A stretch of 64,000 nucleotides of DNA from NCBI RefSeq assembly GCF_003585765.1, contig NZ_CP021235.1, forward strand, positions 3,782,001 to 3,846,000. The letters run 5' to 3'. Below are positions 1 through 64,000 of this stretch, in pieces (position 1 is the stretch's first letter; each line of letters opens with the position of its first letter). Source of the stretch: Pontibacter actiniarum (GTDB lineage Bacteria; Bacteroidota; Bacteroidia; Cytophagales; Hymenobacteraceae). The notes beneath the pieces are model-generated. The model did not search any database, was not told the DNA's origin, and saw nothing but the letters and a program-made list of their open reading frames with translations. Made by a program: the position numbers and the translations under genes.

Positions 1-369
1 GAACAGGTGCCGGCCGGTGTCGGCGCGGTCAGCGAACTCCAGGCGCACGTTTGGCGACACAATGTAGAGGCTGTCCAGCTCCGGGTTCATCAGGGCCAGC
101 TGCTTGTGGAAGATCATAGACTTGGTCAGGCTCCAGCGCTGCTCCGCATAGGTGATCGTGGCGTCTACCACCCCGTGGTTGAGCGGGTCTGTGATCGGCG
201 ACAGCATGAGCGGCATCAGCTGCGTAAGGCCTTTTTTGAACATAAACTCGTGCGTAGCCCGCACAATACCCTGCTGCACTCTCAGGATCTTCGGCAGCTT
301 GGCCCGGCTCAGGTGGCCGACGGTGGCGCTCAGCACCGTTGGCTCAGAAAGGGTTTCTAGTTCCATCAT
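1..369 (-). CDS. Asparagine synthetase A-like / AsnRS-related ligase (partial, N-terminal part)
   Basis: An open frame runs off the left edge of the window; 123 codons are present, starting at two consecutive ATGs (369 and 366). The visible protein contains SPITDPLNHGVV, LTKSMIFHKQ and FADRADTGRHLF, which resemble the class II aminoacyl-tRNA-synthetase-like fold of the archaeal-type asparagine synthetase related to AsnRS; that family makes asparagine from aspartate and ammonia with ATP. The class II catalytic motifs 2 and 3 lie outside the window. The gene is divergent from an Lrp/AsnC regulator, which resembles the classical asnC-asnA arrangement, so autoregulated control is plausible. The alternative is a tRNA-synthetase-like paralogue of unknown substrate. 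Confidence 0.7.
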   Translation of the reverse strand, partial: MMELETLSEPTVLSATVGHLSRAKLPKILRVQQGIVRATHEFMFKKGLTQLMPLMLSPITDPLNHGVVDATITYAEQRWSLTKSMIFHKQLALMNPELDSLYIVSPNVRLEFADRADTGRHLF

Positions 370-532
370 TTTTTGATAATTTGTTAAACATTTGAAGATT
401 TATACATTACGAATGTAAAGATTGTTGCCATTTATTAAAAATTTATCAAATAATATTTTTTAACATTGATAATCTATCAACAAAAAAGATATATCTTTGC
501 AACTTTGACAACAGCAGCAAGTATAGAAGCAT
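370..532. promoter_or_regulatory. Divergent promoter region with TTGATA/TATCAA operator-like dyad
   Basis: This AT-rich intergenic region serves both the asnA-like gene and the Lrp/AsnC gene. Positions 466-480 form a perfect dyad, TTGATA-ATC-TATCAA, and half-sites recur at 373-378 (TTGATA) and 444-449 (TATCAA). A TATCTTTG at 492-499 matches the Bacteroidota -7 element TAnnTTTG for the regulator gene, about 34 nt before its ATG. No well-spaced -33 TTTG is visible. A 15-bp dyad with flanking half-sites fits an Lrp/AsnC operator, but binding is an inference. Confidence 0.55.
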
Positions 533-991
533 ATGAATTATGAAATTGACAATCTGGACAAGCAGATTCTGAGCCTGCTGATGCAGGATGTGACGCGACC
601 TTACACCGACGTAGCAAAAGAACTGGGCGTGTCAGGCGGCACGATTCACGTGCGGATGAAAAAGCTGACGGAGATGGGCGTGGTAAAAGGCGCGCAACTG
701 CTGGTAAACCCCTCTGCGGTAGGCTTCGACATTTGCGCCTTTATCGGGGTGTTTCTGGAGAAAGGCTCCGAGTACAAGGAAACGGTAGAGAAGATGCGGG
801 ACATACCCGAGATCGTGGAGCTGCACTACACCACCGGCTCCTACAGCATGTTTGCCAAAATCATCTGCCGCGACACCACCCACCTGCGGGAGGTGCTAAA
901 CGAAAAGCTGCAGGCGATAGAAGGCGTGCAGCGCACTGAAACGCTGATCTCGCTGGAAGAAAGCATTAGCCGCCAAATAAAGATAGAATAG
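533..991 (+). CDS. Lrp/AsnC family transcriptional regulator
   Basis: A 152-residue protein of normal family length. Residues about 5-55 form the AsnC-type winged helix-turn-helix (DKQILSLLMQD, then a recognition helix around GGTIHVRMKKL). Residues about 65-140 form the RAM/ACT-like ligand-binding and oligomerisation domain (HYTTGSYSMFAKIICRD). The family forms octameric or hexadecameric assemblies that sense amino acids. The divergent asparagine-synthetase-like gene and the dyad between them suggest it controls that neighbour and itself, possibly in response to asparagine. The ligand cannot be read from the sequence. It is followed within 2 nt by a strong terminator, so it is monocistronic. 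Confidence 0.93.
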   Translation: MNYEIDNLDKQILSLLMQDVTRPYTDVAKELGVSGGTIHVRMKKLTEMGVVKGAQLLVNPSAVGFDICAFIGVFLEKGSEYKETVEKMRDIPEIVELHYTTGSYSMFAKIICRDTTHLREVLNEKLQAIEGVQRTETLISLEESISRQIKIE

Positions 992-992
992 C

Positions 993-1023
993 AAAAGGGC
1001 CGCCTGTTACAGGCGGCCCTTTT
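993..1023 (+). terminator. Rho-independent terminator of the Lrp/AsnC gene
   Basis: A perfect 14-bp stem (993-1006 pairs with 1010-1023), loop TTA, with A-run and T-run ends (AAAAGGGCC...GGCCCTTTT). It starts 2 nt after the stop codon. The A/T ends would also let it act on minus-strand transcription. Confidence 0.9.
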
Positions 1024-1087
1024 GCTGCTCGTGCTTAGCACAAGTATAAACCACAGGCAAACTGCCGCCTGCGGCTTTGGCTTTAGG

Positions 1088-2344
1088 TTACTTTAGCTTC
1101 TGCAGCGCCTCTCGGAGCCTTACCAGCGCGGCTTTGATCTCCTCCAGCGAGGCACCTCCTACCGACAGCCTGAACCAGTTCAGGTCTTTGCCCGTGCCAA
1201 AGGCAGAGAACGGCACCACCGCCAGCTTTGCCTCGTGCAGCACATAGAACGTTATGTCCTGGCTTGTTTCCAGCACCTTGCCCTCCGGAGTGGTTTTGCC
1301 GGCCAGATCCAGTTGGGCAGAAAGGTAAATGGCCCCCATCGGCTCAATGGCATCCACAGCGAAGCCATCTGACTTCAGCTGCTGAAAACCGTTGTACAGC
1401 ACGTTCAGGCTCTCCTGCACCTTCGGCTTAAACTCGCTCATGAAACCGTTCACCTCCTCGGGCTGCTGCAGGAACTCCGCCATCGCCATCTGTTCGGCTT
1501 TAGGCGCCCAGGCCCCGATGTGGCCCAGTATAGACTTCATCTTATCCATCACCACAGTTGGCCCAAACGCATAGCCTACACGCACACCGGTGGCGGCAAA
1601 ACACTTAGATGTACCGTCTATATAGATGGTATAGGCACGCATGTCCGGGCGCAGGCTTACCGGGTCGTAGTGCTCGGCGTTGCCAAAAGTCAGCATCCAG
1701 TAAATCTGGTCGTAGAGCATGTACAGGGGCTTCTCTCCCTCACCACGGCGGCTGTTTTCCTCCAGTACCAGGTCGCAGATCTCCTCCAGGTCCTTTTTAG
1801 AGAACATGGTGCCCGTCGGGTTCAGCGGCGAGCACAGGGCCAGCATTGTGGCTCCCTTCAGGTGCGGCTTCACGTCTTCAGCGGTCGGCATAAAGTTGTT
1901 CTCCGGCCGCGTCTTCACCTCCACCGGCGCAGCGCCAGACAGGTGGCAGTAGTGGTTGTTGTTCCAGGATGGCGTCGGGTACACAACTTTATCGCCCGGA
2001 TCCACCAGGGCCATGTAGGTAGCGTAAATAAGCGGGCGCGACCCGCCGGCCACCAGAATGTCACTCTCCGGGTAGGTCAGGCCCAGGCGCTCCTGGGTAA
2101 ACGCCACCACTGCTTTGCGCAGCACCGCCACTCCGTTGGCAGGCGGGTAGTTGGTGTGCCCCTGCTCATAGGCTTTGGTGATACCCTTGCGCAACTCCTC
2201 CGGAATCGGGTAGATGGCCGGGTTAAAATCGCCGATGGTGAGGTTGCAGATAGGCTCCCCTTTGGCAATCATTGCGTTCACCTCGCCAGCCACCCGAATA
2301 ATTTCGGAGCCGATCAGGTTCTGCGCCATTTTAGAAACTGTCAT
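1088..2344 (-). CDS. Class I/II pyridoxal-phosphate aminotransferase (aspartate aminotransferase-like)
   Basis: A 418-residue fold-type I aminotransferase. The cofactor-binding pattern is complete: SPLNPTG with Asn175, YDQIYW with Asp212, the Schiff-base lysine in GTSKCFAATG (Lys247), and the carboxylate-binding region VRVGYAFG just after. It transfers an amino group between an amino acid and a 2-oxo acid in the cytoplasm. The N-terminal region (NLTIGDFNPAIYPIP) resembles bacterial aspartate/aromatic aminotransferase relatives, but the substrate cannot be fixed from the sequence. It has its own upstream AT-rich region (2345-2586) and lies tail-to-tail with the Lrp/AsnC gene, whose terminator separates the two. 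Confidence 0.88.
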   Translation of the reverse strand: MTVSKMAQNLIGSEIIRVAGEVNAMIAKGEPICNLTIGDFNPAIYPIPEELRKGITKAYEQGHTNYPPANGVAVLRKAVVAFTQERLGLTYPESDILVAGGSRPLIYATYMALVDPGDKVVYPTPSWNNNHYCHLSGAAPVEVKTRPENNFMPTAEDVKPHLKGATMLALCSPLNPTGTMFSKKDLEEICDLVLEENSRRGEGEKPLYMLYDQIYWMLTFGNAEHYDPVSLRPDMRAYTIYIDGTSKCFAATGVRVGYAFGPTVVMDKMKSILGHIGAWAPKAEQMAMAEFLQQPEEVNGFMSEFKPKVQESLNVLYNGFQQLKSDGFAVDAIEPMGAIYLSAQLDLAGKTTPEGKVLETSQDITFYVLHEAKLAVVPFSAFGTGKDLNWFRLSVGGASLEEIKAALVRLREALQKLK

Positions 2345-2586
2345 GGTAGATAATAGGGTTTAAGAAGGTTCAGGCTAAGTTATGTATTTCCACCAAAGTA
2401 TGCGCTAATTTTTCGATAATGATTATAAAACCACCTGTTTTTGACAAAGTACACACGTAAAGCCGCCCCGGATTAAACAAATGCCAAACAGAACCGATAG
2501 CAGGCGCTACCCCGCCAGAGCCACTAACTGACTTGCACCGGCCTGGCCGAAGCTATACCTTATACTTACAGTAGCCCGTGTTCCCG

Positions 2587-5007
2587 CTAAAAAAGCAGGG
2601 TGACGGTTAGCTTGATCCGCAGGTTGTCACGGCTATCCTCCAGGCGGTACGCGCCGTAGCGGTAAAAAGCGCCCACCCCCACGCCGCTGAACGGAGAGCT
2701 AATGATATTCTGCAGCATGAGCCCCGACTCGAAGTACCCCTTGCGCATACTGCGGTAGCTGCCTTCCGGCAGAACCTGCAGCGGCTCCTCCAGGTCTCCG
2801 ATGCCTACATTGGTTACCGCCACCAGGTCGGGGGCAAAGAACCGCGTGTTAAGCAGGCGCTTCCCGAAGTTCTGAGAGAAGAACAGCGCCGCATACCTAT
2901 CGGAAAAGAACTCGTAAGGCTGCATGGTTTCGAAGCCCTCGCCGGTGTATACTTTGTAACTCGGGTTGTAGCTGCCGTACCCGTTGTAGCGCGTCACCAG
3001 CGGCGCATCGCCGGCGATCCACCCTCCGGCAAACAGGAGGCTTGTTTCACCGAAGGTCCGGTGGCGCAGGGTCTTCTCCAGGCGTACATCATACTTGTTG
3101 TAGCTGTAGTCTCCGCTTAAAAAGCCGTCGAGGCCGCGGGTGTACTGCAGCCACAGCACCGGGGCCTCCTCCTGCGGCATTGGCAGAAGGCGGTTAAACT
3201 GCTGCATGTACTTTTCGCCGGGGGCATAGCGCAGCGTCAGTACTGCCTCTGTCAGGTCAAAGGCAGGGAGGGGCTGCCCCTCCTGCTCCAGCAACGTTGG
3301 CCGGCGCTCCTCCTGCCGTAACTCGGCATTTGCCTGCAGGTAGCGCAGCACCCGCCCCCGCAGCGCCACGCTTTTGTGGGTGGTGTAGTCCATTTCCGGC
3401 AGCAGGGCCCGGCGCAGGTTACCGAGCACGCCGTAGTTCCGGTCCTGCGGCAAACGGCGGCCGCCAGTCTCGAGCAGGTCCTCGAAGTACACGGCTTTCA
3501 ACTGCAGCTCACGCGGCTGGTAAAGTATAACCGAGGCATCGGCGCCGTACTTGGCTTGCTTGTCTTTCAGGCCGTAGCCCCAGTACCCGCCCACCTTAAA
3601 GCGCTCAGAGAAACGGGCGTTGGTGTGGGCGCCCAGCCCCAGCCGCACCCCCTCAAAGTTACTCAGGCGAAACAGGCGGCCCAGGTCCAGGCTAAGGGGG
3701 CCAACCGGCAGCTGCTTGCTCATCAGGTACTCCAGCACGCGGATGGTACGGTCCAGCTTTTGCGCGTGGCCCACGCTGTCGAGGCGCTCGTAGGTGCGCT
3801 GCTCCAGCTGTGTCAGCGAGTCTGGCCGGTAGGCCTGGAAAAAGCTGTCGGGCTGCCGGTTGGCGTTGGGCGTCTGCTTCAGGGCTATGGCACCGAAGTC
3901 GGAGCGGCGCAGGTCCGGGTTTAGGTTGATGTTGGTGATGTAGGTGCGCAGGCGGGCGTAGGGCTGGTGCCCGTTCAAGCTTACCTGCGGAACCGTCAGC
4001 TCCACGTCCAGCTCCGTCGGGAACCAGGCCTGCCGGTCCCCCACCCGCTCATACTGCTGCTGTAGCCTGATGTTGCGCTTATCATCGTCTCCCGCCGATT
4101 GGGCCAGCACGTTCTGCACCGCCCAACCGTCGCTGTTGATGTAGAGCAGCCCTTCCAGCCCCTCAAAGTTCTTCCCCTCCTCCGGCCGGAAAGAAATCAC
4201 GAACACCGTATCCCGCCCCTGCACCAGCTGCTCCTGCAGCACAAAATCATACTTGCGCGTGCTGCCCGGGCTGATGGGGCTCAGGTAGCGCTTGCCGAAG
4301 AAAACCGGCAGGTCATCGTACACAGAGAAATCGCGAGCCTCGGCGGCCACTACGCCAAAGCTCGGCTGCTGCAGCCCCGACACACGTGTGGCCAGGATGG
4401 TCTCTTTGGTAAGGTTCGGCTGCAAAAAGGCGTAGTCGGTAACGCTCTCCAGCAGGAACAGGTGCTGCTTCCGGAGCAGGCTGCGCATTCGCAGGTACGC
4501 AGAGTCCCTGGGCGAAAGCTGCAGTGTGTCGCGCAGCTCCAGCTCCCCCACATCGGTGGCGGTAAGTATAAATTTATTGTAGGTGCGGTAAGTATAGCTG
4601 TTGAGGTGCTGCAGGCGGTTCCGCTCCCGGTTTTCCGTGGCCTTCCGGATGATGCGGTGCGCCGGGTTCTCCCCTGTGCCCAACACAATCACCTCACGAA
4701 GCTGTGCCGCCGTGGGCTGCAGCTGCACGTGTATATCCTGCACCGAGTCCGGGTAAACCACGTGCGGCCTGTAGCCCACATAGCTAAAGCGAAGGCTGCG
4801 GATCGGCTGCTGGTGGCGCAGGCGGTACTCGCCCTCCAGATTGGTGGTTGTCCCGGCTTCCCCCTCATTGGCTACAATGCTCACAAACGGAAGCCGCTCC
4901 CCCGTGGCGGCATCGCGCACAGTGCCCTGCACCTGCCGCGGCTGTGCCAGTACGACCCAGGAGTGCAGGCACAAGTATAAAAACAAGAGGTGGCGAAAGT
5001 ACGGCAT
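2587..5007 (-). CDS. CarboxypepD_reg-like / DUF5686 outer-membrane protein
   Basis: An 806-residue exported protein. Residues 1-21 form a signal peptide ending near VLAQ. Residues about 25-110 are a carboxypeptidase-regulatory-like beta sandwich (VQGTVRDAATGERLPFVSI, GEYRL, FSYVGYRP). The remainder is DUF5686, predicted to be an outer-membrane beta barrel that ends in the aromatic-terminated strand LRIKLTVTLLF. Such proteins are common in Bacteroidota and resemble TonB-dependent receptors without the plug domain; their function is unknown. The ATG at 5007 is the only start that precedes the signal peptide. It lies 64 nt downstream of the PAP2 gene on the same strand and could be co-transcribed. 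Confidence 0.85.
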   Translation of the reverse strand: MPYFRHLLFLYLCLHSWVVLAQPRQVQGTVRDAATGERLPFVSIVANEGEAGTTTNLEGEYRLRHQQPIRSLRFSYVGYRPHVVYPDSVQDIHVQLQPTAAQLREVIVLGTGENPAHRIIRKATENRERNRLQHLNSYTYRTYNKFILTATDVGELELRDTLQLSPRDSAYLRMRSLLRKQHLFLLESVTDYAFLQPNLTKETILATRVSGLQQPSFGVVAAEARDFSVYDDLPVFFGKRYLSPISPGSTRKYDFVLQEQLVQGRDTVFVISFRPEEGKNFEGLEGLLYINSDGWAVQNVLAQSAGDDDKRNIRLQQQYERVGDRQAWFPTELDVELTVPQVSLNGHQPYARLRTYITNINLNPDLRRSDFGAIALKQTPNANRQPDSFFQAYRPDSLTQLEQRTYERLDSVGHAQKLDRTIRVLEYLMSKQLPVGPLSLDLGRLFRLSNFEGVRLGLGAHTNARFSERFKVGGYWGYGLKDKQAKYGADASVILYQPRELQLKAVYFEDLLETGGRRLPQDRNYGVLGNLRRALLPEMDYTTHKSVALRGRVLRYLQANAELRQEERRPTLLEQEGQPLPAFDLTEAVLTLRYAPGEKYMQQFNRLLPMPQEEAPVLWLQYTRGLDGFLSGDYSYNKYDVRLEKTLRHRTFGETSLLFAGGWIAGDAPLVTRYNGYGSYNPSYKVYTGEGFETMQPYEFFSDRYAALFFSQNFGKRLLNTRFFAPDLVAVTNVGIGDLEEPLQVLPEGSYRSMRKGYFESGLMLQNIISSPFSGVGVGAFYRYGAYRLEDSRDNLRIKLTVTLLF

Positions 5008-5071
5008 CCCGTAAAGATAAAAAGAAAAAGGCGCTACTCCCGCAGCGCCTTTTCCTCTTCGTGAAGTATGC

Positions 5072-5965
5072 TTAAAACGTTACGCTCAGCCCAACCCCCG
5101 GGCTTCCGTTTGGCAGCACCGTCGGGGCCACCACGGTGTTAAGGCCTTTGTTTCTGGCCAGCTTGTCGTGCAGCCAGTATACCGTGTTCACCGACAGGAT
5201 ACCCACACCCGCACCGGCTAGCACATCGGCCATCCAGTGCTCGTTGTTCATCACGCGTAAAATGCCGGTGGTACTGGCAATGGCATAGCTGCCCACGCTA
5301 ACCCAGGGGCTCTTGTGCCGGAACTCCTTATCCACCAACGTGGCGATAGTAAAGGCATAAGCCGTGTGGCCGGAAGGGAAAGCAGTTGCCTCCCCATTCG
5401 GCCTGTCGATGTTCGTAAGCTTCTTAGCAGGCCATACAATGGCGGAGGTCAGGGCGCCGGAGGCCAGCAGCAGCCCCGTCTGGCGACGGATATCGTGGCG
5501 GTTCTGCGACGAAAACGCATTGAAGCCATAGAGGTAGGCTACCGGCAGGAAGAAAAGGTAATCGTCTACTTTAGTGCTGAAGTGAGGGGCGAAGCGGTTA
5601 CGGTCGTCGCGCGCATCGTGGCTACTGTAAAAGCCGCTGCCCTGCATGGTGTACAAGCCCGCGCCCACCAGCACCGCCGCCGGGATCAGGGCCCGCTTCA
5701 GAAAGCGTTTGTCTTCCCCCTCCCGAAGCTGCGCCTCTGTAAAAGGGTTCTTCTGCCCGGGGTAAACCGTATCCGCCGGAGCCGCGAGCACGTCTGCCGA
5801 CGCGGTATCCGGGGATATGTGCGAAAGGGTCTCAGTAGAGAGGGCAGCCAGGCTAGCCGATACGCCGGCCCCTGTACCTGGCTGTTGCTGTGCCTGCGCC
5901 AGCACCGGGTTTACCAGCACAAGCAGCCACAGCAGGTGTGCAGTCAGTTGCTTCTTTAGTTTCAA
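5072..5965 (-). CDS. PAP2-family membrane-associated phosphatase
   Basis: A PAP2 / type 2 phosphatidic acid phosphatase superfamily protein, about 297 residues from the proposed TTG start at 5965. All three active-site motifs are present: K(x6)RP at 181-189 (KKLTNIDRP), PSGH at 197-200, and R237-x5-H243-x3-D247. The family removes phosphate from lipid phosphates such as phosphatidate or undecaprenyl pyrophosphate at the membrane. The frame stays open to 6142, but the extra residues look non-coding and would bury the signal segment (LLWLLVLVNPVLAQAQ). No in-frame ATG exists, so the TTG start is a judgement. The substrate is unknown. Confidence 0.8.
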   Translation of the reverse strand: MKLKKQLTAHLLWLLVLVNPVLAQAQQQPGTGAGVSASLAALSTETLSHISPDTASADVLAAPADTVYPGQKNPFTEAQLREGEDKRFLKRALIPAAVLVGAGLYTMQGSGFYSSHDARDDRNRFAPHFSTKVDDYLFFLPVAYLYGFNAFSSQNRHDIRRQTGLLLASGALTSAIVWPAKKLTNIDRPNGEATAFPSGHTAYAFTIATLVDKEFRHKSPWVSVGSYAIASTTGILRVMNNEHWMADVLAGAGVGILSVNTVYWLHDKLARNKGLNTVVAPTVLPNGSPGVGLSVTF

Positions 5966-6307
5966 AATGATCTTATGGTTTGGTTGAGTTTTATTAGAAA
6001 CTACTTTTTCGCATTTTTTGTGCCATCCCCGCTCACTTTCTGTAGCAGCTGAGTATACTTGTCGCTTCCGGCTTTCCTCCTGGGTGCCTTTGCCGGAGCA
6101 CTCAGCACCTAATTGACTTCGCGGGGCAGGGAAGCAACGCACTTCTATCCGCCGCCGGGTGCCCTCCTGTCCTTACCGCTGCGGCAGGTGTCTGCCCGCT
6201 CTCCCCCACGAGGCGAGCAGTGCCCGCCAAACCATTATTCGCGCGCGGCCTGCAACTGTAGCACCAGAACATAGTATATTTAGCTACACCAAACGCCCCA
6301 GTGCCAC
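5966..6307. other. Intergenic region between PAP2 and nnr
   Basis: About 340 nt between divergent genes. It contains the overlapping palindromic form AGTATACTT of the iterated heptamer (6052-6060) and TATATTTA at 6275-6282, a near match to the -7 element in front of nnr. The PAP2 reading frame continues through part of it with no plausible protein. I see no RNA gene. Confidence 0.5.
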
Positions 6308-7825
6308 ATGAAACTGCTGACTGCCGCACAAACACGAGAAGCCGATGCCTACACGATTAACGAAGAAGGAATTTCCTCTATTGATTTGATGGAGCGCGCC
6401 GCAAAGGCCTTTACCTGTTGGTTCGAGAACAAGTTTCAGCCGAGCGAGCAGGTGCACGTCTTCTGTGGGCCCGGCAACAACGGTGGCGATGGACTGGCAG
6501 CGGCGCGGCTACTGCACGAGCGCAAGTATAGCGTGCACGTGTATTTGGTAGGCGACACCTCGAATCCCTCCGAAGACTTTAAGACGAACCTGGAGCGGCT
6601 ACCGCAGGGGCTGGAGCCGACGCGTGTAGAGCAGGAAAACAGCCTGCCTGCCCTTAACGGTAAGGCCTGTGTAGTGGACGCCCTTTTCGGAACCGGCCTG
6701 AACCGCCCCGTCACCGGCTTGTATGCCGCGCTGATCCGGCTGCTGAACGAGAGCGGTGCCACCGTTTCCTCCATCGACATGCCCTCCGGCCTCTACCCCG
6801 ACAGCCAGACACCGGAGGAAGGAGCCATTATCAAAGCAAACTACACCATCAGCTTTGAGCTTCCGAAGCTGGCTTTCCTGCTGCCACAGCACGAGGAGTA
6901 TGTAGGGGAGTGGCATGTGGTACCGATTGGGCTGAGCCAGCAGTTTGTTGCGGATGCGAAGACGAACCTGTACGTAACCACCCAGAGCGACATACAGCAC
7001 CTGCTGAAGCCTCGCAAGAAGTTCTCCCACAAAGGACTCTACGGGCATGCCCTGCTGCTTTGCGGCGGCTATGGCAAAATAGGCGCCGCAGTGCTCTCTG
7101 CCCGTGCCTGCCTCCGCGGCGGCATCGGCCTGCTGACGGTGCAGGTGCCACAGGCAGGCTACACCATTCTGCAAACGGCCGTGCCCGAAGCCATGACGCT
7201 TACAGACAAAAACCGCAAGCACCTCTCGGAGCTTCCCAAGGAGATTGACAAGTATGATGTGATCGGCATCGGCCCCGGGCTGGGCACAGAGCGCGTTACC
7301 AAAACGGCTATCGGGCAGCTGTTGGCCACAGCCTCGCACCCGATGGTAATCGACGCGGACGCCATCAACATTATCGCCAGCAGCGATAAGCTAAAGATGC
7401 AGCTCCCCAGGAACAAGGTTATCTTCACGCCCCACCCCAAAGAGTTTGAGCGACTGGTGGGCAAGGTAAAAAACGATTACGACCGCCTGCAGCACCTGCG
7501 CGAGTTTTGCCTGGAATATCAATGCTACGTTACGCTGAAGGGAAGCCACACCGCCATCGGCACCCCGGAGGGCAAAGTATACTTTAACACCACCGGCAAC
7601 TCAGGGATGGCCACCGGCGGCACCGGCGATGTGCTCACCGGGGTTATTACCGCCCTGGCGGGGCAGCAGTACTCCCTGGAGGAAGCCTGTCTGCTGGGGG
7701 TGTACCTCCACGGCCTGGCAGCCGACCTGGCCCTACACGCTGTGGGAGAGGTAGCCATGACAGCCTCAGACGTGATCGATTTCCTGCCGAAGGCACTGCT
7801 CCACCTTAGCCAGCCAAGGCCATAG
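6308..7825 (+). CDS. nnr: Bifunctional NAD(P)HX epimerase / ADP-dependent NAD(P)HX dehydratase
   Basis: A 505-residue two-domain repair enzyme of normal length. Residues 1-215 are the YjeF_N epimerase domain (GPGNNGGDG at 54-62, DALFGTGLNRP). Residues about 220-500 are the ribokinase-like dehydratase with GPGLGTE, TPHPKEFERL and NSGMATGGTGDVLTG, the last being the ATP/ADP-binding signature. Together they convert damaged hydrated NADH/NADPH (R and S forms) back to the normal cofactor. The ATG at 6308 gives the canonical start MKLLTAAQTREAD. Its last 20 nt overlap the convergent membrane-protein gene. Confidence 0.96.
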   Translation: MKLLTAAQTREADAYTINEEGISSIDLMERAAKAFTCWFENKFQPSEQVHVFCGPGNNGGDGLAAARLLHERKYSVHVYLVGDTSNPSEDFKTNLERLPQGLEPTRVEQENSLPALNGKACVVDALFGTGLNRPVTGLYAALIRLLNESGATVSSIDMPSGLYPDSQTPEEGAIIKANYTISFELPKLAFLLPQHEEYVGEWHVVPIGLSQQFVADAKTNLYVTTQSDIQHLLKPRKKFSHKGLYGHALLLCGGYGKIGAAVLSARACLRGGIGLLTVQVPQAGYTILQTAVPEAMTLTDKNRKHLSELPKEIDKYDVIGIGPGLGTERVTKTAIGQLLATASHPMVIDADAINIIASSDKLKMQLPRNKVIFTPHPKEFERLVGKVKNDYDRLQHLREFCLEYQCYVTLKGSHTAIGTPEGKVYFNTTGNSGMATGGTGDVLTGVITALAGQQYSLEEACLLGVYLHGLAADLALHAVGEVAMTASDVIDFLPKALLHLSQPRP

Positions 7826-8705
7826 CCATTATCACCAGCCCCGCATGCAGCAGCATGGCTCCATCCGCCAGGATGGCATAGTATAAACGGGGGCGGCCCG
7901 TGGACGAGAACAGCACCACCAGGGCAGCTCCCGCGGCACTTGCCAGCAGCGCCCCCAACACCAGCCCGTGCTCGCTCTGCACCAGCACCAGCATGTACAG
8001 CAGCAGCAGCGCCAGCGAGATCAGCTTGGTTCTGCGCACCCCTGCCCAACCCGGAAAGGTGAGGGTGTTTGTGGTTTGGTCATAGGCATAGTCGCGGATA
8101 TCAAAAAGCAGGGCCAGCGCCAGGATAAACAGGAAACGGCGGAAGAAGAGCCATAGCGCCTCCGGCTGCCACACCTGCATACCTGCATCCAGCAACGGGA
8201 ACAGCGCCGTTACCACGGCCCACACATAGGCGATTAGGAACACCTTTAGCAGCGGCACGCTCCGCAGCGGTTTTATACGGCGGCGCTTGTAGAGCACCGG
8301 CACCGTGTACCCCACCGATATCACGGCCAGGTGCAGCAGGAACCACAGGTTTATGCGCAGCCCAAACCAGAAGTACACGCCCACGGCCACTCCGATACTT
8401 AGCAGCCCCAGCACCGCCAGCTCTCTTTTGTGCCGCTGCCCCCAGACGGGGTCTTCCCTGTCTAAGGTTTGGCGGGGGCGGCGCAGGATGCTCTGCAGGC
8501 TGCTGAGGTTATAGGTAAAAAGGGTGGCCAGAAAGATGAAGGCCGCCATCGGCAACGACACCGGGAGCCCCGCCAGCAGGTAAGTCTCCACAGCCAGGGC
8601 AAAGGCACAGCACGAGATAAAGACGCTGCTGTACAGCAGCCCCTCCAGCAGCCGGTACGGGCGGTGCCGCACGCTTTTCTCGCCAATGCTTTTGTTCGCT
8701 TCCAT
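7806..8705 (-). CDS. UbiA-superfamily-like polytopic membrane protein
   Basis: About 299 residues from the ATG at 8705, with seven to nine hydrophobic segments. DIRDYAYD at 202-209 fits the second Asp-rich motif of UbiA prenyltransferases, and YKRRRIKPLRSVPLLK (139-154) resembles the basic cytoplasmic loop before it. The first motif, normally NDxxDxxxD, is replaced by TYNLSSLQ around 64-71, so the magnesium-diphosphate site appears half missing. It may be a non-catalytic or divergent family member. The gene lies downstream of ppa across a terminator-like hairpin and overlaps nnr tail-to-tail by 20 nt. Confidence 0.6.
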   Translation of the reverse strand: MEANKSIGEKSVRHRPYRLLEGLLYSSVFISCCAFALAVETYLLAGLPVSLPMAAFIFLATLFTYNLSSLQSILRRPRQTLDREDPVWGQRHKRELAVLGLLSIGVAVGVYFWFGLRINLWFLLHLAVISVGYTVPVLYKRRRIKPLRSVPLLKVFLIAYVWAVVTALFPLLDAGMQVWQPEALWLFFRRFLFILALALLFDIRDYAYDQTTNTLTFPGWAGVRRTKLISLALLLLYMLVLVQSEHGLVLGALLASAAGAALVVLFSSTGRPRLYYAILADGAMLLHAGLVIMAMALAG

Positions 8706-8775
8706 CCTACCTTGCAATTACGCAACAATTCTGCGCCCAATCAAACGCAGCCACACCTGACGTCTAAAAACAAGA

Positions 8776-8807
8776 AAGCCCGGCACAGGAAATCCCACGC
8801 CAGGCTT
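8776..8807 (-). terminator. Probable terminator of ppa
   Basis: An imperfect 9-bp stem (8776-8784 with 8799-8807, one mismatch) lies just after the ppa stop on the minus strand. On that strand it is followed by TTTCTTGTTTTT. Confidence 0.6.
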
Positions 8808-8826
8808 AACAGGAAAAGTAAGTTTA

Positions 8827-9405
8827 TTAGAGTGCCTTCTCGCGTTGGCTAGGCTCTCCAAAAGTAGTGTTGTACAGCTCAATGCTCTCCTGTATGATTT
8901 TGTAAGCGTGCTCACGCCCCAGGAACTGCTCCACGATCACCTCTTTGTTCTCCAGCTTCTTATAGTCTTCGAAGAAGCGGCGCATCTCCAGCAGGGTGTG
9001 CGGCGGCAATTCTGAGATATCGTTGATGTGGCGCACCGACATGTCATTGTAGGCTACGGCAATGATTTTATCATCCTCTTCATTATTGTCGATCATCTGC
9101 ATCACCCCGATCACTTTCGCATCGATCAGGCACATAGGCTGTACGTCGATGGAGCAGATCACCAGGATATCCAGGGGGTCTTTGTCGTCGCAGTATGTTT
9201 GAGGGATAAAGCCGTAGTTGGCCGGGTAGTTCACGGAAGAAAAAAGCACGCGGTCCAGCTTCAGCATACCGCTTTCCTTATCTAACTCATACTTTGCTTT
9301 CGATCCTTTCGGAATTTCAATGATAGCTGTTACCACCTCTGGCGACATTTCGCCGTAGCTCACGCTATGCCATGGATTGTTGTTGTCCATATTTTCCATA
9401 TTCAT
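8827..9405 (-). CDS. ppa: Inorganic pyrophosphatase (family I)
   Basis: A 192-residue soluble pyrophosphatase. The signature DDKDPLDIL at 73-81 carries the metal-binding aspartates, and [14 protein letters not shown] (30-43) and NYGFIPQT (63-70) complete the active site. It hydrolyses pyrophosphate to two phosphates and pulls biosynthetic reactions forward. The start with several Met and Asn residues is typical of Bacteroidota homologues; the ATG at 9405 is used, and Met3 or Met6 are possible alternatives. It is 57 nt downstream of the alkaline phosphatase gene on the same strand. Confidence 0.95.
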
Positions 9406-9461
9406 CTTTAAGTTATAAACGCGCCGTCAACTATTGATCTTCTTCAGGCGCTATGGTTCTT

Positions 9462-11168
9462 TTATTTCATGTATACTTGTAAAGGTTCGCCCACGCTGCC
9501 GTTGGGCTCCTGAATGTACAGCCAGTAAGCGATAGTGGCGGCAATATCAGACACCTCGGCTTCAGCGCTGCTTTCCCCCTGCGGCACATTCCAACCGTAC
9601 CAGACGAGCGGCACGTGCGTATCGTAGTTTGCGTATGAGCCGTGTGTGGAGCCTGTGTTTCCGTACCCTTCAAACCAGGCCGGCTCCAGCACCAGTATAA
9701 CGTCTCCGGAGCGTTTGGCACTGTAGCCGTTCTCTACGCGCGACATCATTCCTTTTTCCCAGTTGGTGCGCTGCAGGGCAGTGGCTGTTACGGTTTTCAT
9801 CACGCCGTTCAGCCCCTGCAAATAAGCTGCCACCTGCTGCTGCACCTCTTCCAGGTTCAGCTTTTTGCCTGCTATCAGCTCATGGTTCAGGTACACCTGC
9901 TGATTGCTGTAGCGCTGCACCCAATTGCCTTTGCCGTACTGCCTGGTCATAAAGCCGCTCAGCGAGTCGCGCACCGTCTTGGAGAAGCTGAGCCCGGTCG
10001 GCACTTTCATTTCTTCCAAAAAGGCGGGCACGTGCGCCCCGCCGTGGTCGGCCGTCAGGAAGAAGAGCACTTCTCCTTTGCCAACCTCGTTTTCGATTTG
10101 GCTGATCAGTTCCGCCATCTCCCGATCGAGGCGCAGAAACACGTCCTCTGCCTCAACGGAGTTAGGGCCGAAGGTGTGGCCTACGTAATCTGTCGAAGAG
10201 AAGCTAACCGTCAGGAAGTCGGTGATGTCGTCTTTCCCAAGCTCCTCACCACGCAGTGCCGCCAAGGCAAAGTCTTTGGTGATGGTGTTGCCTGCCGGTA
10301 TGGAGCGAATCAGCTCATATTCCTCCCCGCGAAGCGCCGGAATGTTGTGCGGGAACACCGGCTTCTCTTCATTCTGCAGCGTTCCTTCCCACGGCACATC
10401 GTCCGCAGTGCTTTCCGTGTACTGCTCAATCGGCAGCAGTGTTTCCCAAGGCTGGCTAAGGTACTGGTCTGCCAGCTTTTTATCGTTAAACTCCCGTACC
10501 CAGGCCGGCAGATCCTCGCGGTAGAACGTACTGGTGATCCAGTTGCCGCTCGGCGAGTCGAACCAGTAGGCGGCATTCGCCAAGTGGCCTGCCGGAAGTA
10601 TGGAGCCCCTGTCTTTCAGCGCCACCCCGATTACCTTGGCTCCTTTGTTGGTTGCCAGTCGCAGTTCGTCGGTGATGGTGGTCGTTTTCAGGTTGGCCGG
10701 CGACATCTGACCCGCCGTGGAGCTGCTCCCCACCGTTTGCACGGTATTGTCTTCTACACAATATACAACTTTATTCTGATCGCGGTCATACCAGCTGTTG
10801 CCGATGATGCCGTTAATGGCCGGCACGCTTCCGGTATAGATAGAAGCATGGCCAGGCGCCGTGTAGGTCGGCACGTAGTTGTAGTGCGTGTTTCTAAAGC
10901 TAAACCCTTCTGACAGCAGCTTCTTGAAGCCATCGTTGCCGTACTTGCTCCAGTAGCGGTACAGGTAGTCGTAGCGCATTTGGTCTACCACAATGCCTAC
11001 AACCAGCTTTGGCCGCTGAAACACCGGTTGGTTATTTGTGGCTGCAGCCGCCGGTGTTTTTGTAGAGGAGGAGTTTTGGGTGGCTCCGGCACAGGCGCCT
11101 AACAGCAGCAAGCTTGCCGCCGCCGTTTTTGCCCATGCTACATGCTTCAAAAGGGTCATATATTTCAT
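9462..11168 (-). CDS. PafA-type alkaline phosphatase, probable lipoprotein
   Basis: A 568-residue alkaline phosphatase superfamily enzyme. A lipobox LLGAC places lipidated Cys26 after a short signal sequence. The catalytic nucleophile is probably Thr103 in TYTAPGHAS. Asn124 in GNSWYD and Lys185/Arg187 in KDRGS match the Asn, Lys and Arg that define the phosphate-irrepressible monoesterase PafA of Flavobacteriia. The metal ligands VVDQMRYD, DYVGHTFGP and TADHGGAHVP are present. It probably releases phosphate from organic phosphomonoesters in the periplasm or at the outer membrane. It sits upstream of ppa on the same strand, so the two form a small phosphate-salvage pair. Confidence 0.9.
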   Translation of the reverse strand: MKYMTLLKHVAWAKTAAASLLLLGACAGATQNSSSTKTPAAAATNNQPVFQRPKLVVGIVVDQMRYDYLYRYWSKYGNDGFKKLLSEGFSFRNTHYNYVPTYTAPGHASIYTGSVPAINGIIGNSWYDRDQNKVVYCVEDNTVQTVGSSSTAGQMSPANLKTTTITDELRLATNKGAKVIGVALKDRGSILPAGHLANAAYWFDSPSGNWITSTFYREDLPAWVREFNDKKLADQYLSQPWETLLPIEQYTESTADDVPWEGTLQNEEKPVFPHNIPALRGEEYELIRSIPAGNTITKDFALAALRGEELGKDDITDFLTVSFSSTDYVGHTFGPNSVEAEDVFLRLDREMAELISQIENEVGKGEVLFFLTADHGGAHVPAFLEEMKVPTGLSFSKTVRDSLSGFMTRQYGKGNWVQRYSNQQVYLNHELIAGKKLNLEEVQQQVAAYLQGLNGVMKTVTATALQRTNWEKGMMSRVENGYSAKRSGDVILVLEPAWFEGYGNTGSTHGSYANYDTHVPLVWYGWNVPQGESSAEAEVSDIAATIAYWLYIQEPNGSVGEPLQVYMK

Positions 11169-11189
11169 GTTACTGTAGTTCGCTTGCTA

Positions 11190-11197
11190 CAAATATA
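11190..11197 (-). promoter_or_regulatory. -7 promoter element for the alkaline phosphatase gene
   Basis: On the minus strand this reads TATATTTG, a perfect match to the Bacteroidota -7 element TAnnTTTG, 22 nt before the ATG. No clear -33 TTTG is seen at the usual spacing. Confidence 0.45.
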
Positions 11198-11283
11198 ACA
11201 AGTACACTTTACTAATGCCGTTTGTGTTGCACGATAACCTGTTCTTTACCTTTTAATAACCTACTGGCGAACAGGCAGCCGTA

Positions 11284-11322
11284 AAAAACAAGCAGCGCCC
11301 ACCTGTGGTGATGGGCGCTGCT
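11284..11322 (-). terminator. Terminator of the ATP synthase operon
   Basis: A perfect 11-bp stem (11291-11301 with 11312-11322, AGCAGCGCCCA) is followed on the minus strand by TTGTTTTTTAC. It lies about 20 nt after the atpG stop and separates the operon from the phosphatase gene. Confidence 0.88.
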
Positions 11323-11341
11323 CCTGTGCTTTTCTTTCTTG

Positions 11342-12232
11342 TTATTTTGCAGCCAAAGCTTCGGCACCACCCACGATTTCGAGGATCTCTTTGGTGATGG
11401 CCGCCTGACGCGTCCTGTTGTAGGTCAGTTTCAGCTGCTTCAGTAGCTCGCCGGCGTTTTCCGTCGCTTTGTCCATGGCGGTCATTCGGGCTCCATGCTC
11501 AGAGGCATTGGACTCCAGCACGGCCTTGTACACCTGGATCTTCAGCGATTTCGGGATCAGCTCCTCAATGATCTGCTCCTTCGACGGCTCAAAGGTGTAG
11601 TCGATCAGCAGCGTAGCCGCGTCAACTTCCTCGGCCGGCTTCTCCTCAATAGGCAGGAACTGCTCCTGGCGCACGATCTGCGTAGCCACGTTTTTGAACT
11701 CGTTGTACACAATGTCCACCTGGTCAAACTCGCCTGCCACAAAACCGGCCATGGCACGCTCTGCAGCGGCACGCACCGTGTCGAAAGACAGGTTAGCGAA
11801 GGAGTTGCTGTAGTCGCCGATTACGTTGAAGCCTCTCTTGCGGAAGGCATCAAAGCCCTTGCGGCCGATCGTCAGGATGGTTACCCTCCCGGCATCGTAC
11901 TGGCTCTTATACTTGCCATTGACCAACGCCATCACCCCTTTTACAATGTTGGAGTTAAAGGCACCGGCCAGACCACGGTCAGAGGTTATGGCAATAAGTA
12001 AGACGCTGTTTACTTCCCGCTTCTCGGCGTACACGTTTGTTACAGCACCCTCTGCCATAGAAGACAGGTTTGTCAGGATGCCGCTCAGGCGCTGGGCGTA
12101 AGGGCGCATACGCATGATGCTATCCTGCGCGCGTCTTAGCTTGGCAGCCGACACCATTTTCATGGCTTTCGTGATTTGCTGCGTCGATGAGATCGATGTA
12201 ATGCGGCCTCTAACCTCTTTTAAACTTGCCAT
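11342..12232 (-). CDS. atpG: ATP synthase F1 subunit gamma
   Basis: A 296-residue central-stalk subunit of F1. The N-terminal helix (MASLKEVRGRITSISSTQQITKAMKMVSAAKL) and the C-terminal helix (MTAMDKATENAGELLKQLKLTYNRTRQAAITKEI) form the coiled-coil rotor shaft, and the C-terminal pattern is the family signature. It transmits rotation from the c-ring to the alpha/beta catalytic head. It is the last gene of the minus-strand operon, 72 nt after atpA and just before a strong terminator. The beta and epsilon genes (atpD, atpC) are not in this window, consistent with a split arrangement known in Bacteroidota. Confidence 0.97.
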   Translation of the reverse strand: MASLKEVRGRITSISSTQQITKAMKMVSAAKLRRAQDSIMRMRPYAQRLSGILTNLSSMAEGAVTNVYAEKREVNSVLLIAITSDRGLAGAFNSNIVKGVMALVNGKYKSQYDAGRVTILTIGRKGFDAFRKRGFNVIGDYSNSFANLSFDTVRAAAERAMAGFVAGEFDQVDIVYNEFKNVATQIVRQEQFLPIEEKPAEEVDAATLLIDYTFEPSKEQIIEELIPKSLKIQVYKAVLESNASEHGARMTAMDKATENAGELLKQLKLTYNRTRQAAITKEILEIVGGAEALAAK

Positions 12233-12304
12233 ATTATGTTGCTATGAGCAAAAGCTGGAGGTTAAAGACAGTTATCTCTACCCTCCAGCCTCTATACTTA
12301 AAGT

Positions 12305-13885
12305 CTATTTGTTGTACTTCGCAGAAGTTTCCTTCGCCACCTGCTTGATTGCAGCAGTTGTTTCGTCATCCAGCTTACCAGCTCTCAGCGCGTTCAGGGC
12401 GCCTGCATGCTGTGCACGCAACGTGCGCAGGAAGTCTTTCTCGAAGTTTCTTACTTCTGTTACCGGAACTGCATCCAGAAGGCCGTTGGTAGCGGCGTAG
12501 ATAGTGGCTACCTGCTCCTCTACCGGCACTGGTGAGTACTGTGCCTGCTTCAGGATCTCCAGGTTACGACGGCCACGCTCAATTGTCAGCTTAGTGGCAG
12601 CGTCCAGGTCAGAGCCGAACTTCGCAAAAGCTTCCAGTTCGCGGAACTGCGCCTGGTCCAGCTTCAGGGTACCGGCTACTTTCTTCATCGACTTGATCTG
12701 AGCCGAGCCACCCACGCGTGATACCGAGATACCTACGTTAATGGCCGGACGGATACCTGCGTTGAAGAGGTTCGTCTCCAGGAAGATCTGACCATCCGTA
12801 ATCGAAATTACGTTTGTTGGGATATAGGCAGAAACGTCACCAGCCTGTGTCTCGATGATTGGAAGGGCCGTTAGGGAGCCACCGCCTTTCACCAGGTGCT
12901 TGATAGAATCTGGCAGGTCGTTCATGTTCTGAGCAATCTCATCCGACGCGTTGATTTTCGCAGCGCGCTCCAGCAAGCGGGAGTGCAGGTAGAAAACGTC
13001 ACCTGGATAAGCCTCACGCCCCGGTGGGCGACGCAGCAGCAGAGACACCTCACGGTAGGCTACCGCTTGCTTCGAAAGGTCGTCATAAACCACCAGTGCA
13101 GGACGGCCCGTGTCACGGAAGAACTCGCCAATGGCAGCACCCGTAAACGGCGCGAAGAACTGCATTGGAGCAGGGTCAGCGGCAGAAGCGGCTACAACTA
13201 CGGTGTAATCCATCGCACCACCTTCTGTCAGGGCTTTCACTACCTGCGCCACAGTAGAGGCTTTCTGGCCAATCGCCACGTAGATACAGAAAACAGGCTC
13301 GCCTCTTTCGAAGAACTCGCGCTGGTTCAGGATAGTATCGATTGCAACCGCAGTCTTACCTGTCTGGCGGTCGCCGATAATCAACTCACGCTGACCACGG
13401 CCGATCGGAATCATAGAGTCGATCGCCTTGATACCAGTTTGCATTGGCTCGTTTACCGGCTGGCGGTAGATAACGCCCGGTGCTTTACGCTCCAGTGGCA
13501 TTTCGTACAGCTCTCCGGCAATAGGGCCTTTACCGTCGATCGGCAGGCCCAGTGTGTTTACCACACGTCCTATAATGCCATCGCCTACTTTGATAGAGGC
13601 AATGCGGTTTGTTCTTTTTACAGTGGCGCCCTCTTTGATCTCGCTGTAGTCGCCGAGCAATACGGCACCTACGTTGTCCTCTTCCAGGTTCAGAACGAGT
13701 GCCTGCAGACCATTCTCAAACTCTAAAAGCTCACCAGACTGAGCCTTGGAAAGGCCATAGATACGAGCGACACCGTCACCCACTTGCAGTACAGTACCTA
13801 CTTCTTCCAGTTCCGCTTCGGTACGGAAGTTAGATAACTGTTCTCTTAATATGGCTGATACTTCGTCAGGTCTTACTTCTGCCAT
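12305..13885 (-). CDS. atpA: ATP synthase F1 subunit alpha
   Basis: A 526-residue nucleotide-binding, non-catalytic subunit of F1. The N-terminal beta-barrel domain is followed by the P-loop GDRQTGKTA, the region [13 protein letters not shown], the signature [17 protein letters not shown] with the arginine finger in SVSRVG, and a C-terminal helical domain. It alternates with beta in the catalytic hexamer. It is 2 nt from atpH, so translational coupling is likely. Codon usage is strongly biased, and the AAGTATA heptamer common elsewhere in the window is absent, consistent with high expression. Confidence 0.98.
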
Positions 13886-13887
13886 GA

Positions 13888-14445
13888 TTATAGTTGATTA
13901 ATATATGGGTTGTCTTTAAATTGATTTCTCAGCTTGCGAAGGCTGTTCTTCACAGAGCTGTCGATTTGTTGATCTCCTACACGCAGCACAAATCCGCCGA
14001 TCAGGCTAGGGTCTACGCGCTCGATCAGTTCTATGCGCTTGCCAGTCTGAGCCACCAGCTTTTGGCCTAGCTCATCGCGCAGGGCCGGGGTAAGCGGAGC
14101 AGCCGAAACGACCTCAGCCGTTTGGATGCCCTGCAGCTCTCTGTACTGATCCTGGAAGGAGGTAGCCACCGCCTCCAGAATAGACTCGCGGTTTTTGCGG
14201 GCAATCAGGTTAAAGAAAGCTAACGTCAGCTCCTGCACCTTGCCTTTGAAAACGGCATTTATCACGGACAGCTTTTTGTCCGATTTGACAATCGGGTTCT
14301 CCAGCAGCAGTTTGAAATCGCGGTTCTGAGAAACTACCTGCGTGAACAGCTGCATATCTGCATTTACCTGCTCCAGCACTTGCTTCTCATTCGCCAGCTC
14401 AATCAGCGACTTCGCGTACCTGGAAGCAACTCTAATATCTGACAT
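13888..14445 (-). CDS. atpH: ATP synthase F1 subunit delta
   Basis: A 185-residue OSCP/delta subunit linking the top of F1 to the b-subunit stalk. The N-terminal helical bundle begins [13 protein letters not shown], and the C-terminal part carries the family signature around [25 protein letters not shown]. It lies between atpF (53 nt upstream) and atpA (2 nt downstream) in the standard F-H-A order. Confidence 0.95.
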
Positions 14446-14498
14446 AGTGCTTGTTTATAATGGAGCGGCGCGCCGGGGCAGGCCGCATTCATTCTTTG

Positions 14499-14993
14499 TT
14501 AGTTTAGCGTTACTTCACGAATGTAATCCTGCGCCAGTGTCTGCTGGGCAGACTTGTCGCTCAGCTCTCTTCTCAGGATTTGCTCAGCAATCTCCAGCGA
14601 CAGCGTTGCGGCCATGTTCTTCACCTCCGTGATGGCAGCACGCTTTTCGTTCTCGATCGCCTCACGCGCATTGGCGATCATACGCGTACCTTCTTCGTTA
14701 GCCTTCTGCTTGGCTGTCTCCACGATGCTGTTGCCAGCCTCTGTAGCCTCCTGCAAAATTTTGTCGCGCTCCATGCGGGCCTCAGCCAAAAGCTTTTCGT
14801 TGTCGGCTTTCAGCGCCTGCATCTCCAGCTTCGCTTTCTCGGCTGCGCTCAGGGCGTTCTCGATAGAAGACTCACGCTCGTGCAGCGCGTTCATAATCGG
14901 CTTCCACGCAAATTTACCAAGCAGGAACAGAACGATCAGGAACGTTACCGTCTGCCAGAAAAGTAGACCTATACCAGGGGTTACTAATTCCAT
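14499..14993 (-). CDS. atpF: ATP synthase F0 subunit b
   Basis: A 164-residue peripheral-stalk subunit. One N-terminal membrane helix (GIGLLFWQTVTFLIVLFLLG, then KFAWKPI) is followed by a long charged alpha-helical coiled coil rich in Ala, Glu and Lys that dimerises and contacts delta. Length and architecture are normal. It is separated from atpE by an unusually long 155-nt spacer with two strong hairpins, while other gaps in the operon are mostly short. Confidence 0.96.
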   Translation of the reverse strand: MELVTPGIGLLFWQTVTFLIVLFLLGKFAWKPIMNALHERESSIENALSAAEKAKLEMQALKADNEKLLAEARMERDKILQEATEAGNSIVETAKQKANEEGTRMIANAREAIENEKRAAITEVKNMAATLSLEIAEQILRRELSDKSAQQTLAQDYIREVTLN

Positions 14994-15028
14994 TGTTTAT
15001 GAAGGTTGAATACTAGTTTCTTTCTTTG

Positions 15029-15047
15029 AGCGGCCACCCTGGCCGCT
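15029..15047 (-). promoter_or_regulatory. Hairpin in the atpE-atpF spacer (distal)
   Basis: A perfect 8-bp stem AGCGGCCA / TGGCCGCT with loop CCC. In the direction of operon transcription it is followed by CAAAGAAAG, not a T-run, so it is not a standard intrinsic terminator. An mRNA-stability or processing element is more likely. Confidence 0.55.
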
Positions 15048-15073
15048 TTTAACTATAACTGAACTATGGGTTA

Positions 15074-15109
15074 ATCTCACCGTCTGGGCCATGCGCCCAG
15101 ACGTGAGAT
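15074..15109 (-). promoter_or_regulatory. Long hairpin in the atpE-atpF spacer (proximal)
   Basis: A stem of about 15 bp (ATCTCAC-C-GTCTGGGC against GCCCAGACGTGAGAT, one bulged C) with a 5-nt loop, about 40 nt after the atpE stop. No T-run follows on the minus strand. It could protect the 3' end of the atpE message, which needs high translation because each complex holds many c subunits. Confidence 0.6.
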
Positions 15110-15148
15110 CAATAAGCATGTTAGCTTTGTTACCTTAAGATAAGATAA

Positions 15149-15424
<276 letters not shown>

Positions 15425-15444
15425 TTAAAAAAATAAAATTCTGA

Positions 15445-16461
15445 TTAATGATGATCCTCTGCGTGATCGTGCTCTTCTACCGCCCCGCCGAAGTACATGG
15501 CAGAAAGCAGCGTAAAGATATAAGCCTGCAGCAGCGCCACGAACAACTCCAGGAAGTTCATAAAGGTCGCGAATGCCACGCTAAGCGGCCCCACGGCCAC
15601 ACTTCTAAAGATAAAGATCAAACTGAACAGCGACAGGATGATAATGTGCCCCGCCGTAATGTTGGCAAAAAGACGAACCATCAGGGAGAATGGCTTTGTC
15701 AGGATACCGATTAACTCTACCGGGATCATGATCGGGGCAAGCCATGTAGGCACGCCCGGCGTCGCGAAGATGTGCTTCCAGTAGCTTTTGTTACCGCTAA
15801 ACACAGTGATAAGCAGGGTGATCAGGGCCAGCACCAGCGTTACTGCAATGTTTCCGGTTAAGTTGGCACCACCCGGCATTAGGCCCAGGAGGTTGTTAAA
15901 CCAGATAAAGAAGAACACGGTGAGCAGGTACGGCATGTAACGCTCATACTTAGGGCCAATGTTCGCCTTGGCAATCTCATCACGGATAAAGATGATGATC
16001 GGCTCAAAGAAGGACTGAATACCGCTAGGAGCGCTTTTCGGATTGTTTTTGTAACGGCCTGCGATAACAAAGAAGATTATCAGCAGCAGGGCCACACTAA
16101 TAAACATGGAGGCCACGTTCTTAGTGATAGAGAAATCATACAGCGCGGCGTGATCCTCTACTGGCTCACCAGCCTCATCCACTCGCACGATATGCCCATG
16201 CTCCATCGCATACCCGTTGTACGGCTGTCTTTCGTGAAACTCATCATAGAAGTTCCCGGAAGAAAAAACCTTCAATTCGCCATTATCCACCAGTATAACA
16301 GGCAGGTACAGAACTGCACCTTCAGCAAATTCCCAGATATAATCATCCGCAATGTGGTGCGTGATCATTTCACCTGGCTGAAACACTTCACCTTCAGCCG
16401 GCGCCTTAGCAGAAGCAGTCAGCGTCAGGAGGGAAAACAATAGAACGAATAACCTCTTCAT
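15445..16461 (-). CDS. atpB: ATP synthase F0 subunit a
   Basis: A 338-residue stator subunit forming the ion half-channels. The conserved arginine lies in PFSLMVRLFANITAGHI and faces the c-ring glutamate. The C-terminal helix ends FVALLQAYIFTLLSAMYFGG, followed by a His/Glu-rich tail (EEHDHAEDHH). Compared with E. coli (about 270 residues) it has an N-terminal extension with its own signal-like segment (LFVLLFSLLTLTASA) and about 90 exported residues, a feature often seen in Bacteroidota homologues. Confidence 0.96.
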   Translation of the reverse strand: MKRLFVLLFSLLTLTASAKAPAEGEVFQPGEMITHHIADDYIWEFAEGAVLYLPVILVDNGELKVFSSGNFYDEFHERQPYNGYAMEHGHIVRVDEAGEPVEDHAALYDFSITKNVASMFISVALLLIIFFVIAGRYKNNPKSAPSGIQSFFEPIIIFIRDEIAKANIGPKYERYMPYLLTVFFFIWFNNLLGLMPGGANLTGNIAVTLVLALITLLITVFSGNKSYWKHIFATPGVPTWLAPIMIPVELIGILTKPFSLMVRLFANITAGHIIILSLFSLIFIFRSVAVGPLSVAFATFMNFLELFVALLQAYIFTLLSAMYFGGAVEEHDHAEDHH

Positions 16462-16504
16462 TAATAATGATTTAGGAGCAAGATTTTACAGACAGAACCT
16501 ACCG

Positions 16505-16888
16505 TTAATTCTGCCCTCTCAAATGCGGGCGCAAGTTAGCCAACAAACTGTAAATTTCAAACCCGGTAAACAGGAAATATAACGCAAAGAAGTTGAAAAC
16601 GAAGTGCAACCGCCCCTCCTTGAAGAACCACACGTAGAGCCCCACGACACCGATGCTGAGCACCACCCGGAAACCCATAGAGGCAAAATAGTATACCTGG
16701 AAGTTCTCAGGGTCGTTTTTGTACCCTAATTGGGTAAGATAGTAGGTAAACCCGGTAATGAAAACGAAGAAAATAAGGATGTGCCAGATAAAGCTGTGCA
16801 GCAGGCTGTAACCTGTAAATTGCAGCAAGGCCCCGATAAGTACACAAAGTATGGCCGTCAGGATAGCCAGGTTTCGAAAGAACTTCAC
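16505..16888 (-). CDS. Small four-helix membrane protein of the atp operon (AtpI-like position)
   Basis: A 127-residue protein with four predicted membrane helices (about 5-25, 32-51, 66-87 and 92-116) and a short basic C-terminal tail. I do not recognise a named family. It is transcribed with the ATP synthase genes, 43 nt before atpB and 5 nt after the AtpZ-like gene. This is the position that atpI/atpZ accessory proteins hold in other bacteria, where they assist c-ring assembly or magnesium handling. A similar assembly role is inferred from position only. Confidence 0.7.
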   Translation of the reverse strand: MKFFRNLAILTAILCVLIGALLQFTGYSLLHSFIWHILIFFVFITGFTYYLTQLGYKNDPENFQVYYFASMGFRVVLSIGVVGLYVWFFKEGRLHFVFNFFALYFLFTGFEIYSLLANLRPHLRGQN

Positions 16889-16893
16889 GCCTG

Positions 16894-17139
16894 TTACTTT
16901 TTATTTATAGATATAATAGTCAAAACCATAGTCGCCACCACGGCAAGCAGCAGCAGCACAATTGTAAACCAGGGCTTCCGGTTGCCTACGTACTCATCCA
17001 GCTCGCGGCCCGCAAAGGCAGCCAGCACCAGCGCGCCGATCATCTGAAATGCCATACCCGAGTACTTCACGTAAGGCTTTATACTTTCCTGCCGGCGCTG
17101 CTCTGGCTTTTCTTCTTTTTGCGGAGCGTTGTTGTCCAT
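16894..17139 (-). CDS. AtpZ/AtpI-family protein, first gene of the ATP synthase operon
   Basis: An 81-residue protein from the ATG at 17139. A charged N-terminus (MDNNAPQKEEKPEQRRQES) is followed by two membrane helices with the AtpZ-like pattern YSGMAFQMIGALVLAAFAG, RELDEYVG and a second helix. The frame is open to 17325, but a -7 promoter element at 17156-17163 lies inside that extension, so the shorter start is preferred. AtpZ/AtpI proteins accompany F-type ATP synthase operons and help c-ring assembly. It is the promoter-proximal gene here. Confidence 0.8.
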   Translation of the reverse strand: MDNNAPQKEEKPEQRRQESIKPYVKYSGMAFQMIGALVLAAFAGRELDEYVGNRKPWFTIVLLLLAVVATMVLTIISINKK

Positions 17140-17155
17140 GTGCTTCTCAAGTTTG

Positions 17156-17190
17156 CAAAGATATTCCTTTTTACGGGCTTCTTCACCAAA
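17156..17190 (-). promoter_or_regulatory. Promoter of the ATP synthase operon
   Basis: On the minus strand, TATCTTTG (17156-17163) matches the -7 element TAnnTTTG. TTTG at 17187-17190 is a candidate -33 box, but the 23-nt spacer is longer than the usual 19-21. The predicted transcript would begin close to 17149, about 10 nt before the ATG at 17139. Confidence 0.6.
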
Positions 17191-17416
17191 GCAGCGCAAC
17201 TCGCCGCAAAGTATGCCTCGCCTGAAACCATTTAGAATTTTGTATAGTTCAATAGCAGGCCCCAAAAGAGCTATTTGCTTAACTATCCGATGTTTATTGT
17301 ATTTTTGTAAAAGCCCCTTTGGCACACAGCGCCTATAACTATTGTTACAGAAACGGCTGTCGCCTGAGTGCCTATACTTTTAGCAAGAACCACGACGTTT
17401 ATACCTTATATACATA

Positions 17417-20284
17417 GTGCCCAGACACCCTGCTCATACCATTGCCTTGAATAAGAAACCGCTGCACCTGTTCTTTATACTTGCCGGGCTCCTGCTTGCG
17501 GCCTGTTCTGCCGAGCGCAACAACCCGCTTAGCAAAGCCTACCACAACACCACGGCGCGCTATAACGGCTATTTCCTGGCCAAGGAGAAGATGCGCCTGC
17601 TGGAGGAGCAACTCCAGGAGCAGATGCAGTATGACTACAGCCAGGTGCTGCCCATTTACCCGCCCATCGACTCCACCACCGCCAAAGCGCTGGCTGCCGA
17701 CCTGGAGGATATCAAGAAGAAAGCCTCTTTCCCGATACAGTACCACAAAAACAGCAAGTGGGTAGACAACAGCTATACCCTGATAGGCAAGGCAAACTAC
17801 TACGACCTGGGCTTTGCGGAGGCCGTCCGCACCTTTAAATATGTAAACGCCAACAGCAAGAGCAAAGACGACCGCCACGAGGCACTGGTGTGGCTCATGC
17901 GCTCGTTCATGCAGCTGGGCGAGATGGAGAATGCCAAGCAGGTGTCGGAGTACCTGCGCAAGGAGCGCCTGAACAAAGAAAACGCCCGTGAGCTGTACCT
18001 GGCCCGCGCCCACTACTACCGTTTGGAGGGCGACACGGCACAGGTTATGGAGAACCTCGCTTACTCCATCCCTAACTTTGACGACAAAGACGCACAGTCG
18101 CGGGTGCGGTATACGCTGGGCCAACTCTACCAGCTTGCCGGCGAAGACAAGAAGGCCAACAAACAGTACAGCAAAGTGCTGCGCAGCAACCCTCCCTACG
18201 ACCTCGCCTTTTTCAGCCGCCTGAACCTGGGGCAGGTAACGGAGCTGGCGGACAAGTCTGACCGGGAGCGGATTGAGGGCTATTACCAAAAGCTGCTCAA
18301 AGACGACAAGAACAAGGAATACCGCGATAAGATCTACTACGAGATGGCGCAGTTCGAGCTTCGCCAGCAGCACTACGACAAGGCGCTGGAGTACCTGAAC
18401 CAGTCGCTGCGGACGCCGGGGGCCTTACCAAACCAGAACGCCTACAGCTACGTGTCTGCCGGTGAGATACACTTCGATAACCTGCACCAGTACGACCTGG
18501 CCGCCGCCTACTACGACAGCGCCGTGCAGGTATACCCCAAAAACGCCATCACGTACGAAGCCGTGGCCGAGCGCCGCGATGTGTTGGCAGACTTCGCCCA
18601 GCAGTACAGCACCATCGCCACGCAAGACAGCCTGCAGCGCCTGGCTAAAATGCCGGAGGCCGAGCGCATGGCATTTCTGCAGCAGCTCGTGCAGCAGGAG
18701 GAAGCGGCACGCCTCGCGGAGCAGGAAAAGCAACAGCAGCTGGCCAGGCAGCAGGAAGTGCAGCAAAACCGCCGCCAGAACCGCAACAACAGTGGCGGTG
18801 ACTTTGGCACCGCCACCAGCACCGGTGGCGTGTGGTACTTCGACAACCCTTCGGCCATGGCGACAGCACGCGCTGAGTTTACCCGCCGTTGGGGCGACCG
18901 TCCGAACCAGGATTTCTGGCGCGTTCGCAGCCGGGGCGAAGCCGGCAGCAACGAGGCTGTCATCGCTCAGGCACCTGAAGCCCAGGAAGCGGTAGAGGAG
19001 CAGACGCCCGAGGAGCGGATGCAGGCACAGGTAGAGACGTATTTAACAGACATTCCGCTTAACACAGCCGCTCTGCAGCGTTCTGAGAAGCAGGTAGAGG
19101 AGGCATTGTTCCGCCTGGGAGGCATTTATGCGCAGAGGCTAAAGGCACCGGCCGAGGCCATCAGCACTTACGAACAACTGCTGCAGCGCTTCCCGCGCAC
19201 CGAGCACGCAGCCGAAGCTTACTACAGCCTGTACCTGCTCTACGGCCGCACCGAAAACACAGCACAGCAGCAGGCATACCACGCCAAAATAAAGGAGCAG
19301 TTCCCGAACACGGTGTATGCCCGCCTGCTGGATGATGAAGGCTTCCGGGAAAAAAACGCCATCAACAACATTAAGGTGCATGCCCTGTATGACTCTGCCT
19401 ACGCTCACTACGAGGCACAGGAGTACCCGCAGGCGGTAGTGCTGCTAAACCGTATCACGGCGCAGTACCCCCTCAACGACATTCAGGACAAAGTGATGTT
19501 TTTGGACGCGATGGTGGCCGCCCGCACTGAAAAGCCACAGGTGCTGCGCGACAAGCTGACCCGCTTTAAACAAGAGCATCGCGGCAGCCCGCTCGTAAAA
19601 AAGGCGGATAAAATGCTGGCCACTTACCAGGACCTGGAGCAGAAGAACCAGCTGCGCGCCGAGGCCCCAACCCCTCCGGCCCCCACACAAAAGGAGCCGG
19701 AGCAAACACCGGAGCAAAAAGTTAGCACAGAAATTGCACAGGCTACAGCGTCAGTGGCCAAGGCCACGCCGGTGCTGTCGCCGTCAGTAAGCACTCCGGC
19801 TAAAGTTAAAGAGCAGCCAGACACAGCTGCCGTGCCACAGCAACAGGCCCAGCCAAAAGAAGCTGTATCACCTGTCGCTACACCGGCTGATGCCACTGAC
19901 ACGCCAGCCGCTGACCCGCTGGAGTACAAAGCAGAGGCTGACTCGGCTTATTACTATGTGTTGATTTACCCGGCTGCTGAGGCGGCCTTCAAAGACATTC
20001 AGCAGAAGTATGAAAAGTATAACAGCACTTACTACAAGAACCAGCGGTTGGAAATTGACTCTGTGGCCTTTAGTGGCAGTAAGGCGATGCTGGTTGTGCG
20101 CGGCTTCCAGGACCCGCAGTTAGCTGCCTCCTACAACATCAAACAAAAGGCGCCGCAGGCTCCGGTTGGTAGAATTAGAGGCGTAGATTTCACTACCTTT
20201 GCAATCTCTTCTGCCAACTATCAGAAATTTATGCAGAAGAGAGATCCGGACGTTTACCTGACCTTCTTCAAAAACAACTTTTAA
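17417..20284 (+). CDS. sprE: T9SS-associated TPR lipoprotein SprE/PorW
   Basis: A 955-residue protein. A GTG start at 17417 precedes a signal sequence with lipobox LLAAC. The following segment NPLSKAYHNTTARYNGYF is typical of the gliding/T9SS lipoprotein SprE (PorW in Porphyromonas). Several tetratricopeptide-like helical repeats occur between about 120 and 750, with a Gln/Arg-rich linker near 430-460 and a Pro/Ala/Thr-rich low-complexity stretch near 740-830. SprE/PorW is needed for type IX secretion and is thought to link the core trans-envelope motor to the outer-membrane translocon. The next gene starts 4 nt later, so it is probably in an operon with PBP1A and uvrC. Confidence 0.88.
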   Translation: MPRHPAHTIALNKKPLHLFFILAGLLLAACSAERNNPLSKAYHNTTARYNGYFLAKEKMRLLEEQLQEQMQYDYSQVLPIYPPIDSTTAKALAADLEDIKKKASFPIQYHKNSKWVDNSYTLIGKANYYDLGFAEAVRTFKYVNANSKSKDDRHEALVWLMRSFMQLGEMENAKQVSEYLRKERLNKENARELYLARAHYYRLEGDTAQVMENLAYSIPNFDDKDAQSRVRYTLGQLYQLAGEDKKANKQYSKVLRSNPPYDLAFFSRLNLGQVTELADKSDRERIEGYYQKLLKDDKNKEYRDKIYYEMAQFELRQQHYDKALEYLNQSLRTPGALPNQNAYSYVSAGEIHFDNLHQYDLAAAYYDSAVQVYPKNAITYEAVAERRDVLADFAQQYSTIATQDSLQRLAKMPEAERMAFLQQLVQQEEAARLAEQEKQQQLARQQEVQQNRRQNRNNSGGDFGTATSTGGVWYFDNPSAMATARAEFTRRWGDRPNQDFWRVRSRGEAGSNEAVIAQAPEAQEAVEEQTPEERMQAQVETYLTDIPLNTAALQRSEKQVEEALFRLGGIYAQRLKAPAEAISTYEQLLQRFPRTEHAAEAYYSLYLLYGRTENTAQQQAYHAKIKEQFPNTVYARLLDDEGFREKNAINNIKVHALYDSAYAHYEAQEYPQAVVLLNRITAQYPLNDIQDKVMFLDAMVAARTEKPQVLRDKLTRFKQEHRGSPLVKKADKMLATYQDLEQKNQLRAEAPTPPAPTQKEPEQTPEQKVSTEIAQATASVAKATPVLSPSVSTPAKVKEQPDTAAVPQQQAQPKEAVSPVATPADATDTPAADPLEYKAEADSAYYYVLIYPAAEAAFKDIQQKYEKYNSTYYKNQRLEIDSVAFSGSKAMLVVRGFQDPQLAASYNIKQKAPQAPVGRIRGVDFTTFAISSANYQKFMQKRDPDVYLTFFKNNF

Positions 20285-20288
20285 CCTT

Positions 20289-22604
20289 ATGACTACGCGT
20301 CAAAAGACCCTTACTCCGAAGACTCCTTTTTACTCTAGAGCTATCACGGCACTGTGGCTGCTGTTCCTCAGCGGCTTCGTTGTCTTTATACTTTATATCT
20401 ATGCCGTCAGCATCAACTTCCTGAACCTGTTCGGCGAAATGCCTAACCTGCGGTCGTTGGAGAACCCAAAAAGTGAGCTGGCCTCCGAGCTTTTCTCTGC
20501 TGATAACCAGCTGTTGGGCAAGTACTTCCGCGAGAACCGCTCTCCGGTAGATTACGAGGACCTGCCGGACAACCTGGTGAACGCTTTGGTTGCCACAGAA
20601 GACGTTCGCTTTGAGGAGCACGCAGGCATAGACCCACAGTCGATGGTGCGGGTGGCGGCCGGTATACTTACGGGCCAGCAGAAGGGGGGCGGTAGCACCC
20701 TGACGCAGCAGGTAGCTAAAAACCTCTTCGATACACGCGGTGATGAGCTAAACAACGGGGTGCTGAGTGATGTGCCGGGGCTGCGTATGCTCATTCTGAA
20801 GACCAAGGAGTGGATCATGGCCGTGAAGCTGGAGCGCTCCTATACCAAGCACGAGATCCTGACCATGTACCTCAACACGGTTGACTTCGGCTCCAACGCC
20901 TACGGCATTAAAGTGGCCGCCAAAACTTTCTTCAATAAGAAGCCTTCTGAGTTAAAGGTGGAGGAGTCTGCGGTACTGGTAGGCCTGCTGAAGGCCCCTA
21001 CCTACTACAGCCCTAAATCAAGCCCTGAGAACTCGAAACGTCGCCGAAACACGGTACTGGCGCAGATGGTAAAGTATGGCTACATGACGGAGGCTGAGTA
21101 TAACAAGCTGAAGGAAGAAGACATTGCCCTGGATTACCGCGTGGAGAGCCACAATGTTGGTTTGGCACCGTACTTCCGTACCGAAGCCAGCAAGTTCCTG
21201 CTGCAGTGGTGCCGCGAGAACGGCTATGACCTGTACGCCGACGGCCTGAAAATCTATACAACCATCGACTCTCGCATGCAGCAGTATGCAGAGCAGGCGG
21301 TGGCAGAGCACATGAAAGACCGCCAGAAGGTGTTCTTTGAGCACTGGCAGGGCCGCAACCCGTGGGTTGACCAGAACATGCGCGAGATCAAGAACTTCCC
21401 GGAGCAAGCCATCAAGCGTACGGAGCGTTACCGCCGTCTGAAAGCCCGCTTCGGCGATCAGGAGGACTCGATCAACTACTACCTGAACAAAAAAGTGCCG
21501 ATGACCATCTTTACCTGGGAGGGAGACAAACAGGTTGAAATGAGCCCGATGGACTCGCTGAAGCACTACAAGAAGTTCCTGCAGACCGGCTTTATGGCGA
21601 TGGAGCCGCAAACAGGTCATATCAAAGCCTGGGTGGGCGGCATCAACTACAAGCACTTTAAGTACGATCACGTAAAGCAGGGCGCGCGCCAGCCGGGCTC
21701 TACCTTTAAGCCGTTCCTGTACACTACGGCCATCGAAAACGGCTATTACCCTTGTTACGAGGTGCTGGATACGAAAACCTGTATTCCTTTACCCGACGGC
21801 AACATGTGGTGCCCGGACAATGCCAACAACAAGTTCAGCGGCGAAAGGTACACCTTGCGCAAAGCACTGGCCGAGTCGGTAAACTCCATCTCCGCTTTCC
21901 TGATGAACAAGCTGGGGCCTGAGTCTGTGGCGCAAACGGCAAAGCGCATGGGCATTACCACCCCGCTGGATGAAACTCCCGCCCTGGCTTTGGGAACAAG
22001 TGATGTGACCCTCTATGACATGGTGGGCGCTTACGGCACGTTTGTGAACGGCGGTACCTGGGTGCAGCCGACCTACATTACCCGCATCGAAGACAAGCAC
22101 GGCAATGTAATCGCTGAGTTTGTGCCTAAAACGGTAGAGGCCCTGAGTGAAGAAACAGCCTATATGATGGTGCACATGCTGAAAGCGACAGCGGAGCCGG
22201 GTGGTACAGCCTACTATGGCCTTCGCTTCCGTAACGGCCTTAAAAATGAGATGGGCGCTAAAACAGGTACAACTCAGAACTACTCTGATGCCTGGTTCAT
22301 GGGCGTGACCCCGGACCTGGTGTGTGGCACCTGGGTAGGCGGCGAAGACCGTTCCATCCACTTTAGAACGATAGCCCTGGGGCAGGGTGGCAAGCTAGCC
22401 ATGCCGATCTACGGCGCTTTCATGCAGAAGGTGTACAAGGACAAGAGTTTGGACGTTTCGAAAGAACCTTTCCCTAAACCTTCTACGCCTTTATCGGTAG
22501 AATTAGACTGTGACAAGTACAACCAGGGCATGCAGATCGATTCAGCGCAACAAGATGAGTTCCTGAACCTGCCAACTGAGATTGACCTTGACGCTGAGAT
22601 CTAA
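20289..22604 (+). CDS. Penicillin-binding protein 1A (bifunctional transglycosylase/transpeptidase)
   Basis: A 771-residue class A PBP. One N-terminal membrane helix (residues about 15-38) anchors it. The GT51 glycosyltransferase shows VATEDVRFEEHAGID with the catalytic Glu, GGSTLTQQVAKNL, and KLERSYTKHEILTMYLN. The transpeptidase has SxxK in GSTFKPF, SVN in LAESVNSIS and KTGT in GAKTGTTQN. It polymerises and crosslinks peptidoglycan in the periplasm. It starts 4 nt after sprE and is followed 11 nt later by uvrC, so all three are likely co-transcribed. Confidence 0.95.
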   Translation: MTTRQKTLTPKTPFYSRAITALWLLFLSGFVVFILYIYAVSINFLNLFGEMPNLRSLENPKSELASELFSADNQLLGKYFRENRSPVDYEDLPDNLVNALVATEDVRFEEHAGIDPQSMVRVAAGILTGQQKGGGSTLTQQVAKNLFDTRGDELNNGVLSDVPGLRMLILKTKEWIMAVKLERSYTKHEILTMYLNTVDFGSNAYGIKVAAKTFFNKKPSELKVEESAVLVGLLKAPTYYSPKSSPENSKRRRNTVLAQMVKYGYMTEAEYNKLKEEDIALDYRVESHNVGLAPYFRTEASKFLLQWCRENGYDLYADGLKIYTTIDSRMQQYAEQAVAEHMKDRQKVFFEHWQGRNPWVDQNMREIKNFPEQAIKRTERYRRLKARFGDQEDSINYYLNKKVPMTIFTWEGDKQVEMSPMDSLKHYKKFLQTGFMAMEPQTGHIKAWVGGINYKHFKYDHVKQGARQPGSTFKPFLYTTAIENGYYPCYEVLDTKTCIPLPDGNMWCPDNANNKFSGERYTLRKALAESVNSISAFLMNKLGPESVAQTAKRMGITTPLDETPALALGTSDVTLYDMVGAYGTFVNGGTWVQPTYITRIEDKHGNVIAEFVPKTVEALSEETAYMMVHMLKATAEPGGTAYYGLRFRNGLKNEMGAKTGTTQNYSDAWFMGVTPDLVCGTWVGGEDRSIHFRTIALGQGGKLAMPIYGAFMQKVYKDKSLDVSKEPFPKPSTPLSVELDCDKYNQGMQIDSAQQDEFLNLPTEIDLDAEI

Positions 22605-22615
22605 CGCTGTTACTT

Positions 22616-24436
22616 ATGCCAGCAAACGAAAAGCTGAAGGAGAAAATATCGCACCTGCCGCACAAGCCCGGCATCTATAAATTTTTTGACGACAACGGCA
22701 TCATCTATGTGGGTAAAGCGGTTGATATCAGGAAGCGCGTCAGCTCCTATTTCAACCGCTCTGCCCAGCATAATAAGAAAACGCTCAAGCTCGTCTCCCA
22801 GATTAAGGATATCGAGTTCACCATCGTTGATACCGAGGCCGATGCTTTCCTGCTGGAGAACAACCTCATTAAGCAGTATCAGCCCAAGTATAACATCCTC
22901 CTGAAAGACGGGAAAACCTACCCGTACATCTGTATCGTGAACGAGCGCTTCCCGCGCGTCATCACCACACGTAACAAGCAGAACGACGGTTCGCGCTATT
23001 TTGGCCCCTACCCGAGTGTTACATCGATGAATGTGGTGCTGGAGCTCATTCGCACCCTGTACCCGCTCCGGACCTGCACCTATAACCTCTCCCCGGAGAA
23101 CATTGCCGCCGGCAAATTTAAAGTGTGCCTGGAGTACCACATCGGCAACTGCAAGGGCCCCTGCGAAGCCCTCGTGGAGGAAACGGAGTACAACCAGCAC
23201 ATCGCACAGATCAAGAATATTCTTTCAGGCAACCTTTCGGTGGCTAAGAACTATTTTAAGGAGCACATGGCCGCCGCCGCCGCAGAGTTCCAGTATGAGC
23301 TGGCACACAAGTACAAGCAAAAGCTGGACATGCTGGAGGACTTCCAGGTCCGGTCTACGGTAGTGAGCAACACCTTAACCAACATCGACGTGTTTACCAT
23401 TACCAGCAACGAGCAGTGTGCCTTTATCAACTACCTGAAGGTTATGAACGGCTCCATTATCCTGACCCAGTCGTTGGAGATAGAGAAGAAGCTGGATGAG
23501 GAGGATGCCGACATACTTGCCTCTGTGATTGTGCAGCTCCGCCAGGAGTTTGAAAGTACAGCCCGCGAGGTAATCACTAACATTGAGCTCGGGCTACCGC
23601 TGGACAACATCACGCTGACGCACCCTCAGATCGGCGATAAGAAGAAGCTGCTGAGCCTGTCGCTGAAGAACGCTTTATACTTACGCAAGGAGCGCGAAGG
23701 GCGGCAGGAGAAGAACAAGGAGCTAAACGAGCAGCGTGAGCTGCGGGTGCTGGAGACGCTTAAAAAAGACCTCCGCCTTACGGAGCTGCCACGCCAGATC
23801 GAGTGCTTTGACAACTCCAACTTTCAGGGCGACAACCCGGTGGCCTCTATGGTGTGCTTTAAAAACGGCAAGCCTAGCAAGAAAGACTATCGGCACTTTA
23901 ATATTAAAACGGTAGTGGGGGCGAACGACTTTGAGTCGATGTACGAGATTGTGACCCGCCGTTACCGCCGCCTTTTAGATGAAGAAAAGCCGCTGCCACA
24001 GCTCATTGTAATTGATGGGGGAAAGGGGCAGCTCGGGATGGCTGTGAAAGCCCTCCGGGACCTGAACATCTACGGACAGGTGGCCGTGGTCGGTATAGCC
24101 AAGCGCCTGGAGGAGATTTTCTACCCCGGTGATACGCTCCCGCTGTACATTGATAAGAAGTCTGAGTCGCTGAAGCTGATCCAACGGCTCCGGAACGAGG
24201 CCCACCGCTTCGCCATTACCTTTCACCGCAGCAAGCGCGATGCCGGCACGCTCAAAACGGAACTTACCGACATTAAAGGCATTGGCCCTTCTACCGCAGA
24301 TGCCCTGCTACAGAAGTACCGCTCCGTTAAAAAGCTGCGTGAGCTTTCGCAGGAGGAACTGGCCGAGGAGATCGGCAAAGCGAAGGCCGCTGTACTTTAT
24401 GCCTACCTGCACCACTCTACAGAAGAAGCCCGTTAA
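22616..24436 (+). CDS. uvrC: UvrABC system excinuclease subunit C
   Basis: A 606-residue protein of normal length. An N-terminal GIY-YIG nuclease (KPGIYKFFDDNGIIYVGKA) makes the 3' incision. A Cys-containing region and a UVR motif near residues 200-240 follow, then an RNase H-like 5' nuclease (IECFDNSNFQGDNPVASMVCF, VIDGGKGQL) and a C-terminal helix-hairpin-helix (LTDIKGIGPSTADALLQKY). With UvrAB it performs dual incision in nucleotide excision repair. It is last in the sprE-PBP1A-uvrC transcription unit, just before a bidirectional terminator. Confidence 0.97.
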   Translation: MPANEKLKEKISHLPHKPGIYKFFDDNGIIYVGKAVDIRKRVSSYFNRSAQHNKKTLKLVSQIKDIEFTIVDTEADAFLLENNLIKQYQPKYNILLKDGKTYPYICIVNERFPRVITTRNKQNDGSRYFGPYPSVTSMNVVLELIRTLYPLRTCTYNLSPENIAAGKFKVCLEYHIGNCKGPCEALVEETEYNQHIAQIKNILSGNLSVAKNYFKEHMAAAAAEFQYELAHKYKQKLDMLEDFQVRSTVVSNTLTNIDVFTITSNEQCAFINYLKVMNGSIILTQSLEIEKKLDEEDADILASVIVQLRQEFESTAREVITNIELGLPLDNITLTHPQIGDKKKLLSLSLKNALYLRKEREGRQEKNKELNEQRELRVLETLKKDLRLTELPRQIECFDNSNFQGDNPVASMVCFKNGKPSKKDYRHFNIKTVVGANDFESMYEIVTRRYRRLLDEEKPLPQLIVIDGGKGQLGMAVKALRDLNIYGQVAVVGIAKRLEEIFYPGDTLPLYIDKKSESLKLIQRLRNEAHRFAITFHRSKRDAGTLKTELTDIKGIGPSTADALLQKYRSVKKLRELSQEELAEEIGKAKAAVLYAYLHHSTEEAR

Positions 24437-24453
24437 ACTTACCGCACAGCCAT

Positions 24454-24488
24454 AAAAAAAGGAGACCCAGTACTGGGTCTCCTTTTTT
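24454..24488. terminator. Bidirectional terminator between uvrC and gldN
   Basis: A near-perfect palindrome: GGAGACCCAG (24461-24470) pairs with CTGGGTCTCC (24473-24482), flanked by seven A on the left and six T on the right. It can stop both convergent transcripts. Confidence 0.92.
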
Positions 24489-24507
24489 ATTTAAACAAGC
24501 TGCTGGC

Positions 24508-25368
24508 TTAGTAGCTCCACAGGCTGTATTCATATTCAATTAAAGCTTCAGCAGCATCCTGTGCGGCAAGCAGGCCGTTCTTGCCACCACCGTAGATATC
24601 TGCCAGGGCTCTGTCGCCTGGGTTAGAGATCTTAGTGATGTAAGAGCTGAACAGCCACAGGTCAAACGCGTCAGCCAGGTTCTTGTGCTGCGCATCGTTC
24701 TGGGCGTTATACCAAACTGCCATCTCTGGGTTGTTACGGAAAACACGTACCAGATCGCTCATTTTAAAGCTGGCTACGTTTTGCTCAAAGCCCAGTGGGT
24801 TAAGCGTGGCCGGCACTTTAATGCTGATCGTTTGGATATCGTGGTACATACGCGAGCGTTTCTTATCGAACACGGCGTTCTCCTTCACCTCCAGCAGGTA
24901 AAGCTGCTTTGCAAAAAACTCATTGCTTACAGGAGCTGCCTCAGTAGTACCAGCATCGCTGCCCAAGGCATCGCCCCAGGCATCTTCCTCTTCCTCTACT
25001 TCACCGAAACCAGCTGCGATTTCCGCCTCGCTCAGTCCTCCTTCTGTTTGCTTGGGAGTCATGTTTGCGATAAACTCTTCGCGCGTCAGCGGAGTATTCA
25101 CAGAGTCGCTCTTGTAAGGGGTCAGTTCACCGCTCTTCACCGCGTTGATGATGATTTTGGTGATCTCCCTGTTTTCAGAGAACATAGGCTTGTTCTGCTT
25201 TTCACGCAGGTCAATCTTACGCCATACTGTTTTCTTAAACAGGATGTCTGACTCTGGAATAGGCCTTGCCGAAGGATTACTGGAGGTCGTGTTTGCTACC
25301 TGCTGCGCCATGGCACCTACAGAGAACATCAGACCGGCTGCTACACCTATTGCTTTAACTAATTTCAT
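24508..25368 (-). CDS. gldN: T9SS / gliding motility protein GldN (PorN)
   Basis: A 286-residue exported protein. The signal peptide ends near MFSVGAMAQ. The family region runs IPESDILFKKTVWRKIDLREKQNKPMF, then IINAVKSGELTPYKSD, and later VWYNAQNDAQHKNLADAFDLWLFSSYITKISNP. GldN/PorN is periplasmic and forms the outer ring of the T9SS complex with the lipoprotein GldK. It is last in the porP-gldK-gldL-gldM-gldN order, 21 nt after gldM. An acidic insert (EVEEEEDAWGD) near residue 130 looks like a flexible linker. Confidence 0.95.
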   Translation of the reverse strand: MKLVKAIGVAAGLMFSVGAMAQQVANTTSSNPSARPIPESDILFKKTVWRKIDLREKQNKPMFSENREITKIIINAVKSGELTPYKSDSVNTPLTREEFIANMTPKQTEGGLSEAEIAAGFGEVEEEEDAWGDALGSDAGTTEAAPVSNEFFAKQLYLLEVKENAVFDKKRSRMYHDIQTISIKVPATLNPLGFEQNVASFKMSDLVRVFRNNPEMAVWYNAQNDAQHKNLADAFDLWLFSSYITKISNPGDRALADIYGGGKNGLLAAQDAAEALIEYEYSLWSY

Positions 25369-25389
25369 ACTCCTTGTAAGCTCTAATTA

Positions 25390-26982
25390 TTAATTTAAAG
25401 GAACGTTAAAGTTCGGGCTACCCACGTTCACGTCTACCGCCTGGCCTTTGTAGTTCAAACGCTTCACGTCAACGATCTCTATTACGACACGGTCACCTTT
25501 GTTTGCCTTAGCGGCAAAGCTTGTCAGGTTCGCCGTCGGGCCATTGAACTCTCCCTGGTCAACAGGTTGGTTGTTACGCACCAGGAACGCTCTCCACTTT
25601 GTTACTCTATAACGCGCTTCGTTAGGTAATAATTGTTTGAAGCCTTCGTCAGCAACCGCCTGAATTTCAACTGCTCTGAAAGACTGGGCAGGAATACCAC
25701 GCTTCACATCCACCGGCTTGCCGTTTACCAGTGCCACAATCTCCGGCTTTGGTATCGGGCGCACTTTAAACTTCTCAGATCCGATAGAGTTGCCACCGCT
25801 GCTTACGTTGATGGTTACCTCTGTTGCACTTGGGATGATGGTCACTTCGCCTTTCTTCGCACCTTTGATGGCTGAGCCACCGCTCGCGCTGAAGCTAGGG
25901 TCATACACCGCACCCAGCGCAGGAACCTGAATGTTCAGTTCGTTTGCGCACTGGAAGTACAGCGCCTGCACCGAAGCAGACTGCACCTGAATTACCGGCT
26001 TCGCAACAATGTATTCCTCTGTTACCGTGAACGTTGTGTCGCGGCCATTCTGGTTAATGGTTACCTGGCCTTTCCAAGTCTGCTTAGAGTTACCGTCGGC
26101 ATCGTAGTTAGAGGCAGAAGCCACGAACTCTACTTTACCTAAACCGTTCTCCACCTGCACTGGCTTGCCCTGGAAGCTCATCTTCGGAGTGATGTTATCA
26201 GAAGACGCGGCAATAAACATGTCAGCTTTGTACTTTGTGCCAGCTGCCACTGTTTTGGACTCAGCACGCGCCATCGCAAAAATCTTCTCGAATTTAATGA
26301 TGTCGGCACCTACCTGCTGCGCCAGCTTCTGCAACGCATCCGCCTCATACTTCAGTACTTCGGCTTCTTTCTGCGACAGCACCGCCAGAGCGGCTACCAT
26401 TGGAGTCTCTTCGAAGTTCAGCTGCGCAAAGTCTTTGCGGCGCTGGTCCGGGTCGTTTTTAGCCACCGGGTCCTCAGAGCCATCCAGCGCCAGTTTATCT
26501 GGTGTGCTAGGGCTGTACTGGTTCAGGAACTTAGCATAAGCATTCAGCTTATCTTTCAGCTCATAAGCAGCGCCGTTGTTTTTGTTGGCAGCACCGATCA
26601 TGTTGATGGCTACGATATCGTTGCCCTCCGGCTGTGCATAGCCTTCTTCCGTTTCACCACCAGTTTTATCGATCAGCATCTCACGCAAGCCGCGGATGTA
26701 GCTAACCATTTCTGATGTTTTCTCGCGTACCTCTTTTGCGCTTTGCAGCACACGCTTGTCATTAGCAGAAGGGGTTTTATTTTCTGCAATGGCAGCCTGA
26801 ATATTACTTACGACCCCGGCGTTATCATTAACTGTCTTTTTGTTTACCTGTTGCAAGGACTCATCCAAGAACTGAAACTTTAACAGGATAGCCGAGCTCA
26901 CGTTTAAGGCAAGCATAGCGGTCAGTACGAGGTACATCATACCGATCATCTTCTGCCTTGGTGTCTCTTTTCCTCCAGCCAT
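25390..26982 (-). CDS. gldM: T9SS motor/shaft protein GldM (PorM)
   Basis: A 530-residue protein with one N-terminal membrane helix (MIGMMYLVLTAMLALNVSSAILLKF), a helical D1 domain (about 40-220), then beta-rich immunoglobulin-like domains to the C-terminus. In the family a GldM dimer spans the periplasm and couples the inner-membrane GldL motor to the GldK/GldN ring. The conserved family start MAGGKETPRQKMIGMMYLVLTA is complete. It lies 49 nt after gldL and 21 nt before gldN. Confidence 0.96.
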   Translation of the reverse strand: MAGGKETPRQKMIGMMYLVLTAMLALNVSSAILLKFQFLDESLQQVNKKTVNDNAGVVSNIQAAIAENKTPSANDKRVLQSAKEVREKTSEMVSYIRGLREMLIDKTGGETEEGYAQPEGNDIVAINMIGAANKNNGAAYELKDKLNAYAKFLNQYSPSTPDKLALDGSEDPVAKNDPDQRRKDFAQLNFEETPMVAALAVLSQKEAEVLKYEADALQKLAQQVGADIIKFEKIFAMARAESKTVAAGTKYKADMFIAASSDNITPKMSFQGKPVQVENGLGKVEFVASASNYDADGNSKQTWKGQVTINQNGRDTTFTVTEEYIVAKPVIQVQSASVQALYFQCANELNIQVPALGAVYDPSFSASGGSAIKGAKKGEVTIIPSATEVTINVSSGGNSIGSEKFKVRPIPKPEIVALVNGKPVDVKRGIPAQSFRAVEIQAVADEGFKQLLPNEARYRVTKWRAFLVRNNQPVDQGEFNGPTANLTSFAAKANKGDRVVIEIVDVKRLNYKGQAVDVNVGSPNFNVPLN

Positions 26983-27031
26983 TTTATACTATATTAACTG
27001 TTGTTTTCTTATAGAACCGTTTCAAAGCAGC

Positions 27032-27832
27032 TTAACCTTTCATGGCTGACAGCATGTTACCGTACACTGTGTTCAGTGAGTGCAGGTTTTGCGTCAGACG
27101 GCTAACTTCCTGTTTGAACTGTTCTGTGTCTTTGCTGGCATCAGTCAGGTTTTCCATGGCCATGCTCAGGTTGCCGTAGAACTTGTTCATGGCTTTCAGG
27201 TGCGTGTTGGCATCCTGCAGTTCCATTTCGTAAACAGCGTTCAGGGCGCCCAGATTGCGGGTCATGCCTTGTACCTGGCTGTGGTACTCTTGTGCATCAG
27301 CAGCAGAAACAGCCATTTTAGCTATAGCATCGGCTGTGTTAGCGTATGCATGGTTGATTTTGTCCAGTTGGTCAGCCGCACCTCTTACACGCACTGTGTA
27401 CTCTTCCGTAGCGGCAGTTGCCTGGCTGATATCGGCCAGACCTGCAGCTGTATCGCTCAGGCGGTTCAGGCCAAGACCCAGTTGGTTGATGGTTTCAGGA
27501 GTGATGTCTGCGTTGCGCATCATTTCGTCCAGCTTGCCTGTTACAGACGGGCCTGCTGAAACTGCCGTGGCAGGTACAAGCGCCTCACCGGCGTACTCAT
27601 CCGAAAGCTGCGGATAAACTCTTGCCCAGTCTGGCTCAGCGTGCTGTGGCTGGAAAGCACTCAGGAAGAAGATAACGGCCTCTGTCAAAAGACCCACAAT
27701 CAACATAGTGTTTGCGCCTTCCCAGTGCTGGATCTTGAACAACGCACCCACGATTACGACGGCAGCACCGATACCATATATTTTCGGCATCAAAACGTCG
27801 AACAAGAAACTACGACCTTTAGCTTTGCTCAT
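27032..27832 (-). CDS. gldL: T9SS inner-membrane motor protein GldL (PorL)
   Basis: A 266-residue protein with two N-terminal membrane helices (about 17-35 and 42-60) and a cytoplasmic coiled-coil-like tail. Lys33 in LFKIQHWEG and the membrane-embedded Glu51 in LLTEAVIFFL match residues known in the family to be important for proton-driven motor function. GldL forms a pentamer around the GldM dimer and powers secretion and, in gliding species, movement. The tail shows repeated patterns such as MEL/MKAMNKFYGNL. Spacing to gldK and gldM (78 and 49 nt) fits one operon. Confidence 0.96.
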   Translation of the reverse strand: MSKAKGRSFLFDVLMPKIYGIGAAVVIVGALFKIQHWEGANTMLIVGLLTEAVIFFLSAFQPQHAEPDWARVYPQLSDEYAGEALVPATAVSAGPSVTGKLDEMMRNADITPETINQLGLGLNRLSDTAAGLADISQATAATEEYTVRVRGAADQLDKINHAYANTADAIAKMAVSAADAQEYHSQVQGMTRNLGALNAVYEMELQDANTHLKAMNKFYGNLSMAMENLTDASKDTEQFKQEVSRLTQNLHSLNTVYGNMLSAMKG

Positions 27833-27910
27833 TTTGTTTTCTAAATTAAGTAGTGAACGATTAATTAAGGATTAAGGGGGATTGGTGATTTTTTCTTATC
27901 AAGATACTAA

Positions 27911-28927
27911 TTAAAACTCTCTGCCTGATGAACGGCCAAGGTAAATCATGGCGTTACGGAAGCCAATGTAAGACCTGGCTGAGTCCTGGAACTCAAAGTT
28001 ACGCGTGCCAGTCTCCAGGAAGTACGCGATGTCTTTCCATGAACCGCCTCTTACTACTTTGCGTGGCTCGGCATCGTCGGTATACACCGGGTTCAAGTCC
28101 CATACAATCGGAACAGTAGCATCAGAATATGCATCCTCGCACCACTCAGACACGTTGCCTGCCATATCGTACAGGCCAAAGTCGTTCGGGAAATACTGTG
28201 CGACAGGGGCTGTATAGGTAAAGCCGTCACTGTAGTAGTCGCCGCGGCCCGGCTTAAAGTTTGCCAGCAAGCAGCCTTTGCCGTTGCGCAGGTAAGGCCC
28301 GCCCCAAGGGTAAACAGACATATCGCGTCCGCCTCTGGCAGCGTATTCCCACTCCGCCTCTGTCGGCAGTCGGAAGGCTGGCATTGGCGCCATTCCTTCT
28401 TCGGTGTTTGCCTGGTTTTTGTGCTTGGTGCGCCACTCGCTAAAGTACTTGGCAGCAAACCAGTCCACGCCTACCACCGGATAGTCGTCGAACGCCGGGT
28501 GAGAGAAGTAGTACTCCATCAGCGGGTCGCCCATGTGGTAGGTATAGTCTTTTACCCAAACGGTTGTATCAGGGTACAACTGCGTCATCACAAACTCCTC
28601 GCCGAGCACGTCAAGCGAGTCTTCCATCATCACGTTGATGAACTGACGGTATTCGTTATTTGTGATTTCGGTTTCGTCCATGTAGAAGCCACCAATAGTC
28701 ACTTGCTTATTCAGGTTGGCCATGGATGCTGCGATGTCTTGGTCAGCCTGGCCCATGTGGAAAGTACCTCCTGGGCAGGCCACCATGCCATACGGCACCT
28801 GCTGCGGATTGTACTCCGGTCGGTCCTCAGCACCAACAAGATCGCCTTGTGGTCCACGTCCCATTCCACAGCTTGCAAGCAGTACCACCGCCAATGCGAA
28901 GGAAGACAGCTTAAGTAGTTTGTTCAT
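27911..28927 (-). CDS. gldK: T9SS outer-ring lipoprotein GldK (PorK)
   Basis: A 338-residue lipoprotein with lipobox LLASC (Cys20). The body is a formylglycine-generating-enzyme/sulfatase-modifying-factor fold: MVACPGGTFHMGQADQD, ETEITNNEYRQFI, FRLPTEAEWEYAARGG, DMAGNVSEWCEDAY and VVRGGSWKD. In GldK/PorK this fold is structural and makes a periplasmic ring with GldN under the outer membrane. It is the first of the gldKLMN run and has an AT-rich upstream region with a -7 element. Confidence 0.96.
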   Translation of the reverse strand: MNKLLKLSSFALAVVLLASCGMGRGPQGDLVGAEDRPEYNPQQVPYGMVACPGGTFHMGQADQDIAASMANLNKQVTIGGFYMDETEITNNEYRQFINVMMEDSLDVLGEEFVMTQLYPDTTVWVKDYTYHMGDPLMEYYFSHPAFDDYPVVGVDWFAAKYFSEWRTKHKNQANTEEGMAPMPAFRLPTEAEWEYAARGGRDMSVYPWGGPYLRNGKGCLLANFKPGRGDYYSDGFTYTAPVAQYFPNDFGLYDMAGNVSEWCEDAYSDATVPIVWDLNPVYTDDAEPRKVVRGGSWKDIAYFLETGTRNFEFQDSARSYIGFRNAMIYLGRSSGREF

Positions 28928-28987
28928 GATGACTGTTAAAAAGTAAAATTTTCTGTAATGGATTTTAGTACACTTTTATGGGTGTAG

Positions 28988-28995
28988 CAAATATA
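28988..28995 (-). promoter_or_regulatory. -7 promoter element upstream of gldK
   Basis: The minus strand reads TATATTTG, a perfect TAnnTTTG match, about 60 nt before the gldK ATG. A TTG lies about 24 nt upstream, slightly too far for a standard -33 box. Its presence suggests gldKLMN can be transcribed independently of porP. Confidence 0.5.
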
Positions 28996-29157
28996 TGAGA
29001 ATTAGGAATAAATAAAAAACAATTCCCTACAACACCATTTTATTATTTTTTAACGGTGTAAGGAGCTGATTATTATAGGAGTAAATCAGATTTTTTTTCT
29101 GCACTATTTCCAGAAATGTCAACAGAACTGTTAAAACAGTTACAATTAGCTAACGCA

Positions 29158-30120
29158 TCATCTGGAAAAGTAGTATCGAGGGGTTCTCACTGGCGGCTTA
29201 AACCGGATCACCGGCTCGGCCAGTCGGTAACTCACCATTACCTCATGCGAGGTGGCCGCCTTGGCAGCCTCATCAAAGGTGGTTAAATCAAGTGCATACC
29301 CAACCCGCAGCGCATTGTCCTGAAACAGAGACACTCCCACAAGTGCACTAACAGCTTCTTCATGTCGATAATTCAATCCGACCCAATATTTTTCAAGATA
29401 AGTTGCGCGGCCGCCGGCATCAAACGAAAGCGTCTCCGTGTCGTGCTTCAGCAAAACGGTCGGCGTAAGGGTCAGGTCGGTTGTCAGGGGGAAGTGGTAG
29501 CCGGCTGTGGCGTAAACGTGATTTTCACCCAGCAGGGTGCCGGTTCCGGTGTTGGCGGAGTCGGCAAACGCATACTCCGCATGCAGCAGGTTGGTTACGC
29601 CGCCGCCCGCGTAAAAGGTCTCTGACTCGTACCACACGCCCGCGCCCAAATCGAACTTCGTGTCTGAGCTGTTATAAGGCACGCTCGGGTCATTGTCGTC
29701 GATGGCGCGGTACCGCTCCTTCTTGTAATTGTTCACATTGCCCTGCACTCCCAGGCCAAGCTTTCCGGTCTCGCCGATGTTGATGTGAAAGGAGTAGGAG
29801 AGCGCGGCCGACAGCACCGTGGTGTTGGCGATCTTATCCCGCATCAGGTTCAGGCCCACGCCTCCGTGCAGCAAGCGAACCGGCGTGTTGGCCGAGAGGA
29901 AAAACGTTCGCGGGGCACCGCCGTCGTCAAACGAAGCCTCATAGCCCAGCCACTGGTAGCGGTATATGGATAAGAACTCTGGCCGGTTGGTGATGCCGGC
30001 GTAGGCCGGGCTTATCTGCATGCCATTAAACCCATAGTGGGTAAACTGGGGCTGCTGCTGCGCCATGGCGAGCGGCGCTGCAAAGAGCACCAGCAGCAAT
30101 ACAGGTAGAAGCTTTTTCAT
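29158..30120 (-). CDS. T9SS outer-membrane protein of the PorP/SprF family
   Basis: About 320 residues from the ATG at 30120, which begins a signal peptide (MKKLLPVLLLVLFAAPLAMA). The frame extends to 30177, but this would overlap the -7 element at 30175-30182, so the shorter start is preferred. The start of the mature protein, QPQFTHYGFNGMQISPAYAGITN, is the PorP/SprF hallmark, followed by a beta-barrel pattern to the C-terminus (VMVSYRL). Family members are outer-membrane T9SS components that bind PorE/GldK-ring or act as SprB-type adhesin partners. The porP-gldK-L-M-N order equals porPKLMN of Porphyromonas. Confidence 0.93.
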   Translation of the reverse strand: MKKLLPVLLLVLFAAPLAMAQQQPQFTHYGFNGMQISPAYAGITNRPEFLSIYRYQWLGYEASFDDGGAPRTFFLSANTPVRLLHGGVGLNLMRDKIANTTVLSAALSYSFHINIGETGKLGLGVQGNVNNYKKERYRAIDDNDPSVPYNSSDTKFDLGAGVWYESETFYAGGGVTNLLHAEYAFADSANTGTGTLLGENHVYATAGYHFPLTTDLTLTPTVLLKHDTETLSFDAGGRATYLEKYWVGLNYRHEEAVSALVGVSLFQDNALRVGYALDLTTFDEAAKAATSHEVMVSYRLAEPVIRFKPPVRTPRYYFSR

Positions 30121-30174
30121 AGGCTGCGGCAAGAAGGCACGTTCAAGTATGGGCTGGTTGCACAATACGCTTTC

Positions 30175-30205
30175 CAAATATAGCTATTAAACACTAAAAC
30201 GCAAA
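30175..30205 (-). promoter_or_regulatory. Consensus Bacteroidota promoter for porP
   Basis: On the minus strand, TTTG (30202-30205), a 19-nt spacer and TATATTTG (30175-30182) match the -33/-7 consensus exactly. Predicted transcription starts near 30168 and leaves an untranslated leader of about 48 nt. The -33 box lies inside the hairpin that ends the upstream hemD unit. Confidence 0.75.
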
Positions 30206-30247
30206 TGCGGGCGCTATAGGGCACAGCGCTCGCGTTTGCGTTTTAGT
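30193..30247 (-). terminator. Terminator of hemD
   Basis: A 23-bp stem (30193-30215 with 30225-30247), fully paired if two G-U pairs are counted, with loop ATAGGGCAC. It begins about 38 nt after the hemD stop on the minus strand, and the distal arm ends in GCGTTTTAGTGTTTAAT. Confidence 0.8.
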
Positions 30248-30284
30248 AAGTATGGAAAACAGGGGTAAAAGTTGCGTTAGCAGC

Positions 30285-31088
30285 TTACTTTTTTGTTTCC
30301 TGCATTTGGTTCTGTATGTAAACCTCAATGGCTCCGGTCATGGACGGGGCATTCGGCATTGGCGCCTCAATGTCCAGCTCCAGGCCTGCATCGCGCACCG
30401 CCTTGGCCGTGGTGGGCCCGAAAGCCGCGATCCGGGTGTTATTCTGCTTGAAGTCCGGGAAGTTGATGAACAGCGAGTGAATGCCTGACGGGCTAAAGAA
30501 GGCCAGGCAGTCATAGGTCACGTCGTCCAGGTCCGAGAGGTCCGCCGCCACGGTTTTGTAGATGATGGCTTCGGTGTGCTTGATCTTGTTTGTCGCCAGG
30601 AAGCTCGGAATGTCGTCCTTGCGGATGTTGGAGCAAGGGAACAGGAACTTCTCGTTCTTGTGCTTCTTGATCACCTCAAACAGGTCCTTGGCCGTTTTCT
30701 CGCCCACAAACAGCTTACGCTTGCGCAGCGTGATGTACTTCTGCAGGTAGTACGCTGTCTGGTCGGAGATACAGAAGTACTTCATATCAGCCGGCATCTC
30801 AATCTTACTTTCCTGGCAGATGCGGAAGAAGTGGTCCACGGCGTTACGGCTCGTGAAGATCACGGCAGTATGCGCCAGAATATCTACTTTATCCTTGCGG
30901 AACTCCTTAAAAGGAACCGGCTCCACCTCAATAAACGCCCTGAAATCTACCTTGATATCATACTTCTCAGCTATAGACAAGTAGGGGGAGTTATCAGTAG
31001 TAGGCTGTGGTTGCGTAACCAGTATACTCTTAATCGGTAACTTGTGTCTTTCAGGGTTCGCAGAGCCCTTTGCTTTGCTTTCAGCCAT
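30285..31088 (-). CDS. hemD: Uroporphyrinogen-III synthase
   Basis: About 267 residues from the ATG at 31088 (MAESKAKG). The two-domain HemD fold is visible: SILVTQPQPTTDNSPYLSIAEKYDIKVDFRAFIEV, the hinge region TAVIFTSRNAVDHFF, and in the second half DCLAFFSPSGIHSLF and IAAFGPTTAKAVRDAGLEL. It closes hydroxymethylbilane to uroporphyrinogen III in haem synthesis. It lies about 66 nt downstream of a DUF4271 gene on the same strand, a pairing often seen in Bacteroidota. It is not part of the porP unit, being cut off by a terminator. Confidence 0.88.
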   Translation of the reverse strand: MAESKAKGSANPERHKLPIKSILVTQPQPTTDNSPYLSIAEKYDIKVDFRAFIEVEPVPFKEFRKDKVDILAHTAVIFTSRNAVDHFFRICQESKIEMPADMKYFCISDQTAYYLQKYITLRKRKLFVGEKTAKDLFEVIKKHKNEKFLFPCSNIRKDDIPSFLATNKIKHTEAIIYKTVAADLSDLDDVTYDCLAFFSPSGIHSLFINFPDFKQNNTRIAAFGPTTAKAVRDAGLELDIEAPMPNAPSMTGAIEVYIQNQMQETKK

Positions 31089-31154
31089 AGTAAATGATGC
31101 GGTTTTTATAAATTCGCCTGCTGCAATACCCACTGTAACCGCTCCTTTGTGTTT

Positions 31155-32330
31155 TTAAAAGTTAAAAACTATCAGTTTAAGCATAATGGCTAGCGGGATC
31201 ACTTCTGTGGCGCAAAGGTACGAAAATAAATGTAAATTAAGCACAGAGGCTTTCTTATTTACAGTATAATACACACGCAGTGTCGTGATAACCAACACCA
31301 ACGACACCGCCAGGCTCGAGATTAGCAGGATCTCCTCGGGCATCACGGCGTTCAGCGCCAGGTAGAGCAGCATCACCAGCGGCAGGAAGAGCCCCAGAAA
31401 TAGTAACGATCTTATAAACTCGCGATACTGCAGCTGCACCACCTGCTCCAGGCCGAAGATAAACGCCATCACCTTCAAAAAAACATATTTCAGGAGCACC
31501 ACGAGGAATATCAGCACCGTGTAAAAAATGATCTTGGTGGTGATGTCGGCCTCCGAAACTGGGAACAGCCGGTTAAACAGCTTAATGTGCTGCACATTGG
31601 TGTGGATGGCCGCAATCAGCAGGGCCAGCGAGAGGGAGAAGGCCAGCACAAACAGCACGTTGGAGGCGGCTCCCACAGACTTGGCCGTGGACAGCTCCGA
31701 CTGGGCACTGGTCCGCAGGAAGCCGTTCAGGTTGAACACGCCCTGGAAGTCCACCGGGTAGTTGATGCGCAGCAGGCCGTAAATAAGCCCGATGGCAAGT
31801 ATAAAGATAATGAAGGCGTTCTGGTTTACGTACTCCCGCACCTGTATGGAGAAAGGCCGCTGGTTGGCCTCCGGCGCGGCGCCCGATACCCGCGGCACAT
31901 TGCGAAAGGTGTTTACGTTGGGCTGCTGCACAGGGTGCCACACGGTAAAGAGGTACTTGCCCTCCACGGGCTCCATGCCCTTGCTGTACCGGGTTAGGTC
32001 CAGGGTGTAGTTGGCGGCGGAGTCGGCCTTAAAGATCAGCTGGTTGTTCAGGAACAGGCAGAGGTCCTTGGGGGCGGCAAAGGCAACAAGGAAGGGCTGG
32101 GCCTGCGTAACCGGCAGCCACTGGTGCAGCGCGTTATACTCCGTATGCACCCCTGCCACATAGGGCACCAGCTGGTCGGCCCCCTCGCGGTGCACCATCC
32201 AGTTGCTGGTGAGGGTGTTTTTCTGCTCCAGCGGCAATACCTGCCCCTGCACAGGCGCCACAAGCGCGCCCAGCCACACGAGGGTACATAGCAAAAGGGT
32301 GAGGCTATACTTTAGGAATGCTCTGTGCAC
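31155..32330 (-). CDS. DUF4271 membrane protein
   Basis: A 391-residue protein. A GTG start at 32330 precedes a signal-like segment (LTLLLCTLVWLGALVAP). An exported domain of about 130 residues follows, then about six membrane helices from residue 170 to the end (FIIFILAIGLIYGLL through IPLAIMLKLIVFNF), matching DUF4271. The function is unknown. Position next to hemD suggests a link to haem or envelope metabolism, but that is inference. It is divergent from nothing and follows the small gene at 32406 after 75 nt on the same strand. Confidence 0.75.
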   Translation of the reverse strand: MHRAFLKYSLTLLLCTLVWLGALVAPVQGQVLPLEQKNTLTSNWMVHREGADQLVPYVAGVHTEYNALHQWLPVTQAQPFLVAFAAPKDLCLFLNNQLIFKADSAANYTLDLTRYSKGMEPVEGKYLFTVWHPVQQPNVNTFRNVPRVSGAAPEANQRPFSIQVREYVNQNAFIIFILAIGLIYGLLRINYPVDFQGVFNLNGFLRTSAQSELSTAKSVGAASNVLFVLAFSLSLALLIAAIHTNVQHIKLFNRLFPVSEADITTKIIFYTVLIFLVVLLKYVFLKVMAFIFGLEQVVQLQYREFIRSLLFLGLFLPLVMLLYLALNAVMPEEILLISSLAVSLVLVITTLRVYYTVNKKASVLNLHLFSYLCATEVIPLAIMLKLIVFNF

Positions 32331-32405
32331 TTGGCAATCTGTAATTTCCTGCTCCCCCGGAAAGCGGGCAGTGCCTTTCGGGGCGCAGTCTGGTTAACGG
32401 AAATA

Positions 32406-32798
32406 TCAGGAGTGCAGCACGCCCTGCATCTGCAACATGTTAATATCGATCAGGTTCTCCTGCACAACAGTGTCCGGCACGAACACGAAGCGCTTGTCGT
32501 AGATCTGCCGGTCGATGTAGTAGCTCACCCAATACTCGTTGTTGATGTGGAAGATGGCCGGGTCGATGGGCTCCACCTGCACAAAGCTTCTGGCCTCCAC
32601 CCGCTCAAACATGTGCCGCAGCACAGAGGTCTTCACTTCGTTGCCCTCCACCGTGCCGTAGCCTTTGGAGGCCACCAGCACATTCTCGATCGGGAAGGGG
32701 TTGTTGTTGAGCAGGTACACATTCCAGTTGGCATCGCCGGTGGTGGCTATGGCCACAGCAATCCCCTCTACCGTCCCGAAATTAATATCCTTCTTCAT
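32406..32798 (-). CDS. Conserved hypothetical protein, 130 residues
   Basis: From the ATG at 32798 (MKKDINFGTVEGIAVAI) the protein is soluble, mixed alpha/beta, without a signal or membrane helices. I do not recognise a characterised family. It starts 17 nt inside the 3' end of lipB on the same strand, so translation is probably coupled to lipB. The context (phosphosugar isomerase, lipB, this gene) gives no clear job. Evidence that it is real: compact coding use, an overlapping start, and no competing frame. Confidence 0.7.
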   Translation of the reverse strand: MKKDINFGTVEGIAVAIATTGDANWNVYLLNNNPFPIENVLVASKGYGTVEGNEVKTSVLRHMFERVEARSFVQVEPIDPAIFHINNEYWVSYYIDRQIYDKRFVFVPDTVVQENLIDINMLQMQGVLHS

Positions 32799-33516
32799 GT
32801 GCAGCTGTCGTAATAGTGGCTTCAAACAATGCAGCCAGGTGCTTTAACAATTTCTCCTCCACTTCGGCCAGCGGCACTTCATGCCCCAGCTCTTTGGCCA
32901 GCGAAGTTACGGCTTTATCAGAAATCCCGCAGGGCACAATGTTATTAAAATAGTCGAGGTCGGTGTTGATGTTGAAGGCAAAGCCGTGCATGGTTACCCA
33001 GCGGCTGCACTTTACGCCCATGGCGCAGATCTTGCGCGGGTTGCGCTGCTCCTCATGGTCGAGCCACACCCCCGTCAGGCCCTGGATGCGCCCCGCCTGA
33101 ATGCCGTAGTCGGCCAGCGTCAGGATTATGGCCTCCTCCAGAAAGCGAAGGTACTTGTGTATATCGGTAAAGTAGTTTTCCAGGTCCAGAATGGGATAGC
33201 CCACAATCTGGCCCGGGCCGTGGTAAGTGATGTCGCCGCCGCGGTTGATTTTGTAGTAGGTAGCGCCTTTGGCCTCCAGCCCCGCCTCGTTCAGCAGCAG
33301 GTGGTCTTCGTGCCCGCTCTTGCCCAGCGTGTACACGTGGGGATGGTAGCAGAAAAGCAGGTAGTTCGGCGTCGGCACCTGCTCCCCCTCCGCTGCCTTG
33401 CGGTTTTGCACTTTCAGGTCCAGGATGGAGGTAAAAAGCTTGTCCTGGTAATCCCACGCTTCTTTGTAGTCGATCAGCCCCAGGTGCTCGAACTGTATTT
33501 CTGTATTTTTTTGCAC
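32782..33516 (-). CDS. lipB: Octanoyl-[acyl-carrier-protein]:protein N-octanoyltransferase
   Basis: A 244-residue LipB. NRGGDITYHGPGQIVGYPI (91-109) is the family signature. The catalytic Lys162 (RKICAMG) and Cys196 (IVPCGI) are 34 residues apart, as in E. coli LipB. It moves octanoate from acyl-ACP to lipoyl domains of 2-oxoacid dehydrogenases and the glycine cleavage H protein, for later sulfur insertion by LipA. It starts 1 nt after the phosphosugar isomerase stop and overlaps the next gene. Confidence 0.96.
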   Translation of the reverse strand: MQKNTEIQFEHLGLIDYKEAWDYQDKLFTSILDLKVQNRKAAEGEQVPTPNYLLFCYHPHVYTLGKSGHEDHLLLNEAGLEAKGATYYKINRGGDITYHGPGQIVGYPILDLENYFTDIHKYLRFLEEAIILTLADYGIQAGRIQGLTGVWLDHEEQRNPRKICAMGVKCSRWVTMHGFAFNINTDLDYFNNIVPCGISDKAVTSLAKELGHEVPLAEVEEKLLKHLAALFEATITTAAHEEGY

Positions 33517-33517
33517 G

Positions 33518-34513
33518 TTATACTTTAGATATTTCCCCTTTCAGGTAATTGATACTGTCAATCGTGTTTGGGTTTGCGCTGTTTAGCTCCGCCAGGTACA
33601 CCGACACCCAATCGGACAGGTGCACCAGGTAAAGCATCTGCTCCAGCAAGGTGGCCCCCACGGCCTCTACTTCCAGCACATCCTGCTTCTTCTGCTCAAG
33701 CACCTTTTTTGTCAGGTCCATGCGCAGCCTCACGCGGGGGTGGTCGTAGGAGGTTTTCATGGTAAGAACAACCGGCTGTCCGAATAGTTTCTCCGGGCAC
33801 TGCCACCCCTCCACCTCGTTGTGGTTCATCTCCGGCAGGGCGTTCACATGCGCCAGCTGCTTGGCGTTCTCGTTCAGCTGCTGCTGCAGGCGCAGGGCAA
33901 CCGGCTCAAACGCATCGCTGGCGTAAAGCACCGGCAGCTTGCCCTGGAAGGCGTTGGCCAGCGCACTGGCCTGCACTTTTATACTTCCGATCTGCTCCTC
34001 CAGCAGGTTTACACTCTGGCTCAGTTCCGTTTTAAAGGTATCGTCGAGCAGGCCGGCGTAGTACAGCAGGTACAGCTGCTGCACCAGAAAGTACCCCAGG
34101 CTGGCACGCGGTTGCCCCGAGCCGCCGGGCACTACAATGTGCGGCATGTTGTTCTCCTGCGCCATGCGCAAAAGCTCTCCGCCCGTGGTGATAAAGCCTA
34201 CGCTGGCCTCTGCCTCCATCGCCTCGCGTACCGCCGAGAGGGTTTCCTCGGTGTTCCCGGAGAAGGAGGTGGCGATGAACAGCGTATTTGGGCTAACAAA
34301 GGCCGGCAAGCTGTAGCCCTTGTTTACAATCACCGGCACCGATAGCTTGTCGGCTACGTAGGACTGAACAATGTTGCCGCCAACCCCGGAGCTGCCCATG
34401 CCTGCCAGCACTACGTTGGCGTAGGGAGGGCCGGCAAACGTAACTGTGGCACGCTCCCCGATTTCGATGGCGTGGCGCAGTTGCTGGATAAAGCCTTCAA
34501 CAAGTTGTTTCAT
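33518..34513 (-). CDS. Bifunctional phosphoglucose/phosphomannose isomerase-type SIS protein
   Basis: About 331 residues from the ATG at 34513 (MKQLVEGFIQQ); the open frame to 34591 would overlap the start of yraN and has no supporting features. Two SIS domains are present: the first has LAGMGSSGVGGNIVQSYV and IATSFSGNTEETLSAV, and the second ends WVSVYLAELNSANPNTIDSINYLK. This matches the archaeal-type bifunctional isomerase that interconverts glucose-6-P or mannose-6-P with fructose-6-P. It is first in a three-gene unit with lipB and a hypothetical. Confidence 0.88.
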   Translation of the reverse strand: MKQLVEGFIQQLRHAIEIGERATVTFAGPPYANVVLAGMGSSGVGGNIVQSYVADKLSVPVIVNKGYSLPAFVSPNTLFIATSFSGNTEETLSAVREAMEAEASVGFITTGGELLRMAQENNMPHIVVPGGSGQPRASLGYFLVQQLYLLYYAGLLDDTFKTELSQSVNLLEEQIGSIKVQASALANAFQGKLPVLYASDAFEPVALRLQQQLNENAKQLAHVNALPEMNHNEVEGWQCPEKLFGQPVVLTMKTSYDHPRVRLRMDLTKKVLEQKKQDVLEVEAVGATLLEQMLYLVHLSDWVSVYLAELNSANPNTIDSINYLKGEISKV

Positions 34514-34569
34514 AGTAACTGTCGTTAATAGCACGGCAGCCCTAACTGCCTGCAAAGTACAAGATTTAT

Positions 34570-34932
34570 ATGGCTTCTCAAATAAGCACACACCTCCGCA
34601 CCGGCCAGCTGGGCGAAAACCACGCCGCCACTTACCTGCGGAAGCAGGGTTATACTGTACTGCGACAGAACTACAGGTATAAACGCGCGGAGGTAGACAT
34701 CATTGCGCAGAAAGGTAACCTGCTGGTGTTTGCAGAGGTAAAGACGCGCGCTACTAATAAGTACGGCTACCCCGAGGAGGCGGTTAATGCCAAGAAGGAG
34801 GAGATGCTCTTAAGCGCGGCCGAGGCCTACATCCTGCAGCAGGAGTGGCAGCACGAGGTGCGGTTCGATATCATCGCGGTCACGCTTTCCTCGCCGCCGG
34901 CTATACACCACATAGAGGATGCCTTTCATTAG
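34570..34932 (+). CDS. YraN family (UPF0102) nuclease-fold protein
   Basis: A 120-residue YraN protein. GQLGENHAATYLRKQGYTVL is the family start, and AEVDIIAQKGNLLVFAEVKTR has the D-x(n)-E-x-K arrangement of restriction-endonuclease-like folds. The biological role is unresolved; a role in DNA uptake or recombination has been suggested for the family. It is divergent from the isomerase gene with 56 nt between the starts. Confidence 0.92.
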   Translation: MASQISTHLRTGQLGENHAATYLRKQGYTVLRQNYRYKRAEVDIIAQKGNLLVFAEVKTRATNKYGYPEEAVNAKKEEMLLSAAEAYILQQEWQHEVRFDIIAVTLSSPPAIHHIEDAFH

Positions 34933-35064
34933 GGGGTATGCCACCGGCACTTTCGGATAAACAGGCACGGTTCCAAAGAGCATGCGCCTGTCAGCAGATG
35001 CCCCAAAGCCGCAGCTGTAATACCTGAGCTAGATCCAGGTTGGGAGTAGCCGAGGCCTAGAGTC

Positions 35065-36027
35065 CTATTTGTTGCTGGCCTGGGAGCGCTTATCGAACTT
35101 GCCCCGCTCGTAGATAGGCGTGGCGTGACGGTCGTATTCCCTGATCAGGAACGGCTCATGCGGCTTGTCGTAAACTGTTTCGGGGTACTGGTATTCGTAG
35201 TGGCGGCGGTTCCGGAAGTCGTAGTAGTTGATCCAGACGCCTATTTTGCGGCCTTTCTGGTACTGCCCGCTCCACTCCAGCTGCCCGTTCTCATAGAAGC
35301 GGTAGTAGGTGCCCTGCACTTCTCCGTACTCATACGGGATCACTTCCTTTATCTTCTTGGTATCGCCGTAGTAGGTCACCACCGCATCGCGCAGAAAGCC
35401 CTTCTCGTAGTGCTCTTTGTCCACCAGGGTATGGTCTTCGTTGTTGCGGTACTTCTCCCAGCGCAGGTGCTTGGTGCCAACGTAAAAATAGCCTTCCTCT
35501 ACCACCTCCCCGTTAATGGTTTTCTCGTAAGGGCCATGCAGCACCTTGTAGCGGTCAACATCTTCCACGTTAGAGCCAGAGCGGGCAAGCTTGCCTTTTT
35601 TAGTGTCGTAGTAATACTTGAAGGGGGCGTATTCGTTCGGCTCCACGTGCTCCGGCAGGTAGCTGAAAGTCTCGATGGTCTCTTTGTAGCGGCCACCGCT
35701 CTTGGTATAGGCGCGCTTTACCTTGTGCCCCAGAAAATAGCGCTTGCTGCGCTTTTGCCGGCGCTTGCGCTCTTTCTTCTCCATCTCCTCCTCCAGCGGG
35801 TTCTTCACCTCCACGGTAGGCTGGGTGGTATCGGCCGAGGCCAGTGCATCGGTTTTGCTGCTTTCCTTCAGGCGCGCCATATCCAGGTTATAGTCGCTGT
35901 TCCACTTAGGCTGGCCGCAGCCGCCAAGCGCCAACAGAAAAACACCTACCACCAACGTATAAACCGACTTTTCCAAGGTTGAATAACTGAGTTTTGAATG
36001 ATTGGATGAATGCCGGACAAGCAGCAT
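35065..36027 (-). CDS. Lipoprotein with MORN-like YwqK repeats
   Basis: A 320-residue lipoprotein with lipobox LALGGC after a hydrophobic segment (VYTLVVGVFLLALGG). The start at 36027 leaves a rather long 18-residue basic/polar n-region; a TTG just before EKSVYT is an alternative start. Residues about 75-95 are very basic (EKKERKRRQKRSKRY). Residues from about 150 on show repeated HGPYEK, GYFYVGTKHLRWEKY, GTYYRFYENGQLEWSGQYQKGRKIGVW units typical of MORN_2/YwqK antitoxin-type repeats. The function is unknown; it is probably anchored in the outer membrane. Confidence 0.75.
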   Translation of the reverse strand: MLLVRHSSNHSKLSYSTLEKSVYTLVVGVFLLALGGCGQPKWNSDYNLDMARLKESSKTDALASADTTQPTVEVKNPLEEEMEKKERKRRQKRSKRYFLGHKVKRAYTKSGGRYKETIETFSYLPEHVEPNEYAPFKYYYDTKKGKLARSGSNVEDVDRYKVLHGPYEKTINGEVVEEGYFYVGTKHLRWEKYRNNEDHTLVDKEHYEKGFLRDAVVTYYGDTKKIKEVIPYEYGEVQGTYYRFYENGQLEWSGQYQKGRKIGVWINYYDFRNRRHYEYQYPETVYDKPHEPFLIREYDRHATPIYERGKFDKRSQASNK

Positions 36028-36140
36028 TTACAAATTTTCAACGTAAAGATGCACAATATAAGTATAAGGCCAATACGCCGTTTTGCCCCTTATAACTACA
36101 GGCACCACTGGTAAGTTTCATTTTATACTGGCAGGGGAGT
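36028..36140. other. Upstream region of the MORN-like lipoprotein
   Basis: AT-rich sequence with an AAGTATA heptamer at 36060-36066. It probably contains the lipoprotein promoter, but I cannot identify a clean -33/-7 pair. Confidence 0.4.
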
Positions 36141-36177
36141 AAAGCAAAAAAGGCAGCACCCAATCGGGCACTGCCTT
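36141..36177 (-). terminator. Terminator-like hairpin on the minus strand, far downstream of htpG
   Basis: AAGGCAG (36150-36156) pairs with CTGCCTT (36171-36177), with an inner CCC/GGG pairing across a 2x2 internal loop. On the minus strand it is followed by CCTTTTTTGC. The nearest gene it could end is htpG, about 380 nt upstream, which implies a long 3' untranslated region or an unrecognised transcript between them. Confidence 0.65.
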
Positions 36178-36555
36178 AGTAAAACTGTTGGTATATTTTA
36201 AATGATGTTTTATTCCCGGCTGGCGTAGCTTCTGATCTTGCAACTGGAAACGAGCTACCTGGTCTAGCTGCCGCCTATCCTGCAGCTCCCCCATGCCTAA
36301 CGTTCCACCTCAGGCCTTGGAGCGCTCCAAGCTCGCGAGAGCTCGTTTTCCCGCTCGGCGCTGGGGCTTTTCCTTTGCCACCCTTCGGCCGCAATGCCTG
36401 CGGCACCGGAAAAACAGGAAAAGCTTTGCCTGAGGTCAGCAACCACGAAGCCATGACTTCTACCTGCGCTAGCGCGAGCTTGCAGCTCGTGCTTTCACAC
36501 ATGCACACGCATCAAGAAAAGTCCTGTGTCCTGCTACCTGCGTCCTGTGTCTCTT
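36178..36555 (-). other. Structured gene-free region, probable htpG 3' untranslated region or small RNA
   Basis: No convincing protein-coding frame. Nested inverted repeats occur: ACCTCAGGC (36307-36315) with GCCTGAGGT (36428-36436), enclosing GCTTTTCCT (36366-36374) with AGGAAAAGC (36416-36424), and a short GCCGCA...TGCGGC hairpin inside. Further GC-rich palindromic stretches (GCTCGCGAGAGC at 36331, GCGCTAGCGC near 36468) are present. The right end holds repeat copy A. The region is bounded by the htpG stop and a T-tailed hairpin on the same strand. Confidence 0.55.
36517..36554 (-). repeat. Stop-codon-proximal repeat, copy A (after htpG)
   Basis: On the htpG strand, starting 2 nt after the TAA: AGACACAGGA, the spacer CGCAGGTAGC, then AGGACACAGGA and CTTTT. 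The same element follows two other genes in the window (50078-50115 and 51111-51144). Both units in this copy carry CAGG where the others have CAAG. Confidence 0.8.
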
Positions 36556-38373
36556 TTACTCCTGCGTCATCAGGTCGAAGCTGCGCTTCACGAAGCTGGT
36601 CAGAGCGGCACCGGATAGCATGTTCTGCGACAGCAGGGCAAGGTCGAAAGCCTGGCGCGCCAGCTTGGCCTTCTCCTCTGCCTTGAGCACGCGCTGGTTC
36701 AGCGGGTGGTTCGCGTTAACGGTCACGTTGTACATGTCTGGCATATCGCCCATAAACATCATACCGCCACCGCCTGCACGGTTCATGTCCTTCATGCGGC
36801 GCATAAACTCCGGCAGTGTGATTACCACCGGCGCGTCGTCCGGCGACATCGGCGCTACCTCTACCGTCATGTTCTTGTTGTCAATCGCCTGCTCGTACAC
36901 GCCTTTCAGGTCTTCTTTCTCGGTATCGGACAGTACACTTTCCTTCACCTCATCCTTCTCCACCAGCTTGTCGATGGTTTCGGAGTCAACGCGCTTGAGG
37001 GTAGTTTTCTCCAGCTTTTGCTCCAGCAGGCCGATAAAGTGGCTGTCGATTACAGAATCCAGCTTCAGCACATCGTAGCCGCGGTTCTGTGCCGCCTCCA
37101 CAAAGGCGTGCTGCTTCTCGGCATCCGATGTATACAGCAGCACCAGCTGCTCGTTTTTGTTCGTTTGGTTGGCCTGCACCAGCGCTTTGTACTCTTCTAT
37201 TGTGTAGTACTTGCCCTCGGTGCTTTGCAGCAGCACGAAGTCCTTTGCTTTTTCGTAGAACTTGTCGTCGCTCAGCATGCCGTACTTCACAAACACGCTG
37301 ATATCGTCCCAGTTCTTCTCAAAGGTTTCGCGGTCTTTTCTGAAGATCTCGCTCAGCTTGTCGGCTACTTTTTTGGTGATGTAGGTGTTGATCTTCTTCA
37401 CGCTGGAGTCGGCCTGCAGGAAGGAGCGGCTCACGTTCAGCGGAATGTCCGGCGAATCGATTACACCGTGCAGCAGCATCAGGAACTCCGGCACCACGTC
37501 TTTTACCTCATCGGTAATAAACACCTGGCGAGAGTACAGCTGAATCTTATTGCGCTGTACTTCGAAATCGTTCTTGAGCTTAGGGAAGTACAGGATACCT
37601 GTCAGGTTAAACGGATAGTCTACGTTCAGGTGAATCCAGAACAGCGGCGGCTCCGCCATCGGGTACAGCTCTTTGTAAAACTCCTTATAGTCTTCTTCTT
37701 TCAGGTCGGCTGGCTGCTTTGTCCAGATCGGGTTCGGGTTGTTGATCACCTCGCCCTCAAACTCTACCGCCACCGGCAGGAACTTGCAGTACTTATCAAG
37801 TATAGTACGGATGCGTACCGGCTCCAGGAACTCCTCTGAGTCTTCTGCAACATGTAGCACGACATCTGTACCGTGCTCCGCTTTCTGCGCATCTGTAATC
37901 TCAAACTCTGTGCTACCGTCGCAAGTCCAGCGGGCAGGCTCTGCTCCCTCTTTGTAAGACTTGGTGATGATATCAACACGTGATGCCACCATAAAAGCAG
38001 AGTAGAAGCCCAAACCGAACTGACCGATGATCTGGTCTTTGTCGCCGGAGTCTTTAAAGCGCTCCACAAACTCCGTGGCACCCGAAAAAGCGATCTGGTT
38101 GATGTACTTTTTAATCTCCTCGGCCGTCATACCGATACCGTTGTCGGAGATGGTGATGGTTTTAGCGTCTTTATCTACCGCTACTTTTACCTTCAGCTCG
38201 CCAAGGTCACCGGTAAACTCGCCAATAGAAGACAAACGCTTCATTTTCTGCGTGGCGTCCACGGCGTTACTTACCAACTCGCGCAGGAAGATCTCGTGGT
38301 CGGAGTACAGGAACTTCTTGATAATCGGGAAAATATTCTCGGTGTGGATGGAGATATTACCTCTTTCTTCCAT
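36556..38373 (-). CDS. htpG: Molecular chaperone HtpG (Hsp90)
   Basis: A 605-residue Hsp90. The N-terminal GHKL ATPase domain includes FLRELVSNAVDAT, ISDNGIGMT, SGATEFVERF and IGQFGLGFYSAFMVA. The middle domain follows with RGVIDSPDIPLNVSRSFLQ-type sequence (here LLHGVIDSPDIPLNVSRSFLQ in part) and the C-terminal dimerisation domain ends MRRMKDMNRAGGGGMMFMG and LLSQNMLSG. It assists folding and remodelling of cytosolic client proteins with ATP. Its ATG at 38373 is the conserved start. A long structured 3' region follows. Confidence 0.98.
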   Translation of the reverse strand: MEERGNISIHTENIFPIIKKFLYSDHEIFLRELVSNAVDATQKMKRLSSIGEFTGDLGELKVKVAVDKDAKTITISDNGIGMTAEEIKKYINQIAFSGATEFVERFKDSGDKDQIIGQFGLGFYSAFMVASRVDIITKSYKEGAEPARWTCDGSTEFEITDAQKAEHGTDVVLHVAEDSEEFLEPVRIRTILDKYCKFLPVAVEFEGEVINNPNPIWTKQPADLKEEDYKEFYKELYPMAEPPLFWIHLNVDYPFNLTGILYFPKLKNDFEVQRNKIQLYSRQVFITDEVKDVVPEFLMLLHGVIDSPDIPLNVSRSFLQADSSVKKINTYITKKVADKLSEIFRKDRETFEKNWDDISVFVKYGMLSDDKFYEKAKDFVLLQSTEGKYYTIEEYKALVQANQTNKNEQLVLLYTSDAEKQHAFVEAAQNRGYDVLKLDSVIDSHFIGLLEQKLEKTTLKRVDSETIDKLVEKDEVKESVLSDTEKEDLKGVYEQAIDNKNMTVEVAPMSPDDAPVVITLPEFMRRMKDMNRAGGGGMMFMGDMPDMYNVTVNANHPLNQRVLKAEEKAKLARQAFDLALLSQNMLSGAALTSFVKRSFDLMTQE

Positions 38374-38527
38374 TGTCTATACTTTATATATGTTAGATTG
38401 ATCTGTTACAGAAATGCTGTACCAGGCACACTTTCAAATCCTGTTCCAGAGGCGGCAGTTGTGACAGCTTGTCAGACAGAAACTGAAAATACTTCCGCTT
38501 GCGACAGAAAAAGAAGCGGCAGCTAAA

Positions 38528-38557
38528 TGCAACATTGTGGAATTTAACATATATTTG
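38528..38557 (+). promoter_or_regulatory. Promoter and possible metalloregulator site for the His-rich protein / TonB receptor locus
   Basis: TATATTTG at 38550-38557 matches the -7 element, 20 nt before the GTG start. Immediately upstream is an imperfect dyad, TGCAACA-T-TGTGGAA (38528-38542, 5 of 7 positions symmetric), placed where a repressor would block polymerase. A Fur/Zur-type site is possible but the match is weak. Confidence 0.45.
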
Positions 38558-38577
38558 TTTATGTTCGTGTTCTGAAG

Positions 38578-38901
38578 GTGCACCGCTTTATCCAACATAT
38601 CGCCCTGGTCCTGCTGCTGCTGTTTTGCAGAGCGATGGTACCGGACGCCCTGATTCAGGAGCTGCACGCCCACACCCACACCGTCCATACGGAGCACACG
38701 GACCCGCACAAGGCCCAGGTGGGCATGAAGCACAAGCACTGCCAGGTGGAGGATGTGTTCAGCACCCCCTACCAGGGCACAGCGCTTTCCATCGATTTTA
38801 AACCCATCACCCACACGGCTGTATATGCTGCCGCCTATACCTACGGCTGGCACGGCAGCACCCCTACGCTATACTTCCTTCGCGGCCCTCCTGCGGCCTA
38901 G
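38578..38901 (+). CDS. Small exported His-rich protein, probably metal-binding
   Basis: A 107-residue protein from a GTG start at 38578. A signal-like hydrophobic stretch (IALVLLLLFCRAMV) is followed by a His-rich segment between residues about 29 and 56 (ELHAHTHTVHTEHTDPH, then KHKHCQVED) with about ten His and one Cys. I do not know a named family. It precedes a TonB-dependent receptor and a lipoprotein on the same strand. Its role as a periplasmic metal-binding or metal-sensing partner (zinc or copper) is inferred from composition and neighbours. Confidence 0.6.
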   Translation: MHRFIQHIALVLLLLFCRAMVPDALIQELHAHTHTVHTEHTDPHKAQVGMKHKHCQVEDVFSTPYQGTALSIDFKPITHTAVYAAAYTYGWHGSTPTLYFLRGPPAA

Positions 38902-39083
38902 TTTTTAGCACGCCCGCCCCCGTTTGCTGCGCTTGGTTGAAGTGCGGCAATGGCAGCGGCACACCTTTTTTGTAATAAGCCCTCGGCTCGCGCTTGCCCC
39001 TGGCACAGCGGCTGCCTCCACAGGGCCTCGTGGCTATTGCATTAGTATAGCCACTGCTAAACCATTGCTGAAAACCAGAAGAA

Positions 39084-41462
39084 GTGTTATTAACCAAACA
39101 ACTCCGGAAGAATATCCTTTTGGCACTGGTGCTGTTAAGCACACAGGCGCCGCAACTGCAGGCACAATCGCTTCCGGCACCGGCAGATGCCGTTCAGGAC
39201 TGCGGCCTCACCGTTTCAGGCAAAGTACTGGACCACGACACGCGCGAGGCGTTGGTGGGGGCTACCGTGTACATTCCTGAACTGGACAGGGCCACCGTGT
39301 CAGACGCCTACGGCAACTATCATTTTCACCAGCTTTGCCAGGGTGCCTATACCCTGCGGGTAACCTACGTGGGCTACGACAGAGAGGAGTTTCCCGTGAA
39401 ACTATCCGGCTCTACGTCTAAAAACCTAGCGCTGCACTCCGATGCCCAGACACTGCACACGGTAGAGGTTACCGGCGCTCACCTTAAAGAGCAGGCGCAG
39501 TCGCAGCAAACGCTGGAGGGGCGCGAGCTGGAGCAAACCCGCGGGCTGGCCCTGGCCGAGACGCTGAAAGGCATTGCCGGCGTCACTACGCTGCAAACCG
39601 GCCCAACTATCTCCAAGCCTGTCATCCACGGCCTGCACAGCAACCGCGTGCTGCTGCTCAACAACGGTGTGCGGCAGGAGGGGCAACAGTGGGGCTCGGA
39701 GCATGCGCCCGAGATAGACCCATTTGTGGCTTCCGAGATGCGTGTGATCAAAGGGGCGGCCGGCGTGCGCTATGGCGCCGATGCTATAGGAGGTGTGGTG
39801 ATTGTGGAGCCGAAGCCGCTGCGAAGCGTACCCGGCATCAGCGGCGACCTGCACCTGCTGGGCAGCACCAACAACCGCCAACTGGCTACCTCGGCCATGC
39901 TGGAGGGCAATTTTGAGAAGGTGCCGCCGCTAAGCTGGCGCCTGCAGGGCACGCTGCGCAAGGCCGGCAACGCCAGAACACCGGATTACTACCTGGAGAA
40001 CACCGGGCTGGAGGAGCAGAACTTCTCTGCTGCGCTGGGTTACCGAAAGGAAAAGTACGGGGTGGAGCTGTTCTTCAGCCAGTTCAACACAAAGCTCGGC
40101 ATCCTGAAGGAGTCGCATATTGGCAACGTAACGGACCTGCTCTACGCTATTGAGCGCGGCAGGCCCAGCAATGCCGACAACGCAGCATTCACCTACGACA
40201 TCGGACGGCCTTACCAGGATGTACAGCACAACCTGCTGAAAGCAAAAGGCTATTGGGAGCTGGGCGAAGCGGGCAAGCTGGAGTTTGTGTACGGCTGGCA
40301 GCGCAACGTGCGCGAGGAGTACGATGTGCGCCGCCGCAGCAGCTCCCTGCCCTCGCTGCAGCTCACTCTTAACACCCACACAACCGAGGTTGTGTTTCAG
40401 CACAAGCCGCTGGGCCGCTTCTCCGGCTCTGTAGGCCTCAACACCATCTACCAGCACAACACGTACCAGTACAGCGATTTTCTGCCATACTTTACAGGCA
40501 CCACCTTTGGCGCCTTCGCCATTGAGCGCTGGCAAAAAGGCAAGCTGCAACTGGAGGCAGGCCTGCGCTACGACTACAAGCACCTGCTGGTGAAAAGGCT
40601 GGAGAATAACCGGGACCTGCAAAAGCCGGAGTTTGACTTTAACAATGTGTCCGGCACGCTGGGGGCCATGTATGATGTCGGCTACCACCTTACCTTTGGG
40701 TTGAGCGCCACTTCGGCCTGGCGCGCGCCGGGGGCCAACGAACTCTTCAGCAATGGTGTGCATCACAGCGCCGCCACCTTTGAGGTAGGCGACCCGACGC
40801 TGGAGTCGGAGCAGGCTTATAATTTTGAGCTGTCGGCGGATTACTACAATAACGCCCGCTTAAACGGCAAGCTGAGCCTGTACCACAACTACATCCATAA
40901 CTTTGTGTACCTGGCGCCGCAGCCGGAGCCGGTGCTCACGATTCGCGGGGCCTTTCCGGCCTTTAAGTACACCCAGGCAAACGCCACCCTTACGGGAGCA
41001 GACCTCAGCCTGGACTATACTTTCACCCCTAAGTTGAAGCTGGAGTCCAAGACTTCGCTACTCTACGCCCGTAACCTGGATACCGACGATGACCTGATCT
41101 ACATGCCTGCCAACCGCTTCGACAACAGCCTGAGCTATGAGTTTGGGCAGCTTGGCGGTGGCAACAGCTTCTACGACACCTATATTTCTGTTGGAGGTGT
41201 ATATGTAGCAGAGCAGGAACGTATACCGGGTGGGCTGGAGCAGGATTTTGCCCCGGCGCCAGGCGCGTACTTTTTGGTTAATGCCGAAGCCGGAACAACC
41301 CTGCAGCTAGGGAAGCAAACCATTGAGGTGGGCATTACCGGCAAGAACTTACTCAACACCGTGTACCGGGAGTATCTGAACAAGCTACGCTACTATGCTG
41401 ATGAGCCTGGGCGCATGCTGATGTTCCGTATCCGGGTGCCGCTCGATTTTACCAAATCGTAA
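39084..41462 (+). CDS. TonB-dependent outer-membrane receptor with CarboxypepD_reg domain
   Basis: A 792-residue receptor. A GTG start at 39084 and a signal peptide ending near QLQAQ are followed by a carboxypeptidase-regulatory-like domain (CGLTVSGKVLDHDTREALVGATVYIPE). Next come a TonB-box-like LHTVEVTG and a plug domain (GLALAETLKGIAGVTTLQTG, VIHGLHSNRVLLLNNGVRQEGQQWG, GAAGVRYGADAIGGVVIVE). The beta barrel ends with the C-terminal strand MLMFRIRVPLDF. It imports a scarce ligand using TonB energy. The His-rich upstream protein and downstream lipoprotein suggest a metal or metallophore, in the style of ZnuD, but the substrate is an inference. Confidence 0.92.
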   Translation: MLLTKQLRKNILLALVLLSTQAPQLQAQSLPAPADAVQDCGLTVSGKVLDHDTREALVGATVYIPELDRATVSDAYGNYHFHQLCQGAYTLRVTYVGYDREEFPVKLSGSTSKNLALHSDAQTLHTVEVTGAHLKEQAQSQQTLEGRELEQTRGLALAETLKGIAGVTTLQTGPTISKPVIHGLHSNRVLLLNNGVRQEGQQWGSEHAPEIDPFVASEMRVIKGAAGVRYGADAIGGVVIVEPKPLRSVPGISGDLHLLGSTNNRQLATSAMLEGNFEKVPPLSWRLQGTLRKAGNARTPDYYLENTGLEEQNFSAALGYRKEKYGVELFFSQFNTKLGILKESHIGNVTDLLYAIERGRPSNADNAAFTYDIGRPYQDVQHNLLKAKGYWELGEAGKLEFVYGWQRNVREEYDVRRRSSSLPSLQLTLNTHTTEVVFQHKPLGRFSGSVGLNTIYQHNTYQYSDFLPYFTGTTFGAFAIERWQKGKLQLEAGLRYDYKHLLVKRLENNRDLQKPEFDFNNVSGTLGAMYDVGYHLTFGLSATSAWRAPGANELFSNGVHHSAATFEVGDPTLESEQAYNFELSADYYNNARLNGKLSLYHNYIHNFVYLAPQPEPVLTIRGAFPAFKYTQANATLTGADLSLDYTFTPKLKLESKTSLLYARNLDTDDDLIYMPANRFDNSLSYEFGQLGGGNSFYDTYISVGGVYVAEQERIPGGLEQDFAPAPGAYFLVNAEAGTTLQLGKQTIEVGITGKNLLNTVYREYLNKLRYYADEPGRMLMFRIRVPLDFTKS

Positions 41463-41526
41463 CCCATTATTTAGTATCATTTTTAAATAAACTTCGTATT
41501 GTTGTACATTGTCAAATACCTATATC

Positions 41527-42096
41527 ATGAAAAAACTATTTAGACCTTATCTCACAGCGTTTTTATTAGGCTCACTCTTGTTCACAGCAGCCTGTGGCGA
41601 TGATAACGATGATCCGGATCCGATTGAAGAGGGTGAGGTAATTACCAGCATGACCATTGTGCTGGAGCCGAGCTCTACCATTAAAGGGGTAGACAGAGCA
41701 GAGGCGACATACTCTGACCCTGACGGGCCCGGAGGGAACGCCCCGGTAGTTACCACTTTGAATTTAAAGCCGAATGTTATCTATAACGCAACGGTTACTT
41801 TTGCAGACAATAACGGTGATATCACTAACGAAATCGAAGCAGAAGGTACCGACCATGCGGTTATTTTTGAACCAACCCCGGAGTCGCTACTTTCCGTTCA
41901 GCGAACTGATATGGATGCGAATAACTTTCCTATTGGCTTAGAAGCGACCATTACAACCGGTGAGCCGACAACGGGCACCAACAACAACCTTAGGGTTACT
42001 TTGATGCACCAGCCCGGCATTAAAACTGCCACTTCCGGTGTAAGCGTTGGCGAAACAGATATCCAGGCTCTTTTCCCTGTTGTTATTGCACAGTAA
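41527..42096 (+). CDS. Lipoprotein associated with the TonB-dependent receptor
   Basis: About 189 residues from the ATG at 41527, which starts a lipoprotein signal (FLLGSLLFTAAC). A short acidic linker (DDNDDPDPIEEGE) precedes an all-beta domain ending HQPGIKTATSGVSVGETDIQALFPV. Similar lipoproteins with this tail often lie next to TonB-dependent receptors in Bacteroidota. They are likely surface or periplasmic substrate-capture partners; no activity is known to me. It begins 64 nt after the receptor stop and ends at a strong terminator. Confidence 0.78.
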   Translation: MKKLFRPYLTAFLLGSLLFTAACGDDNDDPDPIEEGEVITSMTIVLEPSSTIKGVDRAEATYSDPDGPGGNAPVVTTLNLKPNVIYNATVTFADNNGDITNEIEAEGTDHAVIFEPTPESLLSVQRTDMDANNFPIGLEATITTGEPTTGTNNNLRVTLMHQPGIKTATSGVSVGETDIQALFPVVIAQ

Positions 42097-42114
42097 GGAG
42101 CTACTTTAACAATA

Positions 42115-42152
42115 CAAAAAAGAGGTGCGGCCGTAGCTGCACCTCTTTTTTT
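42115..42152. terminator. Bidirectional terminator after the receptor/lipoprotein locus
   Basis: AGAGGTGC (42121-42128) pairs with GCACCTCT (42139-42146), with an A-run before and a T-run after. It serves the plus-strand lipoprotein and the convergent minus-strand gene ending at 42169. Confidence 0.9.
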
Positions 42153-42168
42153 ATGCGCCTGATGGAGC

Positions 42169-42807
42169 TTATCCTTTTCCCTGAGCCTGATTTTTTGCCC
42201 CCTCCACGGCTTTGGCTATACGGCGGGCCCTCGTCTCCGGCTTCTTTGCCTCCAGCACCGCCACCACATACTCTTTCCGGTGCGTGAAAGCCATACGCTC
42301 AAAAGCACCCAGCATGCCTTCCTGCACCAGGGCCTCCTCCAGGTCACCGGGTATGGCCACTGCTTTTGTCCTGCGGTCGATGCCTGGCTTATCCACTCCG
42401 AAGGCGGAACTTTGCGGGCGCTCCGACTGGTGCCGGAACCGCAGCGCCGACCACACCTCGTCCACCGCCACCTGCCGCACTACCTCAAAACCCAGCGCCT
42501 TTATACTTTGCCAGCCTTTGTCGCGGCTGAGGTCTGTTGTAACACCGGAGGATTGCTTGGGGTAGGCGATCCACAGCATTCCTTTGGGCTGAAGCAGCGC
42601 CACCGCCTGCGGGCCAAGCTCGTTGAGCTGCGCTGCATGCTGCACAAACAGCAGCACGGTGTGGCAAGCCCCTGCACCTGGCGCTTCTTCGTCGGCCCTG
42701 AAAGCGCAGCCCTCCTGCGCCAGTACCTGCGCCACTGCTTCCGGAGCGTTCAGCAGTACCAGGCTGTCGCCTTGCTTTACCTGTAGTTTCTTTCTCAGCT
42801 CTGCCAT
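42169..42807 (-). CDS. DUF3052-like / YdeI (OmdA) domain protein
   Basis: A 212-residue cytosolic protein in two halves. Residues 1-125 look like the DUF3052 fold, a Rossmann-like domain (KQGDSLVLLNAPEAV, GMLWIAYPKQSSGVTTDLSRDKGWQ). Residues about 145-210 match the bacteriocin-protection / YdeI-OmdA helical domain (IPGDLEEALVQEGMLGAFERMAFTHRKEYV, ARRIAKAVEGA). Such fusions occur in Bacteroidota; the biochemical role is unknown. Confidence 0.75.
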   Translation of the reverse strand: MAELRKKLQVKQGDSLVLLNAPEAVAQVLAQEGCAFRADEEAPGAGACHTVLLFVQHAAQLNELGPQAVALLQPKGMLWIAYPKQSSGVTTDLSRDKGWQSIKALGFEVVRQVAVDEVWSALRFRHQSERPQSSAFGVDKPGIDRRTKAVAIPGDLEEALVQEGMLGAFERMAFTHRKEYVVAVLEAKKPETRARRIAKAVEGAKNQAQGKG

Positions 42808-43257
42808 TGTTTGGGTAGGGTTATAAAATCGTTCCAGCCCCTAAGCTAGCACAAAATCAACTGCCTGCAACGGCAACCTACGCTTAGGCACAGCAGCACA
42901 TGCCTGTACACCACAGCAAAGTACCAGGGCAGGTGGCCCGGGAGCCGTGGCGTTACACGTGGAAAGTGTAGCCTCAGCCGTCCCGCGCCAGCAGCCTAAC
43001 AGCGGCAGGTTCCGGCACCGGCAGCTATACATAGAGAGGAGAGGCCTCGCTGTTTTGTGCCTGAAAGGCGCTACCGCTGCTGCCCGTACAGCACAGGGCT
43101 AGCCCCCACATTGCCGTTGTTACAACAGCATCAACAAAAAAGAAAGCCCCTACAATGCTGCCAGCGCACTGTGTATCAAATAATTAAAATAAAACACAAC
43201 ATTTTATCATATATAAAGTATAACTATATATAGTTAAAACCCTATTTATAATATAAA
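42808..43257. other. Gene-free region with composition change
   Basis: About 450 nt between divergent genes. The left 270 nt is GC-rich without a convincing frame. From about 43165 the sequence turns strongly AT-rich and contains a 16-bp perfect palindrome TAACTATATATAGTTA (43221-43236) and an AAGTATA heptamer (43216-43222), directly before the lipoprotein at 43258. This is probably that gene's promoter; no clean -33/-7 pair is visible. Confidence 0.5.
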
Positions 43258-43827
43258 ATGCCTATGACTAAAATTTTTACTTCTGCTATTTCCGATTTAA
43301 ACCGACTTGTTTTCTTACTCCTGCCTTTATCTCTGCTGGCCTCCTGCTCTACCCGCGTAGAGCCCAAGCTAGGCGAGCAACAGGAGGCTACGGCTGCCGT
43401 GGTGGCACCTAAAGAAGTGCCTGCCGTTACAGTGGCTGCCATAGAGAACACATCCGACGAGGTTTATTTCGACCTGATTGCCAAAACCTCCAACTGCCTG
43501 GGCGAAGACCTCTGGCTTGGTGGCAAACTCGAAAGCGAGAGCAAAGCCATGCTGGCAAAATCAGGAGCACTCTCCCAGCACAAGATCTATAAGATTACAG
43601 AACTGACGGCCACCGGCCTGAATAGCAACAGCAGCTACCTGGTAAATAACAAAGCCCACACGCTGCGTGCCGTAGTCGATAAAGAAGGCGTGATTTACCT
43701 GCAGCTAAGCCAGGGGCAGCTACAGCTGATGCCACAGGCAAACGAAAAGCCGCTGGTGCTGGCCTACCAGCCAAACCCATCAGACGGCCGGTACGACGGC
43801 ATGGTGGGCCGCTGGAGCTGTAAATAA
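43258..43827 (+). CDS. Putative lipoprotein of unknown function
   Basis: A 189-residue protein with a hydrophobic segment and lipobox LLASC near residues 25-30 (LLPLSLLASCSTRVEP). An Ala/Val/Pro-rich linker is followed by a compact domain from about 65 to 189 containing two Cys (TSNCLGEDLW and the C-terminal WSCK), which may form a disulfide. I do not recognise the family. The gene is flanked by an AT-rich upstream region and an exceptionally strong terminator. Confidence 0.65.
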   Translation: MPMTKIFTSAISDLNRLVFLLLPLSLLASCSTRVEPKLGEQQEATAAVVAPKEVPAVTVAAIENTSDEVYFDLIAKTSNCLGEDLWLGGKLESESKAMLAKSGALSQHKIYKITELTATGLNSNSSYLVNNKAHTLRAVVDKEGVIYLQLSQGQLQLMPQANEKPLVLAYQPNPSDGRYDGMVGRWSCK

Positions 43828-43844
43828 AAACGGCCTGCCCTCCT

Positions 43845-43899
43845 AAAAGCAGTAACGGCCTGTGCCAAGGTAGCACAGGCCGTTACTGCTTTTATACTT
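43845..43899 (+). terminator. Very strong terminator after the lipoprotein
   Basis: A perfect 21-bp stem (43845-43865 with 43873-43893), loop CAAGGTA, with AAAA/TTTT ends. The T-side runs into TATACTTTT, a copy of the iterated heptamer. Confidence 0.93.
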
Positions 43900-43935
43900 T
43901 TAGCCACCTTCGCGCATATTTTCGTAAATTTGGGT

Positions 43936-44268
43936 ATGATATTGTACAACATAACAGTAAGTATAGATAATACTGTGGCCGAAGAGTGGCTGCAGTGGAT
44001 GAAGAAGGTACACATACCAGAGGTAATGGGTACAGGTTATTTCCTGGCGAACCAGATTTGCCGTGTAATGGAGGATGAGGACACAGGAGGCACCACGTAT
44101 GCCGTGCAGTACACCTGCCGCAACGTGGAGGACCTGCTGGAGTACCAGCGTGACCACATGCCGGCCTTACAGCAGAAACTCAACGACCGCTACGCCGGCC
44201 GGTACGCATCGTTCAGAACGATGCTGGAAGTGGTAGGGGTGAATGTGGAGCGTAAAGACCAGGAGTAG
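43936..44268 (+). CDS. DUF4286 family protein
   Basis: About 110 residues from the ATG at 43936 (MILYNITVSIDNTVAEEWLQWMKKVHIPEVM), the usual start of DUF4286 proteins; a TTG two codons upstream is less likely. The fold is a ferredoxin-like dimeric alpha/beta barrel in related families. The function is unknown. It stands alone between two strong hairpin terminators. Confidence 0.88.
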   Translation: MILYNITVSIDNTVAEEWLQWMKKVHIPEVMGTGYFLANQICRVMEDEDTGGTTYAVQYTCRNVEDLLEYQRDHMPALQQKLNDRYAGRYASFRTMLEVVGVNVERKDQE

Positions 44269-44283
44269 GTTTTAAAATTACAG

Positions 44284-44330
44284 AAGCCGCCTCCGGAGCA
44301 AACCTTTACTGCTCCGGAGGCGGCTTTTAT
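44284..44330. terminator. Bidirectional terminator between DUF4286 and GNAT genes
   Basis: A perfect 17-bp stem (44284-44300 with 44310-44326), loop AACCTTTAC, followed by TTTATTTG on the plus strand. Confidence 0.9.
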
Positions 44331-44339
44331 TTGCCAGGG

Positions 44340-44810
44340 CTAACCTGCGTACTGCTGTATCTGCTCCTCCGTCATGGTGCAGGTGTACCACTCGCTGCTA
44401 ATGTCTGCTCCTATTTTCTTATAGAAGGCTATGGCAGGCTCGTTCCAGTCCAGCACCTGCCATCTGAAGCGCTTGGCTCCGGTATCTTTCGCCTCCTGCG
44501 CAACGGCGTTAAATAGCTTTCTACCGATGCCGGTGCGGCGCATAAACTCTGTTACCACCAGGTCTTCTAAGTATAAGGTGCGGCCTTTCCACGTGGAATA
44601 GGCGGTATAGTACAAAGCGATGCCTACAATACCGTTCTCGCCTTCGGCCACAAAGAACTTGTAAATCGGGTTTTCGCCAAAGCCGTCGCGCTCCAGTTCC
44701 AGTACGGTGGTGGTCACTTCCTGCGGTGCCTTTTCGAACTCGGCTAGCTCTTTTATCAGCGCATGCACCTGCGGCAGGTCGTCTATGGTTCCTCTTCTTA
44801 CTTCTACCAT
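44340..44810 (-). CDS. GNAT-family N-acetyltransferase
   Basis: A 156-residue GNAT enzyme. The acetyl-CoA-binding motif A is LEDLVVTEFMRRTGIGRKLFNAV (R/Q-x-x-G-x-G/A form RRTGIG). The C-terminal WQVLDWNEPAIAFYKKIGA resembles diamine (spermidine/spermine) acetyltransferase relatives. It transfers an acetyl group from acetyl-CoA to an amine; polyamines or thialysine are possible substrates. It is 37 nt downstream of the thioesterase gene on the same strand. Confidence 0.88.
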   Translation of the reverse strand: MVEVRRGTIDDLPQVHALIKELAEFEKAPQEVTTTVLELERDGFGENPIYKFFVAEGENGIVGIALYYTAYSTWKGRTLYLEDLVVTEFMRRTGIGRKLFNAVAQEAKDTGAKRFRWQVLDWNEPAIAFYKKIGADISSEWYTCTMTEEQIQQYAG

Positions 44811-44846
44811 TGTTTGTGATTTATCTGTTAGCTTCTCCTATACTTT

Positions 44847-45611
44847 TTATACTTGTTGATTCTCCAGCGTTCTCCACTCTGTGATGGCCTGCACCAGTTC
44901 TTTGCCGCTCTCCTGGCTGGTAAGCCTGTGCAAGTATAAATTCTCGTTTTCATTACCTGGGGCAACAGCTGAGCTTACCGTATCACCCAGTATACTTTCT
45001 GCTTTAAAGATGATGTCCAGCTTCTGCAGTTGCTTTTGCTCCAGCAGCTCCAGCGGCAGGGTATCCAGGGCCCATTGCAGGTAGCGGGTGTTGGTGACAT
45101 GGCGGTTTAGGTCTATGTCGTGCCAGCGCACGGGCATTTGCTGCTCCTGTTGCGGCTCCTGCAGCTGCGGCAGCTTGCCTTTGGCAAAAGGCAGCGGCTC
45201 CCGCCCCGGCACGACCTCCATCGCCGAAATAAAATCCGGCACCGACACCAGTTGGCGCTTCACCACATCCATCACCAGCCAAACGCTTGTTGCCTGCCCC
45301 AGTAGCTCCCGATCCGAAGTATAAATTCTGAAATCGCGGTACATGAACACGCGCTCCCGACCCGAGGCCCAGGTTTCTACTGTTATTGCCTCGTTGTGCG
45401 TGGGGTAACGGAACATTTCTATCCGCATGCGCTGCAGCACCCAGGTTAGCCCCCGCTCCAGCAAATCATACATGGACATGCCTAATTCCTGGGTGTTGCT
45501 CCAGGCTGCCTCCTGCATATAACTCACCAGCGCCGGCATGGTAGCCTGCCCCCGGTAATCTATCTCGTTAGAGCGTACAGTAAACTCACTTGCTCCTCCC
45601 GTTGATTTCAT
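44847..45611 (-). CDS. Acyl-ACP thioesterase-family protein
   Basis: A 254-residue protein with two hot-dog domains. The first has IDYRGQATMPALVSYMQEAAWSNTQ and the second WHDIDLNRHVTNTRYLQWALD; the DxNxHxxNxxY arrangement is the catalytic region of plant-type FatA/FatB and bacterial acyl-ACP thioesterases. It would release free fatty acids from acyl-ACP in the cytoplasm. The neighbours (GNAT enzyme downstream) give no pathway clue. Confidence 0.88.
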   Translation of the reverse strand: MKSTGGASEFTVRSNEIDYRGQATMPALVSYMQEAAWSNTQELGMSMYDLLERGLTWVLQRMRIEMFRYPTHNEAITVETWASGRERVFMYRDFRIYTSDRELLGQATSVWLVMDVVKRQLVSVPDFISAMEVVPGREPLPFAKGKLPQLQEPQQEQQMPVRWHDIDLNRHVTNTRYLQWALDTLPLELLEQKQLQKLDIIFKAESILGDTVSSAVAPGNENENLYLHRLTSQESGKELVQAITEWRTLENQQV

Positions 45612-45665
45612 AGCGTTTATACTTGTCTGGCTGCTAAGTTACGTAAGAATCTACTTTGGCACTTT

Positions 45666-45698
45666 ATAAAAACAAAGCACACCGTACTGGGTGTGCTT
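45666..45698 (-). terminator. Terminator of the first DUF5362 gene
   Basis: AAGCACACC (45675-45683) pairs with GGTGTGCTT (45690-45698). On the minus strand it is followed by TGTTTTTATAAAG. It lies 27 nt after the gene's stop. Confidence 0.82.
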
Positions 45699-45724
45699 CC
45701 TGAACTCATATGAATTTGATTTCT

Positions 45725-46144
45725 TTAAAAACTGCTTTCCACAAACAGCTGCCATAGTATAAAAGATACTGTGATTACTACGGCAAGTATACCTGCTACT
45801 TTGAAAAGCAACTTCAGACTGCTTAAAGCACTTGTTAGTAACAATTGGCTGTTTTGGTGGAACGCTTTATCTATTCTGGTAGAGAAGAGAAGCAGGCATA
45901 CTGCTATGCAGAAGTACACTGCATCAAGGGCAAAGCGGCCGGCTGCCCAGGCAGCACCTCTAGCATCATCAGGGCTCCACACACCCTGCTTAAGCGTGAA
46001 GAAAAGCCTGCCACACACCACCAAGAATCCCACCACGGCCAGAACTTTACTCCATGTTGATACTGATTTTAGCAAAGAGCGCGAAGCCGCATTCAGTACG
46101 AGTTCCTGCTCTACCTCATCTTTTTGTGTTTTGTCTGTTTTCAT
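45725..46144 (-). CDS. DUF5362-type membrane protein (paralogue 1)
   Basis: A 139-residue membrane protein with three to four helices (WSKVLAVVGFLVVCGRLFF, LDAVYFCIAVCLLLFS, KVAGILAVVITVSFILW). It shares layout and residues with the neighbouring gene at 46298: W-S/G-K-V-L-A-hydrophobic near residue 31, then a second-half pattern K-L-L-F-K. This matches DUF5362, of unknown function. The two genes are a tandem pair separated by 153 nt. Confidence 0.7.
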   Translation of the reverse strand: MKTDKTQKDEVEQELVLNAASRSLLKSVSTWSKVLAVVGFLVVCGRLFFTLKQGVWSPDDARGAAWAAGRFALDAVYFCIAVCLLLFSTRIDKAFHQNSQLLLTSALSSLKLLFKVAGILAVVITVSFILWQLFVESSF

Positions 46145-46297
46145 ATGTTTACTTTAGGTAGTTGTGCTTTCTCCTATCAACTAGCGTAGGTGTGTAGCTC
46201 TTACTCTAAGCACACAGCATCACCAAATCTTTGCTAAGCAAATACTTGCATCAGAAGCAGGAACTGCTTTTAGTTGATTTAAAGCTCTCCTTTGTTG

Positions 46298-46756
46298 TTA
46301 CACCTGCAGCTCTGACACACCCGTCACGAGCATTACCAAAGACGCTCCGAACAGCAACAGGAACAGCCCCATCATAATGGCCAGGAACTTGAACAGGATC
46401 TTCAGCTTTGTAATGGCCCGCTGCACTTGCTGCCTGTTACGCTCCTGCACCCCTTGCTGCATGCGCGAAGAGAAGCTGAAGAGGTACAGTGACGGGAAGA
46501 AATACACCAGCGCCACAAAAGCGTACACAACAACCGTAAATCCCGACAAGCCAACATTGGCAGCACTTTCTTCCAGGGCGGGTGCTTTGGCAAACCCCTG
46601 CATGAACATCCCGAACAAAAGCGTAAAAGCCGATAGTACAAAGCCCAGTATCGCCAGCACTTTGCCCCATTTGGCGACTTCGTGCAGGTTGTTCAGCATC
46701 CTTACATCCAGGTAAAGCTCGTCTGGCCCTGTTTCGCTATGTCTCTCTGGTTTCAT
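46298..46756 (-). CDS. DUF5362-type membrane protein (paralogue 2)
   Basis: A 152-residue protein: a cytosolic N-terminus (MKPERHSETGPDELYLD), then WGKVLAILGFVLSAFTLLFGMFMQGF, a second helix hairpin (VVYAFVALVYFFPSLYLFSFSS), a basic segment with QQVQRAITKLKILFKF and a final helix. It is the better DUF5362 match of the pair. The lengths and hydropathy profiles agree with paralogue 1, pointing to tandem duplication with strong divergence. The function is unknown. Confidence 0.75.
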   Translation of the reverse strand: MKPERHSETGPDELYLDVRMLNNLHEVAKWGKVLAILGFVLSAFTLLFGMFMQGFAKAPALEESAANVGLSGFTVVVYAFVALVYFFPSLYLFSFSSRMQQGVQERNRQQVQRAITKLKILFKFLAIMMGLFLLLFGASLVMLVTGVSELQV

Positions 46757-46890
46757 GCAATGGGTTTATACTTCGTGATTTGTTGTGCAGCCTAAATATA
46801 CAACAAGTACTATAGTAGAAGTGCACGATCGGGAATCATTTTGCCGATAAACCGACAGTCAAGTGAACGCACCTGCCCACCGGACTGCAG

Positions 46891-46927
46891 CAAAAAAGCC
46901 GCGCCACCTGAAACAGGCAACGCGGCT
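46891..46927 (-). terminator. Terminator of the prolyl oligopeptidase gene
   Basis: AGCCGCG (46897-46903) pairs with CGCGGCT (46921-46927), with an inner CCTG/CAGG pairing. On the minus strand it is followed by GCTTTTTTGC. Confidence 0.85.
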
Positions 46928-46955
46928 AAAGTATAAAGGCAGATTTATACTTGTG

Positions 46956-49154
46956 TTATTGGTTCTGCGCGTACGGGTTCACGCCCATGTTCTTGTAGAT
47001 GAACGCATAAGTATCAGCATACTCCTGAATAACCAGCGAGGTTGGCTTACCGGCACCGTGACCTGCACGTACATCCACACGAATCAGGTATGGATTGCCC
47101 GGCGCACCTTTGTCCTGCAGCTCAGAAATAAACTTGAACGAGTGAGCCGGCACCACACGGTCGTCGTGGTCAGCTGTTTTTACCAGTGTAGCCGGATATT
47201 TCACGCCTTCTTTGATGTTGTGCAGCGGCGAGAAAGTATACAGGTTCTTGAACTGTGCCTCGTTGTCTGATGAGCCATACTCCGGCACCCAAGCCCAACC
47301 GATGGTGAACTTGTGGAAGCGCAGCATGTCCATTACACCTACAGCAGGCAGGGCAACTTTAGCCAATTCAGGGCGCTGCGTCATGAAGGCACCTATCAGC
47401 AAACCACCGTTAGAACCACCAGCTACGGCTAGTTTCTCTGAAGAAGTATACTTCTGGTCGATGAGGTACTCGGCTGCGGCAATAAAATCGTCGAACACGT
47501 TTTGCTTGTTTGGCGTCATGCCGGCTTTGTGCCAATCTTCGCCATACTCGCCACCACCGCGCAGGTTTGGCATCGCATACACGCCACCGTTCTCCAGCCA
47601 CAGCATGTTAGCAATGCTAAAGCTAGGCGTCATAGAGATGTTAAAGCCACCGTAAGCGTACAGGTAAGTCGGGTTCTGGCCATCCAGCTTCAGGCCTTTT
47701 TTGTGCACAATGAACATCGGCACTTTGGTACCGTCCTTAGAAGTATAGAACACCTGCTTCGTTTCAAAAGCAACGGTATTTACGTTTACCTCAGTTTTGC
47801 GGAACTGCGTTACTTTGTTGTTCACCACATCATAACGGTAGATGGTTGGCGGGTAAGTGAAGGACGTGAAAGTGAAGAATACTTCTTTGTCATCCTTGTC
47901 GCCATTAAAGCCACTTACAGTACCTAGCGTTGGCAGCTCCACTGTGGTCAGTTGCTTGCCGTTCATGTCATACACTACTACCTGGCTGGCTGCGTCTTTC
48001 ATGTAAGTAGCTATCAGTTTGCCGCCTACAGTAGACACACCTTCCAGCACATTCTGTGATTCTGGGATAACAGTTTTCCAGTTCTGCTCTTGTGGCTTCT
48101 TCGGATCGATGAGCACCAGGCGGTAGCGTGGCGCGTTCTTGTTCGTCATCACCAGCAGTTTATCACCCACGTTATCCACCACACTATACTGGCTCTCGAA
48201 GTTCTCTACAATCGGCTTAATGGCTGATTTAGGGTCTTTGAGGTCTTTGTAAGATAAAGCGTTGGCTCCGCTTGCTCCTTCTGATACATTTAGAATCAGG
48301 AAGCGCTCGTCCTCAGTCGTCTGACCGTAAAAGTTGCGTAGTGCGTTTTTCTTGTCTTCATACACCAGTTGGTCCTGGCTCTGTGGCGTTCCTATTTTGT
48401 GGTAGTATACTTTGTGGTACTCGTTCTTGTTAGCCAGTTTATTACCCTCCGTTGGGGCATCGTAGCGGCTGTAGAAGAAGCCATTTCCGCTCCAGCTCGG
48501 GCTAGAGAACTTCACCCAGTCCAGCTGGTCGTCTAGCTTCTTGCCAGTTGCTGTTTCCATTATGTGGTAGGTGTTCCAGTCAGAGCCACCGCTGGAGGTG
48601 CCGTAGGCCAGGTACTTTCCGTCCTTAGAGAAAGAAAGCGCGGTAAGAGCCACTGTGCCGTCTTCGCTCAACTTGTTCGGGTCGAAGAACACCTTTGGCT
48701 CTGCCTCCAGGCTCTCCTGCACGTACAGCACGCTCTGGTTCTGCAGACCATCGTTTTTAAAGAAGTAGTACTTGCCACCCTCTTTAAACGGAGCGCCATA
48801 CTTCGGGTAGTTCCAAATTTCCGTCAGGCGTTTCTTGATGTTGTCTCTGAAGTCGATATCGCTGAGGTACTCCTTTGTTACTTCGTTTTGCTCCTCAATC
48901 CACTCATCCAGTTGCGTGTCATGCGTTTCCTGCCAGCGGTACGGATCGGCTACTTTGGTGCCGAAGTAATCGTCCACCTGGTCTACTTTCTTGGTGTCCG
49001 GGTAATCTAATTCTGTATCGGTTGTGTTCTGTGCAGTCGCACTTGTGGTGTTTTCTGTCGTCATGCCTGTGGCAGTTGTATCAGTTTGAGATGATTTGCA
49101 AGCCGACACAGCCGTGAGGCTGCCGGCCAGCAGAAATACAGTTGTCCTTTTCAT
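46956..49154 (-). CDS. Prolyl oligopeptidase family serine peptidase (S9A), lipoprotein-like
   Basis: A 732-residue S9A peptidase. The signal ends in a lipobox-like VSAC, so the protein is probably a lipoprotein or periplasmic. A Thr-rich linker precedes the propeller, beginning YPDTKKVDQVDDYFGTKVADPYRW (start of the family match). The alpha/beta hydrolase domain holds the catalytic Ser in AVAGGSNGGLLIGA, the Asp in TADHDDRVVP and the His in DVRAGHGAG. It cleaves peptides after proline. It resembles the Flavobacterium prolyl endopeptidase. It has its own terminator and appears monocistronic. Confidence 0.95.
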   Translation of the reverse strand: MKRTTVFLLAGSLTAVSACKSSQTDTTATGMTTENTTSATAQNTTDTELDYPDTKKVDQVDDYFGTKVADPYRWQETHDTQLDEWIEEQNEVTKEYLSDIDFRDNIKKRLTEIWNYPKYGAPFKEGGKYYFFKNDGLQNQSVLYVQESLEAEPKVFFDPNKLSEDGTVALTALSFSKDGKYLAYGTSSGGSDWNTYHIMETATGKKLDDQLDWVKFSSPSWSGNGFFYSRYDAPTEGNKLANKNEYHKVYYHKIGTPQSQDQLVYEDKKNALRNFYGQTTEDERFLILNVSEGASGANALSYKDLKDPKSAIKPIVENFESQYSVVDNVGDKLLVMTNKNAPRYRLVLIDPKKPQEQNWKTVIPESQNVLEGVSTVGGKLIATYMKDAASQVVVYDMNGKQLTTVELPTLGTVSGFNGDKDDKEVFFTFTSFTYPPTIYRYDVVNNKVTQFRKTEVNVNTVAFETKQVFYTSKDGTKVPMFIVHKKGLKLDGQNPTYLYAYGGFNISMTPSFSIANMLWLENGGVYAMPNLRGGGEYGEDWHKAGMTPNKQNVFDDFIAAAEYLIDQKYTSSEKLAVAGGSNGGLLIGAFMTQRPELAKVALPAVGVMDMLRFHKFTIGWAWVPEYGSSDNEAQFKNLYTFSPLHNIKEGVKYPATLVKTADHDDRVVPAHSFKFISELQDKGAPGNPYLIRVDVRAGHGAGKPTSLVIQEYADTYAFIYKNMGVNPYAQNQ

Positions 49155-49417
49155 AATGGCTTAGCCTATACGTTTGTTTAAGGTTATGTTACAAGGTGAT
49201 GGATACAAGTTAAACAAATTACAACACATAACCGCCCCTGTACTACTGTATCGGCGTTCTTTGTACTTATACTTCAATCAGTTCCGGCTCGAAAATTTCT
49301 TGCTGCCATAGCTGTACAAGCTGTTCTTTTCCTGTTTACTTTTGCGCGCTTTTACCGCAGGCGTAGCCAAAACACTCGTTGTAAAGTATAAAGCATATAC
49401 TAAGCCTGACATTGTTT

Positions 49418-50074
49418 ATGTTTGACGAACTGGAAGACGAGAAGTTACTGCAAAAGTTTGAGCAGATAGCCGACAGGCTATCGGAGAAGGGGTACGCCAT
49501 CGTGGATAACTTTCTGGAGGCAGAGGAGGTTCACAACCTGCTGGATGTACTCTCGCACCACCAGGAGCAAGGCACGTTCAAGAAAGCCGGTATCGGCTCC
49601 GCTGACCAGTTTACGGTAGACAAAGAGGTGCGTGGTGATTTTATCCGCTGGATTGAGCCATCGGAAGCGCTACCTCCTACACAAGTTTTCCTGGACCGCA
49701 TGGACGAAGTAATGCGCTACATTAACCGCACCTGCTTCCTCGGCCTGAAGGACTATGAATTTCACTTCACGGTTTATCCTCCGGGTACGGTATACAAGCG
49801 CCACATAGATCAGTTCAAGGAAAACGACCACCGCCGCCTGTCCTTTATCTGCTACCTAAATGAGGACTGGAAGCCAGAGCACGGTGGTAACCTGCGTTTA
49901 TACTTGCCTCAAGCCAATGGCACCGAAGAAGAAATAGACATCCTGCCCATCGCTGGTCGCCTTGCCTGCTTCCGTGCAGATCTCATTCCGCACGAGGTAC
50001 TGGTAGCCACCCGCCACCGCTACAGCCTCACCGGCTGGATGCTGGACCAACTGAATGAGCTGACGTTTTTGTAG
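49418..50074 (+). CDS. 2OG-Fe(II) oxygenase (prolyl 4-hydroxylase-like)
   Basis: About 218 residues from the ATG at 49418. The double-stranded beta-helix iron site is complete: His129 and Asp131 in KRHIDQF, distal His192 in IPHEVL, and the 2-oxoglutarate-binding Arg201 in RYSLTGW. It resembles SM-20/EGLN-type and PKHD bacterial prolyl hydroxylases that modify proteins such as EF-Tu. The real substrate is unknown. Repeat copy C begins 3 nt after its stop. Confidence 0.88.
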   Translation: MFDELEDEKLLQKFEQIADRLSEKGYAIVDNFLEAEEVHNLLDVLSHHQEQGTFKKAGIGSADQFTVDKEVRGDFIRWIEPSEALPPTQVFLDRMDEVMRYINRTCFLGLKDYEFHFTVYPPGTVYKRHIDQFKENDHRRLSFICYLNEDWKPEHGGNLRLYLPQANGTEEEIDILPIAGRLACFRADLIPHEVLVATRHRYSLTGWMLDQLNELTFL

Positions 50075-50077
50075 AAT

Positions 50078-50115
50078 AGACACAAGTATCAAGACGCTAG
50101 ACACAAGACTTTTTT
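50078..50115 (+). repeat. Stop-codon-proximal repeat, copy C (after the 2OG oxygenase)
   Basis: AGACACAAGT (50078-50087), an 11-nt spacer, AGACACAAGA (50099-50108) and CTTTTTT. Orientation relative to the upstream gene is the same as copies A and B. Some similarity continues beyond it (CTGATGTGT here, CTTGATGCGTGT after copy A). Confidence 0.8.
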
Positions 50116-50149
50116 CCTGATGTGTATAGGGAGGGTATTCTCCTAACAT

Positions 50150-50182
50150 ACCGCCAGTTTGAGCGAAGCGGTAACTGGTGGT
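50150..50182 (+). other. Hairpin downstream of repeat copy C
   Basis: ACCGCCAGTT (50150-50159) pairs with AACTGGTGGT (50173-50182) with one G-U pair. No T-run follows, so terminator activity is uncertain. It lies between two convergent genes. Confidence 0.45.
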
Positions 50183-50253
50183 TGGATATGGTAGCCACAC
50201 GTTGCGCTGGCGCTAAACTTGCGGCATGGGCGGGCTATCCTGTGCCTAGCAGC

Positions 50254-50979
50254 CTACTTTAGCATTGCCACCAAGTTTGGCAAGAAGTTACCTAAACTAT
50301 GCGCCAGCGCAGGCAGCAGCAGGCTTCCGGTTTGCTCTACAATATACGCCAGCCCCAGCGCGAAAAGAAAGGTTTGCGCAAAGTATAAAGGCTCAAAGGA
50401 AACGGAGAAACCTGCTGTTAACGAAAGCGCATGCACAAAACCGAAGAGCAGCGACGTAACCAGGTTGGCAACAGAAATTCCCCTGAACAGTTTGCTGTGG
50501 CATACCGCTTTGTTGAGTAGCGCCAGCATAATACCCCGGTAAGCAAGCTCTTCATCTAGGGTAGGCATCGTTAACTGAAAGGCCAGCGTCTCCAGGTCTA
50601 GCTCCTCTGCCGATATTAGCACCCCTCCAAGTATAGTAGGTACCAGTATAAAAATAAAGACAAGTATAAGCGGCAGTTTCAATGAGCCTTTCTGTCGCAG
50701 CGTCAGTCCTACGTCCTTAGCAGTTAACCCTCTATACAGCACCAGGAAAAGCACAGAAGCAGCTATAGTAAATATTTTCCCGGACCAGTTCCAGTTGCCA
50801 TGTATAAACTGAAGCCCCTTGTAGTAACGGGGCAGGTCGAGCATCGCCTGGTTCAGGATAAAGAAGAAGATAAACACAAGCAGATACTGCCAGAAGTTGG
50901 CGCTTTTCTTTTTAGCGAACAGGAGGATCGGAAATACAAGAAGGAGGTAAAAGGTGTAGTTAAGAAAGGCAGTTTCCAT
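50254..50979 (-). CDS. CPBP-family intramembrane metalloprotease
   Basis: A 241-residue protein with about seven membrane helices. The Abi/CAAX-protease motifs are present: EExxxR at 143-148 (EELAYR) and FxxxH at 179-183 (FGFVH), with a later HSLGN. CPBP proteins are Rce1-like membrane proteases; in bacteria some protect against self-made bacteriocins, but most have no known substrate. A short AT-rich hairpin lies 6 nt before its ATG. Confidence 0.87.
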   Translation of the reverse strand: METAFLNYTFYLLLVFPILLFAKKKSANFWQYLLVFIFFFILNQAMLDLPRYYKGLQFIHGNWNWSGKIFTIAASVLFLVLYRGLTAKDVGLTLRQKGSLKLPLILVFIFILVPTILGGVLISAEELDLETLAFQLTMPTLDEELAYRGIMLALLNKAVCHSKLFRGISVANLVTSLLFGFVHALSLTAGFSVSFEPLYFAQTFLFALGLAYIVEQTGSLLLPALAHSLGNFLPNLVAMLK

Positions 50980-50984
50980 AGCTT

Positions 50985-51010
50985 ATTATATTGCGCACAA
51001 GCAATATAAT
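50985..51010 (-). promoter_or_regulatory. AT-rich hairpin abutting the CPBP start
   Basis: A perfect 10-bp stem (ATTATATTGC, 50985-50994, with GCAATATAAT, 51001-51010), loop GCACAA. It ends 5 nt upstream of the start codon on the minus strand. It could influence translation initiation, or be a weak end signal for the upstream gene. Confidence 0.5.
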
Positions 51011-51110
51011 AAATTCCAGATATTATTTAAAGCGTTTATTTATAGCAGACACTAATACGTAGTGCAACTCCCCAACACCATAAACACCTACTCCCAATCA
51101 CATTACATGA

Positions 51111-51144
51111 TTCTTGTGTCTTGCTACCTGCGTCTTGTGTCTTT
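51111..51144 (-). repeat. Stop-codon-proximal repeat, copy B (after the nucleotidyltransferase)
   Basis: On the gene strand, beginning about 6-8 nt after the TAA: AGACACAAGA, spacer CGCAGGTAGC (identical to copy A), AAGACACAAGA. No T-run follows in this copy. Confidence 0.8.
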
Positions 51145-51149
51145 AAAAG

Positions 51150-52151
51150 TTACTGCCCAAAATTAATCTCCGTACTATCCCCGATGTTCAGGCTGTGGCT
51201 GAAGCCCTTGAAGGAGGCATCGCTGCCAATGATCGAGTCGTTCATCACGGCAAACCGCAGCTCTGAGTAGGAACCGATGATGGAGTTGCTCAGGATGCAG
51301 TTGGTAACAGTGGTGTTGTCGCCGATGGCCACGTTAGGGCCAATGATGGAGTTGGTAATGGTGCAGTCCTGCCCAATGCTGACCGGTGGGATGATGATAC
51401 AGCCGGGGCACATCTGGCTATAGTCGCGGTCGCGGAACTTGGGGCGGGCCAGCAAGGTGGCGTTCGCCTCCAGCAAAGTCTCTTTGCGGCCGCAGTCAAA
51501 CCAATGGTCAACGCTCCAGGGCACCATTTTCTCCCCGTTCTTGATCATGTGCATCAGCGCGTCCGTCAGGTGGTACTCGCCCTGCGTGCGGATATCCTCC
51601 TGGATAATGTGCCCAAGAGAGGCGATGAGCCGCTGTGGGTGCACGATTTTGTAGAGCCCCACCAGTGCAAAGTTCGATTTCGGGATCTTGGGCTTCTCCA
51701 CCACTTTGGTCACAAACTCATCGTTGCCCATCTCGGTAACCCCGAACAGCGACGGCTTGGCGACCTTCTTCACGCCCAGCACAGAGTAGGGCGCTTCAAT
51801 AATAGGCTGCAGGTCTACATCCACAATGGCATCGCCGAGCATAATCAACAGGCTATCTTCCTGCTCATACGTGTGGCGGGCAACCCAAAGGGCGTGCCCC
51901 AGGCCCTCGCGCGGCTCCTGCACCACAAACACAGCATTTACTTGCGGGTACTTTTGCCGCACATAGCGCTCCACCTTCTCGCCCAGGTACCCAATGATAA
52001 ACACAAAGTCCTGAATACCGGCGGTAAGCAGCTTCTCAATAATATGGCCCAGTATAGTATTGTCGGCCAGCGGCACCAGCGATTTAGGCTGCGTGTGCGT
52101 GTGTGGCCGGAGCTTTGAACCAACGCCTGCTACAGGTATAATTGCTTTCAT
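51150..52151 (-). CDS. Sugar-phosphate nucleotidyltransferase with left-handed beta-helix
   Basis: A 333-residue protein. The N-terminal nucleotidyltransferase has IIPVAGVGSKLRPHTHTQPKSLVPLAD (a variant of the GxGxRLxPxTxxxPK signature), LIMLGDAIVDVDL and VEKPKIPKSNFALVGLY. From about 245 on, hexapeptide repeats (CIIIPPVSIGQDCTITNSII, IGDNTTVTNC) form a left-handed beta-helix. It probably makes an NDP-sugar such as dTDP- or UDP-glucose from a sugar-1-phosphate. Ser in VGSKLRP in place of the usual Thr/Gly is a minor deviation. The exact sugar is unknown. Confidence 0.85.
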   Translation of the reverse strand: MKAIIPVAGVGSKLRPHTHTQPKSLVPLADNTILGHIIEKLLTAGIQDFVFIIGYLGEKVERYVRQKYPQVNAVFVVQEPREGLGHALWVARHTYEQEDSLLIMLGDAIVDVDLQPIIEAPYSVLGVKKVAKPSLFGVTEMGNDEFVTKVVEKPKIPKSNFALVGLYKIVHPQRLIASLGHIIQEDIRTQGEYHLTDALMHMIKNGEKMVPWSVDHWFDCGRKETLLEANATLLARPKFRDRDYSQMCPGCIIIPPVSIGQDCTITNSIIGPNVAIGDNTTVTNCILSNSIIGSYSELRFAVMNDSIIGSDASFKGFSHSLNIGDSTEINFGQ

Positions 52152-52450
52152 ACACTATACATTTCCTGCAATATATCAATTTTTAACTATAACTTAAAGA
52201 GCGGCAACCGGTTGTCTTTCCACATTCTGTCATATTTTTCTGACGTTGCCCCTGCACACCGCCCACCGCAGGCCATGCCCGGCCGGCCTCTTGCCCTGGA
52301 GCACCTGTTGCAGCAGCAGCCCCGTTAAGCCCCCAAGCATCAAGTTTTTACTATTTTCCTGCGGAGCTTAACACAGCTTTCCTATCTTCGTACAGATATC
52401 GCCTGATAAGGCCAATTACAACGTATACTAAACCATACCAACACCCACTT
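52152..52450. other. Intergenic region upstream of lemA
   Basis: About 300 nt between divergent genes with no frame of interest. TATCTTCG at 52383-52390 is one base from the -7 element TAnnTTTG and could serve lemA, giving a leader of about 55 nt. A TATACT core lies near 52425. I see nothing else. Confidence 0.4.
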
Positions 52451-53029
52451 ATGAAAAAACTGTTTTTCTACCTGATAGGCTTCGTAATTCTGGCCTCGCA
52501 GTCGTCCTGCGGCTACAACACCATGGTTACCAAAGATGAGCAGGTGGAGGCCCAATGGGCCAACGTGCAGAACGCCTACCAGCGCCGTGCAGACCTGGTG
52601 CCAAACCTGGTGAACACCGTAAAAGGCGCTGCCAACTTTGAACGTGAAACCCTGACAGACGTTATAGAAGCCCGTGCCAAAGCAACCAGCGTCAACATCA
52701 GCCCGGATAACCTGACGCCGGAAAACATAGAGCGCTTTCAGCAGGCCCAGGGAGAGCTGAGCGGTGCCCTGAGCAGGCTGCTCGTTTCTGTGGAGCGATA
52801 CCCGGAGCTGAAAGCCAACCAGAACTTCCTCGAGCTACAGGCACAGCTGGAGGGTACCGAAAACCGCATTTCCGTGGAGCGGCGCAAGTTTAACGAGGCG
52901 GTACAGGACTACAACTCCTACATCCGCTCCTTCCCGCGCAACCTGGTGGCCGGCATGTTCGACTTTGAGAAGAAAGGTTACTTTGAGGCTGATGCCGGAG
53001 CGCAGACCGCCCCTACAGTAGAGTTCTAA
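52451..53029 (+). CDS. LemA family protein
   Basis: A 192-residue protein with an N-terminal hydrophobic segment ending in a possible lipobox (ASQSSC), then the LemA helical domain: VEAQWANVQNAYQRRADLVPNLVNTVKGAANFE and LLVSVERYPELKANQNFLELQAQLEGTENRI. The C-terminal FPRNLVAGMFDFEKKGYFEAD is typical. LemA proteins are envelope proteins of unclear role. It leads a three-gene set with two TPM-domain proteins, an arrangement widespread in bacteria. Confidence 0.94.
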   Translation: MKKLFFYLIGFVILASQSSCGYNTMVTKDEQVEAQWANVQNAYQRRADLVPNLVNTVKGAANFERETLTDVIEARAKATSVNISPDNLTPENIERFQQAQGELSGALSRLLVSVERYPELKANQNFLELQAQLEGTENRISVERRKFNEAVQDYNSYIRSFPRNLVAGMFDFEKKGYFEADAGAQTAPTVEF

Positions 53030-53121
53030 CCTTAATTGTTTGAAGGCTTACATCGCGTAACCTGGGGCTCCCGTTCCGTAGTAACTGCGTTATGCAATCC
53101 AACAGTTTAACCATTTAGTTT

Positions 53122-53559
53122 ATGCCTAAAGACACGATCACAGCAGCTGACGAGCAGAAGATAATTGAGGCGATAAAAGAGGCGGAGATGAAAACCTCCG
53201 GCGAGATCCGGGTGCACATCGAGAGCAATTGTGAGGGTGATGTACTGGACCGTGCCACCGAGGTATTCGCCGAGCTGCACATGCACCAGACGGCAGAGCG
53301 CAACGGGGTGCTTTTTTACGTAGCCCTCGAAGACCACCAGTTTGCCGTGCTGGGCGATGCCGGCATCAACACCTCTGTGCCAGACCATTTCTGGGAGGAT
53401 ATCACCGCGGAGGTTATCAAAAACTTTAAGCAGAAGAAATATGCCGAAGGGCTGGCGCGGGGCGTACGCATGGCCGGCGAACAGCTACAGGCCCACTTCC
53501 CGTACGATCGCCACGGCGACATCAACGAACTGAGCGACGACATCTCGTTCGGAGACTAA
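53122..53559 (+). CDS. TPM-domain protein, cytosolic type
   Basis: A 145-residue protein without signal peptide, made of a single TPM (TLP18.3/Psb32/MOLO-1) domain: EIRVHIESNCEGDVLDRATEVFAELHMHQTAERNGVLFYVALEDHQFAVLGDAGIN, then VIKNFKQKKYAEGLARGVRMAGEQL. TPM domains can bind divalent metal and have weak phosphatase activity. It is 92 nt after lemA and 6 nt before the next TPM gene. Confidence 0.9.
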   Translation: MPKDTITAADEQKIIEAIKEAEMKTSGEIRVHIESNCEGDVLDRATEVFAELHMHQTAERNGVLFYVALEDHQFAVLGDAGINTSVPDHFWEDITAEVIKNFKQKKYAEGLARGVRMAGEQLQAHFPYDRHGDINELSDDISFGD

Positions 53560-53565
53560 AACATT

Positions 53566-54339
53566 ATGAAGCACCTATTCCTTAGTTTATACTTTTGTTT
53601 CCTGAGCCTGGCTGCCTTTGCGCAGAACGGCGATTTCCCCGCCAAGCCAAACCGCCTTGTCAACGATTACGCCGACATGCTCACCCCGCAGGAAGAGCAG
53701 GCGCTGGAGCAAAAGCTGGAGAATTACGCCGACACCACCTCCACCCAGATTGCCGTTGCGCTGCTCACTTCTATCGGCGGCTACGACCCTAACCAGTATG
53801 CCGCCGAACTGGGCGAGCGCTGGGGCGTTGGCGCCGGCAAGTATGATAACGGGCTGGTGATACTGGTGGCCAAGGAGGAGCGGAGTGTAACGATACAGAC
53901 AGGCTACGGATTAGAGGAATACATACCCGACGCCATTGCCAAACGCATTACCGAGCGCACCTTAAAGCCTGCCTTCTCCCAGGGGCAGTTCTACCAGGGC
54001 CTCGACCAGGCAACCACTATGGTCATCGAGCTGGCCAGCGGGGCTTACCAGGCAGACCCTTCGCAGCAAAGCCGGGGCGAGGGTTCCAGCCCATCGCTGC
54101 TCTTCATCATCATCGTGGTGATCGTGGTGGTGGTCCTCCTTTCCAAAATAGGCGGAGGCGGCGGTGGCCGGGGAGGCAGGCGCTACGCCCGCACCTTTGG
54201 CGGCCCTGTGATCATACCCGGTGGCTTTGGCACCTTCCGTTCGGGCGGCGGCATGTTCGGCGGCGGCGGAGGGGGCGGTGGCTTCGGCGGCTTTGGCGGC
54301 GGCTCCTTCGGTGGTGGCGGCGCCAGCAGCAACTGGTAA
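53566..54339 (+). CDS. TPM-domain protein with membrane anchor and Gly-rich tail (YgcG-type)
   Basis: A 257-residue protein. The signal peptide ends near LAAFAQ. The TPM domain (about 30-150) contains VNDYADMLTPQEEQALEQKL, WGVGAGKYDNGLVILVAKEERSVTIQTGYGLEEYIPDAIAKRI. A membrane helix (LLFIIIVVIVVVVLLS) and a tail of Gly/Phe/Ser repeats (FGGGGGGGGFGGFGGG) follow. This is the common partner of LemA and is thought to act at the membrane. It is last in the lemA unit and followed by a long hairpin. Confidence 0.93.
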   Translation: MKHLFLSLYFCFLSLAAFAQNGDFPAKPNRLVNDYADMLTPQEEQALEQKLENYADTTSTQIAVALLTSIGGYDPNQYAAELGERWGVGAGKYDNGLVILVAKEERSVTIQTGYGLEEYIPDAIAKRITERTLKPAFSQGQFYQGLDQATTMVIELASGAYQADPSQQSRGEGSSPSLLFIIIVVIVVVVLLSKIGGGGGGRGGRRYARTFGGPVIIPGGFGTFRSGGGMFGGGGGGGGFGGFGGGSFGGGGASSNW

Positions 54340-54696
54340 CCCAGCTTACAACAAGTATGGCTTTAAGTGCAAAAGGGCAGGGCGCATGGTAGCGCGTTGC
54401 CCTTTTGCACTTAACATGGCAGCAAATGGCCTTTGCCCTGCCCTTGCCGGCCGGTCAGGCTAACAGCCAGCAGGTTCAGCCAAGACGCACCACACCGTTC
54501 AACCTTTCCCTGAAGCTGCAAACTCCCGGCGATAGCGGTCTTTCCAGTTCATGGGGCGTGCCCGAAAGGCGTATTCTTAGCCCTTCCCGGGCCGATCTGC
54601 AGCACAAAGGCACCCTTCTGTAATCATTTCTGTTGTAATGGCGTTATAAGGACTGCGCCGCTCGCAGGCGCGGCAACAAAAGCGACACAGTTATAC
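54340..54696. other. Intergenic region upstream of the hybrid kinase
   Basis: About 357 nt. It contains the long hairpin at 54363-54414 and a small GCGCC/GGCGC hairpin at 54655-54671 just before the kinase. No other feature or convincing small gene is visible, and I cannot place a -33/-7 promoter. Confidence 0.5.
54363..54414 (+). terminator. Long hairpin after the lemA-TPM unit
   Basis: A perfect 17-bp outer stem (54363-54379 with 54398-54414) and an inner GCGC/GCGC pairing. The distal arm carries CCCTTTTGC rather than a clean terminal T-run, so it ends transcription less typically than other hairpins here. Confidence 0.65.
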
Positions 54697-57345
54697 ATGA
54701 AGATATCCGGGGATAGCATAAAAACGAAGGTTGTGGCGGGCTTTACACTGGCGCTTAGCGTGGTGCTGGTGGCCATTTACCTGACCTATACCAGCTTTAC
54801 CAAACTGCTCAACTCGGTGGAGGTGCTCTCGCAGCCCAACACCAAACTTATGGAGCTGCAGCACACGCTTTCTACCATCTCCACGGCGGAAAGTGCGATC
54901 CGTGCCTACACCCTCACAACCAAAGAGTCCCACTTCAAAGCGTACCTCAGCCACCTCGACACAATCCGTAACCAGATAGACTCGCTCGAGTGCCTGATGG
55001 AAGACAGCCCCCGCGAACTGGCGCAGGTTGACTCTATCTCCGCGCTGCTGAGTGAGAAGCAGAAAAGCCTGGAACTTTACGTAGCCCTTAAGAAGCGGCA
55101 AAAGCTGAACAATTACTCGGGAAAGGCCATGCGGCAAATCGCCTCCACAGCCGAGGAAAAGCCTCTTTCCACCACCATCCACCAGCAAACCACCACCACC
55201 ATCTCGGATAACCTCAACATGAACGGCACTGATGAGCCGCAGCAAAAGGAGGAGCAGCCACAGCAGGAGAAGGAGGATAAGCGGGGCTTCTTTGGCAAGC
55301 TGTTCTCCAAGAAAGAGAAGCAGGAGAAGGAAACGCCGCCGCCACCGAAGGTCATCGTGCCGCAGCTGGATGTAAGGCAGGAGATACGCATAGACACCAG
55401 CATTGCCGCCACCCCGGTGGCCCCCCTGAGCAAGGTGCGCCGCATCCTGCACAATGTGCAGCGCGAGGCCGATGCGCAGGAACAGCAGCTACAGGCAAAG
55501 GAGCTGGCCCTGCTGCAGCAGGACAAGCAGATCATGGACCAGATCCGGACAATGATGTACCAGCTCGAACGCCATGAGCAGGAGCAGGCGGCGCTTAACT
55601 CCAGCCGCGCCCGCGACGTGGCCGAGGAGACCTCTGTTATCATGTTGCTGATCGGCATAGTTGGCCTGGGCAGCGGCATTGCTTTTATTCTGATGATTCT
55701 CCGTGACCTGACGCGCAGCAACAACTATAAATCGCGCCTGATACAGGCGCAGAAGGAGGCCGTGAAGCTGGCCCGCGCCAAAGAGGCTTTTGTAGCCAAC
55801 ATGAGCCATGAAATGCGCACCCCGCTCAACGTTATACTTGGCTTTACACAACAGATGCGCCATGCCCCGCTCCAGCCGCAGCAGCAGGAGCACCTGCAGG
55901 CTATCAACGGCGCGGGCCAGCACCTGCTCCACATTGTGAACGACGTGCTGGACCTCTCCAAGATAGAGGCCGGTAAGCTGCAGATAGACCGCACCGTGTT
56001 TAGCCTGCACAGGCTGCTTACGGAAGTGGAGCAGGCTTTCGCGCTCAAGGCGTCCAGCAAAAGCGTAACGTTCAGCTGCAAGGCTGACCCCGCTATACCG
56101 GACGGCCTCTGCGGCGACGCACTGCGCCTGAAGCAGGTGCTGTTTAACTTGGCAGACAACGCGATTAAATTCACACACCAGGGGCAGGTGCAGGTAGAGG
56201 TAAGCCTGCGCAGCCGCCGCCGTAACCGTGCCGTGCTAAGTATAGCCGTGGCTGATACGGGCATCGGCATTCCGCAGGAACGCATACAGCATGTGTTCGG
56301 GGAGTTTAACCAGGCCGATGACTCTATCCTTCGCAAGTATGGCGGCACCGGCCTGGGCCTGTCTATCAGCAAAAAGCTGGTGGAGATGCAGGGCGGCACC
56401 CTCGCCGTGAACAGCGTGTATGGCGAGGGCACCACTTTCACCATTGTGCTTCCGATGCAGGTGGCGCAGGAGCAAGTGCCGGCGGCACCACCTGAGCCGT
56501 TGGCAGTGCCGGCTACCTTCCGGGGCTTTAAAGTGCTGGTGGTGGACGACGATGCCTACAGCCGCACCCTCTGCGACCTGATCCTGAGCCGCTGGGGCAT
56601 GAAGGTGTACCTGGCGAACGATGGGCAGGAGGCGCTGGACCTGGTGCAGCAGCATAGCTTTGACGTGGTGCTAACCGATATTCAGCTGCCGGGCATGAGC
56701 GGAAAGACCGTTGCCCGCAACATCCGCAGGCTTGATAAGCAGGTGCCGATTATCGCGCTTACCGCCAACATTCTGAGCAACGACACTGACTTCTTCAAGA
56801 ACTCAGCCATCACCGCGCACGTCATGAAGCCTTTTACCGAGCAGGAGCTACACGAGAAACTGGCAGAGGCCCTGCCCATCTCCCCGATCGATGTACAGGA
56901 GGAGGAGCAGCACGTGCCAGCGGGCACGCTGCGTTTACCAGCGGCTGCTGTTGCCCAGACACCGGAAGCGCCATTGTACGACTTAAGCGAGATGCGCCTG
57001 TTTACCGGTGATGACCACCAGGCGCTGGCTGATGTGCTGGAGGTGCTGGTGGAAGACCAGGAGCAGAACCTGAAGCAGCTGGAGCAGACTGCCGCGGCAC
57101 AGGATTGGGAGGCAAACGCCAACATGGCCCATAAGATGCTCACCGCCTTTAAACACCTGAAGGCACACACTGTAACCCCATACCTGCTTCAGCTGGAGCA
57201 GGTGCTCCATACAGGAGAGGCAGAGCAAAGCGTGTTAGAGCAGGCCGTGGCAGAGGCGCTGCCACAGGTGCAAAAGGTGCTAGGGGCGTTGCGGCAGGAG
57301 CTGCAAAGTGTAAGAGCCACCGCAGAGCAGCAGCCCGTGGAATAG
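54697..57345 (+). CDS. Hybrid sensor histidine kinase with receiver and Hpt domains
   Basis: An 882-residue phosphorelay protein. One N-terminal helix and a CHASE3-like sensor region (LTTKESHFKAYLSHLDTIRNQIDSL) are followed by a long Glu/Gln/Pro-rich segment (about 175-225), a second helix near 315-330, and the H-box FVANMSHEMRTPLNVILG with His371. The ATPase has DNAIKF, ADTGIGIP and GGTGLGLSISKKLVE. A receiver domain has phospho-acceptor Asp661 in VVLTDIQLPG, and a C-terminal Hpt has His812 (MAHKMLTAF). The signal is unknown. It meets a sigma-54 response regulator tail-to-tail with 4 nt between, suggesting a functional pair. Confidence 0.93.
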   Translation: MKISGDSIKTKVVAGFTLALSVVLVAIYLTYTSFTKLLNSVEVLSQPNTKLMELQHTLSTISTAESAIRAYTLTTKESHFKAYLSHLDTIRNQIDSLECLMEDSPRELAQVDSISALLSEKQKSLELYVALKKRQKLNNYSGKAMRQIASTAEEKPLSTTIHQQTTTTISDNLNMNGTDEPQQKEEQPQQEKEDKRGFFGKLFSKKEKQEKETPPPPKVIVPQLDVRQEIRIDTSIAATPVAPLSKVRRILHNVQREADAQEQQLQAKELALLQQDKQIMDQIRTMMYQLERHEQEQAALNSSRARDVAEETSVIMLLIGIVGLGSGIAFILMILRDLTRSNNYKSRLIQAQKEAVKLARAKEAFVANMSHEMRTPLNVILGFTQQMRHAPLQPQQQEHLQAINGAGQHLLHIVNDVLDLSKIEAGKLQIDRTVFSLHRLLTEVEQAFALKASSKSVTFSCKADPAIPDGLCGDALRLKQVLFNLADNAIKFTHQGQVQVEVSLRSRRRNRAVLSIAVADTGIGIPQERIQHVFGEFNQADDSILRKYGGTGLGLSISKKLVEMQGGTLAVNSVYGEGTTFTIVLPMQVAQEQVPAAPPEPLAVPATFRGFKVLVVDDDAYSRTLCDLILSRWGMKVYLANDGQEALDLVQQHSFDVVLTDIQLPGMSGKTVARNIRRLDKQVPIIALTANILSNDTDFFKNSAITAHVMKPFTEQELHEKLAEALPISPIDVQEEEQHVPAGTLRLPAAAVAQTPEAPLYDLSEMRLFTGDDHQALADVLEVLVEDQEQNLKQLEQTAAAQDWEANANMAHKMLTAFKHLKAHTVTPYLLQLEQVLHTGEAEQSVLEQAVAEALPQVQKVLGALRQELQSVRATAEQQPVE

Positions 57346-57349
57346 CCGC

Positions 57350-58720
57350 CTATATCTCAATATTATAGAGTTTCAGCTTGTTGTAGAGCGTTTTACGGTC
57401 TATGTTGAGTAGGCGTGCCGCTTTGGATTTGTTGTACTTCACGCGCTCCAGCATCGCCAGGATCATCTCACGCTCGGTACGCTCGTTTATACTTTTCAGG
57501 TCCGTCTCCATTGGGTCGTGGGGCGAGTAGGCAACGCTGGCCTGCTGCGGCGCAGGCGTGTAGTGCACAATCTCGGCGGGCAGCTCCTGCAGCGTCACAA
57601 ACTCTGACTTGGCTAACAGTACGGCGCGCTTTACCACGTTTTTCAGTTCCCGCAGGTTGCCGGGCCAGTTATAGCGGAGCATCGCATCCTCTGTGGCGGC
57701 GTCGAAGCCCTGCACCGCTTTCTCCAGCTCCCGGTTGGCCTGCTGTAGAAAATGGTTGGCAAACAGCACCACATCGCCGTCGCGGTCGCGGAGCGGCGGA
57801 AGGTTTATCTTAAACTCGTTGAGGCGGTGGTACAGGTCCTCGCGGAACTGGCCGTTGGCAACGGCTTGCACCAGGTCCTCGTTGGTGGCGGCCAATACGC
57901 GCACATCCACATTCTGGTCGGTGGTGCTGCCCAGTTTGCGCACTTTGCGCTCCTGCAGCGCGCGCAGCAGCTTTACCTGCACCTCGTAGGGCAGGTTACC
58001 AATCTCATCCAGGAACAGGGTGCCTCCCTCGGCTGCCTCAAACTGGCCTCTTTTATCCTGCAGGGCACCGGTAAAGGCGCCTTTCACGTACCCGAACAGT
58101 TCGCTGCCCGCCAGCTCTTTCGATAAGGCACCGCAGTCGATGGCTACAAAAGGCCGGTCGTGGCGCTTGCTCTGCTCGTGTATCATGCGGGCCACATACT
58201 CTTTGCCGGTGCCGCTTTCGCCTTCTATAATCACAGATAGGTTGGTGGGGGCCACCAGCGAGATAAACTCCTCTATCTGCTCGGCCTGCGGGCTCTGCCC
58301 CCGCACAAACTGGAAGCTGCCGGCACTCGCTGTAGACACGGCCTCCTGCTCTGCCTCCGCTTTCCTGTTCAGGGCGTTTTTGATAACCAGCAGGGTTTCG
58401 TCGGGGTTGATAGGTTTCGTAATGTACTCAAAGGCGCCCATTTTAATGGCACGCACGGCAGTGCGGATATCCGCGTAGGTGGTCATCAGGATAACGGGTA
58501 CTTCCTGTGTTAGCACACGGATTTGAGACAAGAGCTCCAGTCCGTCTTTGTCAGGAAGGCGGAAGTCCGTTAGGATCAAATCAAACGACGATGCCTTGAG
58601 CACGCGCAGCCCGTCGTTTGCGGTGTAGGCGGTCTCTACCTCATACTGCTGGCGCTTCAAATAGCCCTTCAGCATCAGGCAGAAAGCTGGATCATCATCA
58701 ATCAGAAGTATCTTTGGCAT
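57350..58720 (-). CDS. Sigma-54-dependent response regulator (NtrC family)
   Basis: About 456 residues from the ATG at 58720 (MPKILLIDDDPAF). The receiver has phospho-acceptor Asp52 in LILTDFRLPD. The AAA+ domain has Walker A GESGTGKE, the sigma-54 contact loop GAFTGA, Walker B GGTLFLDEIG and the R-finger region. The C-terminal Fis-type HTH is NKSKAARLLNIDRKTLYNKLKLY. It activates sigma-54 promoters when phosphorylated, most likely by the convergent hybrid kinase. I found no clear -24/-12 promoter (TGGC-N8-TTGC) in the neighbouring intergenic regions, so its targets are elsewhere or diverged. Confidence 0.95.
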   Translation of the reverse strand: MPKILLIDDDPAFCLMLKGYLKRQQYEVETAYTANDGLRVLKASSFDLILTDFRLPDKDGLELLSQIRVLTQEVPVILMTTYADIRTAVRAIKMGAFEYITKPINPDETLLVIKNALNRKAEAEQEAVSTASAGSFQFVRGQSPQAEQIEEFISLVAPTNLSVIIEGESGTGKEYVARMIHEQSKRHDRPFVAIDCGALSKELAGSELFGYVKGAFTGALQDKRGQFEAAEGGTLFLDEIGNLPYEVQVKLLRALQERKVRKLGSTTDQNVDVRVLAATNEDLVQAVANGQFREDLYHRLNEFKINLPPLRDRDGDVVLFANHFLQQANRELEKAVQGFDAATEDAMLRYNWPGNLRELKNVVKRAVLLAKSEFVTLQELPAEIVHYTPAPQQASVAYSPHDPMETDLKSINERTEREMILAMLERVKYNKSKAARLLNIDRKTLYNKLKLYNIEI

Positions 58721-58848
58721 AGTATAGTTTACGTGTTGCTTCCTGCTGGGTGAAGGCATGAAGCAATAAAGTAACGACTTTAAGGCCGTTTATGTTCTAC
58801 CTGCCGCTAATTATACTCCTATATTTAGCTTATACTATACCTAAAGCA

Positions 58849-58882
58849 GGCAGGGCCTCCGTTATATAACGGAGGCCCTGCC
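58849..58882 (-). terminator. 34-bp perfect palindrome downstream of the small secreted protein
   Basis: GGCAGGGCCTCCGTTA (58849-58864) and its exact complement (58867-58882) form a 16-17-bp stem with almost no loop. On the minus strand it is followed by TGCTTTAGG, a weak T-tract. It most likely ends the small secreted-protein unit. Confidence 0.65.
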
Positions 58883-58913
58883 CGAATCAATATACAAACG
58901 TTTGCGGCCGGTC

Positions 58914-59246
58914 TTAGCCGTTTACTTCTTTACCCGCCTCATCGTAGCGCACCACCACCGGCTCCTCTTCGCCGTTCAGGAACTGCACTTCGTACACCAC
59001 GGGGGCACCATCCTCAGTCGGCTGGATCAGGTATACCTCGCCCAGCGTCCACTCTTTGTAGTCGCTGTTGGCTACGGCCAGCTTCACGGCATCCGGAAGC
59101 TCCTCCGGCTTTACCTGCTGTTTGTTCTGCTGACCCTGCTCCTGCTGCATTGTCTGCTGCTGTGGCTGTGAGGTAGGGTTGTCCTGCGCCTGGGCACCTA
59201 GGCCCGCAAGCGCAAAGGCTACGGCTAATATGCTTATCTTTTTCAT
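58914..59246 (-). CDS. Small secreted protein (paralogue of 59284), PepSY-like
   Basis: A 110-residue exported protein. The signal peptide ends GAQAQ; a Gln-rich linker (residues about 25-45) follows, then a beta-rich domain with EELPDAVKLAVANSDYKEWTLGEVYLI, YEVQFLNGEE and VVRYDEAGKEV. The core layout matches the neighbouring gene (EELPEGVKQALQN, EWQVSEVYKV, YEVYFTNAE, ARFDETGKAL). This pattern of a 'lysine/aspartate helix plus two strands' resembles PepSY-like periplasmic domains. The function is unknown. It is 37 nt downstream of its paralogue. Confidence 0.75.
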   Translation of the reverse strand: MKKISILAVAFALAGLGAQAQDNPTSQPQQQTMQQEQGQQNKQQVKPEELPDAVKLAVANSDYKEWTLGEVYLIQPTEDGAPVVYEVQFLNGEEEPVVVRYDEAGKEVNG

Positions 59247-59283
59247 CTCGTTTCGCTTTTTAAACTGCTTACAAAGGCATTAG

Positions 59284-59667
59284 CTATTTCTGCTCCTGTC
59301 CTGCTGCTGATGCGGAGGCCAGCGCTTTGCCCGTCTCATCGAAGCGTGCTACCGCCTGCTTCTGCTCAGCATTAGTGAAGTATACTTCATAAGTGGCTTT
59401 GGCTTCGGCACCGGCCGCCGCGTCTGGCGCTACTTTGTATACTTCGCTAACCTGCCACTCTTTCAGGGCATCGTTTTGCAGGGCTTGCTTTACCCCCTCA
59501 GGCAGCTCCTCCTCCTTAATCTGCTCTTTGTTGGCGGCCTGCTCCTGCGCCTGCTCTGTTTGCGGCTGCTGAGTAGAAGAGTTGGCGTCAGTTGTTTGTG
59601 CTTGTGCTTCTGTTGATATGAATCCGAATGCCGCGAAGGCAAACGCTAGTACAGTTACTTTTTTCAT
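59284..59667 (-). CDS. Small secreted protein (paralogue of 58914), PepSY-like
   Basis: About 127 residues from the ATG at 59667 (MKKVTVLAFAFAAFGF); the open frame upstream to 59751 lacks features. The signal peptide ends EAQAQ, then a Thr/Gln/Glu-rich linker and the same domain as 58914. Two AAGTATA-family heptamers lie within it (59379-59385 and 59438-59444), one encoding the VYKV/VYFT tyrosine region. A tandem duplication is the simplest origin. They are downstream neighbours of the sigma-54 regulator, whose gene starts 193 nt after the second stop. Confidence 0.75.
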   Translation of the reverse strand: MKKVTVLAFAFAAFGFISTEAQAQTTDANSSTQQPQTEQAQEQAANKEQIKEEELPEGVKQALQNDALKEWQVSEVYKVAPDAAAGAEAKATYEVYFTNAEQKQAVARFDETGKALASASAAGQEQK

Positions 59668-59954
59668 GGTCAGTTCAGTTTTTAGATGTTCTGTTCTGCC
59701 AATCCTATAGGAGATAACTGTGCCAAACAGCCCCTGCCACACACAACACATTGATAATCAAGAAGTATAAGCAAAACAACCGTACAAGAGAGGCTTTGCT
59801 GCTTTGTAGACTTGTTCCACAGCCTGGGGAAGAGCGCCCGCAGGCTGTATCATAACACGGGCAACCCCATGCGGCTCTGCCGGTTATAGTATAAATCAAG
59901 CGGGGCTGCGGCTGCAGTGGCTTCTTTTAACCCGAAATTGACTAAATTAGCAAC

Positions 59955-62801
59955 ATGAGTGAACCACGTAAGAAACTGTTTCTGCTAGATGCCCTGGCAC
60001 TGATATACCGCGCGCACTTTGCCTTCAGCAAGAACCCGCGCATCAACTCAAAAGGCATGAACACGGGCGCCGCCCTTGGCTTTACCAACACGCTGGTGGA
60101 GGTACTGCAAAAGGAGCAGCCTACCCACATCGGCGTTGCCTTCGACTCGGCGGCCAAAACCTTCCGCCACGAGAACTTTGCCGACTACAAAGCCAACCGG
60201 CAGGCGCAGCCCGAGGATATCTCCATCGCCATACCTTACTGCAAGAAAATTGTGGAGGCCTTTAACATTCCGGTGCTGATCATGGATGGCTACGAGGCCG
60301 ACGACATCATCGGAACCATGGCACAGAAAGCGGAGAAAGCCGGCTTCGACGTGTACATGATGACGCCCGACAAGGACTACTGCCAGCTCGTGACAGACCA
60401 TATCTTCCTGTACAAACCTGCTTTTATGGGCAACGCCATTGATGTGTGGGATGTGCAGAAAGTGCTGGAGAAGTGGGAAGTGGAGCGAGTGGAGCAGGTG
60501 ATCGACATACTGGGCCTGCAGGGCGACGCCGTGGATAACATTCCGGGAATCCCGGGCATCGGCGAGAAAACCGCCAAAAGCCTGATTCAGCGCTTCGGCT
60601 CCGTGGAGAACCTGATTGCCAACACAGACCAGCTGAAGGGCAAGCAGAAGGAGAACGTGGAGAAGTACGCGGACCAGGGCATGATGTCGAAAGAGCTGGC
60701 CACCATCCACTGCAACGTGCCGGTCGAGTTCAGCGAAGAAGGGCTGCACTACGACGGGCCAAACGAAGAGCAGGTAACGGAGCTGTTTGCCGAGCTGGAG
60801 TTCCGGCAGCTGGCGCAGCGCGTGCTGGGCAAAAGCCTGGGAGAGGCCGCTGCCGCACCTGCCGCCAAAGCCGGGAGAAAAGGCAAGGCCGCCGCTGTAA
60901 ACCAAACGTCGCTGTTTGATGCACCTGCCGCCGCGGATGCCGCCCTGGCCGTTGCCGAGGAGGAGGTGCCGGGCGTGATGCAAAGTATAAAAACCACGCT
61001 GCAGGACTACCACCTCATCAATACCCCGGAGCTGCGCCAAAGCCTGCTCCAGTACCTGCTGAAGCAGGACGAAGTCTCCTGGGACACCGAAACCACCAGT
61101 ATCGATGCGATTACGGCCAGGCTGGTGGGCATGTCGTTCTGCTACCGCCCCGGCGAGGCCTACTATGTGCCCGTACCACACCATGACCTGCAGGAGGCGC
61201 AGCGTATAGTCGACGAGTTCAGGCCCCTACTCGAGAACCCGAACATCTCCAAGGTGGGCCAGAACATCAAGTATGACATCCTGGTGCTGAAGAAGTATAA
61301 CGTGGATGTACAGGGGCCGATTTTCGACACCATGCTGGCGCACTACCTGCTGGAGCCCGAGATGCGCCACAACATGGACGTGCTGGCGGAGACGTACCTC
61401 AACTACAGCCCGGTGCCTATTACCGACCTGCTGGGCCCGAAAGGCAAGAACCAGAAAACCATGGCAGACCTGGCGCCCGAAGCGGTGAAAGACTATGCCT
61501 GCGAGGATGCGGACATCACACTGCAACTGAAGCTGTACTTTGAGCCCCTCCTGCAGGAGCAGGGCCTGATGAAGCTGTTCCGGGAGGTGGAGAGCCCGCT
61601 GGTGCAGGTGCTGGCCGATGTGGAGAACGAAGGCATGAGCATTGATACGGATGCGCTGGCCGACTTCTCGACTCAGCTGGAGAGCGAGATCATCAACATA
61701 GAGAAACGTATTTTCGAAATTGCCGGCGAGCAGTTTAACATTGGCTCGCCAAAGCAGCTGGGCGAGATCCTTTTTGATAAGCTGGAGCTGCACGGCAAGT
61801 CCAAGATCAAAAAAACCAAAACCGGCCAGTATGCCACCGGCGAGGAGATTCTGGTGAAGATGGCTGCCGAGCACGAGATTGTGCGCCTGATTCTGGACCA
61901 CCGCCAGCTGACCAAGCTCAAATCTACCTACGTAGACGCGCTGCCGCAGCTGGTTTGCGAGCTGGACGGGCGCGTGCACACTTCATTTAACCAGGCTGTT
62001 ACCGCCACCGGCCGCCTCAGCTCCACCAACCCCAACCTGCAGAACATCCCGATCCGGACGGAGCGCGGGCGCGAGATACGCAAGGCCTTTGTTGCCCGCG
62101 ACAGCAAGCACCAGATCATCTCTGCCGACTACTCGCAGATTGAGCTGCGCATTATGGCCGATTTCAGCGGCGACCCTACTATGAAAGAGGCCTTTAAAAA
62201 CGGCCTCGACATCCACGCCTCTACCGCCAGCAAGGTGTTTAAGGTGCCGCTGGAGCAGGTGGATAGTGAGATGCGCCGCATGGCCAAAACGGTGAACTTC
62301 GGGATCATCTACGGCATTTCGGCCTTTGGCCTGGCGGAGCGCCTGGGCATTCCGCGCCGCGAGGCCGCCGATATCATTGAGGCGTACTTCCAGGAGTTCC
62401 CGGCGGTGAAGGAGTACATGGACAGCACGATTGAAAAGGCCCGTGAGCTGGAGTATGCCGAGACGGTGCTGGGCCGCCGCCGCTACCTCCGCGACATTAA
62501 CTCGCGCAACCAAACCATTCGCGCCTTTGCCGAGCGGAACGCCATCAATGCCCCGATCCAGGGCACAGCCGCCGACATCATCAAAATTGCAATGATCAAC
62601 ATACATGATTACCTGAGGCAGGAGAAACTGCAGACCCGCATGATGCTACAGGTGCATGACGAACTGCTGTTTGACGCCCCGAAAGAGGAAATAGAGATCG
62701 TAACGCCGAAGATTGTGGAGCTGATGACAAATGCCCTGCCGCTCAGCGTGCCGATGGAGATCGGCCTCGGTGTGGGCGACAACTGGCTGGAGGCGCATTA
62801 A
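59955..62801 (+). CDS. polA: DNA polymerase I
   Basis: A 948-residue three-domain polymerase. The 5'-3' exonuclease covers 1-300 (VAFDSAAKTFRHENFADYKANR, DGYEADDIIG, GVGEKTA-type GIGEKTA). An Ala-rich linker (about 290-330) is followed by the 3'-5' exonuclease with DxE in WDTETTSIDAI, so proofreading residues are retained. The polymerase domain has motif A SADYSQIELRIMA, motif B RMAKTVNFGIIYG and motif C LQVHDELLFD. It fills gaps and removes RNA primers. The ATG at 59955 gives the conserved start; the gene ends before a shared terminator. Confidence 0.98.
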   Translation: MSEPRKKLFLLDALALIYRAHFAFSKNPRINSKGMNTGAALGFTNTLVEVLQKEQPTHIGVAFDSAAKTFRHENFADYKANRQAQPEDISIAIPYCKKIVEAFNIPVLIMDGYEADDIIGTMAQKAEKAGFDVYMMTPDKDYCQLVTDHIFLYKPAFMGNAIDVWDVQKVLEKWEVERVEQVIDILGLQGDAVDNIPGIPGIGEKTAKSLIQRFGSVENLIANTDQLKGKQKENVEKYADQGMMSKELATIHCNVPVEFSEEGLHYDGPNEEQVTELFAELEFRQLAQRVLGKSLGEAAAAPAAKAGRKGKAAAVNQTSLFDAPAAADAALAVAEEEVPGVMQSIKTTLQDYHLINTPELRQSLLQYLLKQDEVSWDTETTSIDAITARLVGMSFCYRPGEAYYVPVPHHDLQEAQRIVDEFRPLLENPNISKVGQNIKYDILVLKKYNVDVQGPIFDTMLAHYLLEPEMRHNMDVLAETYLNYSPVPITDLLGPKGKNQKTMADLAPEAVKDYACEDADITLQLKLYFEPLLQEQGLMKLFREVESPLVQVLADVENEGMSIDTDALADFSTQLESEIINIEKRIFEIAGEQFNIGSPKQLGEILFDKLELHGKSKIKKTKTGQYATGEEILVKMAAEHEIVRLILDHRQLTKLKSTYVDALPQLVCELDGRVHTSFNQAVTATGRLSSTNPNLQNIPIRTERGREIRKAFVARDSKHQIISADYSQIELRIMADFSGDPTMKEAFKNGLDIHASTASKVFKVPLEQVDSEMRRMAKTVNFGIIYGISAFGLAERLGIPRREAADIIEAYFQEFPAVKEYMDSTIEKARELEYAETVLGRRRYLRDINSRNQTIRAFAERNAINAPIQGTAADIIKIAMINIHDYLRQEKLQTRMMLQVHDELLFDAPKEEIEIVTPKIVELMTNALPLSVPMEIGLGVGDNWLEAH

Positions 62802-62973
62802 AGGTCAGTATTCGCAGGGTTGGCAGATGGGAAACAGGATATTAACTGCACTTGCGTTTGCACCGGCTGCTAAAGTATAAACCAAGAGCGCCTTGAAGTC
62901 TAAACCGCACTTTAAGGCGTTCTTTCTTAGTCCTGCTCATCCTCAAACCACGTACATCCTGATTCAGGCAACA

Positions 62974-63003
62974 AAAAAGGCACCTCTTGCGAGGTGCCTT
63001 TTT
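62974..63003. terminator. Bidirectional terminator between polA and the SGNH hydrolase gene
   Basis: A perfect 13-bp stem (62974-62986 with 62991-63003), loop TTGC, AAAAA/TTTTT ends. Confidence 0.92.
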
Positions 63004-63023
63004 ACTTTATTCAACCGTGCCCG

Positions 63024-64000
63024 TTAAGGGAATACGACTGTACGGTAGTTAGTAACGTCTACAGTCGGCACACTGGCTTTATAGTAAGAGTTTATCACAC
63101 GGATAAATTCATTTGCTATAATCGCGTAACCTCTAGGTGTAAGGTGAATACCATCTAAGGAGAATAGGTTGCCACTGATGAAAGCTGGCGAGTAGGTCAC
63201 CTCATCAATGTTAAACCCACCTTTGATGTTATTGAAAAACGCATTCACGTCAAACACTGCGATGTTGTTAGCATCTGCCACCTGTGCAATAACCTCGTTC
63301 AGCTGTCTCACATGCTCTTTGATCTCAGCAACCTCTGCCTGATCCAGCACTTCACTGTCTGTTAGCGGGTTAGCTGGGTGGAAGCCATGAGGAATAGCTA
63401 CAGGGCCTGCAGGTGTCTGTACCTGGTCAGGGCGACCAACTTTATCTTTTGTAGTAAGCAGCACCAGGTCATCCATAGTTAGCGGGCGTACATCCGTCGG
63501 TGCCGGGCCTACTTTAATGTAAATGACAGCATCATCAGGCACTGATTCACTTTGCCTGATAGAGTTAAGGTTTACGGTTGTAAAGAAAGGCACAGCGGTA
63601 ACATCCGGAATGTTAGCAACTACACCTTCTACTTCTCCACCTTTTGTAAGCGCTGCCAGCATCTGCGTATAAACAGCTCTGAAAGTTGCAACAGGGGTTT
63701 TATCGCTGAAAGGGTTTGTCGGGTCAGCAACAGCACCATTCGTAGCATAGGTCAGCACATCGTTGTTGCCAAGCCACATCGTAAAGAAGGTAGGCTGGGT
63801 TTCTGCCACTTTTTGGAGGTAGCTCTTCTGTCCTACTTCCGCATCAGTTAACAGGCGCTCAAAGTATGGGTTTACGCCACCATAAACTGGTGTTGCTGCG
63901 GAAAGAACAGATATACCCGGTACAGCAAGGTTGTTAACAGGGTCGGTAAACTTCGTAAGCCTTGGTCCGCCCGGTAGTGGCTGCACATCTCTTCTTACTG
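63024..64000 (-). CDS. SGNH/GDSL hydrolase family protein (partial, N-terminus outside window)
   Basis: An open frame of 325 codons continues past the right edge. Block II (NLAVPGIS), block III Asn in LGNNDVL and the block V Asp-His pair in DGIHLTPRGYAIIANEFI are present. The nucleophile Ser block (GDS) must lie upstream, outside the window. A GTG exists at 63986, but the frame stays open beyond it and block I would be missing, so it is not the true start. Such secreted or lipoprotein esterases act on lipids or acylated polysaccharides; the substrate is unknown. Confidence 0.85.
   Translation of the reverse strand, partial: VRRDVQPLPGGPRLTKFTDPVNNLAVPGISVLSAATPVYGGVNPYFERLLTDAEVGQKSYLQKVAETQPTFFTMWLGNNDVLTYATNGAVADPTNPFSDKTPVATFRAVYTQMLAALTKGGEVEGVVANIPDVTAVPFFTTVNLNSIRQSESVPDDAVIYIKVGPAPTDVRPLTMDDLVLLTTKDKVGRPDQVQTPAGPVAIPHGFHPANPLTDSEVLDQAEVAEIKEHVRQLNEVIAQVADANNIAVFDVNAFFNNIKGGFNIDEVTYSPAFISGNLFSLDGIHLTPRGYAIIANEFIRVINSYYKASVPTVDVTNYRTVVFP

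Follow-up and report, generated by a model that had tools for sequence, protein, structure and literature searches.

The window analyzed here, a 64,000-nucleotide stretch of the Pontibacter actiniarum genome, contains a gene for a small histidine-rich protein ahead of a TonB-dependent receptor gene. The question raised by this locus is whether the small protein is itself a component of metal uptake or an element that controls the genes behind it.

Organization of the locus

The htpG gene on the opposite strand is followed on the plus strand by the 107-aa His-rich ORF, the TonB receptor gene, a lipoprotein gene and a strong terminator. The features of the locus are as follows.

38525..38545, no strand assigned: conserved block with the imperfect dyad AAATGCAACATTGTGGAATTT, a possible operator or -33-region element, kept at 17 or more of 22 positions in 15 of 37 loci
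38550..38557, plus strand: TATATTTG, a -7-like element judged from the sequence
38578..38901, plus strand: small His-rich ORF of 107 aa (start codon GTG at 38578, stop codon at 38899-38901), a proposed metal-sensing arrest-peptide uORF according to homologue motifs and hhalign
38662..38742, plus strand: codons for residues 29-55 (LHAHTHT...KHKHC), which make up the proposed metal site, with H30, H32, H34, H52, H54 and C55 invariant
38881..38892, plus strand: codons of R102-G103-P104-P105, the proposed ribosome-arrest motif, from its conservation and the published RGPP arrest (PMC12992588)
38902..38909, plus strand: TTTTTAGC, proposed as the 5' arm of a long-range, position-locked RNA stem, adjoining the stop codon on its 3' side
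39067..39074, plus strand: 3' arm GCTGAAAA according to the stem analysis, at -17 to -10 relative to the receptor start codon
39084..41462, plus strand: ZnuD-like TonB-dependent receptor of 792 aa with candidate metal ligands E206, H207 and H560 (E412 possible)
41527..42096, plus strand: lipoprotein of 189 aa, predicted to be mostly beta, from its lipobox, structure model and relatives
42116..42151, plus strand: intrinsic terminator of the operon (z -6.84)

The terminator hairpin had a folding energy of -24.5 kcal/mol, and none of 200 shuffles was equally stable. The arrangement of small ORF, receptor and lipoprotein genes on one strand with a terminator at the end, which had been proposed in the sequence-only reading, was borne out by the sequence analysis. 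The conserved-neighbourhood comparison that it had suggested for the small gene showed the same order in all 36 named Pontibacter loci, and the small gene was found in all 200 sampled Hymenobacteraceae genomes. The small ORF and the receptor gene are 182 bp apart in the window, and the distance to the next gene was 123-237 nt in 37 Pontibacter loci with the starts as used there. The small ORF heads a predicted metal operon with a long gap to the next gene.

Conserved motifs of the small protein

The small protein consists of a hydrophobic N-terminal segment followed by LHxHxHT (29-35), KHxHC (51-55) and a C-terminal LRGPP (101-105). The last motif does not appear in the sequence-only reading. 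The whole protein has 12 His and two Cys (17 and 55); its richest 28-residue stretch contains 8 His, not the approximately ten counted earlier, together with one Cys as had been stated.

LHxHxHT, HxHC and RxPP were each present in all 106 distinct homologues. RxPP was located in the last 20 residues as RGPP in 104 proteins and as RAPP in one, while one RGPP lay further in; the Arg and both Pro were invariant, with Gly at 0.99. The distance from HxHC to the Arg was 46 residues in 63 homologues, 47 in 35, 48 in five and 49 in three. CXXC was found in none of the 106, being replaced by HxHC-x-x-[E/D/A], and the fourth place of the lost motif was occupied by Glu (53), Asp (44) or Ala (9), thus by an acidic residue in 97. 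In the window protein, the Arg is 46 residues from C55 and 43 from E58, which takes the place of the second Cys. Residues 67-100 were the least conserved and were gap-free, the mean frequency of the commonest residue being 0.39 as compared to 0.98 for LRGPP in 37 Pontibacter sequences. The structure model contained one hydrophobic helix (residues 3-27) and a low-confidence remainder.

The hydrophobic N-terminus, the His and Cys content and the conserved position ahead of the receptor would agree with a periplasmic or membrane-anchored metal-binding chaperone or scavenger exchanging metal with the receptor, similar to the exported uptake component assumed in the sequence-only reading. However, such a protein would leave unexplained the invariant RGPP near the terminus, the fixed spacing over a variable gap-free segment and the kinship with DUF2946 proteins described below, and the model has no fold apart from the one helix. 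In addition, the related CruR and CutF proteins escaped detection in vivo in the experiments covered by the compared sections of the reports (PMC9426467, PMC9973294). We regard a metal-binding uptake protein as distinctly unlikely; the C-terminal RGPP, the spacing, the low-confidence model and the kinship with DUF2946/CruR favoured a regulatory uORF.

As the arrest at RGPP is putative in this locus, RGPP might alternatively serve as a tag for structure or proteolysis that causes no arrest, in a gene that is a decoy or pseudogene. The strict conservation of the two metal motifs and RxPP argued against gene decay, and of all four-residue motifs RGPP is reported to be the one most excluded in many phyla (PMC12992588), making this explanation very improbable.

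Relationship to DUF2946-type leader peptides

The window protein had no match to DUF2946 (PF11162) at E<=1 and was thus below the cut-off, and only three of 32 family members showed a weak match (best E 0.0069). The nearest NCBIfam model was LpqS (NF052429), which is annotated for copper; it gave 11.3 bits for the window protein (E 0.32, cut-off 35) and matched six of the 32 members, with a best E of 0.0035. In contrast to these searches, profile comparison detected a remote family. The hhalign score against 13 DUF2946-type uORFs, whose rows had been chosen by their RxPP tails, was 55.3, while the maximum in 100 shuffles was 18.8. After removal of two rows (L132 and L133) found by the profile of the small family itself, the score was 43.6 against a shuffle maximum of 20.9. 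With just the four rows exceeding the DUF2946 cut-off, the bare score was 42.8 over residues 5-107, the shuffle comparison covering the other two sets.

The gene contexts and spacings of the relatives were also compared. At L137/L201, a receptor bearing the same plug motif is preceded by a protein that scores above the DUF2946 cut-off. In two distant Bacteroidota (L203 and L206), a CXXC-type RGPP uORF was found together with a ZnuD-like receptor and a member of the same lipoprotein family in the same operon position. In 14 CXXC relatives, 45-50 residues separated RxPP from the first Cys and 42-47 from the second. The family's own profile gave a significant match in only three of 391 genomes of the phylum beyond Hymenobacteraceae. 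The profile scores indicated that the small-protein family shares ancestry with the DUF2946/CruR leader peptides. The earlier statement that no family could be named was thus right for curated libraries, but a remote DUF2946/CruR-type family is detectable by profile comparison.

The receptor and the metal

The receptor contains PF00593 (113.1 bits), PF07715 (64.8 bits) and a CarboxypepD_reg-like N-terminal domain. Its closest solved relative was ZnuD, the zinc receptor of Neisseria (PDB 4RDR, E 2.8e-20), with similarity in plug and barrel across two stretches, followed by the copper receptor OprC (E 2.6e-7). D99, H100 and H499, which are high-affinity zinc ligands in ZnuD together with E340, align with E206, H207 and H560 of the receptor, which were invariant in 37 of 37 sequences. 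ZnuD E340 aligns with the variable R417, with the invariant E412 nearby. The N-terminal domain and the variable residue at the E340 position distinguish the receptor from ZnuD. The CxxxM motif, which binds metal in the OprC plug according to the compared part of that report (PMC11213822), was not found in the receptor plug, where the aligned segment GQQWGSEHAP has neither Cys nor Met. At one locus (L208), a receptor of genus g5 is followed by a cation-efflux gene whose product carries a zinc-transporter dimerisation domain. The lipoprotein has a lipobox Cys23, invariant in A3 and A6, and a model with pLDDT 88.5, with which the fold search gave no confident match.

The import of haem or another metallophore instead of free zinc, with the uORF sensing a non-zinc signal, was also considered. 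The receptor scored 134 bits on the TonB-hemin model TIGR01785, equal to its 134.2 bits on the ZnuD equivalog NF038289, and weakly matched haem-receptor structures (E 2.8e-6 to 6.7e-6). Nevertheless, both scores are far below the cut-offs (316.85 and 950, respectively), ZnuD is far ahead among the solved structures, and three of the four ZnuD ligand positions are invariant in the receptor, so that haem import appeared quite improbable. ZnuD itself was formerly regarded as a haem transporter (PMC4557270). The metal-uptake assignment made earlier was thus supported by the best solved relative and the invariant aligned ligands, while the haem model scored equally.

CruR and CutF, the two characterized relatives, are sensors of copper and the nearest model LpqS is annotated for copper; therefore, the metal may be copper. 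The same uORF mechanism would then respond to copper, alone or together with zinc, with a copper complex as the substrate imported by the receptor. HxH and HxHC are able to bind Cu, the small protein has weak similarity to LpqS and DUF2946, and OprC ranks second for the receptor. Against copper, ZnuD precedes OprC by the E values given above, the NCBIfam TonB-copper model gave only 63.7 bits compared with the ZnuD score, the ZnuD ligands align with invariant residues, and CXXC has been lost from the whole family with mostly acidic residues at its fourth place. Moreover, uORFs ahead of Cu-related genes are reported to be missing in Bacteroidota in the compared part of the survey (PMC12992588). 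Copper was accordingly judged rather unlikely, and zinc is the metal assumed below.

The upstream dyad and the promoter

The dyad ends 4 nt ahead of TATATTTG, which we take to fit the Bacteroidetes -7 element TAnnTTTG. Eight of its ten pairs are symmetric, and 116 of 1000 region shuffles contained an equally good 21-mer dyad; the symmetry alone is therefore not beyond chance. Among the 15 Pontibacter loci keeping the block, a loosely defined -7 element followed 3-4 nt past its 22nd base in 14 and after 7 nt in L199. The right arm was altered in L168, L170 and L171. In 50 genomes of the genus, 33 block matches with at most two mismatches were detected. All 17 with 0-1 mismatch adjoined the small gene upstream, and five of the 16 with two mismatches lay just 5' of it, the other 11 comparing with 17 matches of the reversed control. 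The confinement of near-exact matches to this region therefore showed that the block is locus-specific. The position noted earlier for the dyad, before the -7 element, was confirmed.

An operon governed primarily from its promoter, where a Fur-family protein or another regulator would act on the dyad and the uORF would be secondary, would fit the position of the -7 element and the four Fur-family genes of the genome. The own genome had, however, no second copy of the 21-mer at three mismatches, and a relaxed scan gave 11 sites against five for the reversed control, of which only L053, L059, L061 (the window site) and perhaps L060 were outside long ORFs. L053, the sole own-genome site with one mismatch in the symmetric core, is approximately 150 nt before an HSP20 gene, and the htpG start is approximately 150 nt from the window dyad on the side away from the small gene; a chaperone-linked regulator is therefore an option. 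In this check, which the sequence-only reading had proposed, none of the relaxed own-genome sites was seen before another metal gene, and we found no evidence tying the dyad to a metal regulon. With a weak, locus-specific dyad and a block kept in fewer than half of the loci, primary promoter control was considered unlikely.

The RNA between the small ORF and the receptor

A position-locked stem of at least six pairs was found in 14 of 37 loci, as compared to 3.35% of shuffles, and was missing from the other 23. Its covariation was modest, since 27 of 5000 permutations were as good with relatedness not removed. Intrinsic terminators 3' of the uORF were not conserved (29 of 106 against 13.0 expected). 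From the size of the ribosome footprint, the front edge of a ribosome stalled at RGPP is estimated to reach only the start of the 5' arm.

Proposed mechanism and its significance

We consider it probable that the 107-aa ORF is a CruR/CutF-like (DUF2946-like) regulatory uORF, whose nascent chain senses a metal, probably zinc, and controls the receptor and lipoprotein. The motifs, which are invariant and conserved in spacing, the order of the genes and the homology to DUF2946-type uORFs are all evident at the level of sequence. From them we infer the arrest, which metal is sensed, in which direction the response runs and how the RNA takes part, as follows. The hydrophobic N-terminus would take the nascent chain to the membrane during synthesis. 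Once RGPP is reached, the His/Cys motif (LHxHxHT...HxHC-x-x-E) would be exposed outside the ribosome, approximately 47-50 residues from the peptidyl-transferase centre. Without metal, the ribosome would stall at RGPP and the ZnuD-like receptor and lipoprotein would be expressed. Binding of metal, most likely zinc, by the nascent chain would relieve the stall and reduce downstream expression. This reduction would come about through Rho termination, as described for CruR, or, in some members of the genus, through the stem between the stop codon and the receptor start. We further propose, tentatively, that a copper-type CXXC arrest sensor was rebuilt in Hymenobacteraceae around ligands of the His/Cys/carboxylate type; the ribosome itself would then read zinc through RGPP arrest, with the RNA stem in part of the genus, and set the level of the ZnuD-like importer.

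Within the published work compared here, copper is the only metal for which sensing by a nascent chain has been worked out, and the present locus would represent a His-based, apparently zinc-linked version. The same receptor-lipoprotein operon has a CXXC sensor in one set of Bacteroidota and an HxHC sensor in another, which amounts to a natural experiment on metal choice by a ribosome-bound peptide. These results suggest that small "hypothetical" genes ahead of Bacteroidota TonB receptors can have a role in control instead of being parts of the transport machinery; this would change how such loci are annotated and tested.

Comparison with known systems

The comparisons below refer to the sections of the cited reports covered here, except where our own data are given. 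CruR of Bordetella pertussis (DUF2946, PF11162; cruR-bfrG/crtA-bp2921) likewise heads a TonB-receptor operon and has a hydrophobic N-terminus, a metal motif about 45 residues before a C-terminal RxPP and a long gap ahead of the receptor. In CruR, 45 residues separate CXXC from RAPP, the latter lies three residues from the C-terminus and the gap measures 162 bp (PMC9426467), while in the window protein RGPP is two residues from the end. The spacing holds within 1-2 residues in the CruR family, as compared to 46-49 after HxHC here. In the published mechanism, metal relieves the arrest and Rho termination follows. Unlike CruR, the window family has HxHC-x-x-[E/D/A] and LHxHxHT for CXXC and RGPP for RAPP, the operon has a ZnuD-like receptor and a lipoprotein in place of the PepSY_TM protein, and the arrest is putative.

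CutF (Rhodobacter capsulatus cutFOG) resembles the window ORF, whose product may be exported, as a small exported protein with a metal motif, a C-terminal proline motif and a metal gene following it. It differs from the proposed peptide in responding to copper and acting on a stem-loop in which the cutO start is hidden; its response is opposite in direction, and no stalled form was obtained with its motif alone. The published list of CutF-like proteins comprises 29 clusters, many from Bacteroidota, including two His-only clusters (PMC9973294). The RAPP/RGPP arrest peptides (ApdA, ApdP and a Streptomyces set) share with the window ORF a C-terminal RGPP, a small localised protein and a metal-related gene downstream. 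Of the RAPP-like motifs compared, RGPP arrested ribosomes most robustly, and it was enriched upstream of TonB receptors; the window ORF differs from the peptides assayed there in being linked to a Bacteroidota TonB receptor and known from its sequence (PMC12992588). Finally, in Caulobacter, which belongs to a different phylum, the Zur regulon includes the znuK receptor and the znuGHI ABC-2 transporter, and the DUF2946 protein CC2720 is encoded in a zinc efflux operon (PMC4176598). By gene content, a DUF2946-type ORF and TonB receptors are tied to zinc there as proposed here, and a second-copy locus (L042) with a receptor, an ABC protein and an ABC-2 permease is comparable to znuK/znuGHI.

Gene organization and conservation of the locus

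The host genome (4.97 Mb, 2 contigs) carried the following features in and around the operon.

36556-38373, - strand: htpG, flanking the operon
38578-38901, + strand: small ORF of 107 aa with a GTG start
39084-41462, + strand: TonB receptor of 792 aa
41527-42096, + strand: lipoprotein of 189 aa
42116-42151, + strand: strong terminator (z -6.84)
42169-42807, - strand: OmdA-type gene, flanking the operon on the other side

The sequence-only reading had placed a His-rich exported protein, a TonB receptor and a lipoprotein on one strand ahead of a single terminator, and this arrangement was confirmed. The neighbourhood of the small gene was conserved as well; the order of htpG (-) followed by the small, receptor and lipoprotein genes (+) was kept in all 36 named Pontibacter loci, with the OmdA gene next after the operon in 35 of them, and each of the 200 Hymenobacteraceae genomes sampled had the small gene. 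The locus is real and conserved, and was partly explained by that reading. The lipoprotein gave no Pfam or NCBIfam match over the cut-off, a best Foldseek E-value of 0.014 and a best VIA Z-score of 9.3 (part of a nuclear pore chain), followed by 8.5 and 7.7, and no function was assigned to it. Two copies of its gene were seen behind the receptor in some loci (L038 and L040).

Fixed points and spacing in the small protein

The motifs LHxHxHT and HxHC were found in all 106 distinct homologues of the small protein. RxPP was also present in all 106, lying within 20 residues of the end in 105 members (104 RGPP and one RAPP) and further in, as RGPP, in one. The fully conserved columns were L13, R18, P22, H30, H32, H34, H52, H54, C55, R102, P104 and P105. 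The small protein evolves fast outside these few fixed points, as its identity to the homologues at the 36 loci was 43-82%, compared with 82-91% for HtpG. The spacing between the two His motifs varied from 13 to 21 residues, and the distance from HxHC to R was 46 (63 members), 47 (35), 48 (5) or 49 (3) residues. Among the 37 Pontibacter sequences, the 34 residues from 67 to 100 formed the least conserved segment, with a mean share of the commonest residue of 0.39 against 0.98 for LRGPP, yet this segment was free of gaps. A linker of constant length but freely varying sequence between the metal motif and RGPP would meet the needs of a nascent chain in the ribosome tunnel.

Relationship to DUF2946-type uORFs

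CruR of Bordetella, as described in PMC9426467, is a DUF2946 uORF of 145 residues that precedes a TonB receptor; copper relieves the arrest, and Rho terminates transcription before the receptor. According to PMC12992588, arrest was more robust at RGPP than at the other motifs compared, proteomes strongly avoid RGPP, and RGPP/RAPP uORFs occur across Gram-negative phyla with enrichment ahead of TonB receptors.

The small protein had been regarded as belonging to no nameable family. This held for direct searches, as neither Pfam nor NCBIfam gave the window protein a meaningful match, and failed at the level of remote kinship, where a profile-profile comparison of the family with 13 DUF2946-type uORFs scored 55.3, while the best of 100 column shuffles reached 18.8 and the reversed profile 14.0. 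Two rows of that alignment (L132 and L133) had been found by the family's own profile, which favoured the comparison; the score without them was 43.6 against a shuffle maximum of 20.9, and an alignment restricted to the four rows that pass the DUF2946 cut-off gave 42.8 with residues 5-107 aligned. DUF2946 matched weakly in 3 of 32 family members (best E 0.0069), and LpqS matched in 6 of 32 (best E 0.0035).

The loci compared came from a phylum search of 395 genomes, in which the family profile matched seven (four in Hymenobacteraceae) and the DUF2946 profile 29 (five over the cut-off). Thirty-two loci were inspected, three from the former search and 29 of 30 from the latter, L164 being left out. 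Under a filter of our choice, 21 of these loci had an open frame with [R/K]xPP at its end and 11 had none. Sequences were extracted from 19 of the 21 (L147 and L160 left out), and 13 of the 19 were aligned (L134, L138, L141, L142, L143 and L145 left out).

RxPP followed the first Cys by 45-50 residues in 14 relatives with CXXC. As C55 of the window protein lies at a matching 46 residues, it is most likely the counterpart of this first Cys. CXXC occurred in none of the 106 family members, and the place of the second Cys is probably now taken by the E (53 members), D (44) or A (9) at the fourth position.

CXXC-type uORFs in the same operon of other Bacteroidota

In three Bacteroidota that belong to the host's class but to other families, a CXXC-type RGPP uORF lay immediately in front of a receptor of the same class as the one described here.

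CXXC-type uORFs before receptors of the same class
Locus; uORF; receptor; further feature
L201/L137; over DUF2946 cut-off; E 4.4e-133; plug EGQQWGMEHAPEIDPF, lipoprotein not recognisably of the same family
L203; CELC; E 6.0e-122; same-family lipoprotein, E 2.7e-13
L206; CSIC; E 1.8e-108; same-family lipoprotein, E 5.1e-15

Because L203 and L206 carry CXXC versions, the unit of uORF, receptor and lipoprotein exists with either sensor motif. No other observation argues as strongly for the His-rich gene acting as a DUF2946-type uORF.

In one genome (locus L205, G572), two different small ORFs ending in RxPP (1416-1751 and 4221-4556) stood in one apparent operon, one preceding a TonB receptor and the other the next lipoprotein gene.

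The receptor and its metal

The best solved relative of the receptor was ZnuD (E 2.8e-20), followed by OprC (2.6e-7) and haem receptors (2.8e-6). The NCBIfam models did not separate zinc from haem, with ZnuD at 134.2 bits and the haem model TIGR01785 at 134, both far below the cut-off, and TonB-copper at 63.7. The zinc ligands of ZnuD are given in PMC4557270 as D90 (as printed), H100, E340 and H499. The plug motif of OprC was missing from the window receptor. Taking the Asp ligand of ZnuD to be numbered D99, we found that D99, H100, E340 and H499 align with E206, H207, the variable R417 and H560. E206, H207 and H560 did not vary among all 37 Pontibacter receptors or among 12 ZnuD-type receptors from other loci; three receptors of another type lacked them. 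An invariant E412 lay five residues, across a gap, from the place aligned with E340. At L208, a locus of genus g5, the gene after the receptor encodes a cation-efflux protein that contains a zinc-transporter dimerisation domain, and in Caulobacter a DUF2946 gene lies within a Zur-activated efflux operon (PMC4176598). Zinc is favoured as the metal, with copper and haem as the alternatives.

At another locus (L139/L207, G329), a DUF2946-type RAPP uORF was followed by a GTPase that resembled the COG0523/CobW zinc-chaperone family by motifs judged by eye, which is possibly another zinc link. Two Fur-family proteins of divergent sequence (G000:C2:77758-78036 and G000:C1:4336441-4336737), which bear HxH and Cys motifs, are candidate zinc or heavy-metal regulators; the gene of the former lay downstream of what appeared by eye to be an efflux-system adaptor gene.

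Second copies of the small gene were seen at L042 (5983-6297), L051 (8998-9348) and L044 (3870-4205). Those of L051 and L044 preceded an AstE/AspA-type gene, and that of L042 stood before a different type of receptor, accompanied by ABC and DUF3526 ABC-2 permease genes. The layout of L042 is that of znuK-znuGHI of Caulobacter, described in PMC4176598 as a receptor paired with an ABC-2 transporter. Beside the small-gene cluster of L044 lay another receptor along with PepSY_TM and DUF4374 genes (9658-12189); in the CruR operon, too, the third gene is a PepSY_TM gene (PMC9426467).

The upstream dyad

The sequence-only reading had noted a dyad directly before the -7-like element of a gene set that it took for a zinc- or copper-responsive uptake system. 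The block at 38525-38545, close before -7, was kept in 15 of the 37 Pontibacter loci and not in the other 22, and a dyad as good arose in 116 of 1000 shuffles, its symmetry not being beyond chance. A scan of the own genome with the 21-mer at three mismatches found this site alone. The relaxed scan found 11 sites against five for the reversed control, of which L053, L059, L061 (this site) and perhaps L060 lay outside long ORFs, and none of the 11 was seen before a metal gene. In the genus scan, 33 hits fell in 26 of 50 genomes (17 for the reversed control); 22, including all 17 with 0-1 mismatch, were at this locus, and the 11 elsewhere had two mismatches. A regulon motif was rejected, as the dyad is locus-specific in the 21-mer and genus scans.

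The window copy of the dyad's symmetric core, TGCAACANTGTTGCA (38528-38542), lies about 150 nt before htpG, and the only one-mismatch copy elsewhere in the own genome (L053, 1501-1515) about 150 nt before an HSP20 gene; a chaperone-linked motif is possible, as is chance. A second small dyad, AACATA-N8-TATGTT (38546-38565), straddles the -7-like element.

From the uORF to the receptor

A hairpin with a T-run (38880-38896), which covers the codons for RGPP, was rejected as an intrinsic attenuator because it is not conserved; terminator-like sequences were found at 29 of 106 homologues, compared with 13.0 from shuffles, at scattered positions. C was more frequent than G over the final 150 nt of the small gene (103/106), over the first 90 nt after it (81/106) and inside the receptor gene (82/106). 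Codons for His, Pro and Thr add to this bias, and it was not taken as proof of Rho action.

Rfam gave no match at E<=1. For the gap, the fold had z -1.73 with 13 of 200 shuffles equally stable, duplex energies between the gap ends were little above shuffles (-11.4 against -10.4), and best-stem scores free of a position lock were 12.5 against 10.6-11.6 in controls. Only a position-locked stem stood out among these tests, which pairs the bases that immediately follow the uORF stop with a segment beginning 13-20 nt before the receptor start (window arms TTTTTAGC and GCTGAAAA). A stem of at least six pairs was present in 14 of 37 Pontibacter loci, against 3.35% in shuffles, and absent from the remaining ones; for this count the receptor start of L168, L170 and L171 was shifted 18 nt downstream to GTG. 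With arms anchored by hand in 15 loci, including the broken L181, 102 of 105 pairs stood, with both-side changes at two positions, and 27 of 5000 permutations scored equally well, relatedness being left in. We take the stem as a lineage-specific element. For loci lacking it, Rho termination as in CruR would be the default.

Comparison with known arrest-peptide systems

In the main texts that the literature searches covered, no description was found of a zinc-linked variant of this His type, although it may be among the His-motif clusters of PMC9973294 (Fig. S6). The general kind is already known from CruR and the RGPP/RAPP uORFs that precede TonB receptors; the novelty lies in the type of sensor and in the partner it is found with. 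The most fitting reading of the small gene is a CruR-like arrest-peptide sensor that carries a new set of ligands and stands before a zinc-type receptor. Its geometry is close to that given for CruR in PMC9426467, with 46 residues from C55 (43 from E58) to RGPP where CruR has 45 between CXXC and RAPP, two residues after RGPP where CruR has three after RAPP, and a gap of 182 nt where that of CruR is 162 bp.
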